The translations under genes and the position numbers were made by a program. From Pleurocapsa sp. PCC 7327 (GTDB taxonomy: Bacteria > Cyanobacteriota > Cyanobacteriia > Cyanobacteriales > Microcystaceae): DNA of 64,000 nucleotides. The stretch is taken from the NCBI RefSeq assembly GCF_000317025.1, contig NC_019689.1:757501-821500 (forward strand). The letters run 5' to 3'. A model generated the notes under the pieces. That model saw only the letters and a list, made by a program, of their open reading frames with translations. It was not told where the DNA came from and did not search any database. Positions within the stretch are counted from its first letter, which is position 1, and every line of letters starts with the position of its first letter. Positions 1-64,000 of this stretch are shown in pieces.

Positions 1-1398
1 CGTCGCGATCCCCTCGGATCCATCGATGAATTTCGGGATATGGTCAAGGCGCTGCATCGCGCCGGGATCGAAGTTATCCTCGATGTCGTCTTCAACCATA
101 CGGCAGAGGGCAATCAAGAGGGACCGACCCTCTCGTTTCGCGGCTTGGACAACTCAATTTACTACATTCTAGAAGAGGACAATCTTGCCGAATATAGCAA
201 CTATAGCGGCTGCGGCAATACCTTTAAAGCCAATCACCCCATCGCTGGCGAATTAATCTTAGACTGCTTGCGCTATTGGGTTGCCGAAATGCACGTCGAT
301 GGGTTTCGCTTTGACTTGGCATCGGTATTATCGAGAGACACCTCTGGTTCTGCCCCGCGCGATTATCCGAAAACGCGAGAAATTCTCTGGGCGATCGAAT
401 CCGATCCGGTTTTAGCAGGCACGAAACTGATCGCGGAAGCTTGGGATGCTGCGGGATTGTATCAAGTCGGGACGTTTATTGGCTTTGCCGATTGGTTCTC
501 CGAGTGGAACGGACCTTTTCGAGACGACGTGCGTCGCTTTGTTAGGAGCGATTCGGGAACGGTTGACAAGTTAGCCCAAAGAATTCTCGCCAGTCCCGAT
601 ATCTACCCGCGACGGGATATCGATGTCAACCGCAGCATTAACTTTGTCACCTGTCACGATGGCTTTACTCTCAACGATCTCGTTTCTTATAACGAAAAAC
701 ACAACGAAGCCAATGGGGAAAACAATCGAGATGGTTCTGATTACAACTTTAGTTGGAATTGTGGGCAGGAAGGAGAAACAGACGATCCCCAAATCCAAGC
801 GCTGCGTTTGCGTCAGATAAAAAATCTGCTGACGATCCTATTTATTTCTCAAGGTACGCCCATGTTATTGATGGGAGACGAAGTGCGGCGATCGCAAAAA
901 GGTAACAATAACGCCTACTGCCAAGATAACGAATTGAGTTGGTTTGACTGGAGTGCCGTCGCAAAAGAAACCGATCTATTGCGCTACGTCAAGGGACTCA
1001 TCAAGTTAGTTCAGTCTTTCAAAATCTTTCAAGAGGAACGCCTTCTAGAAGTGGCGAGCGAAACTCATAAACCCCATCTGGTTTGGCATGGAGTCAAATT
1101 GGAACAGCCAGATTGGGGATATGATTCCCATAGCTTGGCGTTTACGCTACGCCACCCAGCAGCAGACGAACGCTTGCACGTAATGCTTAACGCCTATTGG
1201 GAACCCTTGACCTTTGAATTGCCCTTGCTGGGATACTGCGATGGCTGGCATCGAATTATCGATACATCTTTAGCTTCACCCGACGATTTTTGCGATCCCA
1301 AAACCGCGCCGCCTGTTAGAGGAGAACAATATCAAGTTATGGCGCGATCGACGGTGATTCTTACGGTCAAGCCAATCGATAGTTGCGATCTTGTCTAG
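1..1398 (+). CDS. glgX: Glycogen debranching enzyme GlgX (isoamylase), 5' truncated by window edge
   Basis: The reading frame is open from base 1, so this is the C-terminal two thirds of a GH13 debranching enzyme that hydrolyses alpha-1,6 branches in glycogen. Visible GH13 motifs are DVVFNHT (region I), DGFRFDLAS with the nucleophile Asp (region II), AEAWDAAG with the acid Glu (region III) and FVTCHDGFTL with the third Asp (region IV). The segment with NEANGENNRDG followed by SWNCG is typical of GlgX/TreX-type isoamylases. An ATG at 40 lies inside the conserved domain and is not the start. The gene reads toward eno, 80 bp downstream. The family is certain; whether the preferred substrate is glycogen or phytoglycogen-like polysaccharide cannot be seen. 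Confidence 0.96.
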   Translation, partial: RRDPLGSIDEFRDMVKALHRAGIEVILDVVFNHTAEGNQEGPTLSFRGLDNSIYYILEEDNLAEYSNYSGCGNTFKANHPIAGELILDCLRYWVAEMHVDGFRFDLASVLSRDTSGSAPRDYPKTREILWAIESDPVLAGTKLIAEAWDAAGLYQVGTFIGFADWFSEWNGPFRDDVRRFVRSDSGTVDKLAQRILASPDIYPRRDIDVNRSINFVTCHDGFTLNDLVSYNEKHNEANGENNRDGSDYNFSWNCGQEGETDDPQIQALRLRQIKNLLTILFISQGTPMLLMGDEVRRSQKGNNNAYCQDNELSWFDWSAVAKETDLLRYVKGLIKLVQSFKIFQEERLLEVASETHKPHLVWHGVKLEQPDWGYDSHSLAFTLRHPAADERLHVMLNAYWEPLTFELPLLGYCDGWHRIIDTSLASPDDFCDPKTAPPVRGEQYQVMARSTVILTVKPIDSCDLV

Positions 1399-1448
1399 AT
1401 TCAGAGAAACAATAATCAATTAGACTAGACTTTCCGGAGATGAATTAA

Positions 1449-2774
<1,326 letters not shown>

Positions 2775-3138
2775 TCGGCGAGAAAGGATAATTAGTTGTC
2801 ATTCCCAACGAAGTGAAGAATCTACCAGAGCTTTTGCTTCACTGCCTTATGCTCGGTATGCTAGTTGAGTGACAAAACTCAAATCGCCCTCACCCCAACC
2901 CCTCTCCCGCTCTGGGAGAGGGACTTTCCACTTAAGACTTTTGCCTGAAGTCCCTTCGCCCCTTGTGGGAGAAGGGATTTTTTAGGGATGAGGGGACAAA
3001 GATTGGTCAGTCAACCAGCTCGGTATGAGACAACGCTCTTTTGATAAGTATTCAACCTAACCTGATATAAGATACAAAAACTCCAAGATTACATCAATCC
3101 TGGAGCTAAAATTTTGTCGGGAAAATGAAATCCCCCTG
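2775..3138. other. Intergenic region with repeat-type hairpins, no gene seen
   Basis: This stretch of 364 bp lies between the convergent eno and gatC. It holds two GC-rich hairpins: CCTCTCCC/GGGAGAGG at 2901-2921, and TCCCTTC/GAAGGGA at 2951-2977 followed by a run of T. The surrounding CCCTCACCCCAACCCC and GGGATGAGGGG resemble a widely dispersed intergenic element seen in many cyanobacterial genomes (from memory). No convincing coding frame was found. Confidence 0.6.
2951..2983 (+). terminator. Candidate intrinsic terminator downstream of eno
   Basis: A 7-bp perfect stem TCCCTTC/GAAGGGA at 2951-2977 is followed immediately by ATTTTTT on the plus strand, the arrangement expected of a Rho-independent terminator. 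It lies about 180 bp after the eno stop codon and before the convergent gatC. It could equally be part of a dispersed repeat element, so the assignment is tentative. Confidence 0.35.
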
Positions 3139-3435
3139 CTATTGTTCATCGCTATTGAGAATCTGTGGAACTCGAAAGAAGTCTCCTTCAATTTCTGGGG
3201 CTTGTTTAAGCAATACTTCTCGATTGGGATAAGGGATCGTCTCATCGGGACGAGTGATATTGCTAGTTTCAATTGCTCTGGTTGTTGGCGGCACATTTTT
3301 GGTATCTAACTCGCTAAGCTGTTCAAAATACTCCAAAATGCTACTGAGTTGAGTTGCGAATTGCTCTTCTTCTTCAGGAGTAATTTCTAGGCGAGCTAAA
3401 TGAGCAATTTTTTGAACTTGTTGGCGATCGAGCAT
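3139..3435 (-). CDS. gatC: Aspartyl/glutamyl-tRNA amidotransferase subunit C
   Basis: This is the small subunit of the GatCAB amidotransferase, which converts Glu-tRNA(Gln), and Asp-tRNA(Asn) where relevant, to the amidated form. It is 98 residues, the typical size. The N-terminal helix with [14 protein letters not shown] and the following [16 protein letters not shown] are the family hallmarks, and the C-terminal region with [14 protein letters not shown] and FFRVPQIL wraps GatA in known structures. The A and B subunits are not nearby. It is followed at its 5' side by ycf3 on the same strand, with 59 bp between the genes that contain TAGTTATTGGTTAG-like tandem sequence. Confidence 0.95.
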
Positions 3436-3494
3436 TGTTTTGTGATTAGTTATTGGTTAGTAGTTAGTCGTATTTATCGCTTATCCCTCATCTT

Positions 3495-4016
3495 CTAGAA
3501 ATAGACATCCATTTCGGAGCGTCCTGTAGTCTTTAGCCAATTTTGTGCTTCTATATAGTTATTGGGAGCGAGGCGAATAGCCTGTTTCCAATATTCAGCC
3601 GCTTTGTCAAAAAATGCTTCGGCTTCTTGAGGTTGTCCGGCTTCTTTGGCTTTTTCGCCTTCGTAGTGATAAATAACGGCAATATTGTTCAATGCTGAAG
3701 GCATGCGGGGATTGAGTTCGATCGCTTGATGATAATACTCTAGCGCTCGATCGCGCTCTCCGTTACTTGCGTAGATCAAACCCATATTATAAAGAATGTA
3801 GCTGCGATCGGTCGGGTCTTCCTCTAGCTTGAGAGCTTCGTTGTAGTTTTCTAAAGCTTCGGCATATTCCCCGTCCGCTTGAGCGGACATTCCATCGCGG
3901 TAATAAACGAAGGCTTCTTTGGCTTTTTGATTAGCCGGCAAAATTTTCAGCAGAATATCTGCCATTACTGTAAAGCTTTTGTCAATAAAATTGTCGTTGC
4001 GTTGGGTACGTGGCAT
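3495..4016 (-). CDS. ycf3: Photosystem I assembly protein Ycf3
   Basis: This thylakoid-associated chaperone is required for assembly of photosystem I. It is 173 residues, matching plastid and cyanobacterial Ycf3. The N-terminus [20 protein letters not shown] is almost invariant in the family. Three TPR motifs follow at about residues 35-68, 72-105 and 120-153 (for example [19 protein letters not shown] and [20 protein letters not shown]), and the C-terminus [15 protein letters not shown] is also characteristic. This gene by itself marks the window as from an oxygenic phototroph. Confidence 0.98.
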
Positions 4017-4118
4017 GGCTAAACGCTAATGATGAGTATTTATAGTTAATCCTAAACTAGAAATTAGCACGCGATCGCGTGCAATGGTTTAAAGTTATCT
4101 CTATTTTGTATTTGTAGA

Positions 4119-4349
4119 ATGAATAGTCAGATAGGGTTTATTGTTAAAGTCTTAATTCTTGCCATCGCGTTGTCTGTCGCGATTAAATATGGCGGTCAAG
4201 CGCTGGCAATCGCTCCTACCCCAACCAACGTTTTATTAGGAATTTTACTGCTTCCCGCGCTCGTTGCAGTCGCACTAGGGTGGCGAGCGAGAAACGCGGT
4301 AAAGCTCAAAGAGTCGTCACCCGAAAGGTTAAGCCAAAAATCGCTATAG
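4119..4349 (+). CDS. Small two-TM membrane protein, function unknown
   Basis: This 76-residue protein has two hydrophobic segments (about residues 6-30 and 38-54) and a short charged tail. The first segment ends in a region with KYGGQALAIAPTP; the second ends in GWRARNAVK. It lies 7 bp upstream of the AI-2E family permease on the same strand, so the two are probably cotranscribed. I do not recognise a named family; the regular hydrophobic pattern and tight spacing make it more likely a real gene than chance. Confidence 0.6.
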   Translation: MNSQIGFIVKVLILAIALSVAIKYGGQALAIAPTPTNVLLGILLLPALVAVALGWRARNAVKLKESSPERLSQKSL

Positions 4350-4356
4350 CTAGTCC

Positions 4357-5574
4357 ATGGGAGAGAAAACCTTGAAGTTCGGTCAATGGCTTGGCGTTGT
4401 TGCAATCGGAATTGCCCTATACATCATGTGGCAAATTCGGCAGATCTTGCTGCTGCTGTTTGCTGCGATCGTTTTAGCCAATGCTTTAAATATTTTGGTC
4501 AAAAGACAGCAAAAATGGGGAATAAAACGGAGTTATGCCGTTGCCATCTCCGGTATTCTTCTAATGGCTGCTTCGATCGGATTTTTTTGGTTAGTCGTTC
4601 CCCCTTTTGTCAATGAATTCCAGCAGTTAGTGCAGTTAGTTCCTCAAGGGATCGAAGAGTCGATCGCGTGGCTCGAAGAATTAGGCAATCGCCTCGATCC
4701 CGAACTCATTCGAGCTTTGCCCACCATAGAACAACTAACTCAACAACTGCAACCGCTAGTCAATCAAATAGCCGGACGAGGATTGAGTTTTTTCTATAGT
4801 TCTTTGGGAATCCCGCTGAGCCTGGTCTTTTTGCTAGTGCTAACTTTTATGCTGCTAGCCGATCCCCATCCCTATCGTCAAGGATTCATTCGTTTGTTTC
4901 CTTCTTTTTATCGGCGGCGAGTCGATGAAATTTTGATTCATTGCGATCGCGCTCTCAATGACTGGCTGGCAGGCATTTGCTTTAATATGCTTGCCATTGC
5001 TTTGTTAAGTTTTGTGGGATTATCAGTGCTACAAATCCCGCTAGCGCTCTCTCAAGCCACGATCGCGGGTCTGTTTGCGTTTATTCCCACTATCGGTCCC
5101 GTCTTAAGCGTCGTACCGCCCATGGCGATCGCACTTTTAGACGATCCCTGGAAAGCTCTTGCCGTCCTGATTTTCTACATTGTCATGCAGCAAGTAGAAA
5201 CTCAGGTGCTAACTCGCCTGATTCTCAAGCATCATATCTCTCTCTTCCCGGCGATTACCCTACTGGCACAATTGTTTTTTGCAACTGTCTTTGGCTTTTT
5301 GGGTTTATTTCTGGCTTTTCCTTTAATCATTGTCGGTCAGGTTTGGCTCAAAGAAGTTTTGATTGAAGATATTCTCGACCGATGGAAAACAGGAACAGAT
5401 AAGGAGGACGGAGAGACGGAGAGACTCGGAGAAGTCGGAACTCAGAAGTCGCAAGTCGAAAGTCCAAAGGCAGAAGGCTTTTATGCAGAAGGGAAAGAAG
5501 GAGATATAAGGGAATCAATCCAAAATCCTTTCATCCAAAATCAAATGACTGATGAGAACGATCGCAGAAATTAA
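4357..5574 (+). CDS. AI-2E family transporter (PerM-like permease)
   Basis: This polytopic inner-membrane protein of 405 residues belongs to the AI-2E/PerM family, whose members export or exchange small molecules or ions; substrates vary and cannot be read from sequence. Paired N-terminal helices (about residues 10-60), a soluble loop with PQGIEESIAWLEELG, then a cluster of helices with IPTIGPVLSVVPP and QQVETQVLTRLILK are typical. The family core ends near residue 345. The last 60 residues are hydrophilic and low in complexity (TDKEDGETERLGEVGTQKS) and look translated from a dispersed repeat. Its end overlaps the next gene by 23 bp. Confidence 0.9.
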   Translation: MGEKTLKFGQWLGVVAIGIALYIMWQIRQILLLLFAAIVLANALNILVKRQQKWGIKRSYAVAISGILLMAASIGFFWLVVPPFVNEFQQLVQLVPQGIEESIAWLEELGNRLDPELIRALPTIEQLTQQLQPLVNQIAGRGLSFFYSSLGIPLSLVFLLVLTFMLLADPHPYRQGFIRLFPSFYRRRVDEILIHCDRALNDWLAGICFNMLAIALLSFVGLSVLQIPLALSQATIAGLFAFIPTIGPVLSVVPPMAIALLDDPWKALAVLIFYIVMQQVETQVLTRLILKHHISLFPAITLLAQLFFATVFGFLGLFLAFPLIIVGQVWLKEVLIEDILDRWKTGTDKEDGETERLGEVGTQKSQVESPKAEGFYAEGKEGDIRESIQNPFIQNQMTDENDRRN

Positions 5575-6766
5575 CGATAAAATTCGCCGTCAAGCTGCGG
5601 TGGCGTGGACGGTAGAAGAACTGAAAGTCAGAGTACAAGACATCGGCATTGCCCAAGCTTTTAAAGAAGTAGATGTCATTTGTACGGGAACCTTTGAGCC
5701 GATGGAGTCATCGGGTGCTTTGATTAATCTGGGACATACCGATCCCCCTATCAAAATCCGCCAGTGCTGGCTCGATGGCGTACCTGCTTATGCTGGATTT
5801 GGGGCGGTAGATTTGTATGTCGGCGCAACGGCTATGGCAGATTATACTGGTAGCTCAGAAATGGCTGATGGAGAAATTCGCCAGGGCGCAACACTTCCAG
5901 AACGAGGTGGCGGTCACGTCATTGAAGATCTAATCGCTGGTAAAACCGTTCAATTGCGAGCAATCGGACAAGTGACAGACTGCTATCCTAGAGCTTCTTA
6001 TGAAACCACTATTAGCGCTAAAACGATTAATCAATTTTATCTGTATAATCCTCGCAATCTCTATCAAAATTTTATTGTGGGAGTCAACGGGGGCGATCGC
6101 CTTTTATATACTTATCTCGGTCCCTTGCAACCCAGACTAGCCAATGCCGTCTATTCAAGCCCCGGTGCCATTTCTCCCCTTCTCAACGATCCAGATTTGC
6201 AACTAATCGGTATCGGCACGCGCATTTTTCTGGGAGGCGGGATCGGTTATGTTGCTTGGGAAGGAACGCAGCATTTTCCCCTACAAAAACGTCTACCCAA
6301 CCGCACGCCCATTGGACCCGCTGCTACTCTCGCTCTCATTGGCGATGCCAGACAAATGAATCCTCGTTGGGTGCGAGGCTGCTATTTCAAAAACTATGGT
6401 CCTTCTCTGATGCTTGGCGTAGGCATTCCCCTTCCCGTTTTAAACGAGGAAGTCGTTCGCTATTGCGCCGTCCGAGACAAGGAGATCGTCGCGCCTGTCG
6501 TCGATTTTTCCATTCCTCGGCGCGTCCGTCCTACCTTTGGTTTAGTTAGTTACGCCCAACTCAAAAGCGGTCAGATTACCATCGAAGGAAAAACAGTACG
6601 AACTGCTCCGCTTGCCAGTATTTTTCTCTCTAGGCAAGTTGCCCGGGAATTAAAGCAATGGATCGAAGCAGGCGAGTTCATGCTTGCCGAACCCGTCGCC
6701 TCGATTCCGATGGATCGTTCTTTTTTACCCCAAGATCGTTGGGGTTCTAAAATTACGCTCGATTGA
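5552..6766 (+). CDS. DUF39 family protein, putative homocysteine biosynthesis enzyme
   Basis: This 404-residue protein matches the DUF39 family, linked in methanogens to sulfide incorporation into homocysteine from aspartate semialdehyde; function in cyanobacteria is inferred from that family. Recognisable stretches are FKEVDVICTGTFEPMESSGA, LNLGHTDPPIKI-type sequence, GFGAVDLYVGATAMAD, GGGHVIEDLIAGK and MNPRWVRGCYFKNYG. It starts at an ATG inside the 3' end of the AI-2E permease gene (23-bp overlap, different frame), which suggests translational coupling. No CBS or ferredoxin domain is fused here, unlike some archaeal relatives. Confidence 0.85.
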   Translation: MRTIAEINDKIRRQAAVAWTVEELKVRVQDIGIAQAFKEVDVICTGTFEPMESSGALINLGHTDPPIKIRQCWLDGVPAYAGFGAVDLYVGATAMADYTGSSEMADGEIRQGATLPERGGGHVIEDLIAGKTVQLRAIGQVTDCYPRASYETTISAKTINQFYLYNPRNLYQNFIVGVNGGDRLLYTYLGPLQPRLANAVYSSPGAISPLLNDPDLQLIGIGTRIFLGGGIGYVAWEGTQHFPLQKRLPNRTPIGPAATLALIGDARQMNPRWVRGCYFKNYGPSLMLGVGIPLPVLNEEVVRYCAVRDKEIVAPVVDFSIPRRVRPTFGLVSYAQLKSGQITIEGKTVRTAPLASIFLSRQVARELKQWIEAGEFMLAEPVASIPMDRSFLPQDRWGSKITLD

Positions 6767-6945
6767 CTTTTCCTCTAGTTTTTAGGGGATTCTGGGCGGA
6801 TAGAATTTAGAAGACTCAAAACCTCAGTTGAGCTTTTAACTTGCCTGGTGTTATGGAAGCGCGATCGCATATAGTTTTTTCGACTTTTGTTATTTCTACA
6901 GCATTATTGGGAATTATATGACTGTAGATCGAAAAAGATGGGTTA

Positions 6946-8310
6946 ATGACAAGAGATCAAGAGATGTGGAATCACATTTTAGACAGTATTCCAAACGATG
7001 CACACGAAGCGATTATTTGTAATGATTTTGTAGAACCTCTTTTAGAAGAACTGGGATTTACAAAACTAGAATGGTTTCCACAGTTTCCGACAGGTAAAGG
7101 GGCTGTAGATTATGCAGCTAGAAAAAATAGTGTTGGTAATATTTTTAAAAATACAAAAACAAATCCTTATGTTCTAATTGAGGTTAAGGGACGAGGAACG
7201 GTTGCTGGAACACAAATTAACTTAGCAGACGGAACTCCCCAATACAAAGCGACAAAAGAACAAATCAAAAGATATCTACTTTCTCCTAAATGTCAAACCG
7301 CTCGCTGGGGAATTATTACTAATGCAACGCATATTCAGTTATTCCAACGACATGGAAAAGTTATAGTTCCCGCCACTTCTAACTATTTGATTAAAAAAGA
7401 CAACATCACTCAAATTGTCTCCCAGATTAAAAATTTAATTGATTGTCCTCCTAGAGCCTTATCTATTTGTGTTTATAACAATAAAGGGGGAGTTGGCAAA
7501 ACGACAACGGTAGCTAATTTAGCGGCAATTCTTGCATATCTAGGCAAAAAAGTTTTAGTTATTGATTTCGATCCACAACAGGGAGATCTGACGGCTTCTC
7601 TGAGAAAACAAGAAGGAAAAGTTAAATTATCTGATTGTCTTATCGATCATAAGATTAATGTTCGTGATACTATTCAAAAGTTTCAAATAAGATTTAAAAA
7701 TCAGCCTACGCCAAAAAATATCTTTGACTTAATTCCTTCTGACTCTGTACTCGAAAAATATATGGAACCTGGGGAGCAAGCTAAAATTCAGGGAGGATCT
7801 TCTCGCTTAAAACGATTAATTGAACCTTTATTGCAAGAATATGACTATATTATTTTTGACTGTCCAACAAACTGGACATTTTTTAGTCAAAGTTGTGTTT
7901 ATGCTTCAGATGTTATCTTAATTCCAACGCAGCATAATAATTTTGCCTCTCTCAAAAACTCTCAAAAAGTTATTCAACAATTCATTCCACAGATACAAAA
8001 TAAAAAAGAAGATGGAAGACCGATTGCTCTACCAATTTTCTTTAATCATCATAAACCTACCGCTGCTTCAATGAAAAAAACGCATAACTTTATCCAATCT
8101 TTATTGACAACAAGTAGCGGTGGAATTAATAAAAACTTACTTCCTTACTACTATCCAAAAGCAAGTTTGGGTAATTTTAATAAATCAATCTTTACTATTC
8201 CTGCATATCCTATTGTAGCCAGTGCTGGATTTTCTGGGATTCCTGCTGCTTTAACGCATAAAATCGCACATACATCTTATCTCGCTTTAGTTGAGGAGTA
8301 TTTTCTATAA
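6946..8310 (+). CDS. ParA/Soj-type ATPase with N-terminal PD-(D/E)xK nuclease-like (HsdR_N-type) domain
   Basis: This 454-residue fusion has two parts. Residues 1-165 resemble the N-terminal nuclease-like domain of type I restriction HsdR proteins: FVEPLLEELGF, then Asp55 in AVDYAARK and Glu79-x-Lys81 in VLIEVKGRG, the D...ExK arrangement of PD-(D/E)xK enzymes. Residues 170-454 are a ParA/MinD-like P-loop ATPase with the deviant Walker A KGGVGKTT (180-187), VIDFDPQQGD (206-214) and Walker B YIIFDCP (301-307). It overlaps the next gene by 1 nt (TAATG), so the pair is coupled. The region is AT-rich and lacks HIP1 sites, unlike its flanks. A housekeeping chromosome-partition role is unlikely; a plasmid- or defence-derived role is inference. 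Confidence 0.85.
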   Translation: MTRDQEMWNHILDSIPNDAHEAIICNDFVEPLLEELGFTKLEWFPQFPTGKGAVDYAARKNSVGNIFKNTKTNPYVLIEVKGRGTVAGTQINLADGTPQYKATKEQIKRYLLSPKCQTARWGIITNATHIQLFQRHGKVIVPATSNYLIKKDNITQIVSQIKNLIDCPPRALSICVYNNKGGVGKTTTVANLAAILAYLGKKVLVIDFDPQQGDLTASLRKQEGKVKLSDCLIDHKINVRDTIQKFQIRFKNQPTPKNIFDLIPSDSVLEKYMEPGEQAKIQGGSSRLKRLIEPLLQEYDYIIFDCPTNWTFFSQSCVYASDVILIPTQHNNFASLKNSQKVIQQFIPQIQNKKEDGRPIALPIFFNHHKPTAASMKKTHNFIQSLLTTSSGGINKNLLPYYYPKASLGNFNKSIFTIPAYPIVASAGFSGIPAALTHKIAHTSYLALVEEYFL

Positions 8311-9107
8311 TGGGTGACTTCGATAATATTGGTAAACTTATGCACTTGCCTTTAGAAGACATTAAACCAAGTGACGAATTTTTTACAGCACCTGAGTTTA
8401 TTGTCAATGCGGCAGCAGAAGCAGTAAAGACAGAAGGAAGAAATTGGGTTCCTTTAATTGTTCAGGAAATTGCTGAATATAAATATCAAGTTGTCAGTAA
8501 TCTGTTGGTTTATGCAGTTACAGAAAAAGCTGGACTAGAAAGAGTTTGGTGTATTGTAATCGATCCAAAACCAGAAAATATAGAACAGGCAAAAATTCTA
8601 ACAGGAGCAACTAAGCCTCGTGTCAATTTAAACACCGCTTCTAGAGAAACTATTCTTGCTGCACTTAATTACTTAATCAAAGAACCTAATAGTGCTTTAA
8701 AGGGAGTAGATGCCATTATAGCTACTCAGAAAATTGCCGAAGCTAAGCGAGAAAACTGGCAAAGTTTTAAGGAAATTACCAAATTAAAATGTGGGATAAC
8801 ACAAGGGAAAAAATTAGATGCTTTGAAAGAAGTATTTTTTCTCTCTCCTCCGCAAAAAGTAAAATTACCCCCTCTTCCCGAACCTGTTAGTATTAAACGC
8901 GCATCTAGAGATGAAATTTTTGAGCGTCTTAACTACTTATCTACCTATAAGATAGATGGATTTGATACTATCAATCCAGACAAAGCAGCAGATATTATCT
9001 TTACAGCCAGTAAAAGCAAGTGGAAAAGCCTAAATCCCATCTCAAAATTAAATTGTGGTCTTAATCAAGCACAAATTAAAACTTTAAAAACTGTGTTCTG
9101 CCTCTAA
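8310..9107 (+). CDS. ParB-like domain protein with two ComEA-type helix-hairpin-helix repeats
   Basis: This 265-residue protein is coupled to the nuclease-ParA gene. Residues 12-85 (LPLEDIKPSDEFF, then WVPLIVQEIAEYKYQVVSN) follow the pattern of the ParB/Srx-fold N-terminal domain, but the usual GERRxRA arginine box is replaced by SNLLVYA, so CTP hydrolysis like that of ParB is doubtful. Residues 104-176 (VNLNTASRETILAALNYL, then KLKCGITQGKKLDALKEV) and 192-263 (VSIKRASRDEIFERLNYL, then KLNCGLNQAQIKTLKTV) are two tandem copies of a ComEA-like helix-hairpin-helix unit that binds DNA backbone non-specifically. Likely a DNA-binding partner of the ATPase. It ends 35 bp from the convergent transporter permease gene. 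Confidence 0.7.
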   Translation: MGDFDNIGKLMHLPLEDIKPSDEFFTAPEFIVNAAAEAVKTEGRNWVPLIVQEIAEYKYQVVSNLLVYAVTEKAGLERVWCIVIDPKPENIEQAKILTGATKPRVNLNTASRETILAALNYLIKEPNSALKGVDAIIATQKIAEAKRENWQSFKEITKLKCGITQGKKLDALKEVFFLSPPQKVKLPPLPEPVSIKRASRDEIFERLNYLSTYKIDGFDTINPDKAADIIFTASKSKWKSLNPISKLNCGLNQAQIKTLKTVFCL

Positions 9108-9142
9108 TAACAAACTCTGCTTCTCTGCATCTTTGTGCGAGA

Positions 9143-9979
9143 TTAAGCCTTAGCTTTAGGTCGAATTAAAATTCTCTGAGAAGGACTAAATAATAATGCA
9201 ACCAAAAACAACGCAGAAGAAATTAATACGATCGCGGCTCCAGAAGGGAGATTATTGTAATAACTAATATACACTCCTGCCACACTCGCAAATGAGCCTA
9301 TTAATGCGCCTAAGATCATCATCTGGTGCAATTCTTTAACTAATAAATAAGCTGTCAGTGCGGGTCCAATTAAAAGAGAGATAACGAGAATTACTCCTAC
9401 TGCTTGCATGCTAGCAATAATAGTCAAGGTAATCGCCGCCATAAAACAAAAATGAATCGTATTAATCGGCAAACCGATCGCTTGCGCTCCCATTTTATCA
9501 AACGTAAAAAATAGGAGTTCTTTATAAAATAACCAAACGACTAAAAGAATAATCGCAGCAATAATAGCTGTTCGATAAATATCATGAATGGTAACGCCTA
9601 AAATATCTCCGAAGAGAAAACTATCTAAATCTAATTTGCTCTTGAGAACTGTAATTAGCGTAATTCCTAGCGCAAAAAAAGTAGAGAAAGTTAACGCCAT
9701 AGCTGAATCAACTTTAACGCGAGATTGAGCGCGAATTAAGGAGATCAAAAATGAACCCAGAAGCCCCGATGCAAAAGCACCAATGAGAATATCAATTCCT
9801 AAGAAAAATGAAATTACCAGTCCGGGAAAAACACAGTGGGCGATAACATCTCCCAGAAGTGCCATACGCTGAACGATTAAATAACTGCCTACAACTGGAC
9901 AGAGAATACCAACTAGAATGCCGATCGCGATCGCGTGTCTCATGAATTCATAATTCCAGGGTTCGAGTAACCAATTCAT
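9143..9979 (-). CDS. znuB: Zinc/manganese ABC transporter permease (ABC-3 family)
   Basis: This integral membrane subunit of a metal-uptake ABC transporter has 278 residues and about eight hydrophobic segments. Diagnostic stretches are GSYLIVQRMALLGDVIAHCVFPG near residue 30, a short cytoplasmic loop FDKMGAQAIGLP and VGVILVISLLIGPALTAYLL, all typical of the ZnuB/MntB family. It lies 64 bp downstream of the ATPase gene on the minus strand, and the binding protein is divergent. Zinc is favoured over manganese from the binding protein (see that entry), but the permease alone does not decide. Confidence 0.9.
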   Translation of the reverse strand: MNWLLEPWNYEFMRHAIAIGILVGILCPVVGSYLIVQRMALLGDVIAHCVFPGLVISFFLGIDILIGAFASGLLGSFLISLIRAQSRVKVDSAMALTFSTFFALGITLITVLKSKLDLDSFLFGDILGVTIHDIYRTAIIAAIILLVVWLFYKELLFFTFDKMGAQAIGLPINTIHFCFMAAITLTIIASMQAVGVILVISLLIGPALTAYLLVKELHQMMILGALIGSFASVAGVYISYYNNLPSGAAIVLISSALFLVALLFSPSQRILIRPKAKA

Positions 9980-10043
9980 ATTATTATTAGTTAATAGTGA
10001 TTGATTAGTTGTTAAGAGAAAATAGTCGCTCTCCTACTAACTA

Positions 10044-10790
10044 CTAACAAAATAGCGTATTGTCCCAATCGGGTTGTAGAGAGCTTTGTAAATTCGTCCC
10101 ATAAGCGCGACATAAATTTTCAGGAGTCATTACTCGATCTGGACTTCCATCTGCAATTAAGCTTCGATTGATCAGCAGCAGTCGATCCAACTGGTTCAAT
10201 ACCCCTCCCCAATCGTGACTGCTGATTAAAAGAATTTTGCCCTCTCTTTTGAGTTGGGCAAACACCTCTAACATAATTCTCTCGGTTTTTGTATCCACCC
10301 CAGTAAACGGTTCGTCTAATAAAAATATTTCCGCTTGTTGCGCTAAGGCGCGGGCAAGAAATACCCGTTGTTGTTGTCCGCCAGAAAGTTCTCCGATGCG
10401 ACGGTGACGCAGGGAATACATTTCTACCCTTTCCAACGCCGCTTTTACAATTTCTTTGGCAGCAGCGCCAGGACGACGAAACCATCCTAAATGTCGGGTT
10501 CGCGCCATTAGGACGACATTCCAGACAGTGATGGGAAAGTCCCAATCGATTTGCGATCGCTGGGGAATATAGGCAACTTTCTGTAATTGTTGGTGAAGGG
10601 GACAATTACAATAATGCACCACGCCACTCGCTGCTGGAATCAGTCCCAGCATGGCTTTTATCAGGGTGCTTTTCCCCGCCCCATTGGGACCGATAATACC
10701 TACCAGTTGTCCCGGTTCGATGTGAAAACTAATTCGATCTAAGCCTCGCACTTCTCGATAATTGACACTAAGTTGCCGAACATCTAACAT
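10044..10790 (-). CDS. znuC: Zinc/manganese ABC transporter ATP-binding protein
   Basis: This cytoplasmic ATPase subunit has 248 residues. It shows the Walker A GPNGAGKST at about residues 34-42, the Q-loop region AYIPQRSQIDWDFPITVWNVV typical of manganese/zinc importers, the signature [17 protein letters not shown], the Walker B EIFLLDEPFTGVD and the switch His in LISSHDWG. It is the first gene of a minus-strand pair with the permease and is divergent from the substrate-binding gene with only 72 bp between start codons. Confidence 0.92.
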   Translation of the reverse strand: MLDVRQLSVNYREVRGLDRISFHIEPGQLVGIIGPNGAGKSTLIKAMLGLIPAASGVVHYCNCPLHQQLQKVAYIPQRSQIDWDFPITVWNVVLMARTRHLGWFRRPGAAAKEIVKAALERVEMYSLRHRRIGELSGGQQQRVFLARALAQQAEIFLLDEPFTGVDTKTERIMLEVFAQLKREGKILLISSHDWGGVLNQLDRLLLINRSLIADGSPDRVMTPENLCRAYGTNLQSSLQPDWDNTLFC

Positions 10791-10800
10791 GAAAAGTCGA

Positions 10801-10815
10801 GAATAATAATGATAA
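10801..10815. promoter_or_regulatory. Possible Zur-type operator between divergent metal-transporter genes
   Basis: The 15 bases GAATAATAATGATAA agree at 10 of 14 scored positions with the cyanobacterial Zur-box consensus as I remember it (TGATAATNATTATCA). The site lies 11 bp upstream of the ATPase start and 48 bp upstream of the binding-protein start, where one repressor could control both. The region is AT-rich, so chance matches are easy and the consensus is recalled, not checked. Confidence 0.3.
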
Positions 10816-10862
10816 CAAAACTCATTTTACTCGTCCCAGTTAATTAGAAGTCTTAAAAATCT

Positions 10863-11939
10863 ATGATTCCTACCCCGCGTCAAACCTGGGCAAAAGCTGC
10901 TGTCGTTCTGGCTGTAGGATGCTTAGTTGGTTGCGGTCAATCTACGCCCACTACTCAGACTAGCCAGATTAATCCTGCCGCAACTCCAGCAGAAGTAGAA
11001 AATACAGCAGGCGATCGCCCCAAAGTCGTAGCAACTACCAGCGTTTTGTGCGATCTGACCAAACAAATAGCTAGAGATACAATCGATCTGACCTGTTTAT
11101 TGAAACCTGGAGTAGACGCTCATGTCTACGAACCCGTACCCGAAGACCGCAAGGCAATAGAAAACGCTCAACTCATCTTCTATTCAGGCTACGATCTAGA
11201 ACCGAGCTTAATCAAAATCATCAAATCAACCTCTAATTCTGCACCGAAAATTGCGGTTGCCGAAGTAGCAGTTCCCGCTCCTCTCATGGGCGAAGAACAC
11301 GAACACAGGTACGAAGGCGAAGGTAAAGAACACGAGTATGAGGAAAAAGACCAAGGAGAACAAGTTCCCGATCCTCACGTCTGGCATGACGCTCAAAATG
11401 GCATTCGTATGGCAGGCGTAATTCAAGCTAATCTGGCTCAGTTAGCTCCTGCTAATGCCGAACTGTATGCTAAAAATGCTCGAGCACTCAAAGAAGAATT
11501 GACCCAGATTGACAGTTGGATAAAATCTCAAATTGCAACGATTCCCAAGACGAATCGGAAGATAGTCACCACCCACGATGCAATGGGATATTATGCCGCT
11601 GCCTATGGCATTCCTGTTGAAGGAGCGATTCAAGGAATCAGTACAGAAGAAAAGCCCACTGCGACGCGGGTAAAAGAATTAGTCGATTCGGTTGAAGCAA
11701 CTAAAGTCCCGACAATTTTTGCAGAAATTGTGGTCAATCCCAAGCTAATTAAAACCGTTGCCAAGGAAGCTAACGTTAAACTATCAGATCGCGAACTTTT
11801 CTCCGACAGCTTGGGCGAACCGGGTTCGCAAGGCGATACCTATCCCAAAATGTTAATTGCCAATACTCAAACCATTGTCGAAGGCTTGGGCGGGAAGTTT
11901 ACGCCTTTTGCAGCTCAGAATTCTAAAGAATCTGAGTAA
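10863..11939 (+). CDS. znuA: Zinc/manganese ABC transporter substrate-binding lipoprotein
   Basis: This 358-residue cluster A-I binding protein is exported as a lipoprotein: hydrophobic leader at residues 10-22 and lipobox LVGC with Cys24. Likely metal ligands are His in VDAHVYEP, His in DPHVWHD, His in VTTHDAMGYYAAAYG and Asp in LFSDSLG. A third His ligand favours zinc, whereas Glu there is usual for manganese-specific members. Between the first two ligands lies an acidic, His-containing loop (GEEHEHRYEGEGKEHEYEEK), a feature of zinc-binding ZnuA proteins. It is divergent from the ATPase and permease genes. MntC-like manganese uptake remains the alternative. Confidence 0.88.
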   Translation: MIPTPRQTWAKAAVVLAVGCLVGCGQSTPTTQTSQINPAATPAEVENTAGDRPKVVATTSVLCDLTKQIARDTIDLTCLLKPGVDAHVYEPVPEDRKAIENAQLIFYSGYDLEPSLIKIIKSTSNSAPKIAVAEVAVPAPLMGEEHEHRYEGEGKEHEYEEKDQGEQVPDPHVWHDAQNGIRMAGVIQANLAQLAPANAELYAKNARALKEELTQIDSWIKSQIATIPKTNRKIVTTHDAMGYYAAAYGIPVEGAIQGISTEEKPTATRVKELVDSVEATKVPTIFAEIVVNPKLIKTVAKEANVKLSDRELFSDSLGEPGSQGDTYPKMLIANTQTIVEGLGGKFTPFAAQNSKESE

Positions 11940-11947
11940 CTTAAGAA

Positions 11948-12889
11948 TTACTGCTTCAAATGTCGCTCGAAAAAATTTAACGTTATCTCCATCAGATTTG
12001 GATCGAAAGGTTCTCCATTTTGCCCTCTGTAAGAGTGCTTTAAGTTGCGATCGCGAACGTATTCAACTTCAACGCCTTTCTCCTGCAAAGCTTTGACTAA
12101 CAAATCGCTTTGACTGACGGGAACGACATCATCTAATTCCCCGTGAACGATAAGAAAAGGCGGATCGCGCTCGTCGATGTGAGCGATGGGATTGGCGAGA
12201 GCAGCTAATTCACGGCGTTGCGAGATGGGACCGCCGAGTAACCGATAAACCACTTCTGTTAATTTTAGCCAGGGCTGGCCTTGGTTTTTTTCGAGAACTT
12301 CAGGGGTAGGAAATTCCGCAAACGCTCTGGGAAATTTTGTCAAGTCCGTCGGCCCGTACCAATTGCTAACTGCTTGAATTTTACTGGAGATTGGTTCGTT
12401 GCCCGTCGCGCCTTCCAAGCTGGGAACTCCAGCTGAAGTTCCCAGTAGGGCGCTCAAATAACCGCCCGCTGAATCTCCCCATGCCCCAAATCGATTGGGA
12501 TCGAGATTATATCGAGTTGCATTTTTTCTTAACCAGCGAACGGCGGCTTTAACGTCGTGAATCTGTGCCGGAAAGATAGCTTGGTAACTGTAACGATAGT
12601 TAATACAAGCTAAAGCCAATCCTCGTCGCGCAACCAATTCGCCCGGACAATCTTCTTTATTTCTTTCTACCCAACCGCCTCCATGAATAAAAATCAGAAC
12701 GGGTAGAGGTTGGGAAGAGGCAACTGTGGGTAAATAGAGATCGAGCAATAATCTTCCTTGACTGCCCCCAAGCGAATAGGTGCCATATTCGAGGTCTTTT
12801 AAGACAGTAACGCGATCGCTACAACCGAGCCGGAAGAATAGACCGACCGAGATTAATACAAGCAGCCTTAAGGAAGATAAAAGCTTCAT
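11948..12889 (-). CDS. Exported alpha/beta hydrolase (BD-FAE/esterase-lipase type)
   Basis: This 313-residue protein has a hydrophobic leader and a possible lipobox (FRLGC), so it is probably periplasmic or lipid anchored. The fold motifs are the oxyanion-hole HGGGW, the nucleophile elbow GDSAGGY, a C-terminal acid in HGELDDVVP and a His in LKHSYRG, the arrangement of the hormone-sensitive-lipase/BD-FAE esterases. I chose the ATG at 12889 because it gives a clean signal peptide; a TTG nine codons further upstream is possible. It ends 8 bp from the convergent binding-protein gene stop. Substrate unknown. Confidence 0.85.
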   Translation of the reverse strand: MKLLSSLRLLVLISVGLFFRLGCSDRVTVLKDLEYGTYSLGGSQGRLLLDLYLPTVASSQPLPVLIFIHGGGWVERNKEDCPGELVARRGLALACINYRYSYQAIFPAQIHDVKAAVRWLRKNATRYNLDPNRFGAWGDSAGGYLSALLGTSAGVPSLEGATGNEPISSKIQAVSNWYGPTDLTKFPRAFAEFPTPEVLEKNQGQPWLKLTEVVYRLLGGPISQRRELAALANPIAHIDERDPPFLIVHGELDDVVPVSQSDLLVKALQEKGVEVEYVRDRNLKHSYRGQNGEPFDPNLMEITLNFFERHLKQ

Positions 12890-12922
12890 CGAGTGCGCGA
12901 TCGATACTAAGTCCAAATTACG

Positions 12923-14731
12923 TTACTGCTCCAATCGCAACACCGCCATGAATGCCTCTTGAGGAACGTCTACGGTTCCTATCGCTTTCATACGCTTTTT
13001 CCCCTTGGCTTGCTTCTCTAAGAGTTTCTTCTTACGACTAATATCGCCGCCGTAGCATTTCGCCAAAACGTCCTTGCGCAAGGCGGGAATGTGTTCGCTA
13101 GCAATAATCTTACTTCCGATCGCGGCTTGAATGGGCACCTTAAACTGATGGCGGGGAATCAATTCTTTTAGTTTTTCCACCAAAGCGCGACCGACGTAAT
13201 AAGCTTTATCGCGATGGACGATGGTTGACAGCGCATCCACGGGATCGCCGTTGACCAGAATATCTAGCTTCACCAGAGGATTTTCCCGAAAACCGAGCAA
13301 TTGATACTCCATGCTCGCATAGCCGCGCGATCGCGATTTAAGCTGGTCGAAAAAGTCTGTCACCACTTCTGCCAAGGGCAATTCATAAATCAAAGCCGTC
13401 CGAGTTTGGGTAAAGTAGCGCATATCCTTAAACGTGCCCCGACGACTTTGACACAATTCCATCAGTGCCCCGACAAAGTTTTCAGGACAAATAATTTCTA
13501 CCTGAATGTAGGGTTCTTCGATTTTTTCCCGTTTCTGTGGCGGCGGCAATAGGCTGGGATTGTCAATTTCTATAACCTCTCCATCTACGGTCGTGACGCG
13601 ATAGACTACCGAGGGAGCCGTCGTAATTAAGTCCAGATTGTACTCTCTCTCTAGTCTTTCCTGGACGATTTCCATATGCAACAAGCCCAAAAAGCCGCAC
13701 CGGAATCCAAATCCCATCGCCGATGAGGTTTCGGGTTCGTAGGAGAGGGCAGCATCGTTGAGTTTCAGCTTTTGTAGGGCATCTCGCAGATCTTCGTATT
13801 GGTCGGCATCGGTGGGAAATAAGCCGCAGAAGACCATCGGTTTGGCTTCTGTATAGCCCGGTAGCGGTTCGGAGGCTGGGGCTTGAGCTAAAGTAATCGT
13901 ATCGCCGACGCGCGCATCTGCCACGGCTTTAATTGCTGCCGCCAGGTAGCCAACTTCTCCGGCATGCAGTTCTTCAACCTGGATTTGGTTGGGAGACAGT
14001 ACGCCTAATTCGTCGATTTCGTATTCTTTGCCCGATGCCATCAGGCGAATGCGATCGCCTTTTCTCACTTTGCCGTCCATAACTCGGAAGTACACGATTA
14101 CTCCTCGATAGGGATCGTAATAACTATCGAAGATCAGAGCGCGTAGGGGGCGATCGACAGTATCGGTTGGCGGGGGAACTAAATGAACGATTGACTCTAA
14201 AATTTCATCGATGCCAATCCCAGCTTTTGCCGATGCTTTGATAATATTGCTGCAATCTAGGCCGACGATTTCTTCAATTTCTTGCGCTACCCGTTCTGGT
14301 TCGGCACTGGGAAGGTCAATTTTATTGAGAACGGGAATGATTTCGAGATTATTTTCTAACGCCAAATAGACGTTGGCTAGGGTTTGTGCTTCGACTCCTT
14401 GGGAAGCATCGACGACTAACAAGGCTCCTTCACAGGCAGCCAGAGAACGAGACACCTCGTAGGAAAAATCTACGTGACCCGGCGTATCGATGAGATTGAT
14501 AACGTATTGCTGACCATCCTTGGCAGTATAGTTCATTCGCGCCGCCTGTAATTTGATGGTAATTCCTCGCTCGCGTTCTAGATCCATATTGTCGAGGAAT
14601 TGTTCCTTCATCTCTCGCTGAGCGACAGTACCAGTGATTTGTAACATGCGGTCAGCCAAAGTAGATTTACCATGGTCGATGTGAGCAATAATCGAAAAGT
14701 TACGAATGCGAGAGACGGGAACGTCAGTCAT
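12923..14731 (-). CDS. lepA: Elongation factor 4 (LepA), back-translocating GTPase
   Basis: This 602-residue ribosome-associated GTPase promotes back-translocation or rescue of stalled ribosomes, important under ionic stress. It begins [20 protein letters not shown] (G1 P-loop), followed by RERGITIK (switch I), [20 protein letters not shown] (G3) and PVLNKIDLP (G4). The C-terminal domain specific to LepA ends with [19 protein letters not shown] and [16 protein letters not shown] use the ATG at 14731; a TTG three codons upstream is also in frame. The esterase gene lies 33 bp downstream on the same strand. Confidence 0.98.
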
Positions 14732-14926
14732 AGAGGTCAAGTGTGATTTGAGTAGTAGTTCGTAAAAAGCAAGAATCCTTAATCTATTTTAAAGTTTAGC
14801 TTCTGGATTTTATTGTAAGCTCGATCTGTCGTGGGCGATGTCAATTATTTGCGTCTTTGGGCAGAAGCGCTATTTGAGCGAGAACGCTGGCTACTACAAT
14901 AGAAGTAAGAATAATAATAACGACTT

Positions 14927-15154
14927 ATGAACGATAATATTCATCAACAACGTTCTGCCGATAAAGTTGAAATATCAATTCATTTAGATTCAGAACTGTT
15001 GGCTCAAATTCAACATCTGACAAACGATCCCAGTCGGATAATAGAAACGGCAATCAAACAATGGCTCAGAAACGAGCGCGAGGGGGATGACGACCTGGCA
15101 CGTTCCTTACGGCGCAACCCGCCCGTACCGCCTAGAGGCGAATGGAATGACTGA
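14927..15154 (+). CDS. Orphan ribbon-helix-helix (CopG/CcdA-like) protein
   Basis: This 75-residue protein has the pattern of a ribbon-helix-helix DNA-binding domain: strand VEISIHLD, then helices at ELLAQIQHLT and SRIIETAIKQWLRNER. The C-terminal tail ends PVPPRGEWND, a motif I associate with small cyanobacterial proteins of this class. Such proteins are often antitoxins of type II systems, but no toxin ORF adjoins it: 257 non-coding bases and a histidine kinase follow. It may be a solitary transcription regulator or a relic of a toxin-antitoxin pair. Confidence 0.75.
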   Translation: MNDNIHQQRSADKVEISIHLDSELLAQIQHLTNDPSRIIETAIKQWLRNEREGDDDLARSLRRNPPVPPRGEWND

Positions 15155-15411
15155 AACAAAGCACTGATGTTTTCTGCTTGAGAGCAAAGTTAAAATTCTT
15201 TTTTAGAGGTTAAACTAGATTTCCTGTCAATCGGTATTTAATTCCCTAAAATCTGTAGATTAGTTAAAATTTTTAACGAAAAGCTATTTACTGTTATTTT
15301 GGGGAACTATTGGGGCATTTTAAAGTTGGGGGTGTGGAATAGGCTAAGCGCGTCGCAGTCGCAATATCTAGTTTTTTAGTGCATGCCTAAAGTTTTCGTA
15401 CTCTAAAACTG

Positions 15412-17160
15412 GTGCGAACCATGAATCCTCTGCTTGATGTCGGTGCTCTTCCAAGGCAAGGAATGTCTATGAAAGCCGAGCTGGCGAAATCCAAGCCCAA
15501 TAATAATTGGCAGCATTTAGGAGCCGAGCTGGTCTTTACTCAAGATAGCTCTGGAAAATATCTATCTTTTTACTGGCAAGCAGCTTCAGATTATGGAATT
15601 GGGGAAGAAGAAATCGTTGGCAGCTATCTTGAAGAAACCTTAACTCCAGTTCGCATCAAAGCTTACTACGAGAGGGTTAGACGAGTATTAGAGAGAAGAG
15701 TTCCCGAACAATGCCACTGTCTGTTCCAGTATCGGGGGCAAACTTTGCCTTTTGAATTGGTTATTAGCCCGATCTTACCAAAAGAAGGCAAGCCTCAAGC
15801 CGTCTTGGTCATGGGACGTTTATTAAGCGAGACAGAAATTGCCCTGACTGCCAATACCGATCTTCCTCCCCATCCAGGACCCTATCAAAAGCTACTTACC
15901 AATATCGCCCGAAAAATTCGCCGCACCTTGGATCTGACAACGATTTGGAAGCAAACGGTCGATAGCATTGGCGAGGCGCTGCAAGTCAGCCGCTGCTTGA
16001 CGCTTGCCTGCGATCCCAAACAGAGGTATCTGGACGTCAAAGCCGAATACTGCCAGCAACCGTTTAAATCGATGCTGGGATATCGTTTGGATGGCAAATC
16101 CGAAGCGTATTGGCAACAAGCTCTATGCCAGCGAGAACCCGTCATCGTCGAGCAACTCGTTGAGGACAGATTTCAAGCAAAATCTATCTTAGTCGTCTCT
16201 ACCTTTTACCAAAATCAACGCAATGGGTTAATCTGTCTTCAGCAATGCGATCGCCACCGCTATTGGACTCCCGCAGAAATTGAGTTAGTCCAAGAACTCG
16301 CCGACCAAGTGGGAACCGCGATCGCCCATGCTACTCTCTACAAAGAACTCGAACAAGCTACCCTAGCGGCAGAAGAAGCCTCTCGCCTCAAAAGCGAATT
16401 TCTAGCCAGCACCACCCACGAACTACGAACTCCCCTCAATGGCATCATCGGCTTTCTCAAGCTGATTCTCGACGGCATGGCAGACGACCCCGAAGAACAG
16501 CGAGAATTTCTTGAAGAAGCCTATAAATCCTCTCTTCATCTGCTCAATCTCATCAACGACATTCTCGATCTTGCCAAAATCGAAGCTGGCAAAATGGATC
16601 TAGAATTGGGTGCCGTCGAGCTAGATGAGTTATTGCAATCAGTAGATAACTTTACTCGTCCCCTGGCACAGCAAAAAAATCTCAGCTTTAAGATTAGACC
16701 ACCTCAGACCCTAACGCCAGTGATTCTCTATGGCAACTATCAGCGTCTGTTGCAAGTAATGTTGAATTTAATCGGCAATGCCATCAAATTCACTCACGAA
16801 GGGGGAATCGTCGTGAGTGCGGAAATCTCTAAGAAGAAAGTGAAACACGACAATCAAGAGTTTCCCGGCATCGTCAAAATCAGCGTAGCCGATACGGGAA
16901 TAGGCGTTTCTCTAGAAAAACAAGCCAAACTGTTTGAAAAATTCGTGCAAGTCGATGGCTCTCTAACTAAAGCCTATGGCGGAACGGGTTTGGGACTAGC
17001 TATTTCCCAGAAGCTTGTAGACGCGATGGGAGGACAGGTAGACTTTTATAGCATGGGAGAAGGATTGGGTTCGACGGTCACTTTTACCGTCCCTCTCAAT
17101 CATATGCCCGTCATGAAAAGCGTTCAGTCGATCGACGATTCTTTCGATCTGGCAAGTTAA
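15412..17160 (+). CDS. Soluble PAS-GAF sensor histidine kinase
   Basis: This 582-residue protein has no membrane segment and is probably cytoplasmic. A PAS-like domain (about 35-140, with LVFTQDSSGKYLSFYWQAAS) precedes a GAF domain (about 160-310), then HisKA with the phospho-acceptor His336 in STTHELRTPLNGIIG and a HATPase_c domain with N-box LIGNAIKFT, G1 VADTGIGV and G2 GGTGLGLAIS. The GAF domain lacks an obvious bilin Cys motif. There is no adjacent response regulator, so the partner is unknown. A GTG at 15412 and an ATG three codons later are both plausible starts. Confidence 0.92.
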   Translation: MRTMNPLLDVGALPRQGMSMKAELAKSKPNNNWQHLGAELVFTQDSSGKYLSFYWQAASDYGIGEEEIVGSYLEETLTPVRIKAYYERVRRVLERRVPEQCHCLFQYRGQTLPFELVISPILPKEGKPQAVLVMGRLLSETEIALTANTDLPPHPGPYQKLLTNIARKIRRTLDLTTIWKQTVDSIGEALQVSRCLTLACDPKQRYLDVKAEYCQQPFKSMLGYRLDGKSEAYWQQALCQREPVIVEQLVEDRFQAKSILVVSTFYQNQRNGLICLQQCDRHRYWTPAEIELVQELADQVGTAIAHATLYKELEQATLAAEEASRLKSEFLASTTHELRTPLNGIIGFLKLILDGMADDPEEQREFLEEAYKSSLHLLNLINDILDLAKIEAGKMDLELGAVELDELLQSVDNFTRPLAQQKNLSFKIRPPQTLTPVILYGNYQRLLQVMLNLIGNAIKFTHEGGIVVSAEISKKKVKHDNQEFPGIVKISVADTGIGVSLEKQAKLFEKFVQVDGSLTKAYGGTGLGLAISQKLVDAMGGQVDFYSMGEGLGSTVTFTVPLNHMPVMKSVQSIDDSFDLAS

Positions 17161-17264
17161 GATTTTTCTATAGAGAGCGTCCCGAACGGTTTGTCCGATT
17201 GCGATCGCCTTAACGGTAGGATAGAAGTGGCTACAATTTAAAAGTAGTGAATTGAGGTCAACGT

Positions 17265-17501
17265 ATGTCATTAGCACTGACTCCAGATAACGTCGAGCAA
17301 GTCTTAGATGAAATGCGCCCCTACCTAATGGCAGATGGCGGTAATGTCGAACTGGTTGAAATCGATGGTCCTATAGTTAGACTGCGCCTACAGGGAGCTT
17401 GTGGTTCTTGTCCCAGTTCTACTATGACGCTGAAAATGGGCATCGAGCGCCGTTTGAGAGAAATTATTCCTGAAATTGCTGAAGTAGAACAAACTATGTA
17501 G
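17265..17501 (+). CDS. NifU-like (Nfu-type) iron-sulfur scaffold protein
   Basis: This 78-residue protein consists only of the NifU C-terminal domain: [15 protein letters not shown] and the conserved CxxC in [14 protein letters not shown] (Cys46, Cys49), which assembles a labile [4Fe-4S] cluster across a dimer. In cyanobacteria this short Nfu is an essential general Fe-S scaffold, including for photosystem I clusters (family knowledge). It has its own short upstream region after the histidine kinase and is convergent with the ion-channel gene. Confidence 0.95.
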
Positions 17502-17531
17502 GTCAGGTAGTTCTTTGTGAGTAGTTATGAG

Positions 17532-17570
17532 TAGTTAGTAGTTATTAGCAATTCGACTAGCTACTAACTA
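17532..17570. terminator. Inverted repeat between convergent genes, candidate bidirectional terminator
   Basis: TAGTTAGTAG at 17532-17541 and CTACTAACTA at 17561-17570 form a perfect 10-bp stem with a 19-nt loop between the convergent nfu and ion-channel genes; the right arm covers the channel stop codon. The arms are also members of the TAGTTAGTAGTTATTA-type tandem sequence found elsewhere in the window, so the hairpin may be a by-product of repeats. Confidence 0.35.
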
Positions 17571-18362
17571 TTTCAACCAATCTTTTAACTTCGTACCGCA
17601 GATTTTACAATAATTGGCATCAAAGTCGTGAATTGATAGTCCGCAACCCGAACAACTTTTTTGTACTTGATTGGTTGTTTTGAGTAATTGCTTAACTAAC
17701 TCGCCTACCTGCCAAGGAATTAATAAAATTCCCGTTAAAATCATTAACACGGTTAAAAAGCGACCAGTATCAGAAATAGGAGTGACATCGCCAAATCCCA
17801 CCGTTGTCATGGTCACGACTGAAAAATAAAGAGCATCGAAGAAGTTTCTAAAAATAGTAGGATTGACGGAATGCTCGGCTTGATAGATAAAGCCGGAGTA
17901 AACAAAAATAATTGAAAATAAAGTTAATAATATTCTGGTAAGAATTACTCCGTCTTCTGTTTCGATTTTAAAGATAGAAATTTTAAACTCAAGAAATCTA
18001 ATCAGTCGCAAAAGACGAAACCATCTAAAAATCCGAATAAATCTAATGTCCATTACCCCTATTATTAAGGGAACTATCGCCATTAGATCGAAAATAGAAA
18101 AGAGACTAAAAACAAATTTTATTTTAGACTCAGCACACCAAAAGCGAATTAAATATTCTATCGTAAAAATAACCAAAATTGCTATATCGATGTTATCTAG
18201 CCAAATTCTTATTATTTGGGGAATGGAATAAGTTTCTGCAACAAATATAGTTAATGATAAAAATATTAGTCCTAAAATGGTTAAATTAATCGTTTTTCCT
18301 ATAGGGTTTTCAATATCTTCTAAGTAATGCGAAACTGTTTTTCGCCACGAAATGAAATCCAT
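17568..18362 (-). CDS. Voltage-gated-type potassium channel with C-terminal zinc ribbon
   Basis: This 264-residue protein has a six-segment ion_trans layout, including an S4-like charged helix with FRWFRLLRLIRFLEFK and a pore loop with the selectivity filter TTVGFGDVTP. After the last helix the protein ends in CSGCGLSIHDFDANYCKICG, a CxxC...CxxC zinc ribbon that is not part of the usual channel core. I start at the ATG at 18362 (MDFISWRK); a GTG eight codons upstream is possible. It is probably a plasma-membrane K+ channel; gating and partners are unknown. Confidence 0.9.
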   Translation of the reverse strand: MDFISWRKTVSHYLEDIENPIGKTINLTILGLIFLSLTIFVAETYSIPQIIRIWLDNIDIAILVIFTIEYLIRFWCAESKIKFVFSLFSIFDLMAIVPLIIGVMDIRFIRIFRWFRLLRLIRFLEFKISIFKIETEDGVILTRILLTLFSIIFVYSGFIYQAEHSVNPTIFRNFFDALYFSVVTMTTVGFGDVTPISDTGRFLTVLMILTGILLIPWQVGELVKQLLKTTNQVQKSCSGCGLSIHDFDANYCKICGTKLKDWLK

Positions 18363-18434
18363 ACCAATTGTCAAAGCAGTTCGCACTAATTCAAAAACTT
18401 CTTATGAGAATTGTATATTGATGGAAAATTGGTA

Positions 18435-19355
18435 TTAGTTATCAATAATTGAACAGTGAGATGAAGATAAAAACTCAGGTCGCGATCGCTGGGTTAACTC
18501 AAGAATGCTTTCAAGATTATCCCAATTTTCCCGTTCGATTGTATCAATTAAGCGATCCAACCGAGCGCGATATGAAAACAGCGATCGCAACAAATTCTCT
18601 TGATTATACTGTGCCATCATTAAACCTAATTCTGGATTTCCCGCGCCAACGCGACTGGTATCGCGAAACCCCGAACTTGCTAACTGTTTTGCTAACTTTA
18701 ATACTTTTAGATCGGTTTCGCTCGTGCAAGCATCAATCAAAGCTGCACTTACTACAACGGGTAAATGGGAAATCCAAGCGACAGCGCGATCGTGTTCTTC
18801 TGGCATACAAGTATAAATAATCGAACCCAGCGATTGCGCTATTTCTTCAACTCGTCGGGTAGCGATGGGAGGAGTGGTTTCTGTTGGGGTTAAAACGTAA
18901 GCAGCACCGACAAATAAATCGTTTTGTGCCGCTTCAATCCCTTGCCGTGCAGTTCCTGCCATAGGATGTCCGCCAACAAAATTTTTCCATAACTGAGAAC
19001 ATTCTTCGACGATAGAAGTTTTTACCGAACCGACATCAGTAACGATAGTTTTAGGAAGAAGATAAGGAATTAGTCGTTTGAGAGTTGGAGTAATTTTATC
19101 AATAGGCGTACAGATAAATACTATTTCTACTCCTTGCAACAGCTTGGTTTTCACTTCATCAACTTCGCTGTTCTCCGACAGGACGATATACTCATCAACT
19201 GCGCCTATCTGTTTTGCTTTCTCGCAAGTCTCTTGGCGATGAGAGATTCCGAGTACGTTAAAACTGTGCGATCGCAAATCTAATCCCAACGATCCACCAA
19301 TTAATCCCAGTCCGACAATTCCTATCGTCGTCATTTGTTCTGTGCTACTATTCAT
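18435..19355 (-). CDS. tyrA: Prephenate/arogenate dehydrogenase
   Basis: This 306-residue NAD(P)-dependent enzyme of tyrosine biosynthesis has the Rossmann motif GIVGLGLIGGSLGLDL at the start and the family motifs FICTPIDKITP, TDVGSVKTSIVEE and GGHPMAGTARQGIEAA, with the catalytic His in GGHPM. Cyanobacterial TyrA proteins usually prefer arogenate and NADP+ (family knowledge). The start overlaps the end of the upstream cupin gene by 8 bp, indicating an operon; an internal ATG seven codons later is an alternative start. Confidence 0.95.
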   Translation of the reverse strand: MNSSTEQMTTIGIVGLGLIGGSLGLDLRSHSFNVLGISHRQETCEKAKQIGAVDEYIVLSENSEVDEVKTKLLQGVEIVFICTPIDKITPTLKRLIPYLLPKTIVTDVGSVKTSIVEECSQLWKNFVGGHPMAGTARQGIEAAQNDLFVGAAYVLTPTETTPPIATRRVEEIAQSLGSIIYTCMPEEHDRAVAWISHLPVVVSAALIDACTSETDLKVLKLAKQLASSGFRDTSRVGAGNPELGLMMAQYNQENLLRSLFSYRARLDRLIDTIERENWDNLESILELTQRSRPEFLSSSHCSIIDN

Positions 19356-19710
19356 AGACTGTTTCGTCTTCCTTACGCCATGCCGGATCGACGATACAGA
19401 TAAAGACTAGCGGTTCGTCTGCGCAATTGCGAATATACTGCTTGGCATTGGGTGGGATATAGACTGCATCTCCAGGTTCGACGATTTGCGTTTCTTCGCC
19501 GATGTGCATTTCTCCCTTCCCGCTAAGGATGTAATAAACTTCTGAGGTTTTTAGAGAATGGGGTGTCGAAGTTTCCCCGACGGGGACGACGGCATGAGCT
19601 AAACTGTAGCGCAGTTCTATTGGTTGCTTGTCAGGATGCAGCAATTCTCGCAGGCGAGTGCTATCTCCTGCGAGAAATTCTTCACATTCTTTCAGTTTTT
19701 GAACTAACAT
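19348..19710 (-). CDS. Cupin-domain protein
   Basis: This small single-domain cupin has 120 residues. Core motifs are TSEVYYILSGKGEMHIGEE (first cupin motif, reduced in His content) and PGDAVYIPPNAKQYIRNCADEPLVF (second motif). It overlaps tyrA by 8 bp in the same operon, but there is no specific evidence that it acts in tyrosine synthesis. Cupins of this size bind metal or small ligands; the metal site here looks incomplete, so catalytic activity is uncertain. Confidence 0.88.
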   Translation of the reverse strand: MLVQKLKECEEFLAGDSTRLRELLHPDKQPIELRYSLAHAVVPVGETSTPHSLKTSEVYYILSGKGEMHIGEETQIVEPGDAVYIPPNAKQYIRNCADEPLVFICIVDPAWRKEDETVYE

Positions 19711-19864
19711 AACGCGCGAATTGTTGTCAGGAGTTAGTCAATGATTCATTAATCATAGTTCGAAATCAAAAAATAATTCGTAACTCTGTAGAAACGTTCG
19801 AGAGAACGCCTATACTAACTTTCGATCCAGCACGCTACCGCAAGTCTCTATCAATCTTTGTATG

Positions 19865-20134
19865 TTATCCAGGTCGATAATCGGAACAACCGATCGCTTG
19901 TTCTGTATTGGCAAGTGTCGGTTGTACCGTACATTTGAGATGGTAATCGTTAGTAAAAAACTGACAGTTAGCGCAAGGGATTTGATGCATTTGCTTAGCT
20001 TTGGTGGCAGTATCGCGAATGATACTCCACAACGTCCAGCTTAGTAAAATAATAAAACCCCAAGCAACGAAAAAACAGATAGGAACAAGGAAAGGTTGTA
20101 TGGCTTGAATTAAACTGCGTAGGAGTTGAATCAC
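19865..20134 (-). CDS. Small membrane protein with cysteine cluster, unknown function
   Basis: This 89-residue protein has one long hydrophobic segment (about residues 13-40), then a hydrophilic C-terminal half with four Cys in the pattern CANCQFF...LKC...IGCSDY, suggestive of a metal or Fe-S site. Similar small membrane proteins are found in cyanobacteria as conserved hypotheticals. It stands alone on the minus strand between the cupin and HPt genes. Confidence 0.75.
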   Translation of the reverse strand: MIQLLRSLIQAIQPFLVPICFFVAWGFIILLSWTLWSIIRDTATKAKQMHQIPCANCQFFTNDYHLKCTVQPTLANTEQAIGCSDYRPG

Positions 20135-20306
20135 CGCTGATCCTTAGCCCGAAACGTCACTTAATAATAATCGAGTCTTTGATTGATTTAAGCGCGCTTT
20201 GTGCGTTCTCGATTCTATCTTGCGATAGATAAATTTAACTTCCCTTACCTAGTATAAGAGTGAAGATTGAATTATGCTTTAAAAATTGCTTCAGATGGGG
20301 CACACA

Positions 20307-20324
20307 GACGCGAGCGCTCGCGTC
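20307..20324. repeat. 18-bp perfect palindrome
   Basis: GACGCGAGCGCTCGCGTC reads the same on both strands. It lies 46 bp beyond the stop of the HPt gene and upstream of the small Cys-cluster protein gene. There is no T-run, so it is not a classical terminator. It could be a protein-binding site, a weak terminator hairpin or a dispersed repeat core. Confidence 0.5.
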
Positions 20325-20370
20325 CTCATCCCTTCAACCGATGTAAAAGCCAGTCCAATTTCACCAATAC

Positions 20371-21297
20371 CTAACTTCCCGCACTCAGTAATTGAACGAT
20401 CTGAGATATCTGCTGTTTGTTGAACACTTTAAGCAAAGTTTTTGCTGCTGCTTGGGGATCTAGAGCGATGGTAATCTGTTGTGGGGCTTGTGAGTGAGCC
20501 ACAACCAGTTGTTGTAGCTCTGGAGTAATAGCAATTTGACTGCCTTTGCCCATCTCAAGAAGATCGCCGCCCTGTTTCAGTTCTTTGATAACGACAGGGG
20601 CAAGGACGCGATAGGATAGTCTAGGATTGGCGATCGCCGCATCGGCAGCTTTTAGAAGCTTTTGCCAGCCTTGCTCGCCAGGAGCTAATTGTGCTAACCC
20701 GGCACAGATCTTCCGCAGTTGTTGGCGGCTGGCAGGCGTATCTTGTTGCTTGAAGAGCTGCAACATTTGCATCAGTAGGTTCTTCACCTGGGGCGCGATC
20801 GATACCTTGGCAGGAGCAGTCCGCACTGCCAACATTTCGTCTCTAGGAGCTGAGACAGCGCCGCCGAGCAATTGTTTGAGGTAATCTTGCAGTTCGACAA
20901 ACTTGGGTTCGGAGCGCGAGACGATCGCGTCGGCTTCTTCTTCTTGAAGTCCCATCGGACTTTGCAGGTGTTCGATTAAATCCTGAAGAACATCGTATCC
21001 GGTCAGGAAAAGAGATTCCAGCTTTCGATCGACCGATAGGGTATGTTCTTTGAGAACTTTAAAAGCATCTTCTAGACGGTGAGCAGTTTTCTGAATGCTG
21101 CCGTAACCTAGCATTGCTGCTCCCCCTTTAATCGAATGGGCAGCCCGAAACATTTCGTTGACTCGTTCGGGATCTTCGATGACCGAAGACAACTCCAGTA
21201 TTCCACGTTCGAGGGTTTCGAGGTGTTCTTTGGCTTCTTCTATGAAATAGCCAAGAATTTTTTGCTGATTTGCGGCATCCAAGGCAGTTTCTCCCAA
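20371..21297 (-). CDS. HPt-domain phosphotransfer protein
   Basis: This 308-residue protein has an N-terminal histidine phosphotransfer domain with the phospho-accepting His54 in MFRAAHSIKGGAAMLGY, as in CheA P1. The rest (about residues 150-308) is helical, contains MLQLFKQQDTPASRQQ and a C-terminal segment with ITPELQQLVVAHSQAP, and lacks kinase or CheW domains. It likely receives phosphate from a separate hybrid kinase or CheA-type protein. No ATG is near the domain start, so a TTG at 21297 is used and the start is uncertain. Confidence 0.85.
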   Translation of the reverse strand: MGETALDAANQQKILGYFIEEAKEHLETLERGILELSSVIEDPERVNEMFRAAHSIKGGAAMLGYGSIQKTAHRLEDAFKVLKEHTLSVDRKLESLFLTGYDVLQDLIEHLQSPMGLQEEEADAIVSRSEPKFVELQDYLKQLLGGAVSAPRDEMLAVRTAPAKVSIAPQVKNLLMQMLQLFKQQDTPASRQQLRKICAGLAQLAPGEQGWQKLLKAADAAIANPRLSYRVLAPVVIKELKQGGDLLEMGKGSQIAITPELQQLVVAHSQAPQQITIALDPQAAAKTLLKVFNKQQISQIVQLLSAGS

Positions 21298-21502
21298 TCT
21301 GAATAAGGTTCGCTATCGCTAGGTTACTGCCGCCTTGCTCGCAATTTGAGCTAGGCTGAGATGGCGACATAACCCGATCGACTATCTCCCAATGCTTCGC
21401 GCAAAAAGCAATTTAGGAGATCCTAGTAATAGTATTCCCTAAAATTTCCAAAAAGTAACAGAGGATAGGGATAAATCAATTTCATCATAGATTTAAAAGT
21501 AA

Positions 21503-22183
21503 CTACGGCGATCCGCGAAATATTTCCGAAAAAGAGCGTTTGATGAGGAAGGAAGTTAGTCCTGCTGCCTTCGCTCCGTGATAGTCTTCTTTTAAGCTAT
21601 CTCCAATGTGCCATGCCTGTTGGGCGAGACAGTTATGTTTTTGTAGTGCGACCAGAAAAATTTGACTGTGGGGTTTTGCCGCCCCTACTTTTGAAGAAAT
21701 TGTGATACTGCTAAAAAAATCTTTCAGTTGCAAGCGTTCCATTACTGAATACAAGCGAGTATCAAAATTAGATATTATACCTAGTTGAATGCCTTTTTGC
21801 TGCCAGTGTTCCAAAGCAGGAACGACATCGGGATAGACGTACCAAGGCCGATCTGTGGTGAAGTAGGCGTAGAGTTGGCTAAAGAAGGCATCAAAGTCAG
21901 AAAAGCGATCGAGAACACCAGCTCCCTCAAAAGTCTCCTTGGCGATCGCTCTCCACCATTGATACTCCAGTTCGGGAATTTTGGCAGCATCGATTCCTGG
22001 AAAAGCTAGCGGACTGGAAGTTTTGAAGCTTTGGATAAAGGCTTCGTCGAGGCGTTCGGGCGAGATATCTACTCCAGCTCCCCTGGCGATCGCGCTATAA
22101 ACTTCGCCGACGCTTCCCTTTATACCAAATAAAGTCCCGACAGCATCTAAGAAAATGACTTTTGGTTGTTTGTCATTGGTCAT
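21503..22183 (-). CDS. HAD-superfamily hydrolase (subfamily IA, HDHD3/haloacid-dehalogenase-like)
   Basis: This 226-residue phosphatase-like protein shows HAD motif I IFLDAVGTLFG (nucleophile Asp; the second Asp of DxDGT is absent as in dehalogenase-like members), motif II IISNFDTR, motif III Lys in SKVGAAKPHSQIF and motif IV HIGDSLKEDYHGAKAAG. The helical cap lies at about residues 20-95. The start ATG sits in an ATGACCAATGAC tandem-repeat context. The NADH dehydrogenase gene lies 16 bp upstream on the same strand. Confidence 0.9.
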   Translation of the reverse strand: MTNDKQPKVIFLDAVGTLFGIKGSVGEVYSAIARGAGVDISPERLDEAFIQSFKTSSPLAFPGIDAAKIPELEYQWWRAIAKETFEGAGVLDRFSDFDAFFSQLYAYFTTDRPWYVYPDVVPALEHWQQKGIQLGIISNFDTRLYSVMERLQLKDFFSSITISSKVGAAKPHSQIFLVALQKHNCLAQQAWHIGDSLKEDYHGAKAAGLTSFLIKRSFSEIFRGSP

Positions 22184-22199
22184 TAGTCCTCCGAGCTAT

Positions 22200-23393
22200 T
22201 CACCTTGCCAGCAATTCTATAACGGGCTGGGTTATCCAGTTCAACCCGACGTTAAGTTGATGTTTTAGGGTTGGCAGGCGATAGAGATAAATCAAACGCC
22301 GCAGAATATAGGCTGGTATTCCTTCTAGTTTCACTCCCAAACCGCTAATAGTGGCATTATCTATTCCCAAGGTCATCATCTCGCCCATAGAGAAGTAACG
22401 GAAGGGCAATAAAGGTCGTCTGGTAATAGAGGCCCAGATATTCCAAGCGCAGAAGTCAGACTGCTGAAGGGCAGATTGAGCGGTAGCTGGAACTTGTTGT
22501 CCGGTTATATCCTGACAATTGGCGACATCGCCGAGGGCATAAATTTCGGGGCGATCGCTTGCTTGCAGAAAAGCATTTGTTGTCAGCAACCCGCGTTGAT
22601 CGTGCTTGAGGGGTAGTTTTTGGATCGATTCGGAAACTTGAGTTCCCACCGTCCACAAAACTATATCTACCGGAATCGTATCGATTTGTCCTTTATAAAG
22701 CAAGGAGATGGTATCCGATGTTATCGACTGGACTTCCGTATCCAAGTCCAGCCATACCAGTCGTTTTTCTAACGCTTTCTTGGCTGCTTCTCGGTTAAAT
22801 TGTGGGGAGGTAGCGAGAATTGTGGCTTGCTTTTCGATCAGCCGCAAGCGTCCCCTCTCTCCTAAGCGATCTGCCAGCTTGCAAGCGAGTTCGACTCCAC
22901 TGTAGCCGCCGCCAACGATCGCGACGCGGATCTTGTCTGCATCGGACTGTTCTAAGATTCTCAGTCGTTCTCCGAGTCGATAAGCATCGTTTAGAGTCCG
23001 AAACGGGATCGCGTGGTCTTTTGCTCCTGGAATGATATCTAGGGGAGTTTTGCCGCCGATGGCAACGACCAATTTGTCGTAGCTTATGCTGGTTTCGTTA
23101 TCGAGTTGTATTTCTCTAGCTTCAATATCGATACCAGTGACGCAAGCTTGTTTGAAGAGAATGTCCGTACCTGAGAGCAGTTCTTCAAAAGGCGGAGCAA
23201 TTTCCCAACTCTGCATTTCTCCGGTCATTAATTCGTATAACAAGGGAGAGAATAAAAAGCGATCGCTTTTGTCGATCAGAGTAATTTCCGGTTGGTAAGA
23301 ATTATCCCAGGGGAACTGGGTTAGGCGTAACGCGGTATATAAACCCCCGAAACCGCCACCAAGAATGCAGATGCGTATAGTTTGTTTGTTCAT
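22200..23393 (-). CDS. Type II NAD(P)H dehydrogenase (NDH-2 family)
   Basis: This 397-residue FAD enzyme has two dinucleotide-binding motifs, ICILGGGFGGLYTALRL at the N-terminus (FAD) and VAIVGGGYSGVELACKLADR near residue 160 (NAD(P)H), plus IYALGDVANC and a C-terminal membrane-association region. NDH-2 enzymes transfer electrons from NAD(P)H to quinone without proton pumping. The frame is open to 23540, but the ATG at 23393 directly precedes the FAD motif and removes an unlikely 49-residue extension that would overlap the GUN4 gene. NdbA/B/C assignment, or the NDC1-like role in phylloquinone synthesis, cannot be decided by eye. Confidence 0.9.
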   Translation of the reverse strand: MNKQTIRICILGGGFGGLYTALRLTQFPWDNSYQPEITLIDKSDRFLFSPLLYELMTGEMQSWEIAPPFEELLSGTDILFKQACVTGIDIEAREIQLDNETSISYDKLVVAIGGKTPLDIIPGAKDHAIPFRTLNDAYRLGERLRILEQSDADKIRVAIVGGGYSGVELACKLADRLGERGRLRLIEKQATILATSPQFNREAAKKALEKRLVWLDLDTEVQSITSDTISLLYKGQIDTIPVDIVLWTVGTQVSESIQKLPLKHDQRGLLTTNAFLQASDRPEIYALGDVANCQDITGQQVPATAQSALQQSDFCAWNIWASITRRPLLPFRYFSMGEMMTLGIDNATISGLGVKLEGIPAYILRRLIYLYRLPTLKHQLNVGLNWITQPVIELLAR

Positions 23394-23467
23394 AAGACCA
23401 GGCTCAGGTGTTATATGCAAGGCGACTGTATTCAGCATAGCAAGGGAATCGCTAGCTTCAAGGACAT

Positions 23468-24049
23468 CTATAGCCCGCAACCAATCAGTCGCATAAAGAA
23501 ATGATGCGCTATCTTGGGTCTGTAGGGAGAATGCCAACAATAACCGGGAAGACTGCCAGTTGCTAAGGATTTGGAGAAATCAAACTCATCGAACTCTAGC
23601 CATCTTTTCTCGCGATACCAACCTAATTGTTCGCCCAGGCGAATTAAAATTTCGTTATTGTAGGCTCTGAGAGTATCCAGATTTCCTCCTAAGCTATGGT
23701 ATAGATGTAGCTGAATGCTAAAGCCAAAAAGATCCTTACTGTATTTTCTCCAAAGGCGATCGATAATGCGAGTTCCATTACAGCAAAAGCTGTTCATATC
23801 TTCAGGAGTACAACCAGTTTGCGAATCGTTGCCTGCAATTTCTTGCATGACCCTGGTCGTCTCTAGGTCAGCGTCTTTCCACTTACCTGCCTTTAGCAAA
23901 TCTCGCAATTTGCCATATCGGTGTAGATCGGGAAGTAATAAACGAGTTTCCTCTAGTTCTTCTTCCAGACGAGATATTCTCTGTCCAATCGTCGTTTCTA
24001 GTTGAGCTAAACGCGAGAGAACTTCTGATTCAAATTCTGGATCGAGCAT
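23468..24049 (-). CDS. GUN4-domain protein with N-terminal coiled coil
   Basis: In this 193-residue protein, residues 1-42 form a charged coiled coil (RLAQLETTIGQRISRLEEEL). From residue 45 the GUN4 fold follows: LRDLLKAGKWKDADLETTRVM, IIDRLWRKYSKDLFGFSIQLH and a C-terminal segment ending ATGSLPGYCWHSPY. True GUN4 binds porphyrins and activates Mg-chelatase; cyanobacteria encode several paralogues with the domain in other contexts. Which role this one has is not known. It lacks the N-terminal helical bundle of canonical Gun4. Confidence 0.88.
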   Translation of the reverse strand: MLDPEFESEVLSRLAQLETTIGQRISRLEEELEETRLLLPDLHRYGKLRDLLKAGKWKDADLETTRVMQEIAGNDSQTGCTPEDMNSFCCNGTRIIDRLWRKYSKDLFGFSIQLHLYHSLGGNLDTLRAYNNEILIRLGEQLGWYREKRWLEFDEFDFSKSLATGSLPGYCWHSPYRPKIAHHFFMRLIGCGL

Positions 24050-24408
24050 GGGATAATTTTATGAGGTCGGTTTCTAACTACTCTAACAATCGAAAGGAGC
24101 CGAAGAAGTTGACGGCTTCTAGAGGGATTTTTCGTGCATTTTGTATTCCTATAGCGACGAGTCAGCTTGCGGTGCGATCGAATACACTCGCTCGGTAATC
24201 GTTGTTTTTTGTTGTCAATTTCTTGATTTCAGATCTTGGGATTCGGCAAATTTCAAGCTAATTTTCAGGAAAAACTCATTTTTGCTTATTTTAATAGTTT
24301 TTCAAGGAATAACTGTTAAATTTGTCCAAGGTTATTTGAAAATAATTTTAGCTTTAACCTATACTTTTCTTGATTTCATTGTAGTTAAAGTAAAAAGGAA
24401 ACTCATCC
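24050..24408. other. AT-rich intergenic region upstream of arsM
   Basis: This stretch of 359 bp lies between divergent genes (GUN4 minus, arsM plus). One open frame (24141-24416) crosses it but has neither family features nor a plausible composition. The last 100 bp are AT-rich and end with AAAAAGGAAAC before the arsM GTG start. I see no clear ArsR-type operator. Confidence 0.5.
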
Positions 24409-25620
24409 GTGACTGAAACCTCTATCTCTCAACAGCTGTCTCATTCTTCAACCCTAGCAGGTTATGACATCGAAAAGGCAGTTTTAGAACGCTACCAAGC
24501 TGGTGCAAAGCAACAAGAACCTAGCTTGTGTTGTCCTACAGAGTATGAAGGAAACTATTTAGATATTCTGCCTCAAGAAATTATTGAGAAGGATTACGGC
24601 TGTGGCGATCCTACTCGTTACGTTTCTGTGGGCGAGACGGTGTTAGATTTAGGTTCTGGTGCCGGAAAAAATTGTTATATTTTAGCGCAGAAAGTGGGTG
24701 CGACGGGCAAAGTCATTGGGATTGACTTCAATGATGAAATGCTGGCACTAGCGCGAAAATATCAATCTGAAATTGCCAGAAAAGTTGGATATTGGAATAC
24801 GCAATTTTTCAAGGGGAAAATCCAAGATCTTAAGCTAGATTTAGAGAAAGTAGAAGCATGGTTGCAAGACAATCCGATCGCTTCTATCGAGCAATTTAGT
24901 CAATTTGATGCCCAATGCGATCGCTTGCGCGATAAATCCCCTCTCATTCATGATGAAAGTATCGATTTAGTCATCTCTAACTGCGTTCTTAACCTAGTTT
25001 GCCCTAAAGATAAACAACAGTTATTCCAAGAAATTTATCGCGTTCTCAAACGAGGCGGAAGGGCAGTTATTTCTGATATCGTTTGCGATGAAGATCCGAC
25101 CCCAGAAATCCTTAATAATCCCGAACTATGGAGCGGTTGTATTTCTGGCGCATTTCGAGAAGATCTCTTCCTTAAAATGTTTGAAGAATTCGGATTTTAT
25201 GGTATTGAGATTCTCAAACGAGATGAAAAACCATGGCAAGTTATCGATGGAATTGAATTTCGTTCCGTTACTGTTCGTGCTTTTAAAGGAAAAGAAGGTT
25301 CTTGTTTAGAACGCAAACAAGCCATTATTTACCAAGGTCCTTGGAAACAGGTACAAGATGATGACGGTCACACCTTTTGTCGTGGAGAAAGAATGGCAGT
25401 TTGTGATAAGACTTATCAAATTTTAACTAATCCCAATAGTCCTTATGCCAAAGATATTATTCCCGTGCCTCCCTATCAAGAAATCTCTCTAGAAGAAGCA
25501 ACAAACTTTAGCTGTAAAAATAAAGCCATTCGCCATCCAAAAGAAACCAAAGGACACAACTACCATCTCACCGAAATTAACAATGATGCTGGTTGTTGTA
25601 GTTCAGGTGAATGTTGTTAA
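24409..25620 (+). CDS. arsM: Arsenite S-adenosylmethionine methyltransferase
   Basis: This 403-residue class I methyltransferase has the SAM-binding motif VLDLGSGAGKNCYILAQ near residue 78 and acidic loop GIDFNDEML. Three Cys at positions matching the As(III)-binding Cys of algal ArsM are visible: Cys65 in DYGCGDP, Cys192 in SNCVLNLV and Cys244 in WSGCISGAF. Additional Cys pairs occur at residues 41-42, and the protein ends in a Cys-rich tail CCSSGECC that could bind arsenic or metal. It is followed 261 bp downstream by arsS, giving the arsenosugar gene pair. The start is GTG with AAGGA upstream. Confidence 0.88.
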   Translation: MTETSISQQLSHSSTLAGYDIEKAVLERYQAGAKQQEPSLCCPTEYEGNYLDILPQEIIEKDYGCGDPTRYVSVGETVLDLGSGAGKNCYILAQKVGATGKVIGIDFNDEMLALARKYQSEIARKVGYWNTQFFKGKIQDLKLDLEKVEAWLQDNPIASIEQFSQFDAQCDRLRDKSPLIHDESIDLVISNCVLNLVCPKDKQQLFQEIYRVLKRGGRAVISDIVCDEDPTPEILNNPELWSGCISGAFREDLFLKMFEEFGFYGIEILKRDEKPWQVIDGIEFRSVTVRAFKGKEGSCLERKQAIIYQGPWKQVQDDDGHTFCRGERMAVCDKTYQILTNPNSPYAKDIIPVPPYQEISLEEATNFSCKNKAIRHPKETKGHNYHLTEINNDAGCCSSGECC

Positions 25621-25633
25621 CAGCTACCCAGCA

Positions 25634-25762
25634 GGGCTATTTCATTCTCGAAAGCCAGAGAATAAATTCTCTGTCTAATCCCTTAAGTCCTATAAGACGG
25701 ACTTAAATTTTAAGCCAAGAAATTCATTTCTTGGTTAACTGCAATCAGAATGAAATAACCCC
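25634..25762. repeat. Modular hairpin repeat, copy A (between arsM and arsS)
   Basis: A 15-nt outer inverted repeat (GGGCTATTTCATTCT at 25634-25648 versus AGAATGAAATAACCC at 25747-25761, 14 of 15 paired) encloses three hairpins: CAGAGAAT-AA-ATTCTCTG at 25656-25673, TTAAGTCC/GGACTTAA at 25683-25706 and CCAAGAAAT-TC-ATTTCTTGG at 25715-25734. Two related clusters occur at 31.88-32.17 kb and 54.53-54.69 kb with sequence differences compensated in both stem arms. It might be a mobile palindromic element or a structured RNA within the arsM-arsS transcript. Confidence 0.7.
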
Positions 25763-25881
25763 GACAGTTACCGGTTATCAGTCAGTCATTGGTCGTGTGT
25801 TTTTTCTTTATCTATCTTTCTTATCTCCTCTGCATCTGAAGGATCGAATTAAAAAACTTAGTAACTAAGCCAATATTTATA

Positions 25882-26895
25882 ATGACTCAATCAGCATCTA
25901 CTTCTCAATTCTTTCTCTCAGAAATTACTCCATTTCAAAAAAAACTCAATCGCCCCTTAACTAAGCAAAAAATTACCATTCTACAAATTAATCTAGGCAA
26001 GCGTTGTAATCTAGCTTGCAATCATTGTCATGTAGAAGCAGGACCAAAACGAACAGAAGAACTATCTTCAGAAATCTGCGAACAATTAATCGAATTAATT
26101 CATTGTTTTCCTCAAATTAAAACAGTTGATTTAACTGGCGGCGCACCAGAAATGAACTATGGGTTTAAACCGCTAGTAGAAGCTGCCAGAAAAGCAGGAA
26201 AAGAAGTCATTGTTCGCTCTAACTTAACTATCTTTTTTGAAACTGGATATAAAGATTTGCCAGAATATTTGGCTAAGTATCAATTGCGAGTCATCGCATC
26301 GCTTCCCTGTTATTTAGAAAACAATGTAGATCGACAGAGAGGCGCAGGAGTTTATCAGGCTTCAATTAAAGCAATTCAAAAATTAAATCAACTCGGTTAT
26401 GGAAAAAAGCAAGATCTAATTCTAGATTTAGTTTATAATCCCCAGTTACCTAAAAATGATAACTTTTCTCTAACTCCTAATCAAGTTAGCTTAGAACGAG
26501 ATTATAAACAATATTTAGAAGAAAATTTTCAAGTCATTTTTAATCGCTTATTTGCTATTACTAATCTTCCTATTGGTAGGGTCAAAAATTATCTCAATAA
26601 TAATCATTTATATGTTCCCTATCTAAAATTTTTAGAATCTCACCATAATTCCAGTACTGTTTCTCATCTAATGTGTCGCAATCAGCTATCAATTGATTAT
26701 TTAGGTAATGTATATGATTGTGACTTTAATCAAATGGAAAATCTTCCGGCTACTTTACCCAATGGAGAAGCTTTAACAATAGTCAAACTATTAGAAGCAG
26801 GCAATCTCGACTTAATTCAAGAAATCAAAACCGCAGCCTACTGTTATGGGTGTACTGCTGGGAGCGGTTCGAGTTGCGAAGGAGCATTAATTTAA
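25882..26895 (+). CDS. arsS: Arsenosugar biosynthesis radical SAM protein ArsS
   Basis: This 337-residue radical SAM enzyme has the [4Fe-4S] motif CxxxCxxC in RCNLACNHCHVEAGP (Cys42, Cys46, Cys49), followed by TVDLTGGAPEMN (the GGE-like SAM-binding strand). The C-terminal half (from about residue 210) is the DUF3641-type extension with further Cys in SHLMCRNQLSIDYLGNVYDC and the tail CYGCTAGSGSSCEGAL. In cyanobacteria ArsS acts after ArsM, transferring the deoxyadenosyl group of SAM to methylated arsenic to make arsenosugar precursors (family knowledge). The adjacent arsM supports this. Confidence 0.9.
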   Translation: MTQSASTSQFFLSEITPFQKKLNRPLTKQKITILQINLGKRCNLACNHCHVEAGPKRTEELSSEICEQLIELIHCFPQIKTVDLTGGAPEMNYGFKPLVEAARKAGKEVIVRSNLTIFFETGYKDLPEYLAKYQLRVIASLPCYLENNVDRQRGAGVYQASIKAIQKLNQLGYGKKQDLILDLVYNPQLPKNDNFSLTPNQVSLERDYKQYLEENFQVIFNRLFAITNLPIGRVKNYLNNNHLYVPYLKFLESHHNSSTVSHLMCRNQLSIDYLGNVYDCDFNQMENLPATLPNGEALTIVKLLEAGNLDLIQEIKTAAYCYGCTAGSGSSCEGALI

Positions 26896-27030
26896 TAGCT
26901 TAAGTGGACTGATGTGAGCTACTAGCCTAGAAGATTGGTGTTAATTGTTATCTATATCAATTATCTAAATCCTGGCTACAAATCTCTCTACCTGTTCTCC
27001 TCTCCTAGTTTCCTAGTCTTCCCTTCCGTC

Positions 27031-28695
27031 CTAGCCGTCCAGAACTTTTTTTATGGCTACAATTAGATCGTGGGGAGCGACGGGTTTAGCTAGATGGAGT
27101 TGAAATCCAGCGGCGATCGCCTCATCGCGGTCTTGGTCTCTAGCATAGGCTGTTAGAGCGATCGCAGGGATTTGTCCTCCTTGTTCTGGGGGCAACAACC
27201 GGATTTTGCGAATTAAACTGTAACCATTTTCTTCTGGCATGCCGATATCGCTGAGTAAAACATCGGGGTGAAAAGAAGAAAAGACTTGCAAAGCGGATTG
27301 AACAGACGCGGCAACTGTAGCGATCGCGCCAGATTGTTCGAGCATGAAAGCGATAAACTCGCTGGAATCGCGATCGTCATCCACTACCAGGATGCGCAGA
27401 TTAGTAAGAGGGCGTGAGGTTTCGGGGGTTGAAATGTCGGGTGTGCTATTTGGAGAGGTTTCTGCTCTTAACAAAGGCAATTCGATTCTGAAGGTTGCTC
27501 CTTTTTCTTCTCCTGGACTGCTTGCTGAAATGGTGCCGCCGTGTAACTCGACTAGATGACGAACGATCGCCAACCCTAAGCCCAATCCACCAAAACGACG
27601 AGTTGTCGAACCATCAGCTTGACGAAAGGAATCAAATATGTAGGGGAGAAAATCAGCAGAAATCCCTCTACCCGTGTCAGTGACGGTAATTTGGGCATAG
27701 GGTCTTGGATTTTGGATTTTCGATTTTGGATTTTCGATTTTGGATTGAGAAATCTCTTTTTCTCCTTGTCCCGGAGTTTCCTTGTCCTCCTTGTCCCCCC
27801 ATCTCCCCGTCTCCAATCTCACTTCCACCCGTCCTCCATCTGGCGTAAATTTGATGGCATTGGTGAGGAGATTCCAGACAATTTGTTGGAGGCGACTGGG
27901 GTCGCCAAGTACGAGGAGTGGGGTAGGGTTTTCATCTTGTTTGTACTTAAAGCGCAGTTCGATCGCTTTAGCTTGGGCAGAAAGGCGCACGGTATCGATC
28001 GCGGCGGCAATAACGGCAGCAAGATTAGTAGGTCGCGATTCGAGGACGATTTTGCCTCGGATGATACGGGAGATATCGAGTAAATCTTCGATCAGTTGGG
28101 TTTGCAGTTTAGCGTTGCAAGCAATGGTATCTATCGCGCGATCGACATTGGCTGGATCGAGTTTTTGAGTTTGTAACAGCTGTGCCCAACCTAGAATAGC
28201 ATTGAGGGGCGATCGCAACTCGTGAGATAAGACAGCGAGAAATTCATCTTTGACGCGATTGACCCGTTCTAATTCTTCTTTTTGCTGTCGCAATTCTGCC
28301 TCCGCCTGCCGACGGGCGCGGCGTTCTTCGGCTTCCCGCAAGGCGCGTTTGACTGAGGGAACGAGTCGTTCCAATCGTTGTTTGAGAACGTAATCGGTTG
28401 CCCCCCTCTTGAGGGTTTCGATCGCTACTTCCTCGCCCATGGTAGCGGTAACGAAGATAAAGGGGGTCTCCGGGCTAAGCTGTTGCGCGATTTCTAATGC
28501 CGAGATCCCATCGAAACTAGGCAAAGCGTAGTCCGACAGGATCGAGTCATAGCTCTGTTGTGCTAGTGCGGTTTCAAATTCAGTGCGAGTTTGTACCCGC
28601 ACTAGCTCGCACGAAATTCCACCTTCAGTTAGTAGAGTGTGAATTAGCTCCATGTCTAATACACTATCTTCTAGTAACAAAAACCGGAGAGTCAT
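27031..28695 (-). CDS. Hybrid response regulator / histidine kinase (REC-HisKA-HATPase-REC)
   Basis: This 554-residue cytoplasmic protein has a receiver domain (1-120, Asp55 in LSDYALPS), a coiled linker, HisKA with His158 in AVLSHELRSPLNAILG, HATPase_c (N-box NLLTNAIKFT, G1 VTDTGRGI, G2 FGGLGLGLAI) and a second receiver (about 430-550, Asp in VLLSDIGMPEENG). Between HATPase strands, residues about 298-331 (DKEDKETPGQGEKE, then QSKIENPKSKIQNP) are low-complexity residues encoded by an intergenic-type repeat. It is the last gene of a three-gene minus-strand signalling operon. Confidence 0.93.
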   Translation of the reverse strand: MTLRFLLLEDSVLDMELIHTLLTEGGISCELVRVQTRTEFETALAQQSYDSILSDYALPSFDGISALEIAQQLSPETPFIFVTATMGEEVAIETLKRGATDYVLKQRLERLVPSVKRALREAEERRARRQAEAELRQQKEELERVNRVKDEFLAVLSHELRSPLNAILGWAQLLQTQKLDPANVDRAIDTIACNAKLQTQLIEDLLDISRIIRGKIVLESRPTNLAAVIAAAIDTVRLSAQAKAIELRFKYKQDENPTPLLVLGDPSRLQQIVWNLLTNAIKFTPDGGRVEVRLETGRWGDKEDKETPGQGEKEISQSKIENPKSKIQNPRPYAQITVTDTGRGISADFLPYIFDSFRQADGSTTRRFGGLGLGLAIVRHLVELHGGTISASSPGEEKGATFRIELPLLRAETSPNSTPDISTPETSRPLTNLRILVVDDDRDSSEFIAFMLEQSGAIATVAASVQSALQVFSSFHPDVLLSDIGMPEENGYSLIRKIRLLPPEQGGQIPAIALTAYARDQDRDEAIAAGFQLHLAKPVAPHDLIVAIKKVLDG

Positions 28696-28760
28696 AACAG
28701 TTCAAAATTCAAAGTTCAAAGTTCAAAATCGATTAACTGGTCGCGGACTCGGTCACTGTT

Positions 28761-29243
28761 TTAGTCTCCTCCATCTTGAATTGTTTGACTGACTCGAAAC
28801 GGGGGCATCGAACCCGGCGGGGGTTCGTTAATGATTGCCCAAAACAATCCTAATCCTTTGATTGCATCGACAAATTCATGAAAGTCTATCGGTTTGACCA
28901 CATAGGCATTCGTGCCCAACTCATAACAGCGAGTTAAATCCTCTTCCTCGCGCGAGGAAGTTAAGACAACGACGGGGACAGTCCGCAAGGCTTCATTTGT
29001 TTTAATATCTGTTAAGACTTCTATGCCGTCAACCTTTGGAAGCTTGAGATCGAGTAATACTACGACAGGATTTCCTTCTCTTCTTAGTCGATACAAACCT
29101 CGACGGTACAAATAATCGAGGGCTTCTTCACCATCTCGAACGACGACAACTTCGTTGCCTAAATTGTTTTCTGCTAGGGAAGTCAGGATGAGTTCAACAT
29201 CTCGGATACTGTCTTCTACCAGGAGAATTCGTTTGAGTTCCAT
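28761..29243 (-). CDS. Rcp1-like response regulator
   Basis: This 160-residue single receiver domain has the acidic pair in ILLVEDSIRD, the phospho-acceptor Asp in VVLLDLKLPKVDG and Lys in AYVVKPIDFHEF. The extended C-terminal helix GLFWAIINEPPPG is typical of Rcp1-type regulators that pair with phytochrome-like kinases in cyanobacteria. I use the ATG at 29243, 10 bp after the upstream kinase gene stops; a GTG seven codons earlier would overlap that gene. It probably takes phosphate from that kinase. Confidence 0.92.
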   Translation of the reverse strand: MELKRILLVEDSIRDVELILTSLAENNLGNEVVVVRDGEEALDYLYRRGLYRLRREGNPVVVLLDLKLPKVDGIEVLTDIKTNEALRTVPVVVLTSSREEEDLTRCYELGTNAYVVKPIDFHEFVDAIKGLGLFWAIINEPPPGSMPPFRVSQTIQDGGD

Positions 29244-29253
29244 TTGTCGTACT

Positions 29254-31674
29254 CTATTCTCCACTCCTGATTTCTAACTCCTTGGGTAGCGCGAAATAAA
29301 ACGTTGCTCCTTCATTGATGGCACCTTCAGCCCAAACTCGTCCGCCATGACGGTGAATAATGCGTTGGATGTTTGCCAATCCCACTCCCGTTCCCTCGTA
29401 TTGAGGATCGCTGTGGAGACGTTGGAATACTCCAAACAGTTTGTGTACGTATTGCATATCAAAACCAATTCCATTGTCTTTTACGAAAAATATTACTTCT
29501 TGCTCAGTCAAATGACTGCCGACAGAAATCTCTGTCTGGGGAGAGAGTTTAGTATATTTAAGTGCATTTTCGAGTAGATTTTGCCAAACCAATCGCAGCA
29601 TTGAAGGATCGGCTCGCACGGTCGGTAGTTCGTCAATGTGCAAATTAATCTCTCGATTTTTCATTTCCGAGCTGAGATCGCTGAGAACTTCTCGTACCAA
29701 GAAATTCATATCGATCGCCGCATAGCGCATCTCGGTTCGTCCCATGCGCGAGAAGGCGAGGAGATCGTCGATCAGTTCGCCCGCTTGTTTGGTAGTTTCC
29801 ACGATGATATTCAAATAGCGTTGACTCGTCGCATCTATTTCAGTTTGCCGCAGACGTTTTTGCAGCAGATCGACGAATCCGGCAATATGGCGCAAGGGAG
29901 CGCGCAGATCGTGAGAAACCGAGTAGGAAAACGATTCGAGTTCTTTATTGGCAGCTTCTAATTGCGCAGTGCGCTGTTGAACCCGTTCTTCTAAAATGAC
30001 GTTGAATTGCCGAATTTCTGTCTCAATTTGTTTGCGATTGGTGATGTCATGGGCAACAGTATAGAACAATCCTTCTTCAATAACCGGGAACGTGTTCCAA
30101 ACCAGCCACTTGTAGGAACCATCCTTACAGCGATAGCGATTTTCAAAATTTAAGGCTGTGGCTCCAGTTGCCAGTTTTTGCGCTTCTGCTAGGGTACGAT
30201 CGCGGTCGTCGGGGTGCACGAATTCGATGTAAGGCTGACTCATTAACTCCGTCGGCGTGTATCCCAGAATGCGCTCGCAGGCAGGATTGAGCCGCTTAAA
30301 GTAGCCATCTATACCAGCTACTCCCAGGATATCTAGCGACAGATTGAAGAAGCGATCGCGTTCTAATTCTGCCCGTTTGCGATCGCTGATATCTAAAATA
30401 AAAGCGATCGATTCTTCTCGTTCCTCTCCCAGTAAAACGTATCCAATTAACACCCAAACGCGACGACCATCTTTGCGAATGTATTCCTTTTCGTAGGGCG
30501 TACATAGTCCTCTCACTCGTGCTTCGGCAATGCCGATTTCATCCAACGGCAGATATTCCGGCGGCGTGATTTTATCCCAACGCAACCGTCCCGCTTCCAT
30601 ATCCTCGCGGGTATAGCCAACAATTTTCAAAAAGGCATTATTAGCTTGATGAATCCTGCCATAGATATCGCCAAACAACAGCCCAACCAAATCCGATTCG
30701 GCAAACAATTTCAAGCGTTCTTGGGATTGTCGCAGAGCAGCTTCTACCTGAGTGTGCTTGCGATCGATTCGATTTAATGCTATTGCAGTGCGCCAAATTA
30801 GTATGAAATAAATAATGCTCAACGACACGACTAGCAAGGTGAAACTGAAGGCAGGATGATAGGTGCCGAGTTTTTGCCCCTCTAAGATCGACCAGCCCAA
30901 GAGCAAAGGAGTGACAACGGCAGTAGGAATGAGCCTGCGGGCAACGATACCCCCATTCAAATCGCTCGTGAGCGGTTCCATCAAGCCGCGATCGGGTCGA
31001 ACAAACAAAACTCCAAGACACAGTAGGATAAATGTGACAGCAGTGTGCCATGCCATCGAAGTTGAGCAGACAAAGAACCGATGAAAGGTACCTACGCCAT
31101 AAGCATGACCTGCGAGAGCAAGAAAAGCGATCGCCGCCGCAACTGCTACCAGCAATTGAGCCAGTCCATCCCTGCGGTATATCTGGCGAGGCAGCAACCA
31201 AAGCGCCCCACCTATCAGGCAAAAACTCAATGCTGTATTGTCTCCCATGCGACCGGGATATTTAGTTTGGGAGAAAAAGGGCGAATCTCGCAACAGCAGT
31301 TTGTCAATTCCCAGATTCCAACCAAATAGGTATTGAGCGAGGGTAAGGAATCCGATTAGGAAAACTGCGATCGCACAGCCATCAGCAACAAGTCTTCCTA
31401 TCCTTCTGTGCCTTTCCCTTCCCCCCATCTCTTTGTCTCTGTGTCTCCTTGTTCCTCCGTCTCCAAGTAAACGCCCTTCGCTTTTGACGGTTAATCCTAA
31501 GGAAATTCCTGCCAGGATAAACGCAACTGCGCTATTGACTTTCATCGTGGATCCCATGGCGACAAATCCACTTTTGAGCCAACCAAGGAGAACTAGACAA
31601 CCGACAAGCAGGGTGATGAGGCTAGCTACCGAGGGAATTGCTCGCATGACTTGGGAGTTGCACAGCGATCGCAT
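29254..31674 (-). CDS. Membrane-bound PAS sensor histidine kinase
   Basis: This protein of about 806 residues has an N-terminal half with roughly seven to nine hydrophobic segments (first about 300 residues, an MASE-like sensor), a short coiled coil, two PAS/PAC domains ([20 protein letters not shown] and [19 protein letters not shown]), and HisKA with [20 protein letters not shown], the sequence style of phytochrome-type kinases, followed by HATPase_c ([28 protein letters not shown]). A charged loop [18 protein letters not shown] (about 31399-31470) between membrane segments is encoded by a dispersed repeat. It heads an operon with the Rcp1-like regulator. Start chosen at ATG 31674; ATG 31647 is possible. 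Confidence 0.92.
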
Positions 31675-31878
31675 CTTTGTCGATTGAGAGTTGTTATAAT
31701 AATTCAAAAAGAGATTTTCCGCAACAACCGAGCGATAAATTTAGAAAAGAAACTTGGGATCTAACTTAAGATAGCCGATCGATCGATGGAAACCTACTTT
31801 AGGTAGATGTTTATAGAACTAATAGCGTATTGACATCAGAGTGATTTCATTCTGACTCGATCGCACCTAGAAATAATA
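31675..31878. promoter_or_regulatory. Upstream region of the three-gene signalling operon
   Basis: This is the 5' part of a 508-bp gap before pepA. It is AT-rich and contains the only upstream region available for the minus-strand kinase operon, so its promoter should lie here, but I cannot point to convincing -35/-10 boxes. The rest of the gap is filled by hairpin cluster B. Confidence 0.3.
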
Positions 31879-32173
31879 CCAATTCGCAATTGGAATTTCC
31901 TGTCCGAGCGAAAAAGTCTTCTAAAGAAGACCCGATAGGAATTTCAGTCGATTTTAATCGAATTGAGCTTTGAGCCTAGAACCTTAGTTTTAGGCGTTGA
32001 CTTCCTGCAATCAGATTTATCTGACTTTAGCTATAAGCCAAGAAATTTATTTCTTGGCTTATAGCTGGTGCTTATCCAATCGTATGAAAACTTTACCTTT
32101 ACCTATGAGGCAGCGATTTGAATCGCTGACTTTTTGACATCGGAAGTGCTTGGGCAGGGGCAATGCCTGCCCA
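31879..32173. repeat. Modular hairpin repeat, copy B (largest cluster)
   Basis: At least five small-loop hairpins lie in tandem between the convergent ends of this gap: CCAATT-CGC-AATTGG at 31879-31893, GTCTTCT-AA-AGAAGAC at 31916-31931, an 18-bp perfect stem with TT loop at 32029-32066 that contains the same CCAAGAAAT/ATTTCTTGG core as copy A, CAGCGATT-TG-AATCGCTG at 32111-32128 and TGGGCAGG/CCTGCCCA at 32151-32173. The string CTGCAATCAGA is also shared with copy A. The last hairpin sits 9 bp from the pepA stop codon and may help terminate it. Confidence 0.7.
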
Positions 32174-32182
32174 GATCGTCAA

Positions 32183-33661
32183 TTAACTGTAACTCAGCAC
32201 CCAATTAACCAGCGTCCGTACGGGAAAACCAGTCGCGCCTGCATTATTAACCCCATTTTCTTTATCGGCCCAAACCGGACCCGCAATATCTAAGTGTGCC
32301 CAGGGGGTTTCTTTGACGAACTGCTTGAGGAAGAGGGCAGCAGTAATCGACCCGCCAGCACAAGGTCCGGTGTTTTTCATGTCGGCAATCTGAGATTTGA
32401 GACCTTCAAAATACTTCTCTTCCATTGGCATTTGCCAGAACTTTTCTCCTGCTTTGTCGGAGGCTTCTTTGAGTTGATTGGCAAGGGTTTCGTCCGTACT
32501 CCACAACCCAGCAATATCATTGCCAAGGGCAACGACACAGGCACCCGTGAGAGTGGCGAGATCGACTATCGCGTCAACTCCCAGTTTTTCTGCAAATACT
32601 AATGCATCGGCTAGGGTCAACCGTCCTTCTGCGTCGGTATTATTGACTTCAATCGTCTTACCGTTAGAAGCCCTGAGAATATCGCCGGGATGCAGGGCGT
32701 GACCGCTAATCATATTTTCTGTCGCCGCACAGATGAAGTGAATCTCGACCTCTGGTTTTAGCTGCGCGATCGCTTTGGCTGTTCCTAGCGCTGCCGCACC
32801 GCCTCCCATGTCCATTTTCATGGTTTCGATGCCGCTACCCGCCCCTTTGATATTCAGTCCGCCAGAGTCAAAGGTCAGACTCTTCCCGACGATTGCTAGC
32901 TTGCGTTTGGGCGTACCTGCGGGTTTGTAGGTCAAGTGAATGAATTTAGGCGGCAAGTCCGATGCCATCGCTACGCCTAAAAAGGCTCCCATGCCCAGCT
33001 TTTCACAGTCTTCTTTTTCTAGGATTTCGACGGCTAAACCGCCCTCTGCTGCTATTTGCTCGGCAGTTTGAGCCATTGTAATCGCCGTGACCGAATTAGC
33101 GGGAGCGTTAACTAATTCTCGCGCTAATATAACCCCAGCACAGATGGCTTCGGCATGGGCAATTGCTTCATCTTGACTGCCTAACCCAATCAAATCGACG
33201 GTTTCTAGTTTGAGTCCTTTGTCTTCCACCTCCGACTTAAAGCGGGTATCCTGGTGTAGAGCTAAGAGCATGCCTTCTGCGATCGCCCCAGCAGTAGCGG
33301 CTGGATCGTTATCGACGACGGGCAAGCTAATTCCCAAGGTTTTGACCTTCTCTTTTTTGGCAATGCGCGCGATCGCTGCCCCAGCTAGGCGAACTGCATT
33401 CAGTTTTAAGTCCTCGGCTTTGCCCAATCCCACTAAAATAATTTTGCGGACAGGACTGTTACTGCCGACGCGCGTCACTGCCGTACTGCTGGATTTTCCT
33501 TCAAATTCCGTCTCAGCAATTAATTCTTGAATCGTCCCTGCCAGTTTCTCATCTAAGTGAGCTAATTCTCCAGTTAGTTCTATATTGCTCTCAAATAGAC
33601 CAATTGCTAAAGCATCGCCAGTCCAATCTAATACTGGCGTATTTATCCCTCGAATTTGCAT
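32183..33661 (-). CDS. pepA: Leucyl aminopeptidase (cytosol aminopeptidase, M17)
   Basis: This 492-residue di-metal aminopeptidase removes N-terminal residues from peptides. The C-terminal catalytic domain has [14 protein letters not shown] (metal-ligand Lys/Asp), [13 protein letters not shown], the signature [14 protein letters not shown] and [14 protein letters not shown]. The N-terminal domain (about 1-165) is the variable, DNA-binding-capable region of this family. The length fits bacterial PepA. It is a single gene with a 594-bp gap upstream. Confidence 0.97.
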
Positions 33662-34255
33662 TCTTGTTTAATTGCTCTCATACGACTTCCGTCTGAAATT
33701 GTAGCTTACTGAAGGTTGAGGATGCGATTTCCTGAGTCGGTGCTTTACGGATCGTCTGGGTCAAAAACTGAGAGAAGCGTAAACCAATATTAATTAAAGA
33801 AGGCTTATTAACATTTCTTAGAGTCTAGATTGGCAATATATATTAATTTTTGTAAAAAATAATTGCAAAAGGTATCCATTTCTGGCTTGATGGTATACGA
33901 AGGGAAACCTCGTTAACCTGTGCTTTAACCAATAAATTTAATAAAAAATTATTGGAAAGCAAAAAGTTTTTTTACCTTCTATCTTGTTTTTGAGAGAGAA
34001 ACCAGCAGATAATTTATAACTGCTAAAGTCGCTTTCTCGCTCGTCCAAAATATTCGAGTACAAAGAGACAGAATTAATTAAAATTAATTCTTGTCAGGGA
34101 ATTACGGCATGTCTGCCCTTAGTTTCTCAGCTCTTCTTCAAGCGAATTTGTGTTCGATTTCTACTTCTATTTCATGTAAATTGATTTAGCAGGAACTAAC
34201 AGGTTTCTCAAACGATTATTTGTACAGTTCACCTCATCAGACGGAGTTGTTGTCA
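33662..34255. other. Long AT-rich intergenic region
   Basis: This gap of 594 bp lies between divergent pepA (minus) and a small plus-strand gene. I found no coding frame or RNA signature. It contains a perfect inverted repeat GAATTAATT-AA-AATTAATTC at 34071-34090, about 165 bp before the plus-strand start, and several A/T runs. Two divergent promoters, and possibly a small RNA, could fit here. Confidence 0.5.
34071..34090. promoter_or_regulatory. Perfect AT inverted repeat, possible operator
   Basis: The sequence reads GAATTAATT, AA, AATTAATTC: a 9-bp dyad with a 2-nt centre, upstream of the Lys/Ala-rich protein gene. Its AT content makes it a weak RNA hairpin, so a protein-binding role is more likely than termination. 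The same 2-nt-loop geometry as in the modular hairpin repeats is notable. Confidence 0.3.
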
Positions 34256-34714
34256 ATGTTTAAAAAGTTATTTGGCGGTAAAAAAGATGCTTATTTTCTT
34301 GAATTAGACGAAAACAAAAGTCAGCAGCCTGCAAAGGATAAAACAGAAGCACCAGCCAAGCCAGTAGAAGAGAAAAAAGCCGAATCTAGCCAAGCTAGTG
34401 AGGTCAAGTCACCAAAAGCCGCACCTGTCGAAGCGAAAAAGACGAAGAAAACCTCAGTCAAGAACAATGGACAAAATGCTAAGGCTGCGCCAGAACCAAC
34501 CCCTAAAGCTTCTGCGCCTGCGGCATCCGACCCAGAAGCCATAATTAGAGCGGCAGTCTTTAAAAAAGATAGCAACGGCAAAGTTGGTACTCAAACCGTT
34601 CAATTTGCCGATAAATATCTAATGATGCCTACCATGTCGCGACGAAAACCGGGCCCGAGTTTAGATATGTTTAAGAACATGGCACGTCAGGTCAAGGTTC
34701 CCAAGAAAGGATAA
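34256..34714 (+). CDS. Lys/Ala/Pro-rich conserved cyanobacterial-type protein, function unknown
   Basis: This 152-residue protein starts MFKKLFGGKKDAYFLELDE, has a long disordered middle rich in Lys, Ala, Pro and Glu (about residues 20-90), and ends with an ordered-looking block ADKYLMMPTMSRRKPGPSLD and a basic tail VKVPKKG. The order of short conserved ends around a disordered linker suggests an adaptor or anchoring protein, but that is inference. The ATG at 34256 is preferred to an in-frame TTG 12 codons upstream because MFKKLFGG has the look of a real amphipathic N-terminus. Confidence 0.8.
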   Translation: MFKKLFGGKKDAYFLELDENKSQQPAKDKTEAPAKPVEEKKAESSQASEVKSPKAAPVEAKKTKKTSVKNNGQNAKAAPEPTPKASAPAASDPEAIIRAAVFKKDSNGKVGTQTVQFADKYLMMPTMSRRKPGPSLDMFKNMARQVKVPKKG

Positions 34715-34779
34715 GTTTGACTAAGGCGATTGGCGATCGCTGGGAAGCTAATCATCAAGATAATTCGCAATAAACAGTT

Positions 34780-34852
34780 CGCATCGAGGCTCCTCGCGCT
34801 GCGAAGGGGCGGCTTGCGCAGCGTGCGCGTCGGGGAGCAATTAACCCCATGC
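34780..34852. repeat. GC-rich dispersed repeat between genes
   Basis: This GC-rich patch in an AT-rich gap contains interleaved inverted segments (CGAGGCTCCTCG, then GCTGCGAAGG, GGCTTGCGCAGC and CGTCGGGGAG). The style, alternating GCTTGCGC and CTCCTCGCGC blocks, is that of small dispersed repeats common in cyanobacterial intergenic DNA (from memory). A similar patch lies at 54417-54486. Function unknown. Confidence 0.4.
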
Positions 34853-34963
34853 AGTTGCGGCAGGGGCTTGCCATCATGAAAAAATCTTTTGCTCAAAACC
34901 GGAATTAACAATTGCCAATTGACAAATTGACAATTGTTTTGGTCAATATTATCGCCCTACCAG

Positions 34964-35818
34964 TTACAGAGCAGCGCGAATTCGGTTTCTGTAGGCTTGA
35001 TTATCTAATCCATCGCCTGCATTTGCTTTCTTAGAATCGATTGACTGCTCTAAGGCAACGATTCGATCTAAGACGTTTGGATGAGTACTGAGAAAAGTTG
35101 GGACAGAGTCACTCTGAGCCAAAAGTTTTTTCATAAAACTCACCATGGCTGAGGGAGCGTAACCTGCTTTTTCTAGATTAGCTAGTCCCAGTTTATCGGC
35201 TTCAAATTCATCTTCGCGGCTGTTGGGGAGGCTAATTGCCAATTGTACGCCTAGATTGACCAGAGTCTCTTGTTCGAGTCCGGCTGCCGAAAGCAATCCT
35301 TGAGAGATTGCCGCATCTCGCATTTGGTCGATCGCATGACGAGCAGCGATATGACCGATTTCGTGAGCGAGGACGCTAGCTAACTCTGCTTCGTTATCTG
35401 CTTTCTGCATCAAACCACTGTTGATATAAACATAACCTCCCGCGGTGGCAAAGGCATTGATTTGTTTGTCATTGACGATCTGAAATTTATAGGGAATGTT
35501 AGGTCGCTCGCTCGCTGGCACGAGTCTTTGTCCGATTTGATTCAAATAGCTGTTGAGAGAGCGATTTCTCAAAATCCGAATTTTTTTTGTTTGGGTTAGT
35601 TCGCGATCGATTTGTTTGCCCAGTTCGATTTCTTGTTCGTCTGAAATGCTGGACAGTTGGATAACTTGAACTCCCCTAATTAAGATATCTAGCCAAGAGC
35701 CTCCGTAGCTTGGTTTAGGAGTGCTTACGATTAAAGTGCCAGCGATCGCAAGCGACAAAATTATATAAATCCATCCTTGGCGAAAACGACCAAAAAAGCG
35801 ATCGAGTTGATTTAACAT
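34964..35818 (-). CDS. M48 family metalloprotease (BepA/Oma1-like)
   Basis: This 284-residue exported peptidase has an N-terminal hydrophobic segment (about residues 15-33), the zinc motif HEIGHIAARHA and the third ligand Glu in EDEFEADKLG. Between these lie FATAGGYVYINSGLM and AELASVLAH, all standard for the family. There is no TPR extension, unlike E. coli BepA. It is probably a periplasmic or membrane-associated protein-quality-control protease. The start is the ATG at 35818 two codons after a possible TTG. Confidence 0.93.
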   Translation of the reverse strand: MLNQLDRFFGRFRQGWIYIILSLAIAGTLIVSTPKPSYGGSWLDILIRGVQVIQLSSISDEQEIELGKQIDRELTQTKKIRILRNRSLNSYLNQIGQRLVPASERPNIPYKFQIVNDKQINAFATAGGYVYINSGLMQKADNEAELASVLAHEIGHIAARHAIDQMRDAAISQGLLSAAGLEQETLVNLGVQLAISLPNSREDEFEADKLGLANLEKAGYAPSAMVSFMKKLLAQSDSVPTFLSTHPNVLDRIVALEQSIDSKKANAGDGLDNQAYRNRIRAAL

Positions 35819-35951
35819 GGTCAACTAGGCGAAACTGTAGTGAGGAGATCGTTTTGATAAGCGCCATCCGATTCTTTTAAACGGCAGAGCTTGTCTAATT
35901 CCTAGTTTAGCTAGATTGACCGGGAAAAATAGGAGCGATCGCGCAACTGCC

Positions 35952-36245
35952 TTATTGGCTGCGCAAATCTTGATAGAGGTAAAAGTTGTATAGATCGAAC
36001 AAACACCCTACCATACCGCAGCTAAAGCCGATAGCAAGAATTCCTTGAAGGGGATACCCGCCGCCAAAAATTGCCAGAAATTCCCAAATTTGACTGGAAC
36101 CGATGCGTCCGAAAGCAGTTAATCCCGGCACGTGAGCGATCGCGAACGCAGCAGCTAGTAGCGTACCGATTGCCATAATTGGCATGATAAAGCTTAAAAA
36201 GGTGGTTAGCAGTAGAGAACGGATTAAATTGGACACTAGACTCAT
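35952..36245 (-). CDS. Small polytopic membrane protein, conserved hypothetical
   Basis: This 97-residue protein has two to three hydrophobic segments (about 12-40 and 55-85), separated by LTAFGRIGSSQIWEF and ending FDLYNFYLYQDLRSQ. It looks like a conserved cyanobacterial membrane protein rather than a random frame; I do not recognise a named family. It stands alone on the minus strand, 133 bp from the protease gene. Confidence 0.7.
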   Translation of the reverse strand: MSLVSNLIRSLLLTTFLSFIMPIMAIGTLLAAAFAIAHVPGLTAFGRIGSSQIWEFLAIFGGGYPLQGILAIGFSCGMVGCLFDLYNFYLYQDLRSQ

Positions 36246-36578
36246 CTCCAAGCTAGTAAAGAGTTGCCGAGCAAGAGCAGAGCGAGGTCTTTGTTCTTGC
36301 TCCTTTTTTACAATAGGTGCATTTACTTTGTCCAGACAGAAATGTCAAAAATCTTAAATCTTTATTAAAAAACTTGGTAAAAGGCAGCTTATCGTTATGA
36401 AAAAGATAGGGAATTGTAGCATTTCGTGAAGCAGTGTTATCCCAATTCGCAATTGGGAGAATAAAACCGTCTTGGTTATAGGAAACTGCAATATTTTTTT
36501 GATAAAGAAATGCGATCGCGTTTCCGAACAGCTTTTGCGAATTGCGAATTGTAAATTGCGAATTGGTTTGACTGGTTT
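36246..36578. other. Intergenic region with short AATTG repeats
   Basis: This gap of 333 bp contains TCCCAATT-CGC-AATTGGGA at 36440-36458, whose core CCAATTCGCAATTGG also occurs at 31879-31893, and a cluster of GCGAATTG direct repeats at about 36536-36566 just before the gor stop. No gene was seen. Confidence 0.5.
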
Positions 36579-37931
36579 TTACCGCATGGTGACAAATTCT
36601 TCGGCAGCGGTGGGGTGAATGGCAACTGTAGCATCGAAATCAGATTTTTTCGCGCCCATTTTTACTGCGATCGCAACTCCCTGGATAATCTCGGCAGCAT
36701 TGTCGCCAACCATGTGCGCTCCCAAGACTCTATCTGTATTGCGATCAACCACCAATTTCATCATTGTTTTTTCATCTTTGCCAGTCAGGGTGTAATAAGT
36801 GGGACGAAACTTAGCGCGATAGATTTTAATAGCATCATTGCCGTATTTTTCCCTAGCTTCTGCCTCGGTTAATCCTACGGTTGCTGCTTCTGGGGTGCTA
36901 AAGACTGCCGAGGGAATATTCTCATAACTCATCACGCGAGATTTGCCGCCAAAGTGGGTATCAGCAAAGGCGCGACCTTCATTGATGGCAACGGGAGTCA
37001 GATTGATGCGATCGGTGCAATCGCCTACAGCATAAATATGTTCGCAAGAAGTCTGACTGTATTGATTAACCGCGATCGCGCCGTTACTCACTTCTACGCC
37101 AGCATTTTCTAAACCCAGCTTTGCCAAATTGGGTTTGCGTCCCGTTGCCGCCAAACTCACGGCATCAGCAACGACAATTTCAGAGGCATTGTCGTTTTCC
37201 ATGTGTATTTTCAATCCTTCGGAGGTCTTTTCTATTGCCGTCGGCGTACTATTGGTCACGATGCGGATGCCATGCTTCTCCATCGCCTCCTGAACGCAAG
37301 ACCGAAGATCTTCATCGAATCCCCGCAAAATCTTCTCTCTGCGAATAATCTGCGTCACCTCGGAACCCAACCCGTTCATGATGCAAGCGAATTCCACGCC
37401 AATATAGCCACCGCCAATAATGACAATGCGTTTGGGTTGTTCTTTGAGGTGAAACATATCGTCCGAGACGATCGTATGTTCGCTCCCTGGAATATCAGGT
37501 CTGACGGGATGACCGCCGACGGCAATTAAGATCTTATCTGCCGTTATCTTTGTATCTCCAATTTCGAGCGTGTGAGGGTCGAGAAAGCGAGCATATCCTC
37601 TAAACAGTTTCACCTTGGCATTGTCTAGCATTCTTTGATAAACCCCGTTGAGGCGGTCTAATTCCTGGTTGACGGCGGTTATCATCTTTGTCCAGTCGAG
37701 GGTACTATGCACCGGACTCCACCCATATCCTTCCGCGTCTTGAAAATAATCAGGGAAATGGGATGCGTACACCATTAGCTTTTTGGGGATGCAACCTCGA
37801 TTGACGCACGTCCCTCCCAAGCGATCGAATTCTGCGATACCAACCTTGGCACCGTATTCTGCGGCGCGTCTGGCAGCAGCAATTCCTCCAGAACCCCCGC
37901 CGATCGCAAATAGATCGAAATCATAACTCAT
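36579..37931 (-). CDS. gor: Glutathione-disulfide reductase
   Basis: This 450-residue flavoenzyme reduces oxidised glutathione with NADPH. The FAD motif GGGSGGIAAARRAAEYGAK is at the N-terminus, the redox-active disulfide in GGTCVNRGCIPKKLM near residue 40, the NADPH motif IGGGYIGVEFACIMNGLG near residue 175 and the C-terminal catalytic pair in HPTAAEEFVTMR. All features are intact. The gene is solitary and divergent from the TgpA-like gene. Confidence 0.95.
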   Translation of the reverse strand: MSYDFDLFAIGGGSGGIAAARRAAEYGAKVGIAEFDRLGGTCVNRGCIPKKLMVYASHFPDYFQDAEGYGWSPVHSTLDWTKMITAVNQELDRLNGVYQRMLDNAKVKLFRGYARFLDPHTLEIGDTKITADKILIAVGGHPVRPDIPGSEHTIVSDDMFHLKEQPKRIVIIGGGYIGVEFACIMNGLGSEVTQIIRREKILRGFDEDLRSCVQEAMEKHGIRIVTNSTPTAIEKTSEGLKIHMENDNASEIVVADAVSLAATGRKPNLAKLGLENAGVEVSNGAIAVNQYSQTSCEHIYAVGDCTDRINLTPVAINEGRAFADTHFGGKSRVMSYENIPSAVFSTPEAATVGLTEAEAREKYGNDAIKIYRAKFRPTYYTLTGKDEKTMMKLVVDRNTDRVLGAHMVGDNAAEIIQGVAIAVKMGAKKSDFDATVAIHPTAAEEFVTMR

Positions 37932-38141
37932 AATTCAATCGACTCCCTCGCTCGGTCTTTTCTAGTCTACTTTGTTAGTCTCTATCCCCTACCAGACAAA
38001 ATTCTCGATTCTCAAACTTGAATATTGAGCAAATCAAATACGTGATTTACAAGGAAAATATTTGCTGAGGAATAAATAGCAAAAATACTTCACAATTTAA
38101 ATTAAACACATTTTGGCTTCTCCTGCTTTGTTTCTCAAGCT

Positions 38142-40463
38142 ATGGTTAATAGATCGCTACGACAGCTACCGTTTTTTCAGCAAATCCGGCAGCGACTGGA
38201 AGACATGCCGCCACCCAAGACAGAAGAATCGATTCTGCTGCGGGTTTTGGTACAAGCTTTAGTCATTGTTGGAATTATTGCTACCGACATAGCTGCTGAA
38301 ACTCAAATGAGTTGGTGGGCAGTGCCTTTGAGTATTGTAGGGGCAACCTGGAGTTGGTATCGACGACGGAAGCGCAATATTACCGCTAAATTTTTAATTG
38401 CCATCGGAATGATGGTGGTGTTAGTCGTTTTTTTGGGAAATTTGGTCGTCAATTTAAGCGACAGTCGCATCTCCCTGGCAGAATTACTCGTTCAACTCCA
38501 AGTTTTGCACAGCTTCGATCTGCCTCGGCGCAAGGACTTGGGCTACTCCATGGTTATCGGCTTAATTTTGTTAGGGGTAGCAGGAACGGTATCTCAAACT
38601 TTGGCGTTTGCCCCTTGGCTAATCGTTTTTCTGGCGATCGCTCTCCCTACTCTAATCCTAGACTATCGCTCCCGTCTCGGTCTTGAGAAGATTAAGCTTA
38701 CTTTTCCTCCGTCCTCTCATTTCTCTCCCCTTTCTCCTCAACACCTTTTCCTTTTTCTAGTCATCATTATCGCGGTAGGACTAGCGATCTTTGCCCTCAT
38801 GCCTCGCTTTCCTGGCTATCAGCTACAAACCTTTCCCGTCAGCAGTCCAGTGGATATGCAAGATCGAAGTTTTGATAGCGAAAACCGCGATATTGTCAAT
38901 CCCGGTTACGTGAGAGAAGGGAAAGCGAGAGAAACTGGCGCAGGAGGAGGCACAACCCAACAACAAGGCGCGGGTGAAATCGATCGCAAGTATTATTATG
39001 GCTTTAACAGCCAAATGAACCAAAATCTGCGCGGAGAAATGGAACCCGAAATTGTCATGCGGGTTCGTTCCCAAGCGCCCGGATTTTGGCGGGTCATGTC
39101 CTTCGATCGCTATACGGGACAGGGATGGGAAGTCTCCCGACAAGACCAACTCCAAGACATTTGGCGTTCTCGCTGGTCCTATCGATTTTTTATTTCGCCT
39201 CCGCCAACTCGCGGCAGGACAAAACAGGTGATTCAGAGTTATACGATGGTTTCTGATTTGCCCAATATCATTCCCGCGCTATCGTATCCAAAATATGTCT
39301 TCTTTCCAACAAAAGAAATTGCCATCGATCCCGAAGGAAGCTTGCGATCGCCAGCTGGATTGATGGAGGGAGCAACCTATACCGTAATCTCTCAAGTGCC
39401 CTACCGTGATCGTACTCTTTTGGGTCGTGCTTCAGATAACTATCCCAAAAAGATTAAAGATTACTATCTACAAATTCCATCCGAAATTAAAGACAAAATA
39501 CGACAAAAAGCCGAAGAACTCTTGGCGAAATCGCCTAACTCCCTGACTTCTGCCTACGAAAAATCTCTCTTTTTGGCACAGGCAATCAAGCAAAACTATC
39601 AAATTCAACCAGAACTACCATTTTTGGCAGAAAAAGAAGATTTAATCACAGCCTTTCTTTTTCGCTATCAAGGTGGCTATCCCGACCACTTTTCTACGGT
39701 TTTAACGGTGATGCTGCGTTCTCTAGGCATTCCGGCAAGATTAACGGTAGGGTTTGCACCCGGACAGTTCAATCCGTTTACGGGATACTATATCGTTCGC
39801 AATACCGATGCCTATGCCCTAACGGAAGTTTATTTTCCCAATTACGGCTGGTTCGCCTTCGATCCGATTCCGGGGCACGAATTGATTCCTCCATCCTTTG
39901 AAGAAGACCAAACCTTCAGCGTTCTCAAACAGTTGTGGAACTGGGTAGCCGGTTGGTTGCCCTCTCCAATCGTCAGTTTTATTAGTATTCTGTGGGGCGA
40001 AATTCTTCGGGGATTCTTGAGAATTCTAGGCGGGTTGTGGCGCTTCATTTCTGGCAGTCTCATCGGCGTGCTGGTGGGAATAATTGCAGCGATCGCGTTA
40101 GGATTCTTGGGATGGCTTGGCTTTAACCAAGTAAGGCGTTGGGGGTATCGCCGTCACCTCGCCAAGTTACCGCCAATGGAGAGGCTGTATCGGCAAATGC
40201 TGGAGGAGTTAAAGGCAAAAGGCTACCCCAAGCATCCCGCCCAAACTCCTTTGGAATATGCACGCGCGATCGAGCAGAACTACTCTTCTGCTGCGGCTGA
40301 AATTATTGAGGAAATCTCACAAGCTTACGTGCGCTGGCGTTATGGCGAACAAGGACAAAATCTCGATTATCTTCGCCAGCAAATCAACGCATTGATTCGG
40401 AGTTTGAGAAGAATTACTCGAATTGAAAAGTTAGAAGAAGGACAAATGACTAATGACCAATGA
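38142..40463 (+). CDS. TgpA-like membrane protein with transglutaminase-fold domain lacking the catalytic Cys and His
   Basis: This 773-residue protein has N-terminal membrane helices (DUF3488, about residues 30-230), a periplasmic region with a transglutaminase-core domain (about 450-590), a further membrane helix near residue 650 and a C-terminal cytoplasmic DUF4129 segment (PMERLYRQMLEELKAKGYPK). In active homologues the core reads GYC-D and DAHAW; here Pro514 replaces the nucleophile Cys in GGYPDHFST and Tyr558 replaces the His in DAYALTEVYF, with only Asp574 (FAFDPIPG) kept. It is therefore probably not a transglutaminase or protease. The last codons run into an AATGACCAATGAC repeat. Confidence 0.9.
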   Translation: MVNRSLRQLPFFQQIRQRLEDMPPPKTEESILLRVLVQALVIVGIIATDIAAETQMSWWAVPLSIVGATWSWYRRRKRNITAKFLIAIGMMVVLVVFLGNLVVNLSDSRISLAELLVQLQVLHSFDLPRRKDLGYSMVIGLILLGVAGTVSQTLAFAPWLIVFLAIALPTLILDYRSRLGLEKIKLTFPPSSHFSPLSPQHLFLFLVIIIAVGLAIFALMPRFPGYQLQTFPVSSPVDMQDRSFDSENRDIVNPGYVREGKARETGAGGGTTQQQGAGEIDRKYYYGFNSQMNQNLRGEMEPEIVMRVRSQAPGFWRVMSFDRYTGQGWEVSRQDQLQDIWRSRWSYRFFISPPPTRGRTKQVIQSYTMVSDLPNIIPALSYPKYVFFPTKEIAIDPEGSLRSPAGLMEGATYTVISQVPYRDRTLLGRASDNYPKKIKDYYLQIPSEIKDKIRQKAEELLAKSPNSLTSAYEKSLFLAQAIKQNYQIQPELPFLAEKEDLITAFLFRYQGGYPDHFSTVLTVMLRSLGIPARLTVGFAPGQFNPFTGYYIVRNTDAYALTEVYFPNYGWFAFDPIPGHELIPPSFEEDQTFSVLKQLWNWVAGWLPSPIVSFISILWGEILRGFLRILGGLWRFISGSLIGVLVGIIAAIALGFLGWLGFNQVRRWGYRRHLAKLPPMERLYRQMLEELKAKGYPKHPAQTPLEYARAIEQNYSSAAAEIIEEISQAYVRWRYGEQGQNLDYLRQQINALIRSLRRITRIEKLEEGQMTNDQ

Positions 40464-40520
40464 CTAAAGCTATGTAAATTCTGCAACAATTGAACAGGGA
40501 GTCCTTTAGGAGGAGCGAAG

Positions 40521-41237
40521 ATGACTGTAGCGGGTTCGGAAATTGATATTGCCAACTATATCGACCATGCATTGCTCAACCCTACAGCTACCCCCGAACA
40601 AGTAGAACAGTGCTGTGCCGAAGCGGATCGCTTCCACTTTCCGGCAGTGTGCGTGTATCCGACTGCCGTGAAACAAGCAGCCGAACTGCTGCATGGAAAA
40701 CGAACGCAAATCTGCACCGTCATCGGGTTTCCTACCGGGGCGACCACCTCAGCCGTTAAACTTTACGAAGCGCAAGAAGCTGTCGAGAATGGCGCAACCG
40801 AACTCGATGTCGTTATTAATTTAGGCTGGTTAAAAGCGGGGCGATCGGAAGAAATCTATCGTGAAATCGCCTCTATCTGCGAGGAAACTGGAAAAACGGT
40901 TAAAGCTATCTTAGAAACAGCTCTTCTCACCGAGACAGAAAAACGGCTAGCTGCCGAAATTTGTATGGATGCTGGAGTAGGATATTTAAAGACGAATACG
41001 GGTTGGTTTGGTGGGGCTACCGTCGCTGACGTTCGTTTCCTCCAAAATATTACTAAAGGACAGATAGGAATCAAAGCCTCTGGGGGAATTCGCACTCTCG
41101 AACAAGCTTTAGAATTAATAGCTGCTGGGGCAACTCGGCTGGGAACCTCTCGCGGAGTCGATCTCGTTCGACAGCAAGAAGAAGGAGGCGTTTTAAGGAC
41201 AGAGAGCAGAGGACGGAGGACCGAGGAGAGGGAGTAG
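40521..41237 (+). CDS. deoC: Deoxyribose-phosphate aldolase
   Basis: This class I aldolase cleaves 2-deoxyribose 5-phosphate to glyceraldehyde 3-phosphate and acetaldehyde. Motifs are [46 protein letters not shown], the Schiff-base Lys in YLKTNTGW and the second Lys in [13 protein letters not shown]. The enzyme proper ends near residue 220 ([10 protein letters not shown]); the last 17 residues ([19 protein letters not shown]) are translated low-complexity repeat that continues beyond the stop codon. AGGAGCGAAG upstream of the ATG is a good Shine-Dalgarno. Confidence 0.95.
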
Positions 41238-41313
41238 GGGGAGACGGGGGTGTGGGGAGTGTGGGAGGTGTGGGGAGACAATTAACGACTAACCACTCAC
41301 TACTAACTAATCC

Positions 41314-41348
41314 CCAATAACCAATAACCAATGACCAATGACCAATGA
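41314..41348. repeat. Heptanucleotide tandem repeat containing the recO start codon
   Basis: Five 7-bp units lie in a row: CCAATAA twice then CCAATGA three times (41314-41348). The fifth unit contains the ATG used by recO. Each CCAATGA unit carries an ATG, but those at 41331 and 41338 are in different frames. Related heptamers occur next to other genes in the window (for example 40445-40462, 22160-22185, 17515-17560). Confidence 0.85.
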
Positions 41349-42202
41349 CTCGAACTTATCAAGCCACCGGAATTATTCTCAAAGGGATGCCGCTAGGGGA
41401 AGCCGATCGCCTCTTGACGATTCTTTCGCCAGAATTCGGCTTAATTAGGGCTGTTGCACCGGGGGCAAGGAAGCATAAATCGAAGCTGCGGGGCAGAAGT
41501 GAGTTGTTTGTCGTCAATCAATTATTAATTGCCAAAGGGCGATCGCTCGATAAAATTACCCAAGCAGAAACCCTAGAATCCTATCCGCGCTTGAGTCGCG
41601 ATCTGGGCAAACTCACTGCCAGTCAGTACATAGCCGAATTAGTACTCTGTCTTGCCCTCAGCGAGCAACCCCAAGCAGAACTCTACGAATTGCTCAACGA
41701 ACATTTGCGCCGCATCGAACAATTTGCCAATTCTAGCAACCTCGTCGCTCATCTAGCTCAAGCCGTTTTTCACCTGTTGGCGATCGCGGGAATTGCCCCG
41801 GAAGTCCATCGCTGCTGCCTGACCCAAAAATCTCTGATTCCTCAGTTTAGCGACCCGCGTTGGCGAGTAGGATTTAGTTTTGAAAGCGGCGGACTGGTTA
41901 ATTTATCCGTTCGGGGAGCTATCGCTCGAACTGCAACTCAAACTCTAACCGATGCCTCTGAGGCTTTTCTGCCCAAGGTCAATGCGAAGCTGGGTGCCTT
42001 AGAACTAAGTATACTGCAACATTTGGGAGTTAAATCCTTGCCAGAACCGTCTCAAATTCTGGCGGCAGAATCTCTGAAGCTACCGCTAGATGTAGCTTGG
42101 GTGAAGGTAGAGCACCTTTTAAGGGATTACGCTCAGTATCATTTCGGTCGTTCTTTTCGCTCTGCTAGCCTAGTCGATGCTTTATCTCCCTTAGAATTTT
42201 AA
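41345..42202 (+). CDS. recO: DNA repair protein RecO
   Basis: This 285-residue mediator protein of the RecFOR pathway loads RecA onto single-stranded DNA. The N-terminal OB-fold begins [23 protein letters not shown] and continues [23 protein letters not shown]; the helical C-terminal domain includes [16 protein letters not shown] with Cys residues reminiscent of the zinc finger, but only part of the usual four-Cys set is present. The start codon lies inside a heptamer tandem repeat, with no clear Shine-Dalgarno. Confidence 0.92.
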
Positions 42203-42309
42203 CTATTCGCTTAAAATCTTTTTAGTAAAGATCTTTATCGAGAATACAAGTCTCCGAATCGAACCAGAACGAAACTCCCTCTGACAACCCTCGCCCGTCG
42301 TCTATATCT

Positions 42310-43662
42310 ATGGATCGCCGACCACTCTATTCATCGCGTCAACCTTCCAGTCAGGGGTTTGCCCCCGTGCTGAGAAATCCCCGCTTTTTGACTCTCTGGG
42401 GAGGTCAAATCTTTTCTCAGCTTGCCGATAAGTTTTATCTGGTGTTGATGATTGCTTTCATTGACAGTCACTTTAAAGCAGTCGGTCAACCAATTAGCGG
42501 TTGGGTATCGGCAATTATGATCGCCAATACTATTCCTGCCGTGTTGTTTGGTTCTCTAGCGGGGGTTTATGTAGATAGATGGTTTAAAAAAGGGGTGCTG
42601 GTCGTTTCTAACCTGATGCGCGGTTTTCTGGTCTTAATCGTGCCGACTCTATTGTGGTTTTCTCAGGACATAAAAACCTGGATGGATTTGCCAGTCGGAT
42701 TTTTAATTTTGTTGGCCGTTACTTTCTTGGTTTCTACCTTAACTCAGTTTTTTGCGCCAGCAGAACAGGCTACCCTAGCATTAGTTGTCAGGAATCGCCA
42801 CCTATTGGCGGCAAATTCCCTCAATACCACGACGACAATGGCAGTCTTGATCGTGGGGTTTGCGATCGGAGAGCCTTTGTTAGCGATCGCCGATCGCCTT
42901 TTGGGAACGTCGGCGGCATCCTGGAATTTTGGTAAAGTTTTGGTCGTAGGCGGCGCATATATCGTTGCCGGATTAATCTTACTCTTTTTGAGAACTGGAG
43001 AAAAATCGGAACATTTCCGCCCGGAACCTCCCCACATTTTTGACGATATTTTAGATGGCGTGCGCTATCTACAAGAAAATCATCGCGTTCGCAATGCTTT
43101 AATGCAGTTAGTCATTCTCTTTTCCGTGTTTGCTGCTTTGTCCGTTTTGGCAGTACGGATGGCAGAAATCATTCCGGCAATGAAAGCCGACCAATTCGGT
43201 TTTTTACTGGCGGCTGGCGGCGTCGGACTGGCAATCAATGCCGCTATCTTGGCTTATTGGGGTCAACGATTTGCCAACGCTCAATTGAGCCTTTGGGGGT
43301 CGATGGGAATGGCTGCCTCTTTAATCGGTTTGTCCGTCGCAACGAAAAGCCTTTGGCTAGCGCTAGCGATGACAACTTTGTTGGGAGCTTTTGCCGCTTT
43401 GGTGGGAGTGCCGATGCAAACGACACTGTTGGCAGAAACGCCCCCCGATATGCGAGGCAAGGTTTTTGGCTTAGAAAACAATGCGGTCAATATTGCTCTA
43501 TCATTACCGTTGGCTGTGGCAGGGGTAGCAGAGACGTTTTTGGGTTTGCAACCCGTTCTCTTGGCTTTAGCAGCCCTGACTGGGGCTGGAGGAATCTTGA
43601 GTTGGTATGTTGCTCGTCTGGAATCTGTAAAGTCATCTAAAGTTGACAGATGGGGAGGTTAG
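42310..43662 (+). CDS. MFS transporter
   Basis: This 450-residue polytopic protein has about 10-12 hydrophobic segments. It starts with a soluble stretch and NPRFLTLWGGQIFSQLADKF, then the MFS loop 2-3 motif region LAGVYVDRWFKKGVLVVSNL, and a second half with NHRVRNALMQLVILF and ETPPDMRGKVFGLENNAVN, the pattern of DHA3-type exporters. Substrate cannot be told. It lies between recO and the glycosyltransferase gene on the same strand. Confidence 0.9.
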   Translation: MDRRPLYSSRQPSSQGFAPVLRNPRFLTLWGGQIFSQLADKFYLVLMIAFIDSHFKAVGQPISGWVSAIMIANTIPAVLFGSLAGVYVDRWFKKGVLVVSNLMRGFLVLIVPTLLWFSQDIKTWMDLPVGFLILLAVTFLVSTLTQFFAPAEQATLALVVRNRHLLAANSLNTTTTMAVLIVGFAIGEPLLAIADRLLGTSAASWNFGKVLVVGGAYIVAGLILLFLRTGEKSEHFRPEPPHIFDDILDGVRYLQENHRVRNALMQLVILFSVFAALSVLAVRMAEIIPAMKADQFGFLLAAGGVGLAINAAILAYWGQRFANAQLSLWGSMGMAASLIGLSVATKSLWLALAMTTLLGAFAALVGVPMQTTLLAETPPDMRGKVFGLENNAVNIALSLPLAVAGVAETFLGLQPVLLALAALTGAGGILSWYVARLESVKSSKVDRWGG

Positions 43663-43722
43663 TTGTCAGATATTCTTAATCTTCGTTAAGGTGTCTAATT
43701 TCTTCCTAAGATTGTCAACTGA

Positions 43723-44880
43723 ATGCATATTGCTTGGCTGGGAAAAAAATCTCCCTTTTGCGGAAACGTTACCTATGGTAGAGAAGTTACCAATGCTCTG
43801 CTCGATCGCGGCTATCAAGTCAGTTTTCTTCATTTTGCTCAAGAAGAATCGGAATCTAGCGACCAAGGCTGGCCCGCTTGCCCCGAAGTCGTTCTTCCCT
43901 TTTTCTACAAGTCTCAGGTTTATACGATTCCGACTCCAAAATCGAGTAAAGTTTTAACGCAAGCGCTTGCGAAACTCAAACCCGACATAGTACACGCTTC
44001 TCTAACGCTTTCTCCTTTGGATTTTCGGCTGCCGGAAATTTGCGAAGAACTGAATTTGCCTTTGATTGCGACTTTTCATCCTCCCTTCGATAGCAAGCTT
44101 CGCAACCTCAAATCCAGCACTCAGTTTTTGACCTATCAGCTTTACGCGCCTTTTCTTGCCAATTATGACAAAACGATAGTTTTTTCGCGCTTGCAACAAC
44201 ATTTACTCGTTAAATTAGGCGTGCCACGGACAAAGTTGGCAGTGATTCCCAACGGCGTTGACGTGCAGAAATACTTGCCGGGAGTCTCCGATCTCAAGTC
44301 TCGCTTCGATGCCAAACGCCTATTTGTCTATTTGGGTCGCATTTCTACAGAAAAGAACGTAGAAGCCCTCTTAAAGGCTTGGAAGCACTCGAATATGAAT
44401 CGAGATAGCAAATTACTTATCGTTGGGGATGGACCGCTTACAGCCGCTTTAAGACCCTTCTACAATGAAGAATGCGGCATTATCTGGCTTGGATTCGTCG
44501 CTGAAGAATATCGACGCATCGAAATTTTGCGGGCGGCGGACGTATTTATTCTTCCCTCACTGGTGGAGGGATTGTCTCTCTCTCTGTTGGAGGCGATGGC
44601 TTGTGGGATTGCTTGTATTGCTACCGATGCCGGTGCGGATGGGGAAGTCCTAGAAGATGGTGCAGGGATCATTATCAAGACTCAGGGGGTTACGACTCAA
44701 TTAAAAACCCTGCTTCCACTCTTTCAAGATCATCCAGAAATTACTAAGCTACTGGGGAAAAAAGCCAGAGAGCGAGTTTTGGAACGCTATACTCTTTGTC
44801 ACAATATCACCAAGCTGGAAAAACTTTATGCTGATGTGCTCAACGATAGACAATCTCGTTTACTCGACAAGTTAACTTAA
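43723..44880 (+). CDS. GT4 family glycosyltransferase, possibly digalactosyldiacylglycerol synthase
   Basis: This 385-residue GT-B enzyme has an N-terminal domain starting HIAWLGKKSPFCGNVTYGRE, a linker VIPNGVDVQKYLPG, and a C-terminal donor-binding domain with LFVYLGRISTEKNVEALLKAW and the GT4 E-x7-E motif region VEGLSLSLLEAMACGIACIATDAG. The opening motif and size resemble the cyanobacterial DgdA-type DGDG synthase as I remember it, but the memory is not firm, so no symbol is given. The alternative is a glycosyltransferase of another lipid or polysaccharide. Confidence 0.85.
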   Translation: MHIAWLGKKSPFCGNVTYGREVTNALLDRGYQVSFLHFAQEESESSDQGWPACPEVVLPFFYKSQVYTIPTPKSSKVLTQALAKLKPDIVHASLTLSPLDFRLPEICEELNLPLIATFHPPFDSKLRNLKSSTQFLTYQLYAPFLANYDKTIVFSRLQQHLLVKLGVPRTKLAVIPNGVDVQKYLPGVSDLKSRFDAKRLFVYLGRISTEKNVEALLKAWKHSNMNRDSKLLIVGDGPLTAALRPFYNEECGIIWLGFVAEEYRRIEILRAADVFILPSLVEGLSLSLLEAMACGIACIATDAGADGEVLEDGAGIIIKTQGVTTQLKTLLPLFQDHPEITKLLGKKARERVLERYTLCHNITKLEKLYADVLNDRQSRLLDKLT

Positions 44881-45088
44881 TTTGATAGCAAATAAGGACG
44901 CGGCATCAACTCCTGTGTCTTTTTCGCGTTTGCTTTTCTCTACCAAAAAGCCCTTTTTAGCTGCTAAAGCTGCGTTTGAGGAAAAAATAAAAAAACTATC
45001 GGTTCGTTTGTAGCGCTGCGTTGTCTGTCGTCTTGTCCTGAAAACTGGCGCGATCGCCGCTTTTTTGCTCGAAATTCTCTATTTATAA

Positions 45089-45313
45089 CTAATTAATCGA
45101 TTTTTCGGTTGACCAGTTGTTCATCCTGTCGATCGCTAGAGGAATGGCTACAATTGCCAGCTTAAGCGCCCAGGGAGCAAGCAAGAGCGTTAAAAAGGAG
45201 AAGATTACAGCCGTACACCCCATGGCTGCCTTGAAAACTTCCTCTCTAGTGTTGAAACTCACAAAAGCCGCAATCGAGGCGATAGCCAGAGTAATTAGTG
45301 AAAGCACAAGCAT
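45089..45313 (-). CDS. Small two-TM membrane protein, conserved hypothetical
   Basis: This 74-residue protein has two hydrophobic segments (about residues 2-18 and 32-60) separated by FNTREEVFKAAMG, and a polar tail DRMNNWSTEKSIN. I favour the minus frame over a longer opposite frame (45117-45422) because only it has a regular transmembrane pattern and conserved-looking loop. Function unknown. Confidence 0.7.
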   Translation of the reverse strand: MLVLSLITLAIASIAAFVSFNTREEVFKAAMGCTAVIFSFLTLLLAPWALKLAIVAIPLAIDRMNNWSTEKSIN

Positions 45314-45819
45314 TGCCGTGTTCCTTTTGACGCATATATCAAGTGCATTTCTTCGCTTTAAATCTCGCTTTTTCTACCTCGCATTTCGATGCTTGCCGAT
45401 AGCTATAGCGATAATTTTTTAAGCCCATTCTATAACTATACATAATTTTTTCCCTAAGTGTCAATCTTCGCTCGACAAATTTTGACTAATACAATTCTCA
45501 GCGAAATTTTCCTTGACATAAAACTTTTTTGTGATAAATCTCAAGAGTGATAGATCGATAACGAAATTCCTACAACGCGCTTTTAACCAAGATAGCCACT
45601 GGCAGGCGATCGCAATAGTTGAGCTAAAAAATCAAAAAGGAGTTAGGTAGGTTATAGAAAAAGTTGGCTGAAACAGTGTATCATTTGATGCTACAAATTA
45701 GCCATAAAAAAAATCAAGTTTACCTATCACCCTCTTAAGATGTAAAAATTTAGCATAGTCTGAGTCCATCGCATCGCAAATGTATACCCAAGCAAAAGTG
45801 GGCGTGAGGAGATAACTGA
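45314..45819. other. Intergenic region upstream of the squalene/phytoene-synthase-like gene
   Basis: This gap of 506 bp is AT-rich. The plus-strand gene has a good Shine-Dalgarno (GAGGAG at 45806-45811). A TTGACA at 45513 followed 16 nt later by TAAATC could be a weak promoter about 285 bp upstream. No coding frame was accepted, though an opposite-strand frame enters it at the left. Confidence 0.4.
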
Positions 45820-46629
45820 ATGAATTTACGCGATAATGCTCTAGAAGTTCTCAAACAAACGAGTAGAACATTTTATATCCCTATTAGCCTTCTGCCGTCA
45901 AAACTCCAGGAAGCAGTAGCATCAGCTTATCTGTGCATGCGTGCCATCGATGAAATAGAAGATTGCCCAGAGCTAGATAATTTTACCAAAGCCAAGCTGT
46001 TGCGCGGAATTAGCCTCAACTTGCAAGCTGGTACCGATAGTAGCGCGATCGAGTATTTTTCGGCTGGGTTAGCTGACTACATTCTCCTGCCGGAGGTGAC
46101 TCTTCGCATTGGAGAATGGGCATTACTCGCACCTAAAACCATCGCGCCGCGCATTTGGGATGCGACGGCAGCCATGGCAGATCGAATGGCATATTGGGCT
46201 GAGAATAACTGGGAAATTCATACAGAATCGGATTTAGATCGCTATACCTTTAGCGTAGCTGGGGCAGTTGGTTTGCTGTTGTCGGACTTGTGGGCGTGGT
46301 ACGATGGAACTCGCAGCGATCGCACCTGTGCGATCGGTTTTGGTCGAGGCCTACAAGCAGTTAACATTATCCGCAACCGCAGCGAGGATCTCAGTCGAGA
46401 CGTAAATTTCTTTCCCGACGGTTGGCGCGACGAAGAGATGCACGCCTATGCGCATCGCAACTTGAAGCTGGCAGAAGGATACACAAATGCTCTTCCTCCC
46501 GGTCCGGCACTCGACTTCTGTAAAATTCCCCTGGCATTAGCTTATGGCACCTTAGAGGTTTTAGCCCTGGGAAAAGATAAATTAAGTCGCAGCGATGTCT
46601 TGACGCTTGTCGAACGGGCAACGCATTGA
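45820..46629 (+). CDS. Squalene/phytoene synthase family protein with altered second aspartate motif
   Basis: This 269-residue all-helical protein of the head-to-head prenyl synthase family. The first Asp-rich motif is intact (MRAIDEIEDCP), as is the N-terminal SRTFYIPISLLP. The second motif, normally DxxED as in NIIRDYLED, reads NIIRNRSEDLSRDVNFFP: the first Asp is Asn. It resembles squalene-synthase-like proteins more than CrtB, which has NILRDVGEDA. Loss of that Mg2+-binding Asp may change or abolish the condensation activity. It is short of the usual C-terminal region by some 40-60 residues. Confidence 0.82.
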   Translation: MNLRDNALEVLKQTSRTFYIPISLLPSKLQEAVASAYLCMRAIDEIEDCPELDNFTKAKLLRGISLNLQAGTDSSAIEYFSAGLADYILLPEVTLRIGEWALLAPKTIAPRIWDATAAMADRMAYWAENNWEIHTESDLDRYTFSVAGAVGLLLSDLWAWYDGTRSDRTCAIGFGRGLQAVNIIRNRSEDLSRDVNFFPDGWRDEEMHAYAHRNLKLAEGYTNALPPGPALDFCKIPLALAYGTLEVLALGKDKLSRSDVLTLVERATH

Positions 46630-46689
46630 TAAAAAATATGAATTCTGAATTATGAATGATTGAAAATTCAGAATTCATAATATAATTTA

Positions 46690-47265
46690 TTATTGGTTAG
46701 TCTGTTGTAATTCGGTGAGAACTTCCTGAGCGATCTTCATGGTGAGACGGACTTTTTCAATCTCGGATAGTTCGTCCCAAGGCGCAACTTTAACGCCATT
46801 GTCGCCGCGCATGGCATAGACTAAAGGACGAGCAAAAACTTGTAAATCTTCTTCTCCCCAGTTCGATAGTAGGGGGTTGACGCACGCCACCAAGCGCTCG
46901 ATGGGAGAAAGATTTTCAGAAATAATGCGAGTGGCTTGTTCGGCGATCGCATCTATCCAATCAGAGGGAACGAGATTACCGAACCTTTGCAGGATCGATT
47001 GCTTAGCTTGAAAAATTTCTGCCGATTCCCAACACTGATGCAGACAATTATAAAACTTTTCTGCTTGGGGGGCGATTTCTTCTGAATCCAGGGAGTCTAG
47101 GAGAGAAAAATTTTGTTCTAATCTTTCAAAGTAAGCTTCGGTTTCGGGTTCAGCTGGATTCCAAAGATAGCAAGCTTCATCTTGTAGCAGCACTTCTAGA
47201 AATTCTCTGGCACAGCGGTCGAGAGAATCTTCGGATTTAATATGGCGTATCGGTTGGTTAGTCAT
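46690..47265 (-). CDS. Conserved cyanobacterial-type hypothetical protein
   Basis: This 191-residue acidic, mostly helical soluble protein with no signal or membrane segments contains LDRCAREFLEVLLQDEACYLWN at the start and ARPLVYAMRGDNGVKVAPWDELSEIEKVRLTMKIAQEVL at the end. I do not recognise a named family. It lies downstream of potA on the same strand (106 bp gap), so cotranscription is possible. Confidence 0.75.
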   Translation of the reverse strand: MTNQPIRHIKSEDSLDRCAREFLEVLLQDEACYLWNPAEPETEAYFERLEQNFSLLDSLDSEEIAPQAEKFYNCLHQCWESAEIFQAKQSILQRFGNLVPSDWIDAIAEQATRIISENLSPIERLVACVNPLLSNWGEEDLQVFARPLVYAMRGDNGVKVAPWDELSEIEKVRLTMKIAQEVLTELQQTNQ

Positions 47266-47371
47266 GATGGAACGAATCCTTCAATTTTAACGATCTAGTA
47301 GCAGCTTGGCAGAAGTAACTACACGGTTATTGGCTTCGATTCCGAACTAAAGAAGTAATGATTTGTTGGAA

Positions 47372-48463
47372 CTAGAGAATCAGACGCATATTTTCTGGAG
47401 AGATATTAATTTGAACTTTTTCTCCGGGTTGATAAAAATGGATGCGACTGCGATGCAAATTTTGTTGGCGAATAGTAATGACAGTTTGTTCGGTCAAGCG
47501 AACCAAATAGCGCGTATCCGTTCCAATATAAACCGCTTCTTCTACTTTTGCCAGCCAACCGGATCGATCGCCTTCTTGAGGGGAAGAAATTGTGATTTTT
47601 TCGGGACGAATGACGATCGTAGCTATCTGTCCTACTGAGAGGCGATCGCGATAGGATACTTTTATCGGTAGGGTTTCATCGACTAGGACAATGGCTTGCT
47701 CGCCCTGTTGTTCTATAATTTTTCCCGTCAACAGATTCGTTTCTCCAATAAAATCAGCGACGAAGCGGGAATTGGGTTCTTCGTAGATTTCGATTGGCTC
47801 TCCTACTTGTAAAATTTTACCTTCTGACATCACCGCCATGCGATCGGACATGGTTAAGGCTTCTTCTTGGTCGTGGGTGACATAGATAAAAGTAATACCC
47901 ACCTGCTGCTGCAAGTGCTTTAATTCTATCTGCATTTCTTTACGCAGCTTTAAATCCAAAGCGCCTAGTGGTTCGTCTAGTAGCAATACCTTCGGTTGCT
48001 TGACAAGCGCTCTCGCTAGCGCTACTCGTTGCTGCTGTCCTCCCGATAGTTGGCGAGGATAGCGTTTTTCTAGTCCATTCAACTTGACCATTTCCAACGC
48101 CTCTGCCACTCGGCTGCGAATTTGAGCGCGAGGCAATTTTTCCATCTCTAGTCCAAAGGCAACGTTTTGGGTAACGGTTAAATGGGGAAAAAGGGCATAA
48201 TTCTGAAAGACCGTATTGACGGGACGGTGGAAGGGAGGCAGTTGCTCCATCGGTTTGCCGTATATATAAATGTCTCCCGACGTAGGTAGCTCAAACCCGG
48301 CTAGCATTCGCAAAGTTGTCGTTTTACCGCATCCAGAAGGTCCCAAAAGCGAGAAAAATTCCCCTTGAGCGATTTGCAAATTTAGTCGGTCTACCGCCAA
48401 AAATTCCTTGTGTCGAGAACTTGTAAAAGACTTGGAAACTTCTACTAACTCAACTGCTTGCAT
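47372..48463 (-). CDS. potA: Polyamine-type ABC transporter ATP-binding protein
   Basis: This 363-residue ATPase of the spermidine/putrescine family has the Walker [20 protein letters not shown]-loop [21 protein letters not shown], signature [16 protein letters not shown], Walker [17 protein letters not shown] and switch [14 protein letters not shown]. The C-terminal TOBE domain includes [14 protein letters not shown]. It follows potD by 27 bp. No permease gene (potB, potC) adjoins; in most genomes they do. ATG at 48463 is used; a GTG two codons upstream is possible. Confidence 0.92.
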
Positions 48464-48490
48464 TCCCACCCCCTATTTGAAATCTAAAAT

Positions 48491-49573
48491 TTACCCGCCA
48501 ATTTCGGCTTTAATTTCCGTCCAGGCTTGGTCGTATAGTTGATTAGCTTCGCCAACATCTTTAATAAAAGTCATTTTGTCAAATGTCTCAGCTGATGGGT
48601 AAATCCCTGGATTCTTCAAATCTTCTTTGTTAATTAAACCTTTTTCTAATGCCATTTTGTTGGGCGTAGCATATTTGATAAAATTAGAAATCTTAGCACC
48701 TACTTCGGGTTCGAGGAGAAAGTTGATGAATTTCTCGGCTAATTCTTTGTGAGGAGCGCCCTTAGCAATGCTCATATTATCTATCCAAATGACCGCTCCT
48801 TCTTTAGGGATTGCATAACGGATATTCAGGTTTTCTTCCATAATCTGGAAGATATCGCCGCTCCACTCGACGGCAATATCAACTTCCCCCTGGTCGAGGA
48901 GCATTTGACCCGTATCTGGTGCAAAAGCGGCAATGTTATCTTTATGTTGAATCAGAAAATCTTTAGCTTTGTTTATCTCGTCGGGATTAGTCGTATTGGC
49001 ATCGTAACCTAGGTAGATTAAGATTGCGCCCATCATCGTTCGCAATTCATCCATCAACGCGACTTTTGCTTTATATTTAGGGTCAAAAACCATTGCCCAG
49101 CTATCGATCTCGCCGCCAGTTTTTTGAATGTTGTATCCGAATCCCATTGTTCCCCATTGGTAGGGAAGACTATATTTATTCTCTGGATCGAAGGGTGCTT
49201 TAAGAAACTTCGGATCGAGATTTTTAAGATTGGGGATATTGGCTAGGTTGAGTTCCTCGACTAAATTTTCTTTCCCCATAATCGTTACCATGTAATCGCT
49301 GGGAAAAATCACATCATAGCCAGGATTTCCTGGTTTTAGCTTGGCATAGAGATCGTCCATGCTTTCGTAGGTGTCATATTTGACTTTGGCGCTATATTTT
49401 TGCTCAAATTCTTTAATCATTGCCGGATCTATATAGGCTGAAAAATTGTAGACGCTGAGAACGTTTTCTTGGCTGTTATTTTCCCTTCTAAAGTTAGATT
49501 GATTGGCCGCACAACCAAAGGGTAAAGTTACGCCAACAATAAAGAGAAGCAGAAAGACAAATATCTTTTTCAT
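48491..49573 (-). CDS. potD: Polyamine-type ABC transporter substrate-binding protein
   Basis: This 360-residue periplasmic protein has an N-terminal signal (hydrophobic leader to residue 20, then a Cys, lipobox-like but imperfect). The mature protein has the extracellular-solute-binding type 1/PotD pattern VYNFSAYIDPAMIKEFEQKY, YDVIFPSDYMVTIM and a VEWSGDIFQIM segment. It is the first gene of a two-gene minus-strand operon with potA. Specificity for spermidine, putrescine or another cation is unproven. Confidence 0.88.
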   Translation of the reverse strand: MKKIFVFLLLFIVGVTLPFGCAANQSNFRRENNSQENVLSVYNFSAYIDPAMIKEFEQKYSAKVKYDTYESMDDLYAKLKPGNPGYDVIFPSDYMVTIMGKENLVEELNLANIPNLKNLDPKFLKAPFDPENKYSLPYQWGTMGFGYNIQKTGGEIDSWAMVFDPKYKAKVALMDELRTMMGAILIYLGYDANTTNPDEINKAKDFLIQHKDNIAAFAPDTGQMLLDQGEVDIAVEWSGDIFQIMEENLNIRYAIPKEGAVIWIDNMSIAKGAPHKELAEKFINFLLEPEVGAKISNFIKYATPNKMALEKGLINKEDLKNPGIYPSAETFDKMTFIKDVGEANQLYDQAWTEIKAEIGG

Positions 49574-49746
49574 TTATTCGTAGTTGTAAATATTATCGAT
49601 TGACATGATAAAGCAAAAAGAGCTACGGCGATCGCGATCGCCTCTCAATGTCAGCAGAATTAAACTTGTTGCTAATATTAAGGAATATTACAGTATAGTG
49701 TCAGGAACGCTTAGGAATTGAGGCTGCGTCGCTTTGATAATTTATA

Positions 49747-50253
49747 ATGCATAAAAAAACGTATAAATTCGCTTCTGCTAGAGAGAACGAGCTAATCGTA
49801 TTTTGGGCGTCAAAACCGGGAAATTCTGATAAAGAAGTAAGCGATTGGATCGCGTTTATAAAGCGTCAAGGCATCAAGCGAGTTTGTTGTTTGCTTGCCG
49901 ATAGTCAACTCAATCGTTACTCAGATCTTTTGGGAAAGTATAAACAAGAATTTGGTAGCCATTGTGTTTGCTGGACTCCAATTGAAGATTTTCATCTGTG
50001 CGACCTAGAAACGCTGACTCAGAAAATACTGCCGTTTCTAGCACAAGCAGACAAAAAGGGCGAGAAAGTTGTCGTCCACTGTTCTGGCGGCATTGGACGA
50101 ACGGGGCACTTGTTAGCCGCATGGTTGGTAAGTTTTCAGGGATTATCAAATCAAGAAGCGATCGCAGCCGTTACACAAGGAAAAAATCCTTTCAAAGTTG
50201 TCAAGGCTCTTAATGAACTTCTTAATAATTGTCGTTTAGCTTTTGGAGGTTAG
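49747..50253 (+). CDS. Dual-specificity/tyrosine protein phosphatase
   Basis: This 168-residue phosphatase has the active-site loop VHCSGGIGRTGH with nucleophile Cys112 and Arg118 (CX5R), and a likely general-acid Asp81 in IEDFHLCD. The fold is that of small cyclin-like/DSP-type phosphatases, predicted to be cytosolic. It could remove phosphate from proteins, RNA 5' ends or lipids; substrate unknown. Confidence 0.88.
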   Translation: MHKKTYKFASARENELIVFWASKPGNSDKEVSDWIAFIKRQGIKRVCCLLADSQLNRYSDLLGKYKQEFGSHCVCWTPIEDFHLCDLETLTQKILPFLAQADKKGEKVVVHCSGGIGRTGHLLAAWLVSFQGLSNQEAIAAVTQGKNPFKVVKALNELLNNCRLAFGG

Positions 50254-50304
50254 TTTGTAGTAACGCTTTATTTAGCGCTACAATCAACAATTGATATCGC
50301 CCAC

Positions 50305-52029
50305 TTATAGCTCGCGATCGAAGCCAAATTTATCTCGAATTTGAGCATTAAAATACTGACCCTTTGAAGGAGCATTTTGCAACTCCTTATAGATTGATTC
50401 GGGAACGTCGTGATATTTGTAGATGCTGCCGCTAGCAAATTCAACTTTCAGAATTTTCTGTTTTGAATCGTAGTCGAAGGATTTAATAACGGCACTGTGA
50501 GTTTTGAGTAGCGGGAAGGCGATTACGTCGCGAATGCTAGCAGAATCGGTTAATAACATTACCAGGCGATCGATTCCAATTCCTAAGCCGCCAGTAGGAG
50601 GCATTCCATATTCTAATGCAGCTAGGAAATCTTCATCGACACCGTGCGCTTCTAGATCGCCTGCTGCTTTTTGGGCTGCTTGGGCTTCCAATCTTTCTCG
50701 TTGATCGATAGGATCGGTTAACTCAGAAAAACTATTAGCCGTTTCCCGTCCGACAATAAACAATTCAAACCGTTCCACCAATCCAGGTTTAGAACGATGA
50801 GGTTTGGCTAGCGGTGAAATTTCAACTGGATAATCGACAACAAAAGTTGGTTGAATTAAGCTTTCTTCTACCTTTTGTTCAAAAGCTTCGTTGAGAAGTT
50901 TTCCGATAGAATCGCAATCTTCTGGAATTTCAATGCCTGCTTTTTTCGCTGCTGTTTTTGCCTCATCCAATGTTTTAAATGATGCGAAATCCACCCCCGT
51001 TTTTTCCTGCACTAACTCGTGCATAGTTACTCGCCGCCAGGGAGTCGTCAGGTCAATTTCTTGTCCTTGATAATTAATTTTTAAAGTGCCTAAAACTTCT
51101 TGGGCTACATTAGTAATAATATTCTCCGTCAGCACCATCATATTATTGTAGTCAGCATACGCCTGATAAACCTCAATCATTGTAAATTCAGGATTGTGCT
51201 TGGTAGAAACCCCTTCATTGCGGAAAATGCGTCCGAGTTCAAATACTTTTTCAAATCCGCCGACAATCAATCGCTTCAGATGTAATTCCGTCGCGATGCG
51301 GAGATATAAATCCATGTCTAGGGTATTGTGATAGGTAATAAACGGACGTGCTTCCGCACCGCCTGCTTCGCTTTGTAGCACGGGAGTTTCTATTTCCAAA
51401 AAACCTTGTTGTTCCAAATAGCGACGCATCGAAGCAGTAATTTGAGCGCGACGGCGAAAGGTTTGTCTAACTTCAGGATTGACGATGAGATCGACATAAC
51501 GCTGGCGATAGCGCTTTTCTGTATCAGTCAATCCATGCCATTTATCTGGCAAAGGTAACAAGGATTTCGTCAGAATTGTATATTCGCTGACATAAACAGA
51601 AAGTTCGCCTTTTTCTGTCCGTTTAATCGTTCCTTTTGTTCCTAAAATATCTCCGGTATCTGTTAGTTTTATCAGGGTATTAAAGGCATTAGGAATCTCT
51701 GCCATTGTTTCCTGAATTCTTTTTTTATCCAAATAAAGTTGAATAGTTCCGGTCTCATCTTGAAGATTAAAAAACGCAATTTTTCCCATGATCCGACGAG
51801 CCATAATTCGACCGGCGACAGAGACTTCTACTCCAACTTCTTCTCCATTAGTAAGGTCTGCATATTTATCCTGTAATTCTGCTGCGCGATGAGTCGTTTC
51901 CCATTTATAAGCATAGGGATTCAATCCCAATTTTTTTAGTTGTTCGACTTTCTCAAGACGTGTGGCGCGAATTTCATCTAGGGTAGAATGTTGCTGTGAT
52001 TCTTGGGATCGATCTGAACTCATGGCCAT
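50305..52029 (-). CDS. lysS: Lysyl-tRNA synthetase (class II) with C-terminal KTSC domain
   Basis: This 574-residue aminoacyl-tRNA synthetase has an N-terminal OB-fold anticodon-binding domain ([18 protein letters not shown]), class II motif 2 [18 protein letters not shown] and motif 3 [16 protein letters not shown]. After the usual end ([10 protein letters not shown]) there are about 67 extra residues ([20 protein letters not shown], then [12 protein letters not shown]) forming a KTSC domain, a module named for its occurrence on lysyl-tRNA synthetases. It is thus a known but uncommon architecture. ATG at 52029 is used; ATG 52023 is also possible. Confidence 0.95.
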
Positions 52030-52212
52030 CAATAGTTAACAAACTTTATTGGGAATAGATTTAACAGTTTTTTGCCTTTTTTCGGAGCAAAATGGATAAT
52101 CTAATTATAGTCGGTTTTTGCTCCTATCGACTAAAATGCTCTGTCATTATACAACTTCTTCTAGATAAGATCTTCTAGATAATAATTGTTCCTTTAATTT
52201 TTTTTATTTTTT

Positions 52213-52791
52213 ATGAACGCCGATTCCGAGACCAATTCCAACTTAACATCGAATTCGTCTTGCATTATCGAAGTGCGCGATATGACGATTGACGATATCG
52301 CGCCCGTCTTTCATCTCGGAGAAAGTTTGTTCACTAGCGAACTATATCCCTATCTCTATCGCACTTGGGATGAGTGGGAAGTAATTGGACCCTACAATAC
52401 CGACCCTGAATACTGTTTAGTCGCGAAGGTAGACGGGCAGTTGGCAGGTTTCATCTTGGGAACAATTATCAGCAAAGCAGCCTGGACTTACGGTTATATT
52501 ATTTGGTTGGGAGTGGACAAGAATTTCCAGCGTCGGGGAGTTGCTGACAAGCTGGTGGATAAATTGATAGAACGCATGATTGAAGATGGCGTTCGCTATA
52601 TGCTAGCCGATACCGATCCTAAAAATGTTTCTGCGGTTAAGTTTTTTGCCCGAAAAGGGTTTGGCAATGCTCGCAAGCATATTTTTATGTCGATGAATTT
52701 AAGCAAACATGAATACTATGGCAGATTAATTGCTTACGAGCGCGATAAAGCCGAACGTTCTGGATTCCGAACCCCTCGCCGTCACCTTTGA
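52213..52791 (+). CDS. GNAT family N-acetyltransferase
   Basis: This 192-residue acetyltransferase has the acetyl-CoA motif A GVDKNFQRRGVADKLVDKLI, preceded by GFILGTII and followed by KFFARKGFGNARKH. The core is the RimI-like N-acetyltransferase type; the tail from residue 170 is basic. The likely target is a protein N-terminus or amine. It is divergent from lysS and ends 78 bp before the convergent DUF938 gene. Confidence 0.88.
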   Translation: MNADSETNSNLTSNSSCIIEVRDMTIDDIAPVFHLGESLFTSELYPYLYRTWDEWEVIGPYNTDPEYCLVAKVDGQLAGFILGTIISKAAWTYGYIIWLGVDKNFQRRGVADKLVDKLIERMIEDGVRYMLADTDPKNVSAVKFFARKGFGNARKHIFMSMNLSKHEYYGRLIAYERDKAERSGFRTPRRHL

Positions 52792-52869
52792 TGGGGGACG
52801 GGGAGACAAGGGGACCGGGAGACATACTTCCGAGTTCCGAATTCTTAAAGATTTCCGACTTCTCACCAT

Positions 52870-53490
52870 TCACCTTTGAAACACTACAGATAGGTTATTA
52901 GCTGGCATTGGAATGACTTCTAATAAATTTAAGTCTTCGGCATTAGCTGCTTTGACGACATCTTCTAGGTTGCGGACTCCCCATTCTGGATTTTGAGCGC
53001 GTAACGATTCGTCGAAGGCGAGATTGCTAGAGGATGTGTATTCTCCGTCTTGCTTGAAAGGTCCATACAAGTAGAGAATGCCGCCGGGAGACAGCAAGCG
53101 ATTTGCCCCCGCCATCAGTCCCAAACAAGCCGACCAAGGAGATATGTGAATCATGTTAATGTTAACGATCGCGTTTACAGGAATTCCTGTCTCTTCAATC
53201 GACCAAAGGGAATCCCGCGCGTCTATCTGGTATGGTGGATGTAAATTATCCGATGGATTGCGATCGCGCCAAGCATTGATACTTGAGAGCAAAAGCGGAT
53301 TGGGGTCAGAGGGAATCCATTGGCGAGGTCCGAGGCGCGGTGCGAAGAAGACAGCATGTTCTCCCGTTCCGCTAGCAATTTCTAAGATATTGCCGCTAGG
53401 AGGCAGTACTCGCAATAAGACTTCTAGAATAGGTTCTCGGTTGCGTTGCGTGGCAGGTGCATACTGTCGTGCATCTGTCGGTGTATTCAT
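52870..53490 (-). CDS. DUF938 family SAM-dependent methyltransferase-like protein
   Basis: This 206-residue protein begins DARQYAPATQRNREPILEVL and contains the SAM-binding motif GNILEIASGTGEHAVFFAPRLG followed by WIPSDPNP and NINMIHISPWSACLGLM. This is the DUF938 family, related to class I methyltransferases. The substrate is unknown. It is divergent from the other methyltransferase gene at 53526. Confidence 0.88.
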   Translation of the reverse strand: MNTPTDARQYAPATQRNREPILEVLLRVLPPSGNILEIASGTGEHAVFFAPRLGPRQWIPSDPNPLLLSSINAWRDRNPSDNLHPPYQIDARDSLWSIEETGIPVNAIVNINMIHISPWSACLGLMAGANRLLSPGGILYLYGPFKQDGEYTSSSNLAFDESLRAQNPEWGVRNLEDVVKAANAEDLNLLEVIPMPANNLSVVFQR

Positions 53491-53525
53491 AGGGCGCTAC
53501 TTTAGTCTGGATTAACAATTTAAAT

Positions 53526-54362
53526 ATGGAAGCACAATCTAATCAAACTGAAAATTATATTCATGGTTATACAGCCCAAGAACAACAGCGTTTGATAGAG
53601 CAAGCGCGGTATTGGCGAGAAAAACTAATTCTCAGAGATGTTAAGCTTCTACCAGGCGATCGCATTTTAGAAATTGGCTGCGGTGCGGGGGCAGTTCTTG
53701 GAGTGTTAGGACAAGCTTTTCCTCAGTTGCAGTTAGCGGGTATCGATTTACAAGCATCGCAAATTGCTTATGCTAGGCAGCATTTAGAAAATCTCGGTTT
53801 ATTGGAGGTCGATCTACGAGTTGGCAATGCTTCCCAGCTTCCTTGGACTGATAAAAACTTTAACCATATTTATAATATTTGGTTTTTAGAACATATTTCT
53901 AATCCAGAACCCATCTTGCAAGAAGCATATCGCGTTCTCAAACCTGGAGGCACGATTATGCTTAATGAAACCGATTATCGGACTATTCTGATTTATCCAG
54001 AGTCAGCCGATTATCGATATTTACAAGATACACTATGCGAACTGCTGATTTACTCTGGAGGCAATCCTTATATTGGTAGAAGATTGGGATTACTGCTGCA
54101 AAAAACTGGGTTTAGTCGAGTTAATAATTCCCCTTGGGCTTTCCATTATTTTCAAGGAGAAAATAGTCAGGAACTACGCGATTTTATTGAATATATTTAT
54201 GCTTGGTTAGCACCGACCATTTCACAAATGACTGAGAAGTTGAGAAAAGATGAGAAAAGATGGCGATCGGGCTCAGAATTTTTCCGTTCTATCCCGGATT
54301 TACAAGAAAGTGCTGCCAGTATCGTCGTTTACCCTGCGTTAGCAATTAAGGTTAGTGATTAG
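53526..54362 (+). CDS. Class I SAM-dependent methyltransferase
   Basis: This 278-residue enzyme has SAM motif I ILEIGCGAGAVLGVLGQAFP, the acidic loop AGIDLQASQIAYAR and motif IV region HIYNIWFLEHISNPEPIL, then YRVLKPGGTIMLNETDYR. It looks like a Methyltransf_11/25-type enzyme of small-molecule metabolism; a fixed function cannot be read. The start lies 35 bp from the divergent DUF938 start. Confidence 0.88.
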   Translation: MEAQSNQTENYIHGYTAQEQQRLIEQARYWREKLILRDVKLLPGDRILEIGCGAGAVLGVLGQAFPQLQLAGIDLQASQIAYARQHLENLGLLEVDLRVGNASQLPWTDKNFNHIYNIWFLEHISNPEPILQEAYRVLKPGGTIMLNETDYRTILIYPESADYRYLQDTLCELLIYSGGNPYIGRRLGLLLQKTGFSRVNNSPWAFHYFQGENSQELRDFIEYIYAWLAPTISQMTEKLRKDEKRWRSGSEFFRSIPDLQESAASIVVYPALAIKVSD

Positions 54363-54725
54363 TTATTGGTTAGTGGTCATATCAAATCCGATTGAATAAC
54401 TATAATGGCAGGTAGTGCGAGCATTCTGCTCGCTTCCCTTGACGATTGCGCAAAGCGCAGCGCCCAAAAGGGCGGACGCAAGGCAATTTACGGTTAATTA
54501 AATGGAGCAAATATTAGAAATCCGCCAGAGAATTAATTTCCTAGCTCAAAGCTAAAGTCGGTTAAAACCAACAGACAAAAAAATTAATCTTTTAGTCGCA
54601 TTAGCTTCCGGGGAATAAATTCCCCGTCTTATATATCAAGTTCATTAAAATGAACTTAGACATTTATCCAGTCGTCTTTAGATGACTTTAAATATAAGGC
54701 AGTGATAGAACATCGAGGGGAGATT
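54363..54725. repeat. Modular hairpin repeat, copy C, plus GC-rich palindromic patch
   Basis: A GC-rich patch (GCGAGCA/TGCTCGC hairpin at 54417-54433, then GCGCAAAGCGC and GCCCAAAAGGGC near 54450-54475) is followed by a third hairpin cluster: CCAGAGAATTAATTT-type arm at 54524, CGGGGAAT-AA-ATTCCCCG at 54609-54626, AAGTTCATT-AA-AATGAACTT at 54638-54657 and AGTCGTCT-TT-AGATGACT (one G.T pair) at 54670-54687. The first of these aligns base for base with A1 in copy A apart from two compensated pairs. No gene was seen in the 363 bp. Confidence 0.7.
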
Positions 54726-56246
54726 CTACTCCGAACTCACATTTGCCTCCGTTTCTTGCTCGGCTATAGAATTGAGGCGTAAGAGAAAACGTTCTTCTAA
54801 GTGCAAAGATTGAAAAGCTTCTTCTACCGAAAGAGTTGGTTGGCTAAACGCTACCGAATCCGCTTTCTCTAGCATCTCTCTTTCGGAAAAGTCGAGTTGG
54901 TCCGATTCAACGGGAGTATCGTCGATCGCTTCTGGCGAGGGGGTGGGTTGAGGTTTAGGAAGGGGTGGAAGTTGAGGAAGTTTAATCTCTTCAGTCGCGT
55001 CAGAGAAAACAAGCTTTGGCGGTAAAATTTGACCCGAAGGAGATTTCGATGGTTCGAGTTTTTTGGTCATTTTACTCGGTTCGGGCAAATCTAGATTTAG
55101 CGGTGGAGTTTTGGCTTCTTCAGCAAGAAGATAGTTAATCGTGAGGGAAAGTTCCTCGGCAGAGTCGGGAAGTGCGATCGCGTAGTTAGTTGGACGTTGA
55201 ACTTCTGCTGGCGCTTGCTGCGCTTCGGTAATCACGATAAACGGTTCGCGAATGGAAGCAAAACCAGCAGCCGTTTCTAAGATAACCGTTCCGATCGCAA
55301 GCGGAACATCCCAGTCGCTGGGGATTTCTAAGCAACAGTTAAAGGCATGGGGCAAAGTTGTTTCGGGAAGCGATTGGACGAGGGCGATGCAAATTTCGCC
55401 AGTTTCCGGGTTACAAAGTTCGTAAAGCAGCTTGCCCAGAAGAACCGACTCTAGATTTTTGGATAAATTGGGGTTGAGGGCTTCAATGCGTCCAGAAATC
55501 GAGATCGCCTTTCCTTTGCCTCTGACAACCGTATCTTGCTCCAAGACGATCTGCAACTCTTGAGCGGCAATCTTAGCAAAACTGAGCCAGAGAAAGTCAG
55601 CTATCTTTACAGAATCAATCGTTTCTTCTTGGGCAAACGTCTTTATCTCTATGTCCCCGTCTTCTGGCGATAGGGGCGCGATCGCTTCTGCTGATTTCTC
55701 CTCTTCCAAACAAACAAAGGAGGGAGATTTAAAACAGAGAACGGTTTTCTTGTCTGTCTCATCTGAGGAAGAAGCGCCTTCTCCCAACATTGGTTCGATC
55801 TCGTTGCGCAACAGTTGTTCTAACTGCTGTAGATAGGGATTAGGGGAAGGGGTAGAAGGATGGGGAAGGAATTGAGGTTCCCAGTTGCTAGCGAGCGGTT
55901 TAGAAACGATTTTTAGTTGCATGCTCTCCTGCCAGAATTCACCTAGTAACTCGGACATTATGTCGCCACGGCAGCGGATTTCCCAACAGCCGGGCGTTAA
56001 ATCGGTGAAGGGAAGAATTGTAACTAATCCTTCCGAGTTGGTGCGACGGGAATACTTATCGCAATGTTGCACAATTCGACCGTTTTCCTCAATTTGATGG
56101 GCAACGCGAATTTCGACATCGAGATTGGAGCGATTGGCGCGGGCGACAATTCGATATCTGCCTTCTTCAAGTTCTAGGGTTGGCTCTTCGACCGAAAGCC
56201 AAGCGCGATCGCCTTCTTGTTGTATGAGGAACTCCCAGCGCTTCAT
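54726..56246 (-). CDS. Large conserved hypothetical protein, unknown function
   Basis: This 506-residue protein has no signal or membrane helix. The N-terminal 120 residues (VEEPTLELEEGRYRIVARAN, GCWEIRCRGDIMSELLG) and the block around residues 260-330 look like beta-sandwich/Ig-like domains; the rest is linker rich in Glu, Pro and Ser, including PPLPKPQPTPSPEA. A polymer-binding or scaffolding role is possible but unsupported. It lies 87 bp upstream of hisS-side sequence on the minus strand, and hisS follows in the other direction of transcription order (hisS is upstream). Confidence 0.8.
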   Translation of the reverse strand: MKRWEFLIQQEGDRAWLSVEEPTLELEEGRYRIVARANRSNLDVEIRVAHQIEENGRIVQHCDKYSRRTNSEGLVTILPFTDLTPGCWEIRCRGDIMSELLGEFWQESMQLKIVSKPLASNWEPQFLPHPSTPSPNPYLQQLEQLLRNEIEPMLGEGASSSDETDKKTVLCFKSPSFVCLEEEKSAEAIAPLSPEDGDIEIKTFAQEETIDSVKIADFLWLSFAKIAAQELQIVLEQDTVVRGKGKAISISGRIEALNPNLSKNLESVLLGKLLYELCNPETGEICIALVQSLPETTLPHAFNCCLEIPSDWDVPLAIGTVILETAAGFASIREPFIVITEAQQAPAEVQRPTNYAIALPDSAEELSLTINYLLAEEAKTPPLNLDLPEPSKMTKKLEPSKSPSGQILPPKLVFSDATEEIKLPQLPPLPKPQPTPSPEAIDDTPVESDQLDFSEREMLEKADSVAFSQPTLSVEEAFQSLHLEERFLLRLNSIAEQETEANVSSE

Positions 56247-56333
56247 CAGTAATCAGTAATTCAGTATCAGTAAAGTTACTTGCGGTTAGATTTCGCTTGC
56301 TGTTTACTGGTTGCTGTTAATGACGGTCGCTCG

Positions 56334-57614
56334 CTAGTTTTTGTGCCTTTCAATTTCTTGTTTTAAGTTGTCTAGATTACTGAGCAGATCGGACTGAGCG
56401 ATCGCTTGTTGAACTTGAGTTGCCATCCATTTTAATTGGACGGTGTTGTTTTGAGCTTCTGAGTCTCCTAAGACTAAACAAGCTATGGCACCGCTGCGAT
56501 CGGCTCGTTTGAATTGCTTGCCAAAGGCACTGCCGCTTAAGTCTAACTCTACTCTAAATCCAACACTGCGTAACTTTTGCGCCAAAATTAAAGCTTGGGC
56601 TTCTGCTGAGTCTCCCTTCGAGACAACATAAAAATCTGGAACTAGGGCAGGTGCTGAGACGAGTTTTTGCAGCAATAAAATCAGGCGTTCCATGCCGATT
56701 GCCCAACCCACGGCAGGCGTATCGGGTCCTCCCAATTCTGCCACCAAGCCATCGTAGCGACCGCCACCGCAAACGGTAGATTGCGCCCCCAAATCGTCGG
56801 ATTTAATCTCAAAAGCTGTATGGGTGTAGTAATCCAATCCGCGCACTAAGCAGTGATTGATTTGATATTCGATACCGAGATCGGTTAATAACTGCTGCAC
56901 GCGATCGAAATGCCGTCGAGATTCATTGCTGAGATGATCGATAATTCTGGGTGCATTTTGAGCGATTGCTTGAGTTTTTTCATCCTTACTATCTAAAATG
57001 CGCAAGGGATTGCGATGTAAGCGTTCTTGTGAGTCTTTATCCAACTCGTCTTTGTAGGGCGTGAAATAATTAACTAAAGCCTCTCGATGGGCGATGCGGT
57101 CTTCCCCTCTACCCACCGAGTTAAGATCGAGTTTGAGGTTTTTCAGTCCTAGCGCTTGCAACAAGTCAGTAGCAATGGCAATCACTTCTACGTCTGCTCT
57201 AGGATCGGCACTGCCGAGAAGTTCTACTCCGATTTGGTGGAATTGTCGCTGGCGACCTGCTTGAGGACGTTCGTAGCGAAACATCGAGCCTTTATACCAA
57301 AGGCGCTGCACTCCTCCACTCGTTAGGAGTTTGTGTTCGATTAGAGAGCGAACGACTCCCGCCGTTCCTTCGGGGCGCAAGGTAATCGAGCGATCGCCGC
57401 GATCGCGAAACGTATACATTTCTTTTCCCACGATATCGGTCGCTTCGCCGATTCCTCGCTCAAATAGTTCGGTTTGCTCGAAAATTGGCGTGCGAATTTC
57501 TTGATAAAGCGCCCGGCTGAGAATTTGTGCCGCTACCGTTTCTACTTGCTGCCAATAACCAATTTCTTCTGGCAGAATATCTCGCGTTCCTCGTATTGCT
57601 TGAATTGCACCCAT
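56334..57614 (-). CDS. hisS: Histidyl-tRNA synthetase
   Basis: This 426-residue class II synthetase has motif 1 region [17 protein letters not shown], motif 2 [19 protein letters not shown], the histidyl-specific [14 protein letters not shown] and motif 3 [13 protein letters not shown]. The C-terminal anticodon-binding domain runs from about residue 325. All catalytic features are intact. The ATG at 57614 is used; the frame extends six codons further upstream to a TTG. It follows the DUF6887 gene by 20 bp on the same strand. Confidence 0.97.
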
Positions 57615-57634
57615 TGGGGAATAAACCTTCAAAA

Positions 57635-57850
57635 TTACTGATTATTTTGCTTTTTAGCTCTTTGGATTGTCTCAAGAAGTTCGGCAAAGCGATGTGGATC
57701 TTCTAAATCTTCTAGGGTTCCAGATGCCAAAACTGGCTCGTTTGCGAGTTTGTCCATGTAGGCATGAAAAGCTCGTTTGTCATCTTTATGCTTAAGAATA
57801 TAGGCACGAAGTTCTGTTCTACTCATCTGATAAAAGTTTGGCTGCGTCAT
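57635..57850 (-). CDS. DUF6887 family protein
   Basis: This 71-residue protein starts [20 protein letters not shown] and contains [20 protein letters not shown], the pattern of the DUF6887 family (from memory), which is typically encoded directly after a DUF6888 partner. The ATG overlaps the stop codon of that partner by 4 nt (ATGA), but the partner is frameshifted here (next entry). Function unknown; small coupled pairs of this sort are often toxin-antitoxin-like. Confidence 0.75.
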
Positions 57851-58024
57851 TGAAACTCCCACTTACCATCGCTGTCTATAACAATTTCTGTCTCTTCCCC
57901 AGCCAAAATGAATATGTATTCCGTGCGTTCGTCCAGACGCACTATGAAATATGGGTCGATACATATCGGTTAATCGCTGGCACAAAATAAAGCAAACTAG
58001 AGCCCGTGCTGATGTCGGAAGAAT
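57847..58024 (-). pseudogene. Frameshifted DUF6888-like gene
   Basis: Reading the minus strand, one frame gives ILPTSARALVCFILCQRL, then TDMYRPIFH, and the next frame continues VRLDERTEYIFILAGEETE to DSDGKWEFQ and a stop. Together they match the DUF6888 pattern of about 60 residues, but a one-base shift near 57940-57950 separates the halves and no ATG opens the first half. The stop overlaps the DUF6887 ATG. This looks like an inactivated first gene of a two-gene cassette; a programmed frameshift or a sequencing error are alternatives. Confidence 0.6.
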
Positions 58025-58078
58025 AGCTGTTTTCTTGCTAATACGATCGTATTTTCAATTTACCCGATTTCTCGAACT

Positions 58079-58582
58079 TTAGCGCTCGCTACTGCTGCCC
58101 AAGCGCGAATGTACGATTAAAAATGTTCCCAGACAAGAGGTGACAACAATGATAATCAGCGCGATCGCCAATACCCAACCATTCATTGTGCCGTCGCTAT
58201 TCGATTGAGATGCATAACGAGAGCGATCGCTCTCTACTTCTATAATTTGTTGCTTGTCATCCCCGGCGGCTGGCGATTGGGGAAGCGGTGACGGAGTCGG
58301 CACGTTATGGGAAGCGATATTCGCATCTTGCGCTGCAATAACCTCCTGTAAATGCTGTGCGTAATGAATCACTCGTTCGATTTCTTGTCGAAGTTGTTGA
58401 TTTTTCTTGACAAGTTCCCGATTTTGTGCATACAAGGTTTCTTCCCGTGCTTGAGCTATCTGAAGTTCTTCTACCAGTTCTCGATAAACGGAAAGCGGCA
58501 CTGAGGGAGCATAAAAATTTGAAGAGGAAGAAAGATTTTTGGCTAAGGGGTTTGGAGACTGGCTCCGCGAATTAGCTGTCAT
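58079..58582 (-). CDS. Coiled-coil protein with C-terminal membrane anchor
   Basis: This 167-residue protein has a helical coiled coil at about residues 28-85 (ELVEELQIAQAREETLYAQN and QQLRQEIERVIHYAQHLQEV), a Pro/Ser linker and one hydrophobic segment at about residues 135-158 (VLAIALIIIVVTSCLGTFLI). It is probably a tail-anchored membrane protein. It lies 5 bp downstream of thiD on the same strand, so it is likely in the ftsZ-thiD transcription unit. No known family recognised. Confidence 0.78.
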   Translation of the reverse strand: MTANSRSQSPNPLAKNLSSSSNFYAPSVPLSVYRELVEELQIAQAREETLYAQNRELVKKNQQLRQEIERVIHYAQHLQEVIAAQDANIASHNVPTPSPLPQSPAAGDDKQQIIEVESDRSRYASQSNSDGTMNGWVLAIALIIIVVTSCLGTFLIVHSRLGSSSER

Positions 58583-58587
58583 GCGTT

Positions 58588-59400
58588 TTAGCTATTTTTC
58601 TCTAAGCGTAACGGGAAAAAGTGCCCCACTGGACCCGTGCCTCGACCGATATCGAGAGCATACTTTAAGGCTGTCGTCACGTAGTTCTTCGCCTGCTCGA
58701 CTGCGAGCCAAAGATCTTTGCCCAAGGCTAAATTAGCCGCGATCGCTGCCGAAAGGGTACAGCCCGTTCCGTGAGTATTAGAGGTATCGACGGTTTCCGT
58801 CGTTAAAGTTTCCCAATGCTCGCCATCAAACCAAACATCAACCCCTCGCCATTCTCCCATCATACCGCCCCCTTTGACTAAAACTACCCCTGCTCCCAAT
58901 TTATGCACCATTTGGGCAGCTGCTTTCATATCTTCGAGGGTATTAATTTCCAAGCCGCTTAAAAGCTGTGCCTCATAGCGATTTGGCGTAACGATTAACG
59001 CTTTAGGAATTAATTTATCGCGTAAACTCGCGATCGCGTCGTCGTCGATTAACTGGGCACCCGTGCGCGATACCATCACTGGATCGATGACCAACTGCTT
59101 CAGTTGCCACTTTTCAACTTGTTCGGCGACCGTTTCAATAATCTCTCGATTTAACAACATTCCCGTTTTCGCCGCATTGGCTCCAATATCGCTCATCACT
59201 GCCTCAATTTGAGCGGCTACTGCGGCTGGACTCATTGCCTCTACTCGCGTCACGCCTAGCGTATTTTGCGCCGTCACGCAGGTAATCGCGCTCATGCCGT
59301 GGACGCAGTGAAACGCAAAAGTGCGCAAATCCGCCTGGATTCCCGCACCGCCACCGCTATCGGAGCCAGCGATCGTTAGAGCAATAGGAACTTTACTCAT
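58588..59400 (-). CDS. thiD: Hydroxymethylpyrimidine/phosphomethylpyrimidine kinase
   Basis: This 270-residue ribokinase-fold enzyme of thiamine synthesis shows [22 protein letters not shown] at the start (substrate-binding Gly-rich segment), [14 protein letters not shown], and the catalytic Asp/anion-hole [21 protein letters not shown] near residue 210. It is complete. It lies 2 bp downstream of ftsZ on the minus strand and is probably cotranscribed with it; the combination is a cyanobacterial quirk with no known functional link. Confidence 0.96.
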
Positions 59401-59402
59401 TT

Positions 59403-60653
59403 CTAGCGTTGAAAACGCCGTTTTTGCAGGAACGGAGGAATGTCTAAACCGCCCGGCTTATTCGGTGGTGGTTCTGGTTCGGGTTGAGGTGTCGTTGGAT
59501 TGACTGGATTAACGGTTGTCCTCACTTGACTTTTCGCACCAGCTTGGATTTCGCCGGAAAATCCGGTCGCGATCGCCGTAATTCGGATTTCGCCCTGCAT
59601 TTTCTCGTCGATTACCGCCCCGAAAATAATGTTAGCGTTGGGATCGACGATTTCATAGATAATATCTGCCGCCGCATTAACTTCGTGCAGGGTCAAATCG
59701 TGACCGCCAGTAATGTTTAAAATCACGCCTTTAGCGCCTTCAATAGAAGACTCTAGTAGGGGAGAAGAAATCGCTGCGATCGCGCCTTCTTTTGCCCTCG
59801 ATTTACCCGTGCCTATGCCGATCCCCATCAATGCCGAACCCGCGTCTGCCATAATCGCTCTGACATCGGCAAAGTCAACGTTGATCAGCCCGGGAATCGT
59901 AATGATATCCGAGATCCCTTGCACCCCTTGCCGCAGAATATCGTCAGCCATCCGAAAGGCTTCTTGCATGGGAGTTTCCGCATTAGCGACCGCAAGCAAT
60001 TGATTGTTGGGAATGACAATCAGAGTATCGACTCTGCTTTGTAAGTTGCTAACGCCTTCTTCTGCGTGACTGTTGCGGCGACGACCTTCAAAGGTAAAAG
60101 GACGAGTGACCACCCCAACCGTCAGACAGCCTATTTCCTTTGCCACTTCAGCGACGATCGGAGCAGCTCCCGTCCCAGTTCCTCCTCCCATGCCTGCCGT
60201 GATGAAAACCAGGTCGGTGTTTTCTAGGGCATGGGCGATTTCTTCGCGCGATTCTTCAGCCGCTTTTTGCCCAATTGCCGGATTGCCTCCAGCGCCGAGA
60301 CCTCTGGTCAATTTTTGTCCGATTTGTAAGCGTTGGGGAGCTTCTGATTGCGATAGGGCTTGGGCATCCGTATTAATTGCCCAAAACTCAATTCCAGAAA
60401 CGCCGCTTTCGATCATGCGATTGACGGCATTGCATCCACCTCCGCCAACACCGATGACTTTGATTTTGGCAACGTTACTTGGCACGATTTGGTCACTCCT
60501 AAATTCTTCCCTAGGTTTCCCAGGGATCCGCTCGGTTCGATACAAGGGTAACCCAGCCGAGTTGAGGGGATAGTGATTATCCTCTTTTGCTGGAGGTTCG
60601 CTAATACTATTTAAGCTCTGATGGATCGGTCTTAATTCATTATCAAGTGTCAT
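59403..60653 (-). CDS. ftsZ: Cell division protein FtsZ
   Basis: This 416-residue tubulin-like GTPase forms the cytokinetic Z-ring. After a cyanobacterial N-terminal extension of about 60 residues come [15 protein letters not shown] (nucleotide site), the tubulin signature [35 protein letters not shown] and the T7 loop region [11 protein letters not shown]. The C-terminal tail is Pro-rich ([14 protein letters not shown]) and ends in [11 protein letters not shown], the binding peptide for partner proteins. The ATG at 60653 is preferred; a GTG eight codons upstream is possible. Confidence 0.98.
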
Positions 60654-60885
60654 TGCAATCGGGAAAAGTTTATACACAAATTTTAAGGATTCGACGGTTA
60701 GGAGTAAACCTATTTACCCTATTTCTAATCTTGTGAGGTTTAACCCTCAGGTAATTTATATAACTTTATTTCTCATCTAGAAAGTTATTTCTATTTTTCT
60801 TAACGTTACGCTTTTAGACTAAAAATCTTATTTGCACTTTGTCAAGAGACTTTGCTCTAAAGTTATCGGACAGACAATATTGTTA

Positions 60886-61701
60886 TTAGTTCCTAACAGA
60901 AGAGGGATCTTGGCGATCGCTTTTTGGCGAGTTTAGTTGGATGGTAGGGAAAGCTGGATCGCTCAAATCGATATAAGTCATTCGAGCGCTGGGAATTCGC
61001 GATGGCAACTGGCGCATTTGAGCCAAAACCGATAATTGTTCGGGAAATCGTTCGGTAAAGGAACCAAAATAAACCGTCCCCAACTCCGTGTTGAGAACGA
61101 GATTGTTAGCATTTCGCCAATCGACTTCTAGAACCTTTACAGGAGAACGAGCGACGAGCGAATACAATTGCGTCCACTGCTGGCGATAGAGATCCCGATA
61201 ACCAATGACTTTAAGCGTTGGGACTTTCCAATTTTGACCCGCTTGCTCGTAGAAGCTTTTAGGGATAAAAATGCCTTGGGCATCTATAAACCCGACTTCC
61301 CGACCGGATACGGCAACGGCTACGGGTTGACGTTCGGTTACTTCGACGGTCAATTTAGGCGGCAGAATTTGACGGGTAATTTCAGCGTCGGCGATGGGAG
61401 GCGTGGCTTTGAGTCGGGCGATAATCTGTTGCGTTGGCAGTTGCCAGACGGACTGAGGTTTTTCTAGAGGAATCAGCTCGCGAATTTGCTCTTGAGAAAC
61501 CAATCGATTTCCTACTATCTCCAGCGATTGTTTGCCGACTATCCATTGGGGCAATGTGACGATCCACAGCGAACCGCCAGCCGTAGCCGCGATCGCACAA
61601 AAACGCCAAATTGCTTGTAAAGCCTTCAATCTTCTTCTGCCTTGCAGTTTTTGCCGACGACTTTTTAACTGCGCTGAGGAAACAGATGCTATATCTGTCA
61701 T
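60886..61701 (-). CDS. ftsQ: FtsQ-type POTRA-domain division protein
   Basis: This 271-residue inner-membrane protein has a short cytoplasmic N-terminus with QLKSRRQKLQGRRRLKALQAI, one transmembrane segment (about residues 33-55), a POTRA domain (IVGNRLVSQEQIRELIPLEK to ITRQILPPKLTVEVTERQPV) and the FtsQ C-terminal region with VGFIDAQGIFIP. It lies upstream of ftsZ on the same strand, the usual cyanobacterial ftsQ-ftsZ arrangement; the gap of 232 bp may hold the ftsZ promoter. Confidence 0.93.
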   Translation of the reverse strand: MTDIASVSSAQLKSRRQKLQGRRRLKALQAIWRFCAIAATAGGSLWIVTLPQWIVGKQSLEIVGNRLVSQEQIRELIPLEKPQSVWQLPTQQIIARLKATPPIADAEITRQILPPKLTVEVTERQPVAVAVSGREVGFIDAQGIFIPKSFYEQAGQNWKVPTLKVIGYRDLYRQQWTQLYSLVARSPVKVLEVDWRNANNLVLNTELGTVYFGSFTERFPEQLSVLAQMRQLPSRIPSARMTYIDLSDPAFPTIQLNSPKSDRQDPSSVRN

Positions 61702-62061
61702 TGCTCACCTCATTTTTTTTTCGAGGTCGGAGCCAACCCCTATACAATATTTCAATTAAGCCTACCAAAAAGTTTGGTTTCCGTTAAAACTTTTCCAGAC
61801 TTTTTTTAAAAACGCAATATAAGATTGGAGAAACCAATGTTATAAATAGATTAAAATGTACGTTTAACAAAAAATCTAACAAAACAAACACGACGATGTT
61901 TTACAAAACAAATTAGCGATTTGTCCTAGCTTGGGAAGCGATCGCATTTCAGTAGGAAATCTTAATTGATAAGATTGTTGCCCGATTATAATTCCTACGC
62001 CAGAGTTAGCGTTAAGATCGTTCTAAAATAGATAATCCTCCACCAGCACACGATTAGGCTT
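61702..62061. other. Divergent promoter region between ftsQ and ctpA
   Basis: This AT-rich gap of 360 bp separates divergent genes and must hold both promoters. One HIP1 copy lies at about 61938. I see runs of A and T near 61800-61900 but no boxes or operator I would defend, and no small gene. Confidence 0.4.
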
Positions 62062-63360
62062 ATGGTCATTACAAAACGCGGACTTGTTCTGGGCGCTACA
62101 GCAGTCGTACTGACAACAGTCGCCGTAACGGGAGCGGGTCTTCGCCTTTCACAAAGTCAAGCATTTTTTCAGGAAAGCCCGAAAGAGTTAGTCGATGAAG
62201 TTTGGCAAATCATCAATCGAACCTATGTCGATGGCACATTTAATAAGGTAGATTGGCGAGCTATCCGCAACGAGTACTTAGGGAGAGAGTATGCTAACAA
62301 AGAACAAGCATACAAAGCTATTCGGGAAATGCTGGAGAAACTTGGCGATCCCTACACTCGATTTATGGATCCAGAAGAGTTCCAAAACATGCAAATCGAT
62401 ACTTCTGGAGAATTGACGGGAGTAGGCATTCAACTGGCAAAAGATGAGGAAACAGGCGAGCTGACAGTCATAGCTCCGATAGAAGATACTCCAGCCTACA
62501 AAGCAGGAATTTTAGCAAAAGATGTCATTGTTAAAATTGATGGCAAAAGTACCAAGGGAATGGAAGTCGATCAAGCCGTGAAGCTGATTCGAGGAAAGCC
62601 CGATACTCAAGTCACCATTACCGTCAAGCGAGGCGATCGCGAAATTGATTATCCTCTCACTAGAGCACGAATCGAAATTCATCCAGTACGCGCTCACATT
62701 GAAGATACGCCAGCCGGAAAAATTGGTTACATTCGCCTGACTCAGTTTAGTGCTCAAGCTAGCGAGGAAATGCGCCAAGCAATTCAAAACTTTGAAAAAC
62801 AAAAGGTAGTAGGTTATATGCTCGACCTACGGTCTAATCCTGGCGGTCTGTTGTACTCTAGCATTGACATCGCTCGGATGTGGCTCGATGAGGGAACGAT
62901 CGTATCGACGGTGGATCGACAAGGAGAAGTCGAACGGCAACGAGCTAACGGCAGTGCCCTAACCGATAAACCTTTAGTCGTGTTAGTGGATGGAGGATCG
63001 GCAAGTGCTAGCGAAATTCTCTCTGGTGCTTTACAAGATAACAAGCGTGCCATTGTAGTGGGAACCAAGACTTTTGGGAAAGGGCTGGTTCAATCGGTAC
63101 GCGGATTGGGAGACGGTTCGGGATTAGCTGTAACGATCGCCAAATATTTAACCCCAAGTGGTCGGGATATTAACAAACACGGCATCGATCCCAACGTCGT
63201 GCATGAGTTGTCAGACCAACAGCGCAAAACCCTACAGAAGGATCGCACTCAAATTGGAACGTTTAACGATCCTCAATTTGTCAAGGCATTTGACGTTCTC
63301 AAGCAAGAGATTGCCAAAAAAACGCCAGCTCCTCAAGCGACTAATCAATCAAGCAATTAG
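62062..63360 (+). CDS. ctpA: Carboxyl-terminal processing protease (S41 family)
   Basis: This 432-residue exported protease has an N-terminal hydrophobic leader (residues 8-28), then a PDZ domain (about 105-190, with GVGIQLAKDEETGELTVIAP and GILAKDVIVKIDGKS) and the S41 catalytic core with the Ser in GGSASASEILSGALQDN and the Lys in VGTKTFGKGLVQ. In cyanobacteria CtpA trims the C-terminus of the photosystem II D1 protein; paralogues CtpB and CtpC have other roles. The exact paralogue is not decided, so the symbol is tentative. Confidence 0.9.
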   Translation: MVITKRGLVLGATAVVLTTVAVTGAGLRLSQSQAFFQESPKELVDEVWQIINRTYVDGTFNKVDWRAIRNEYLGREYANKEQAYKAIREMLEKLGDPYTRFMDPEEFQNMQIDTSGELTGVGIQLAKDEETGELTVIAPIEDTPAYKAGILAKDVIVKIDGKSTKGMEVDQAVKLIRGKPDTQVTITVKRGDREIDYPLTRARIEIHPVRAHIEDTPAGKIGYIRLTQFSAQASEEMRQAIQNFEKQKVVGYMLDLRSNPGGLLYSSIDIARMWLDEGTIVSTVDRQGEVERQRANGSALTDKPLVVLVDGGSASASEILSGALQDNKRAIVVGTKTFGKGLVQSVRGLGDGSGLAVTIAKYLTPSGRDINKHGIDPNVVHELSDQQRKTLQKDRTQIGTFNDPQFVKAFDVLKQEIAKKTPAPQATNQSSN

Positions 63361-63488
63361 CGACCCGATAGCTCTGCACGGATGTAACGTCTGGCATCCA
63401 CACCGGTCGCTGTAAGGGCGGGTTGGAATTTATCGCTATTGGGGAAGAGCGATTATGTTAACAATTAACCCACTCCTACTGATAACTG

Positions 63489-63713
63489 TCAACGGGGTTG
63501 GCATTTGCCAGCTCGAATCAGTCCAACCCGACGAGCGATCGCTTCGTCTTGAGAAAGAAAAGGTCCCCATTTTTCTCGAACGTCTAAAACTCGGTCAAGG
63601 TTTGGCGCGACGCTCTCGAGCGCGGTTGCGTTGCCTGCATCATTGTCGGCGGCAACAATTTGACAATGACCATCTTGTGTTTTAACAATATACCAGTGAG
63701 TTGTATTACTCAT
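63489..63713 (-). CDS. Small conserved cyanobacterial-type protein, unknown function
   Basis: This 74-residue protein starts MSNTTHWYIVKTQDGHCQIV and ends DEAIARRVGLIRAGKCQP. It resembles small cyanobacterial proteins that databases sometimes label DDE transposase family, a label I think is not supported. The ATG at 63713 is preferred to one ten codons upstream. It is convergent with ctpA and divergent from the next gene, 33 bp away. Confidence 0.65.
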   Translation of the reverse strand: MSNTTHWYIVKTQDGHCQIVAADNDAGNATALESVAPNLDRVLDVREKWGPFLSQDEAIARRVGLIRAGKCQPR

Positions 63714-63746
63714 TGCTGTGGAGAATAGCAAAACGATCGACAATTA

Positions 63747-64000
63747 ATGGCTAACCTCGATCCTAACCTGAAAAAGCAAGTGCAGCGGTTATACCAGCTA
63801 ACTGTTTGCACGAGGTGGTTGTTTGTCGTGGGTTGTTGGATGACGCTGGGAAGTTTTGGAATCTGGGGATTGCGAGAAGAAATTCCCCTCTGGCAAGAAC
63901 ATTTTACCTGGGTTGCCGTTCGCTACGCGATCGCCTTCAATCGCATTCCCGCTCTCTGTCTGGCTTTTTGTATCGGAGTAACAGCAGCCGTTTTAGTCTG
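63747..64000 (+). CDS. Membrane protein, truncated by window end
   Basis: The frame opens at ATG 63747 and is still open at the window end after 84 codons. It reads MANLDPNLKKQVQRLYQLTV followed by a hydrophobic segment, WGLREEIPLWQEHFTWVAVR and a second hydrophobic stretch ending CIGVTAAVLV. It is probably a conserved cyanobacterial inner-membrane protein; too little is present for a family call. Confidence 0.7.
   Translation, partial: MANLDPNLKKQVQRLYQLTVCTRWLFVVGCWMTLGSFGIWGLREEIPLWQEHFTWVAVRYAIAFNRIPALCLAFCIGVTAAVLV

Follow-up and report, generated by a model that had tools for sequence, protein, structure and literature searches.

Co-inheritance of a nuclease-like ParA fusion and a ParB-like protein with variable tails in Cyanobacteria

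In Cyanobacteria, a gene encoding a nuclease-like domain fused to a ParA ATPase (P1) and an adjoining gene for a ParB-like protein (P2) form a genuine two-gene module that is inherited as a unit, and from its sequence the module appears to be a DNA-acting system not described before. We analysed the pair in a window of 64,000 nt from Pleurocapsa sp. PCC 7327 (NC_019689.1, positions 757,501-821,500, forward strand; Table 1) and compared it with its relatives. Sequence comparison and structure prediction establish the architecture, conservation, co-evolution, tail variation and patchy gain and loss of the pair. As to its role, we give an even chance to an accessory DNA-conflict module: a variable reader of DNA, acting via the ParB-like domain, would license an ATP-dependent nuclease.

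Table 1. Features of the P1-P2 pair, numbered from the first base of the window.
Feature	Position	Strand	Description
P1 (nuclease-like + ParA ATPase fusion)	6946..8310	+	ORF1, 454 aa
P1 PD-(D/E)xK-like (HsdR_N-like) domain	6946..7449	+	aa 1-168; HSDR_N_2 family matches, kept residues, predicted topology
P1 nuclease-type residues E21, D55, E79, K81, Q106	D55 7108-7110; E79 7180-7182; K81 7186-7188	+	
P1 Soj/ParA ATPase domain	7450..8307	+	aa 169-454; AAA_31, 6iub match
Deviant Walker A of P1	about 7477-7506	+	
TAATG, P1 stop and P2 start sharing 1 nt	8308..8312	+	
P2 (ParB-like + HhH-HhH)	8310..9107	+	ORF2, 265 aa
P2 ParB-fold domain, distinct subfamily, without GERR box	8334..8612	+	aa 9-101
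P2 ComEA-type HhH domain 1	8613..8849	+	aa 102-180; 8dss match and domain profiles
P2 HhH-type domain 2	8880..9104	+	aa 191-265; Rho_N/SAP-type tail or nothing here in other relatives

The two ORFs share one base, as an earlier reading of the window from its letters (the sequence-only reading) had described. The shared base lies within TAATG, and this overlap may couple their translation; of 53 loci, 43 have overlapping P1 and P2 ORFs. The HsdR_N-like domain and complete ParA of that reading were also recovered, with D55 and E79-x-K81 where it had placed them, followed by NNKGGVGKTTT and DFDPQ. In Pfam searches the matches of the window P1 to HSDR_N_2 (E 0.006) and to HSDR_N (E 0.02) stayed under the curated cut-off. 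HSDR_N_2 was matched by 30 of 47 P1 family members at E ≤ 0.01 (best E 6.6e-7), and the putative nuclease-like assignment is firmer across the family than for the window protein alone. Out of 63 P1 homologues, E21 is retained in 60, D55 in 59, E79 in 63, K81 in 61 and Q106 in 58, and the PD-(D/E)xK active-site motif D...(D/E)xK is present in the family. The AlphaFold2 model of residues 21-125 (mean pLDDT 92.4) comprises the elements H21-35, E43-48, E53-58, E76-80, H98-111 and E121-125, which is the alpha-beta-beta-beta-alpha-beta order of a predicted PD-(D/E)xK core, and D55, E79/K81 and Q106 fall on the expected elements or their ends. What counts against a nuclease is the HSDR_N_2 match of the window protein, which stays under the cut-off, and the lack of any PDB sequence hit for the domain, by profile search too. 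The VIA fold list for P1 showed no nuclease; the list was filled by the ParA domain and is evidence in neither direction. At locus L061 both D55 and K81 are lost although P2 is intact, so cutting would be dispensable at least there. Both are lost as well at L065, the sole P1 of the 63 without an adjoining P2, which favours the DNA-conflict reading. The dN/dS of the nuclease domain was 0.85 (165 codons) when the window was compared with Hydrococcus, a value that alone would suggest weak constraint; between the window and genome G456 it was 0.20.

The rest of P1 is a ParA ATPase with a deviant Walker A. It matched AAA_31 with an E of 2.1e-34 and resembles the Soj structure 6iub (VIA Z 30.1, 2.5 A over 253 residues), and K180, K185 and D209 are kept in 62, 63 and 63 of the 63 homologues. 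As for the SF2 helicase expected in HsdR, ResIII was found in only one of 47 P1 family members (E 0.0084).

Judged by its sequences, P2 joins a constant ParB-like domain to a varying tail of putative DNA-binding type. Residues 9-101 have a ParB fold, matching 7bnk (VIA Z 13.0, 2.0 A over 90 residues) and also PadC (6ryk, Z 11.3); residues 102-179 match the ComEA HhH structure 8dss (Z 7.2, 2.3 A over 62 residues), and residues 197-264 match the FANCM-FAAP24 complex weakly (Z 3.8), consistent with the two HhH domains proposed earlier. The protein is predicted to be folded (AlphaFold2 mean pLDDT 92.0), ends in KTVFCL, and scored 14.4 bits against PF02195, under the curated cut-off of 26.3. The ParB-like N-terminus had been described as lacking a GERR box, the CTP-binding box of ParB, and the box was found in none of 65 P2 proteins. 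The canonical ParA-binding motif (L/F/I)G(K/R)G(L/F/I), as given in the part of a ParB survey that we used (PMC12704722), was likewise absent from the first 60 residues of all 65, even with a slightly widened pattern; a degenerate [LFIV]GxL[MLIF] occurs in 46 of them. HTH_ParB was not among the 19 Pfam families matched by 47 P2 members at E ≤ 0.1, whereas a canonical ParB of the Nostoc plasmid unnamed4 does have it. The ParB-like domain is present in 70 of 71 P2 proteins, the remaining one being a split gene, and it is followed by different tails: 35 ParB-HhH-Rho, 21 ParB-HhH-HhH, 6 ParB-HhH, 3 ParB-Rho and 5 mixed layouts, as assigned with domain profiles that derive in part from these very P2 proteins, a subset of which went into them; the tails for the Rho profile were picked by a simple pattern. 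In two comparisons the dN/dS was 0.41 and 0.19 for P1, and 0.19 and 0.21 for P2.

P1 and P2 distances are closely correlated over 61 loci (Mantel r 0.917, L130 left out), and none of 2000 permutations reached this value, the maximum being 0.39. The tree set held the 63 P1 proteins longer than 350 aa out of 66 loci (L013, L015 and L018 were excluded), and one comparison was restricted to homologues of at least 370 aa. Of 195 genomes from the order, 45 had P1 (47 matches); it was also found in 16 of 39 genomes of another set, in three of four genomes of the genus, that of the window included, and by profile search in 43 of 386 genomes. The P2 profile was matched in 87 of 291 genomes, a count that includes remnants and phage-type relatives. 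Empty sites were found at four loci (L223, L224, L226 and L227) and a remnant at L225; six of the 47 P1 matches are truncated or contain a stop, in some cases perhaps because the contig ends there, and P2 occurs without full-length P1 at L129, which has a short P1, and at L131 and L134. Hence the pair is patchy, gained and lost, rather than syntenic in all relatives. In one genus (g3) P1 is present in seven species, which equally fits a vertically kept function. Eleven of the 47 matches lie on contigs of at least 2.8 Mb, at many unrelated sites.

The AT-richness noted earlier was confirmed, with a GC content of 34.1% for ORF1 and 35.1% for ORF2 versus 44.7% for the whole window, and with every pair kept, 52 of the 53 loci had a pair poorer in GC than its flanking ORFs, the mean difference being -8.4 points. 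The absence of HIP1, also noted earlier, was dropped as a sign of foreign origin: the 80 HIP1 copies of the window leave 79 gaps, one of them longer than the 3,066 bp that span the pair, and since six are of at least 2.1 kb the point carries no weight. A defence-island setting was not supported. Among the first 25 of 113 Pfam families near the pair, housekeeping families prevail and HsdM and HsdS are absent, and the only constant neighbour is P2. A constant third gene was rejected, the recurring neighbours being clade-specific or broad families. No methyltransferase or other self-marking gene emerged as a constant partner in the neighbour comparison, which counts against the module reading, as discrimination of self from non-self is then not accounted for. 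At E ≤ 1e-15, 150 proteins near the pair (of 219, 203 of them of at most 700 aa) matched 77 PADLOC families and 146 proteins far from it (of 147) matched 36, with at most five and two members per family, respectively (mad3 in both), L080, L091, L092, L093 and L095 being left out. The near count is somewhat above the far one; many of the first 25 families are PD-T4-6 models with two or three proteins each, and this weak test, in which families were counted, gave no clear signal. A simple repeat search found no parS-like or iteron repeats in the window, and the top k-mers within 200 bp of the pair were HIP1 and AT-rich words, with no common cis motif.

The pair is carried by plasmids too, including three Nostoc plasmids. 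Of these, unnamed4 has two other ParA-ParB pairs and ParM, unnamed9 another ParA-type ATPase and ParM, and unnamed10 another ParA-ParB and ParG. These other partition genes, together with the 11 matches on contigs of at least 2.8 Mb, speak against the plain plasmid-maintenance module that had been suggested. A 58-kb contig that is filed as viral also has a complete pair, in the neighbourhood of an Erf-like annealing protein and regulators of phage type, and a few phage head/tail module proteins contain the same ParB subfamily as P2. A search of 50,697 phage records retrieved no relatives of P2 at E ≤ 0.1 and none of the P1 N-terminal domain at E ≤ 0.01; the phage-borne P2-like domain of L219 had no match in these records and that of L220 had one marginal match (E 9e-3).

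We compared the pair with known systems. A deviant-Walker-A ParA beside a ParB-fold partner recalls ParABS (Soj/Spo0J). Nevertheless, P1 has an extra nuclease-like N-terminal domain, no parS-like array was found beside the window pair by the simple repeat search, and P2 carries HhH or Rho_N tails in place of the HTH; with GERR box, ParA-binding motif and HTH all missing from P2, canonical ParABS identity was rejected. P1 shares with HsdR of type I restriction (HSDR_N, HSDR_N_2) a PD-(D/E)xK-type N-terminal domain with the D, ExK and Q positions, but carries a ParA-type ATPase where HsdR has an SF2 helicase, and it was not accepted as an HsdR. In the type IV restriction systems GmrSD and BrxU, a DUF262 domain described as ParB_N-like is likewise coupled to a nuclease, and phages inject inhibitors of them; by the description in the consulted part of PMC12373910, however, the nuclease is HNH or DUF1524, and neither ParA nor an HhH/Rho_N reader is mentioned there. 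The dyad of HEPN (MAE_18760) with ParA/Soj, proposed as a toxin-antitoxin and predicted conflict system, also couples a nuclease to a ParA/Soj-like ATPase in two genes; its RNase toxin is, in contrast, a separate gene, and a ParB-like partner goes unmentioned in the excerpt of PMC3710099 considered. The survey of ParB-CTPase folds reports, in the sections used here, fusions to nucleases and to further kinds of domain, frequently within mobile elements, with only the ParB-DUF3850 fusion consistently beside a parA homologue, and these sections do not mention the P1-P2 arrangement (PMC12704722). The survey applied the curated cut-off of PF02195, under which the window P2 falls, so that P2 would be missed. 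McdAB carboxysome positioning was rejected, since McdB, as far as the portion of PMC13052382 at hand describes it, contains an intrinsically disordered domain and ends with an invariant C-terminal Trp, and P2 is predicted to be folded and ends without Trp. No PADLOC-DB 2.0 system model matches most of P1, the overlaps being partial and in the ParA region (best PDC-M28B, residues 169-237, E 3.1e-9), and P2 had no match there at E ≤ 1. Among the PMC papers searched by title and by the beginning of the abstract, we found none that describes a nuclease fused to ParA and paired with a ParB-HhH protein.

ParA proteins form dimers with ATP, and their DNA binding is not sequence-specific. In the DNA-conflict module that we favour, P1 would be such an ATP-driven dimer, binding DNA without sequence preference and bearing a PD-(D/E)xK nuclease at its N-terminus. 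P2 would be the adaptor: its constant ParB-like domain would touch P1, and its variable tail of HhH repeats or Rho_N/SAP type would sense a state by which foreign or misplaced DNA stands out, for instance an end, a fork or a single strand. When DNA-bound P2 meets P1, the ATPase cycle would be altered and cutting licensed, and the module would move between lineages as an accessory element. The proposal in the sequence-only reading, namely ATPase-gated cutting of invading DNA guided by the HhH protein, or else a plasmid-type maintenance module, is supported in part: the conserved pair, the kept nuclease-type and ATPase residues, the gain and loss, the low GC and the DNA-binding-type tail speak for it, and neither a defence-island setting nor plain plasmid maintenance found support. 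It is conceivable, with a rather low probability, that the pair is an undescribed immune family in which the ParA cycle is coupled to a nuclease via a ParB-like adaptor with plug-in readers, and in which tailed phages carry copies of the adaptor among their head/tail genes as decoys or triggers.

Alternatively, the complete ParA fold of P1, the ParB fold of P2, the plasmid copies and the two P1 proteins without both D55 and K81 might reflect a module for partition or for tethering DNA that has diverged from known ones. P2 would then be a centromere-free ParB gripping DNA by its tails, P1 would move or anchor it along the nucleoid, and the N-terminal domain would be a DNA-binding or regulatory extension; type Ia ParA proteins carry an HTH N-terminal extension. 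We hold this to be unlikely given the many unrelated sites on large contigs, the other partition genes of the three Nostoc plasmids, the lack of ParA-binding motif, GERR box and neighbouring repeat array, and a conservation of nuclease-type residues stronger than partition would need. The nuclease of P1 might also be restrained by its own ATPase domain and by P2 and freed upon titration of P2, for instance by phage proteins of the same ParB subfamily, as in toxin-antitoxin or abortive infection systems. An overlapping two-gene operon, the phage-borne relatives of the P2 domain, the loss of nuclease residues from the P2-less P1 of L065 and the HEPN MAE_18760-ParA/Soj precedent, as far as the excerpt of PMC3710099 goes, agree with such a system; yet P2 is a multi-domain protein of DNA-binding type and not a small antitoxin, the gene order is P1 then P2, and there is a single P1-only locus to judge by, which makes this explanation improbable. 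The least probable one, in our view, is a housekeeping factor that serves repair, recombination or competence in some cyanobacteria and whose ComEA-like HhH tails would act on the cell's own or imported DNA. The ComEA-type HhH, the predominance of housekeeping families in the neighbour list, the purifying selection on both genes and the seven species of one genus would suit it, but P1 occurs in a minority of the searched genomes, with empty sites, decayed copies and a remnant, and the pair is low in GC and found on plasmids and on a contig filed as viral.

ParA-ParB pairs are known as movers of DNA and other cargo. If the DNA-conflict reading is true, the ParA switch would also be able to gate the destruction of DNA instead of its transport. 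The family offers a test set with a constant catalytic protein, a constant docking domain and at least four tail layouts; it also includes proteins in which catalytic residues were lost in nature, and relatives of the docking domain that phages carry.

Two reading frames, ORF1 and ORF2, share one base within TAATG, and the overlapping gene pair with a ParA ATPase proposed by the sequence-only reading is confirmed. The ORF1 product, P1, carries a complete ParA/Soj ATPase in residues 169-454 (AAA_31, E 2.1e-34), and its predicted model (mean pLDDT 92.4, pTM 0.92) superposes on Helicobacter Soj 6iub (VIA Z 30.1, 2.5 A over 253 residues). For residues 1-168 the model predicts structural elements in the sequence expected of a PD-(D/E)xK core: D55 lies on one strand, E79 and K81 mark the end of the following strand, and the helix after it bears Q106. 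The HsdR_N-like assignment of this domain gains support from the predicted core and from clearer HSDR_N_2 matches across the family (E <= 0.01 for 30 of 47 members, down to 6.6e-7), but the window's own P1 falls below the cut-off (E 0.006; weak sequence support) and an N-domain profile found no match among PDB sequences at E <= 10. The ORF2 product, P2, begins with a ParB fold (7bnk, Z 13.0, 2.0 A over 90 residues), followed by a ComEA-type HhH domain (8dss, Z 7.2, 2.3 A over 62) and a final 70 residues weakly matching solved HhH-type chains (Z 3.8); with a profile built on the HhH repeats of the family, window-type P2 shows two such repeats, in agreement with the ParB-like N-terminus and two HhH repeats first described. 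The domain arrangement of P2 is uncertain, since the pTM of its model is 0.67 (mean pLDDT 92.0). The absence of the HIP1 octamer over the pair turned out not to be special, as the window's longest stretch free of HIP1 (50158-53260; 3,102 bp) lies elsewhere.

Coordinates of the gene pair in the window and of features in other loci
Feature	Position	Strand	Remarks
ORF1 (P1)	6946-8310	+	open, 454 aa
ORF2 (P2)	8310-9107	+	open, 265 aa, co-directional with ORF1
Phage-module protein, two ParB-like copies	L126:5624-9808	-	1394 aa, adjoins portal protein
Phage-module protein	L127:3825-8009	-	same length and scores as that of L126, 102 kb away on the same contig
Phage-module protein	L219:4834-6285		483 aa, adjoins terminase large subunit
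Phage-module protein, two copies	L220:5524-6594		356 aa; capsid/tail setting judged from reading ORFs
Complete Rho-type pair	L221:6013-8036		58-kb contig filed as viral
P1, D55 and K81 replaced	L065:9490-10953	-	H and R, respectively; no adjacent P2
P1, D55 and K81 replaced	L061:9338-10717	-	G and T, respectively; intact P2
Short P1, followed by P2	L079:9542-12895		1.5 kb between them, perhaps an inserted element
P2, one layout extreme	L136:2900-4084	-	394 aa, three HhH and a Rho/SAP-type tail
P2, other layout extreme	L133:7298-7705	-	135 aa, ParB-like and Rho_N only
Sole PF02195 match found in the genome of the window	G000:C1:4919540-4919761		locus L253

The two genes travel together. P2 lies beside 62 of the 63 P1 proteins in the tree set, and full-length P1 is missing for three of 65 P2 proteins (L129, with a short P1, L131 and L134). 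Of 53 two-gene loci, 43 have ORFs overlapping by 1 to 59 nt, seven leave a gap of 2 to 53 nt between them and three a wider one (211, 534 and 1,512 nt). P1 and P2 distances correlate with r 0.917 over 61 loci, a value reached in none of 2000 permutations (highest 0.39). In the alignment of 63 P1 proteins the nuclease-type residues E21 (60), D55 (59), E79 (63), K81 (61) and Q106 (58) are kept, as are K180 (62), K185, D209 and D305 (63 each) of the ATPase. Both D55 and K81 are lost in two proteins, namely in L065, whose genome has a second pair (L066), and in L061, a natural loss of the nuclease site. Two comparisons gave dN/dS of 0.41 and 0.19 for P1 and of 0.19 and 0.21 for P2, purifying selection less strict than on most neighbours; the nuclease domain alone gave 0.85 against Hydrococcus and 0.20 against the related genome G456. 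Residue counts, natural losses and dN/dS together indicate a nuclease-type site kept across the family yet dispensable somewhere.

The ParB-like domain was found in 70 of 71 P2 proteins, the exception (L134) being a gene split into two ORFs, followed by tails of HhH-Rho (35), HhH-HhH (21), single HhH (6), Rho alone (3) or mixtures (5, two of which, L057 and L061, we read as HhH-HhH with a spurious internal Rho call). Independently, Pfam assigned Rho_N to 24 and SAP to 15 of 47 P2 proteins (E <= 0.1). With tail labels from simple patterns, the two main types are separated by one change on the P1 tree among the rows scored, which makes this exchange ancient rather than frequent. The constancy of the ParB-like domain beside differing tails of nucleic-acid-binding type suggests that this domain may be the adaptor facing P1, with the tail as reader.

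The family was found in cyanobacteria. A P1-pattern scan of 84,980 species genomes, which detects close relatives only, gave 13, all cyanobacterial by title, and a tblastn search of 72,556 plasmid records found P2 in seven (E <= 1e-3) and P1 in three (E <= 1e-20), again all cyanobacterial. In overlapping samples that include the window's own genome, P1 occurs in 45 of the 195 genomes searched from the order (whole-genome search, E <= 1e-60), in 16 of 39 relatives (E <= 1e-30) and in 43 of the 386 searched from the phylum (profile, E <= 1e-50, four candidates scored for each); a P2 profile (E <= 1e-5) found matches in 87 of 291 from the class, remnants and phage-type relatives included. The presence of P1 in seven species of one genus (g3) implies that the pair may be stable within some genera.

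Gain and loss are evident at closer range. P1 is present in three of four genomes of the window's genus, the window's own included: Hydrococcus rivularis is syntenic with the window at ~95% DNA identity, in G456 the pair adjoins the same right-hand neighbour with a different left flank, and G458 is without P1, that neighbour being followed there by another gene. In another family (that of G191, whose named relatives among the loci are Nostocaceae) the gene right of the pair in locus L014 occurs in 70 of 145 genomes. Among the best 30 of these loci, each taken with up to 1.5 kb either side, 27 have no P1 or P2 match; L248 holds P2 and the end of P1, within which the locus ends, L250 a P2 piece of 191 aa and L225 a P2 remnant of 81 aa. 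Left-flank DNA within 1.5 kb is kept in four of the 27 (L223, as short pieces, L224, L226 and L227), which marks these sites as empty, and in all four right-hand homology resumes at L014 position 8139, 25 nt beyond the stop codon of P2 and barely within the 3' end of the neighbour. Loss by deletion also occurs, since L225 retains 34 nt of the sequence preceding the pair, and 243 nt close to where P2 ends. In 52 of 53 loci the pair has a lower GC content than the ORFs flanking it, with a mean difference of -8.4 points; loci that are related do not count independently. Moreover, on the P1 tree the 54 rows with a coded family take 33 changes to place 23 families, where 22 would be the minimum (an excess of 11), and the window's family is split into four groups, some connected through weak branches. 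This pattern fits transfer or old paralogy with loss.

The earlier reading placed the window's pair between housekeeping genes, and of the 113 Pfam families identified among 150 near neighbours the 25 listed are mainly metabolic or other housekeeping. PADLOC counts in near versus far neighbours gave no clear defence-island signal, and no constant third gene was found beside the pair among the loci compared. Eleven of the 47 P1 matches from the search of the order lie on contigs >= 2.8 Mb (G000, the window's genome, G007, G040, G045, G095, G103, G106, G117, G169, G184 and G190), and two on contigs C5 and C10 of G111, which correspond by match coordinates to plasmids of Nostoc sp. UHCC 0870. Short forms occur on Leptolyngbya and Pseudanabaena plasmids.

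P2's ParB subfamily also occurs in proteins of phage head/tail modules. With the profile of the P2 ParB-like domain the best copies score 60.5 (L126), 90.6 (L219) and 69.1 bits (L220, whose protein also exceeds the cut-off of Pfam's general ParB_N, with 59.8 bits), against 5 to 13 bits for three canonical ParB proteins and -2.9 bits and no score for two classical phage ParB-like proteins, a comparison of small numbers. Small ORFs around the only PF02195 match in the window's genome reach <= 2 bits; that match is a 98-aa frame, presumably about the size of a sulfiredoxin, so the PF02195 search found no canonical ParB in the window's chromosome. Close to the pair of L221 are encoded a regulator of the XRE type (phrog_2439, E 4.3e-104) and an annealing protein resembling Erf (E 1.1e-5), and the contig of this pair may be a phage-plasmid. 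The phage-borne domains are possibly decoys, triggers or the source of P2.

Three readings rival the proposed P2-licensed nuclease: a module for partition or tethering, a toxin-antitoxin pair, and a housekeeping factor of repair or uptake. As to partition, Nostoc sp. UHCC 0870 carries three diverged copies, on three plasmids that all bear further partition genes (ParM and two ParA-ParB pairs on unnamed4, ParM and a ParA-type ATPase on unnamed9, ParA-ParB and ParG on unnamed10), so the pair is not their sole partition-type system. Membership in ParABS was rejected: the GERR box and the canonical ParA-binding motif are each absent from all 65 P2 proteins, and HhH or Rho_N replace the HTH. A degenerate [LFIV]GxL[MLIF] motif in 46 of the 65 may, by its sequence, be a relic of the ParA-binding motif, which reads IGRTL in ParB of the phage-plasmid likewise named P1, according to a ParB-fold survey (PMC12704722). 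The survey also names the ParB-DUF3850 fusion as the only one consistently adjoining parA (PMC12704722). P1 was likewise rejected as an HsdR, the helicase domain being absent. Compared by description, the nearest systems in logic are the GmrSD enzymes, which combine a ParB_N-like domain with a nuclease and are countered by phage proteins injected into the cell (PMC12373910), and the HEPN-ParA/Soj dyads (PMC3710099). A literature search judged by title and abstract start found no description of the pair.

Beyond the observed domain content, conservation, linkage, tail variation and gain and loss, we infer P1-P2 contact, DNA reading, gating and a foreign target. ParA proteins dimerise on ATP, bind DNA non-specifically and have an ATPase stimulated by a partner. 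P1 would behave in the same way, as an ATP-dependent dimer with non-specific DNA binding and partner-stimulated ATPase, while carrying a predicted nuclease; the P2 tail would bind a particular DNA state, and ParB-like contact with P1 would license cutting. The ParA behaviour named above is described for McdA (PMC13052382). The pair is a real accessory two-gene module that looks undescribed, with a candidate function in nuclease gating.
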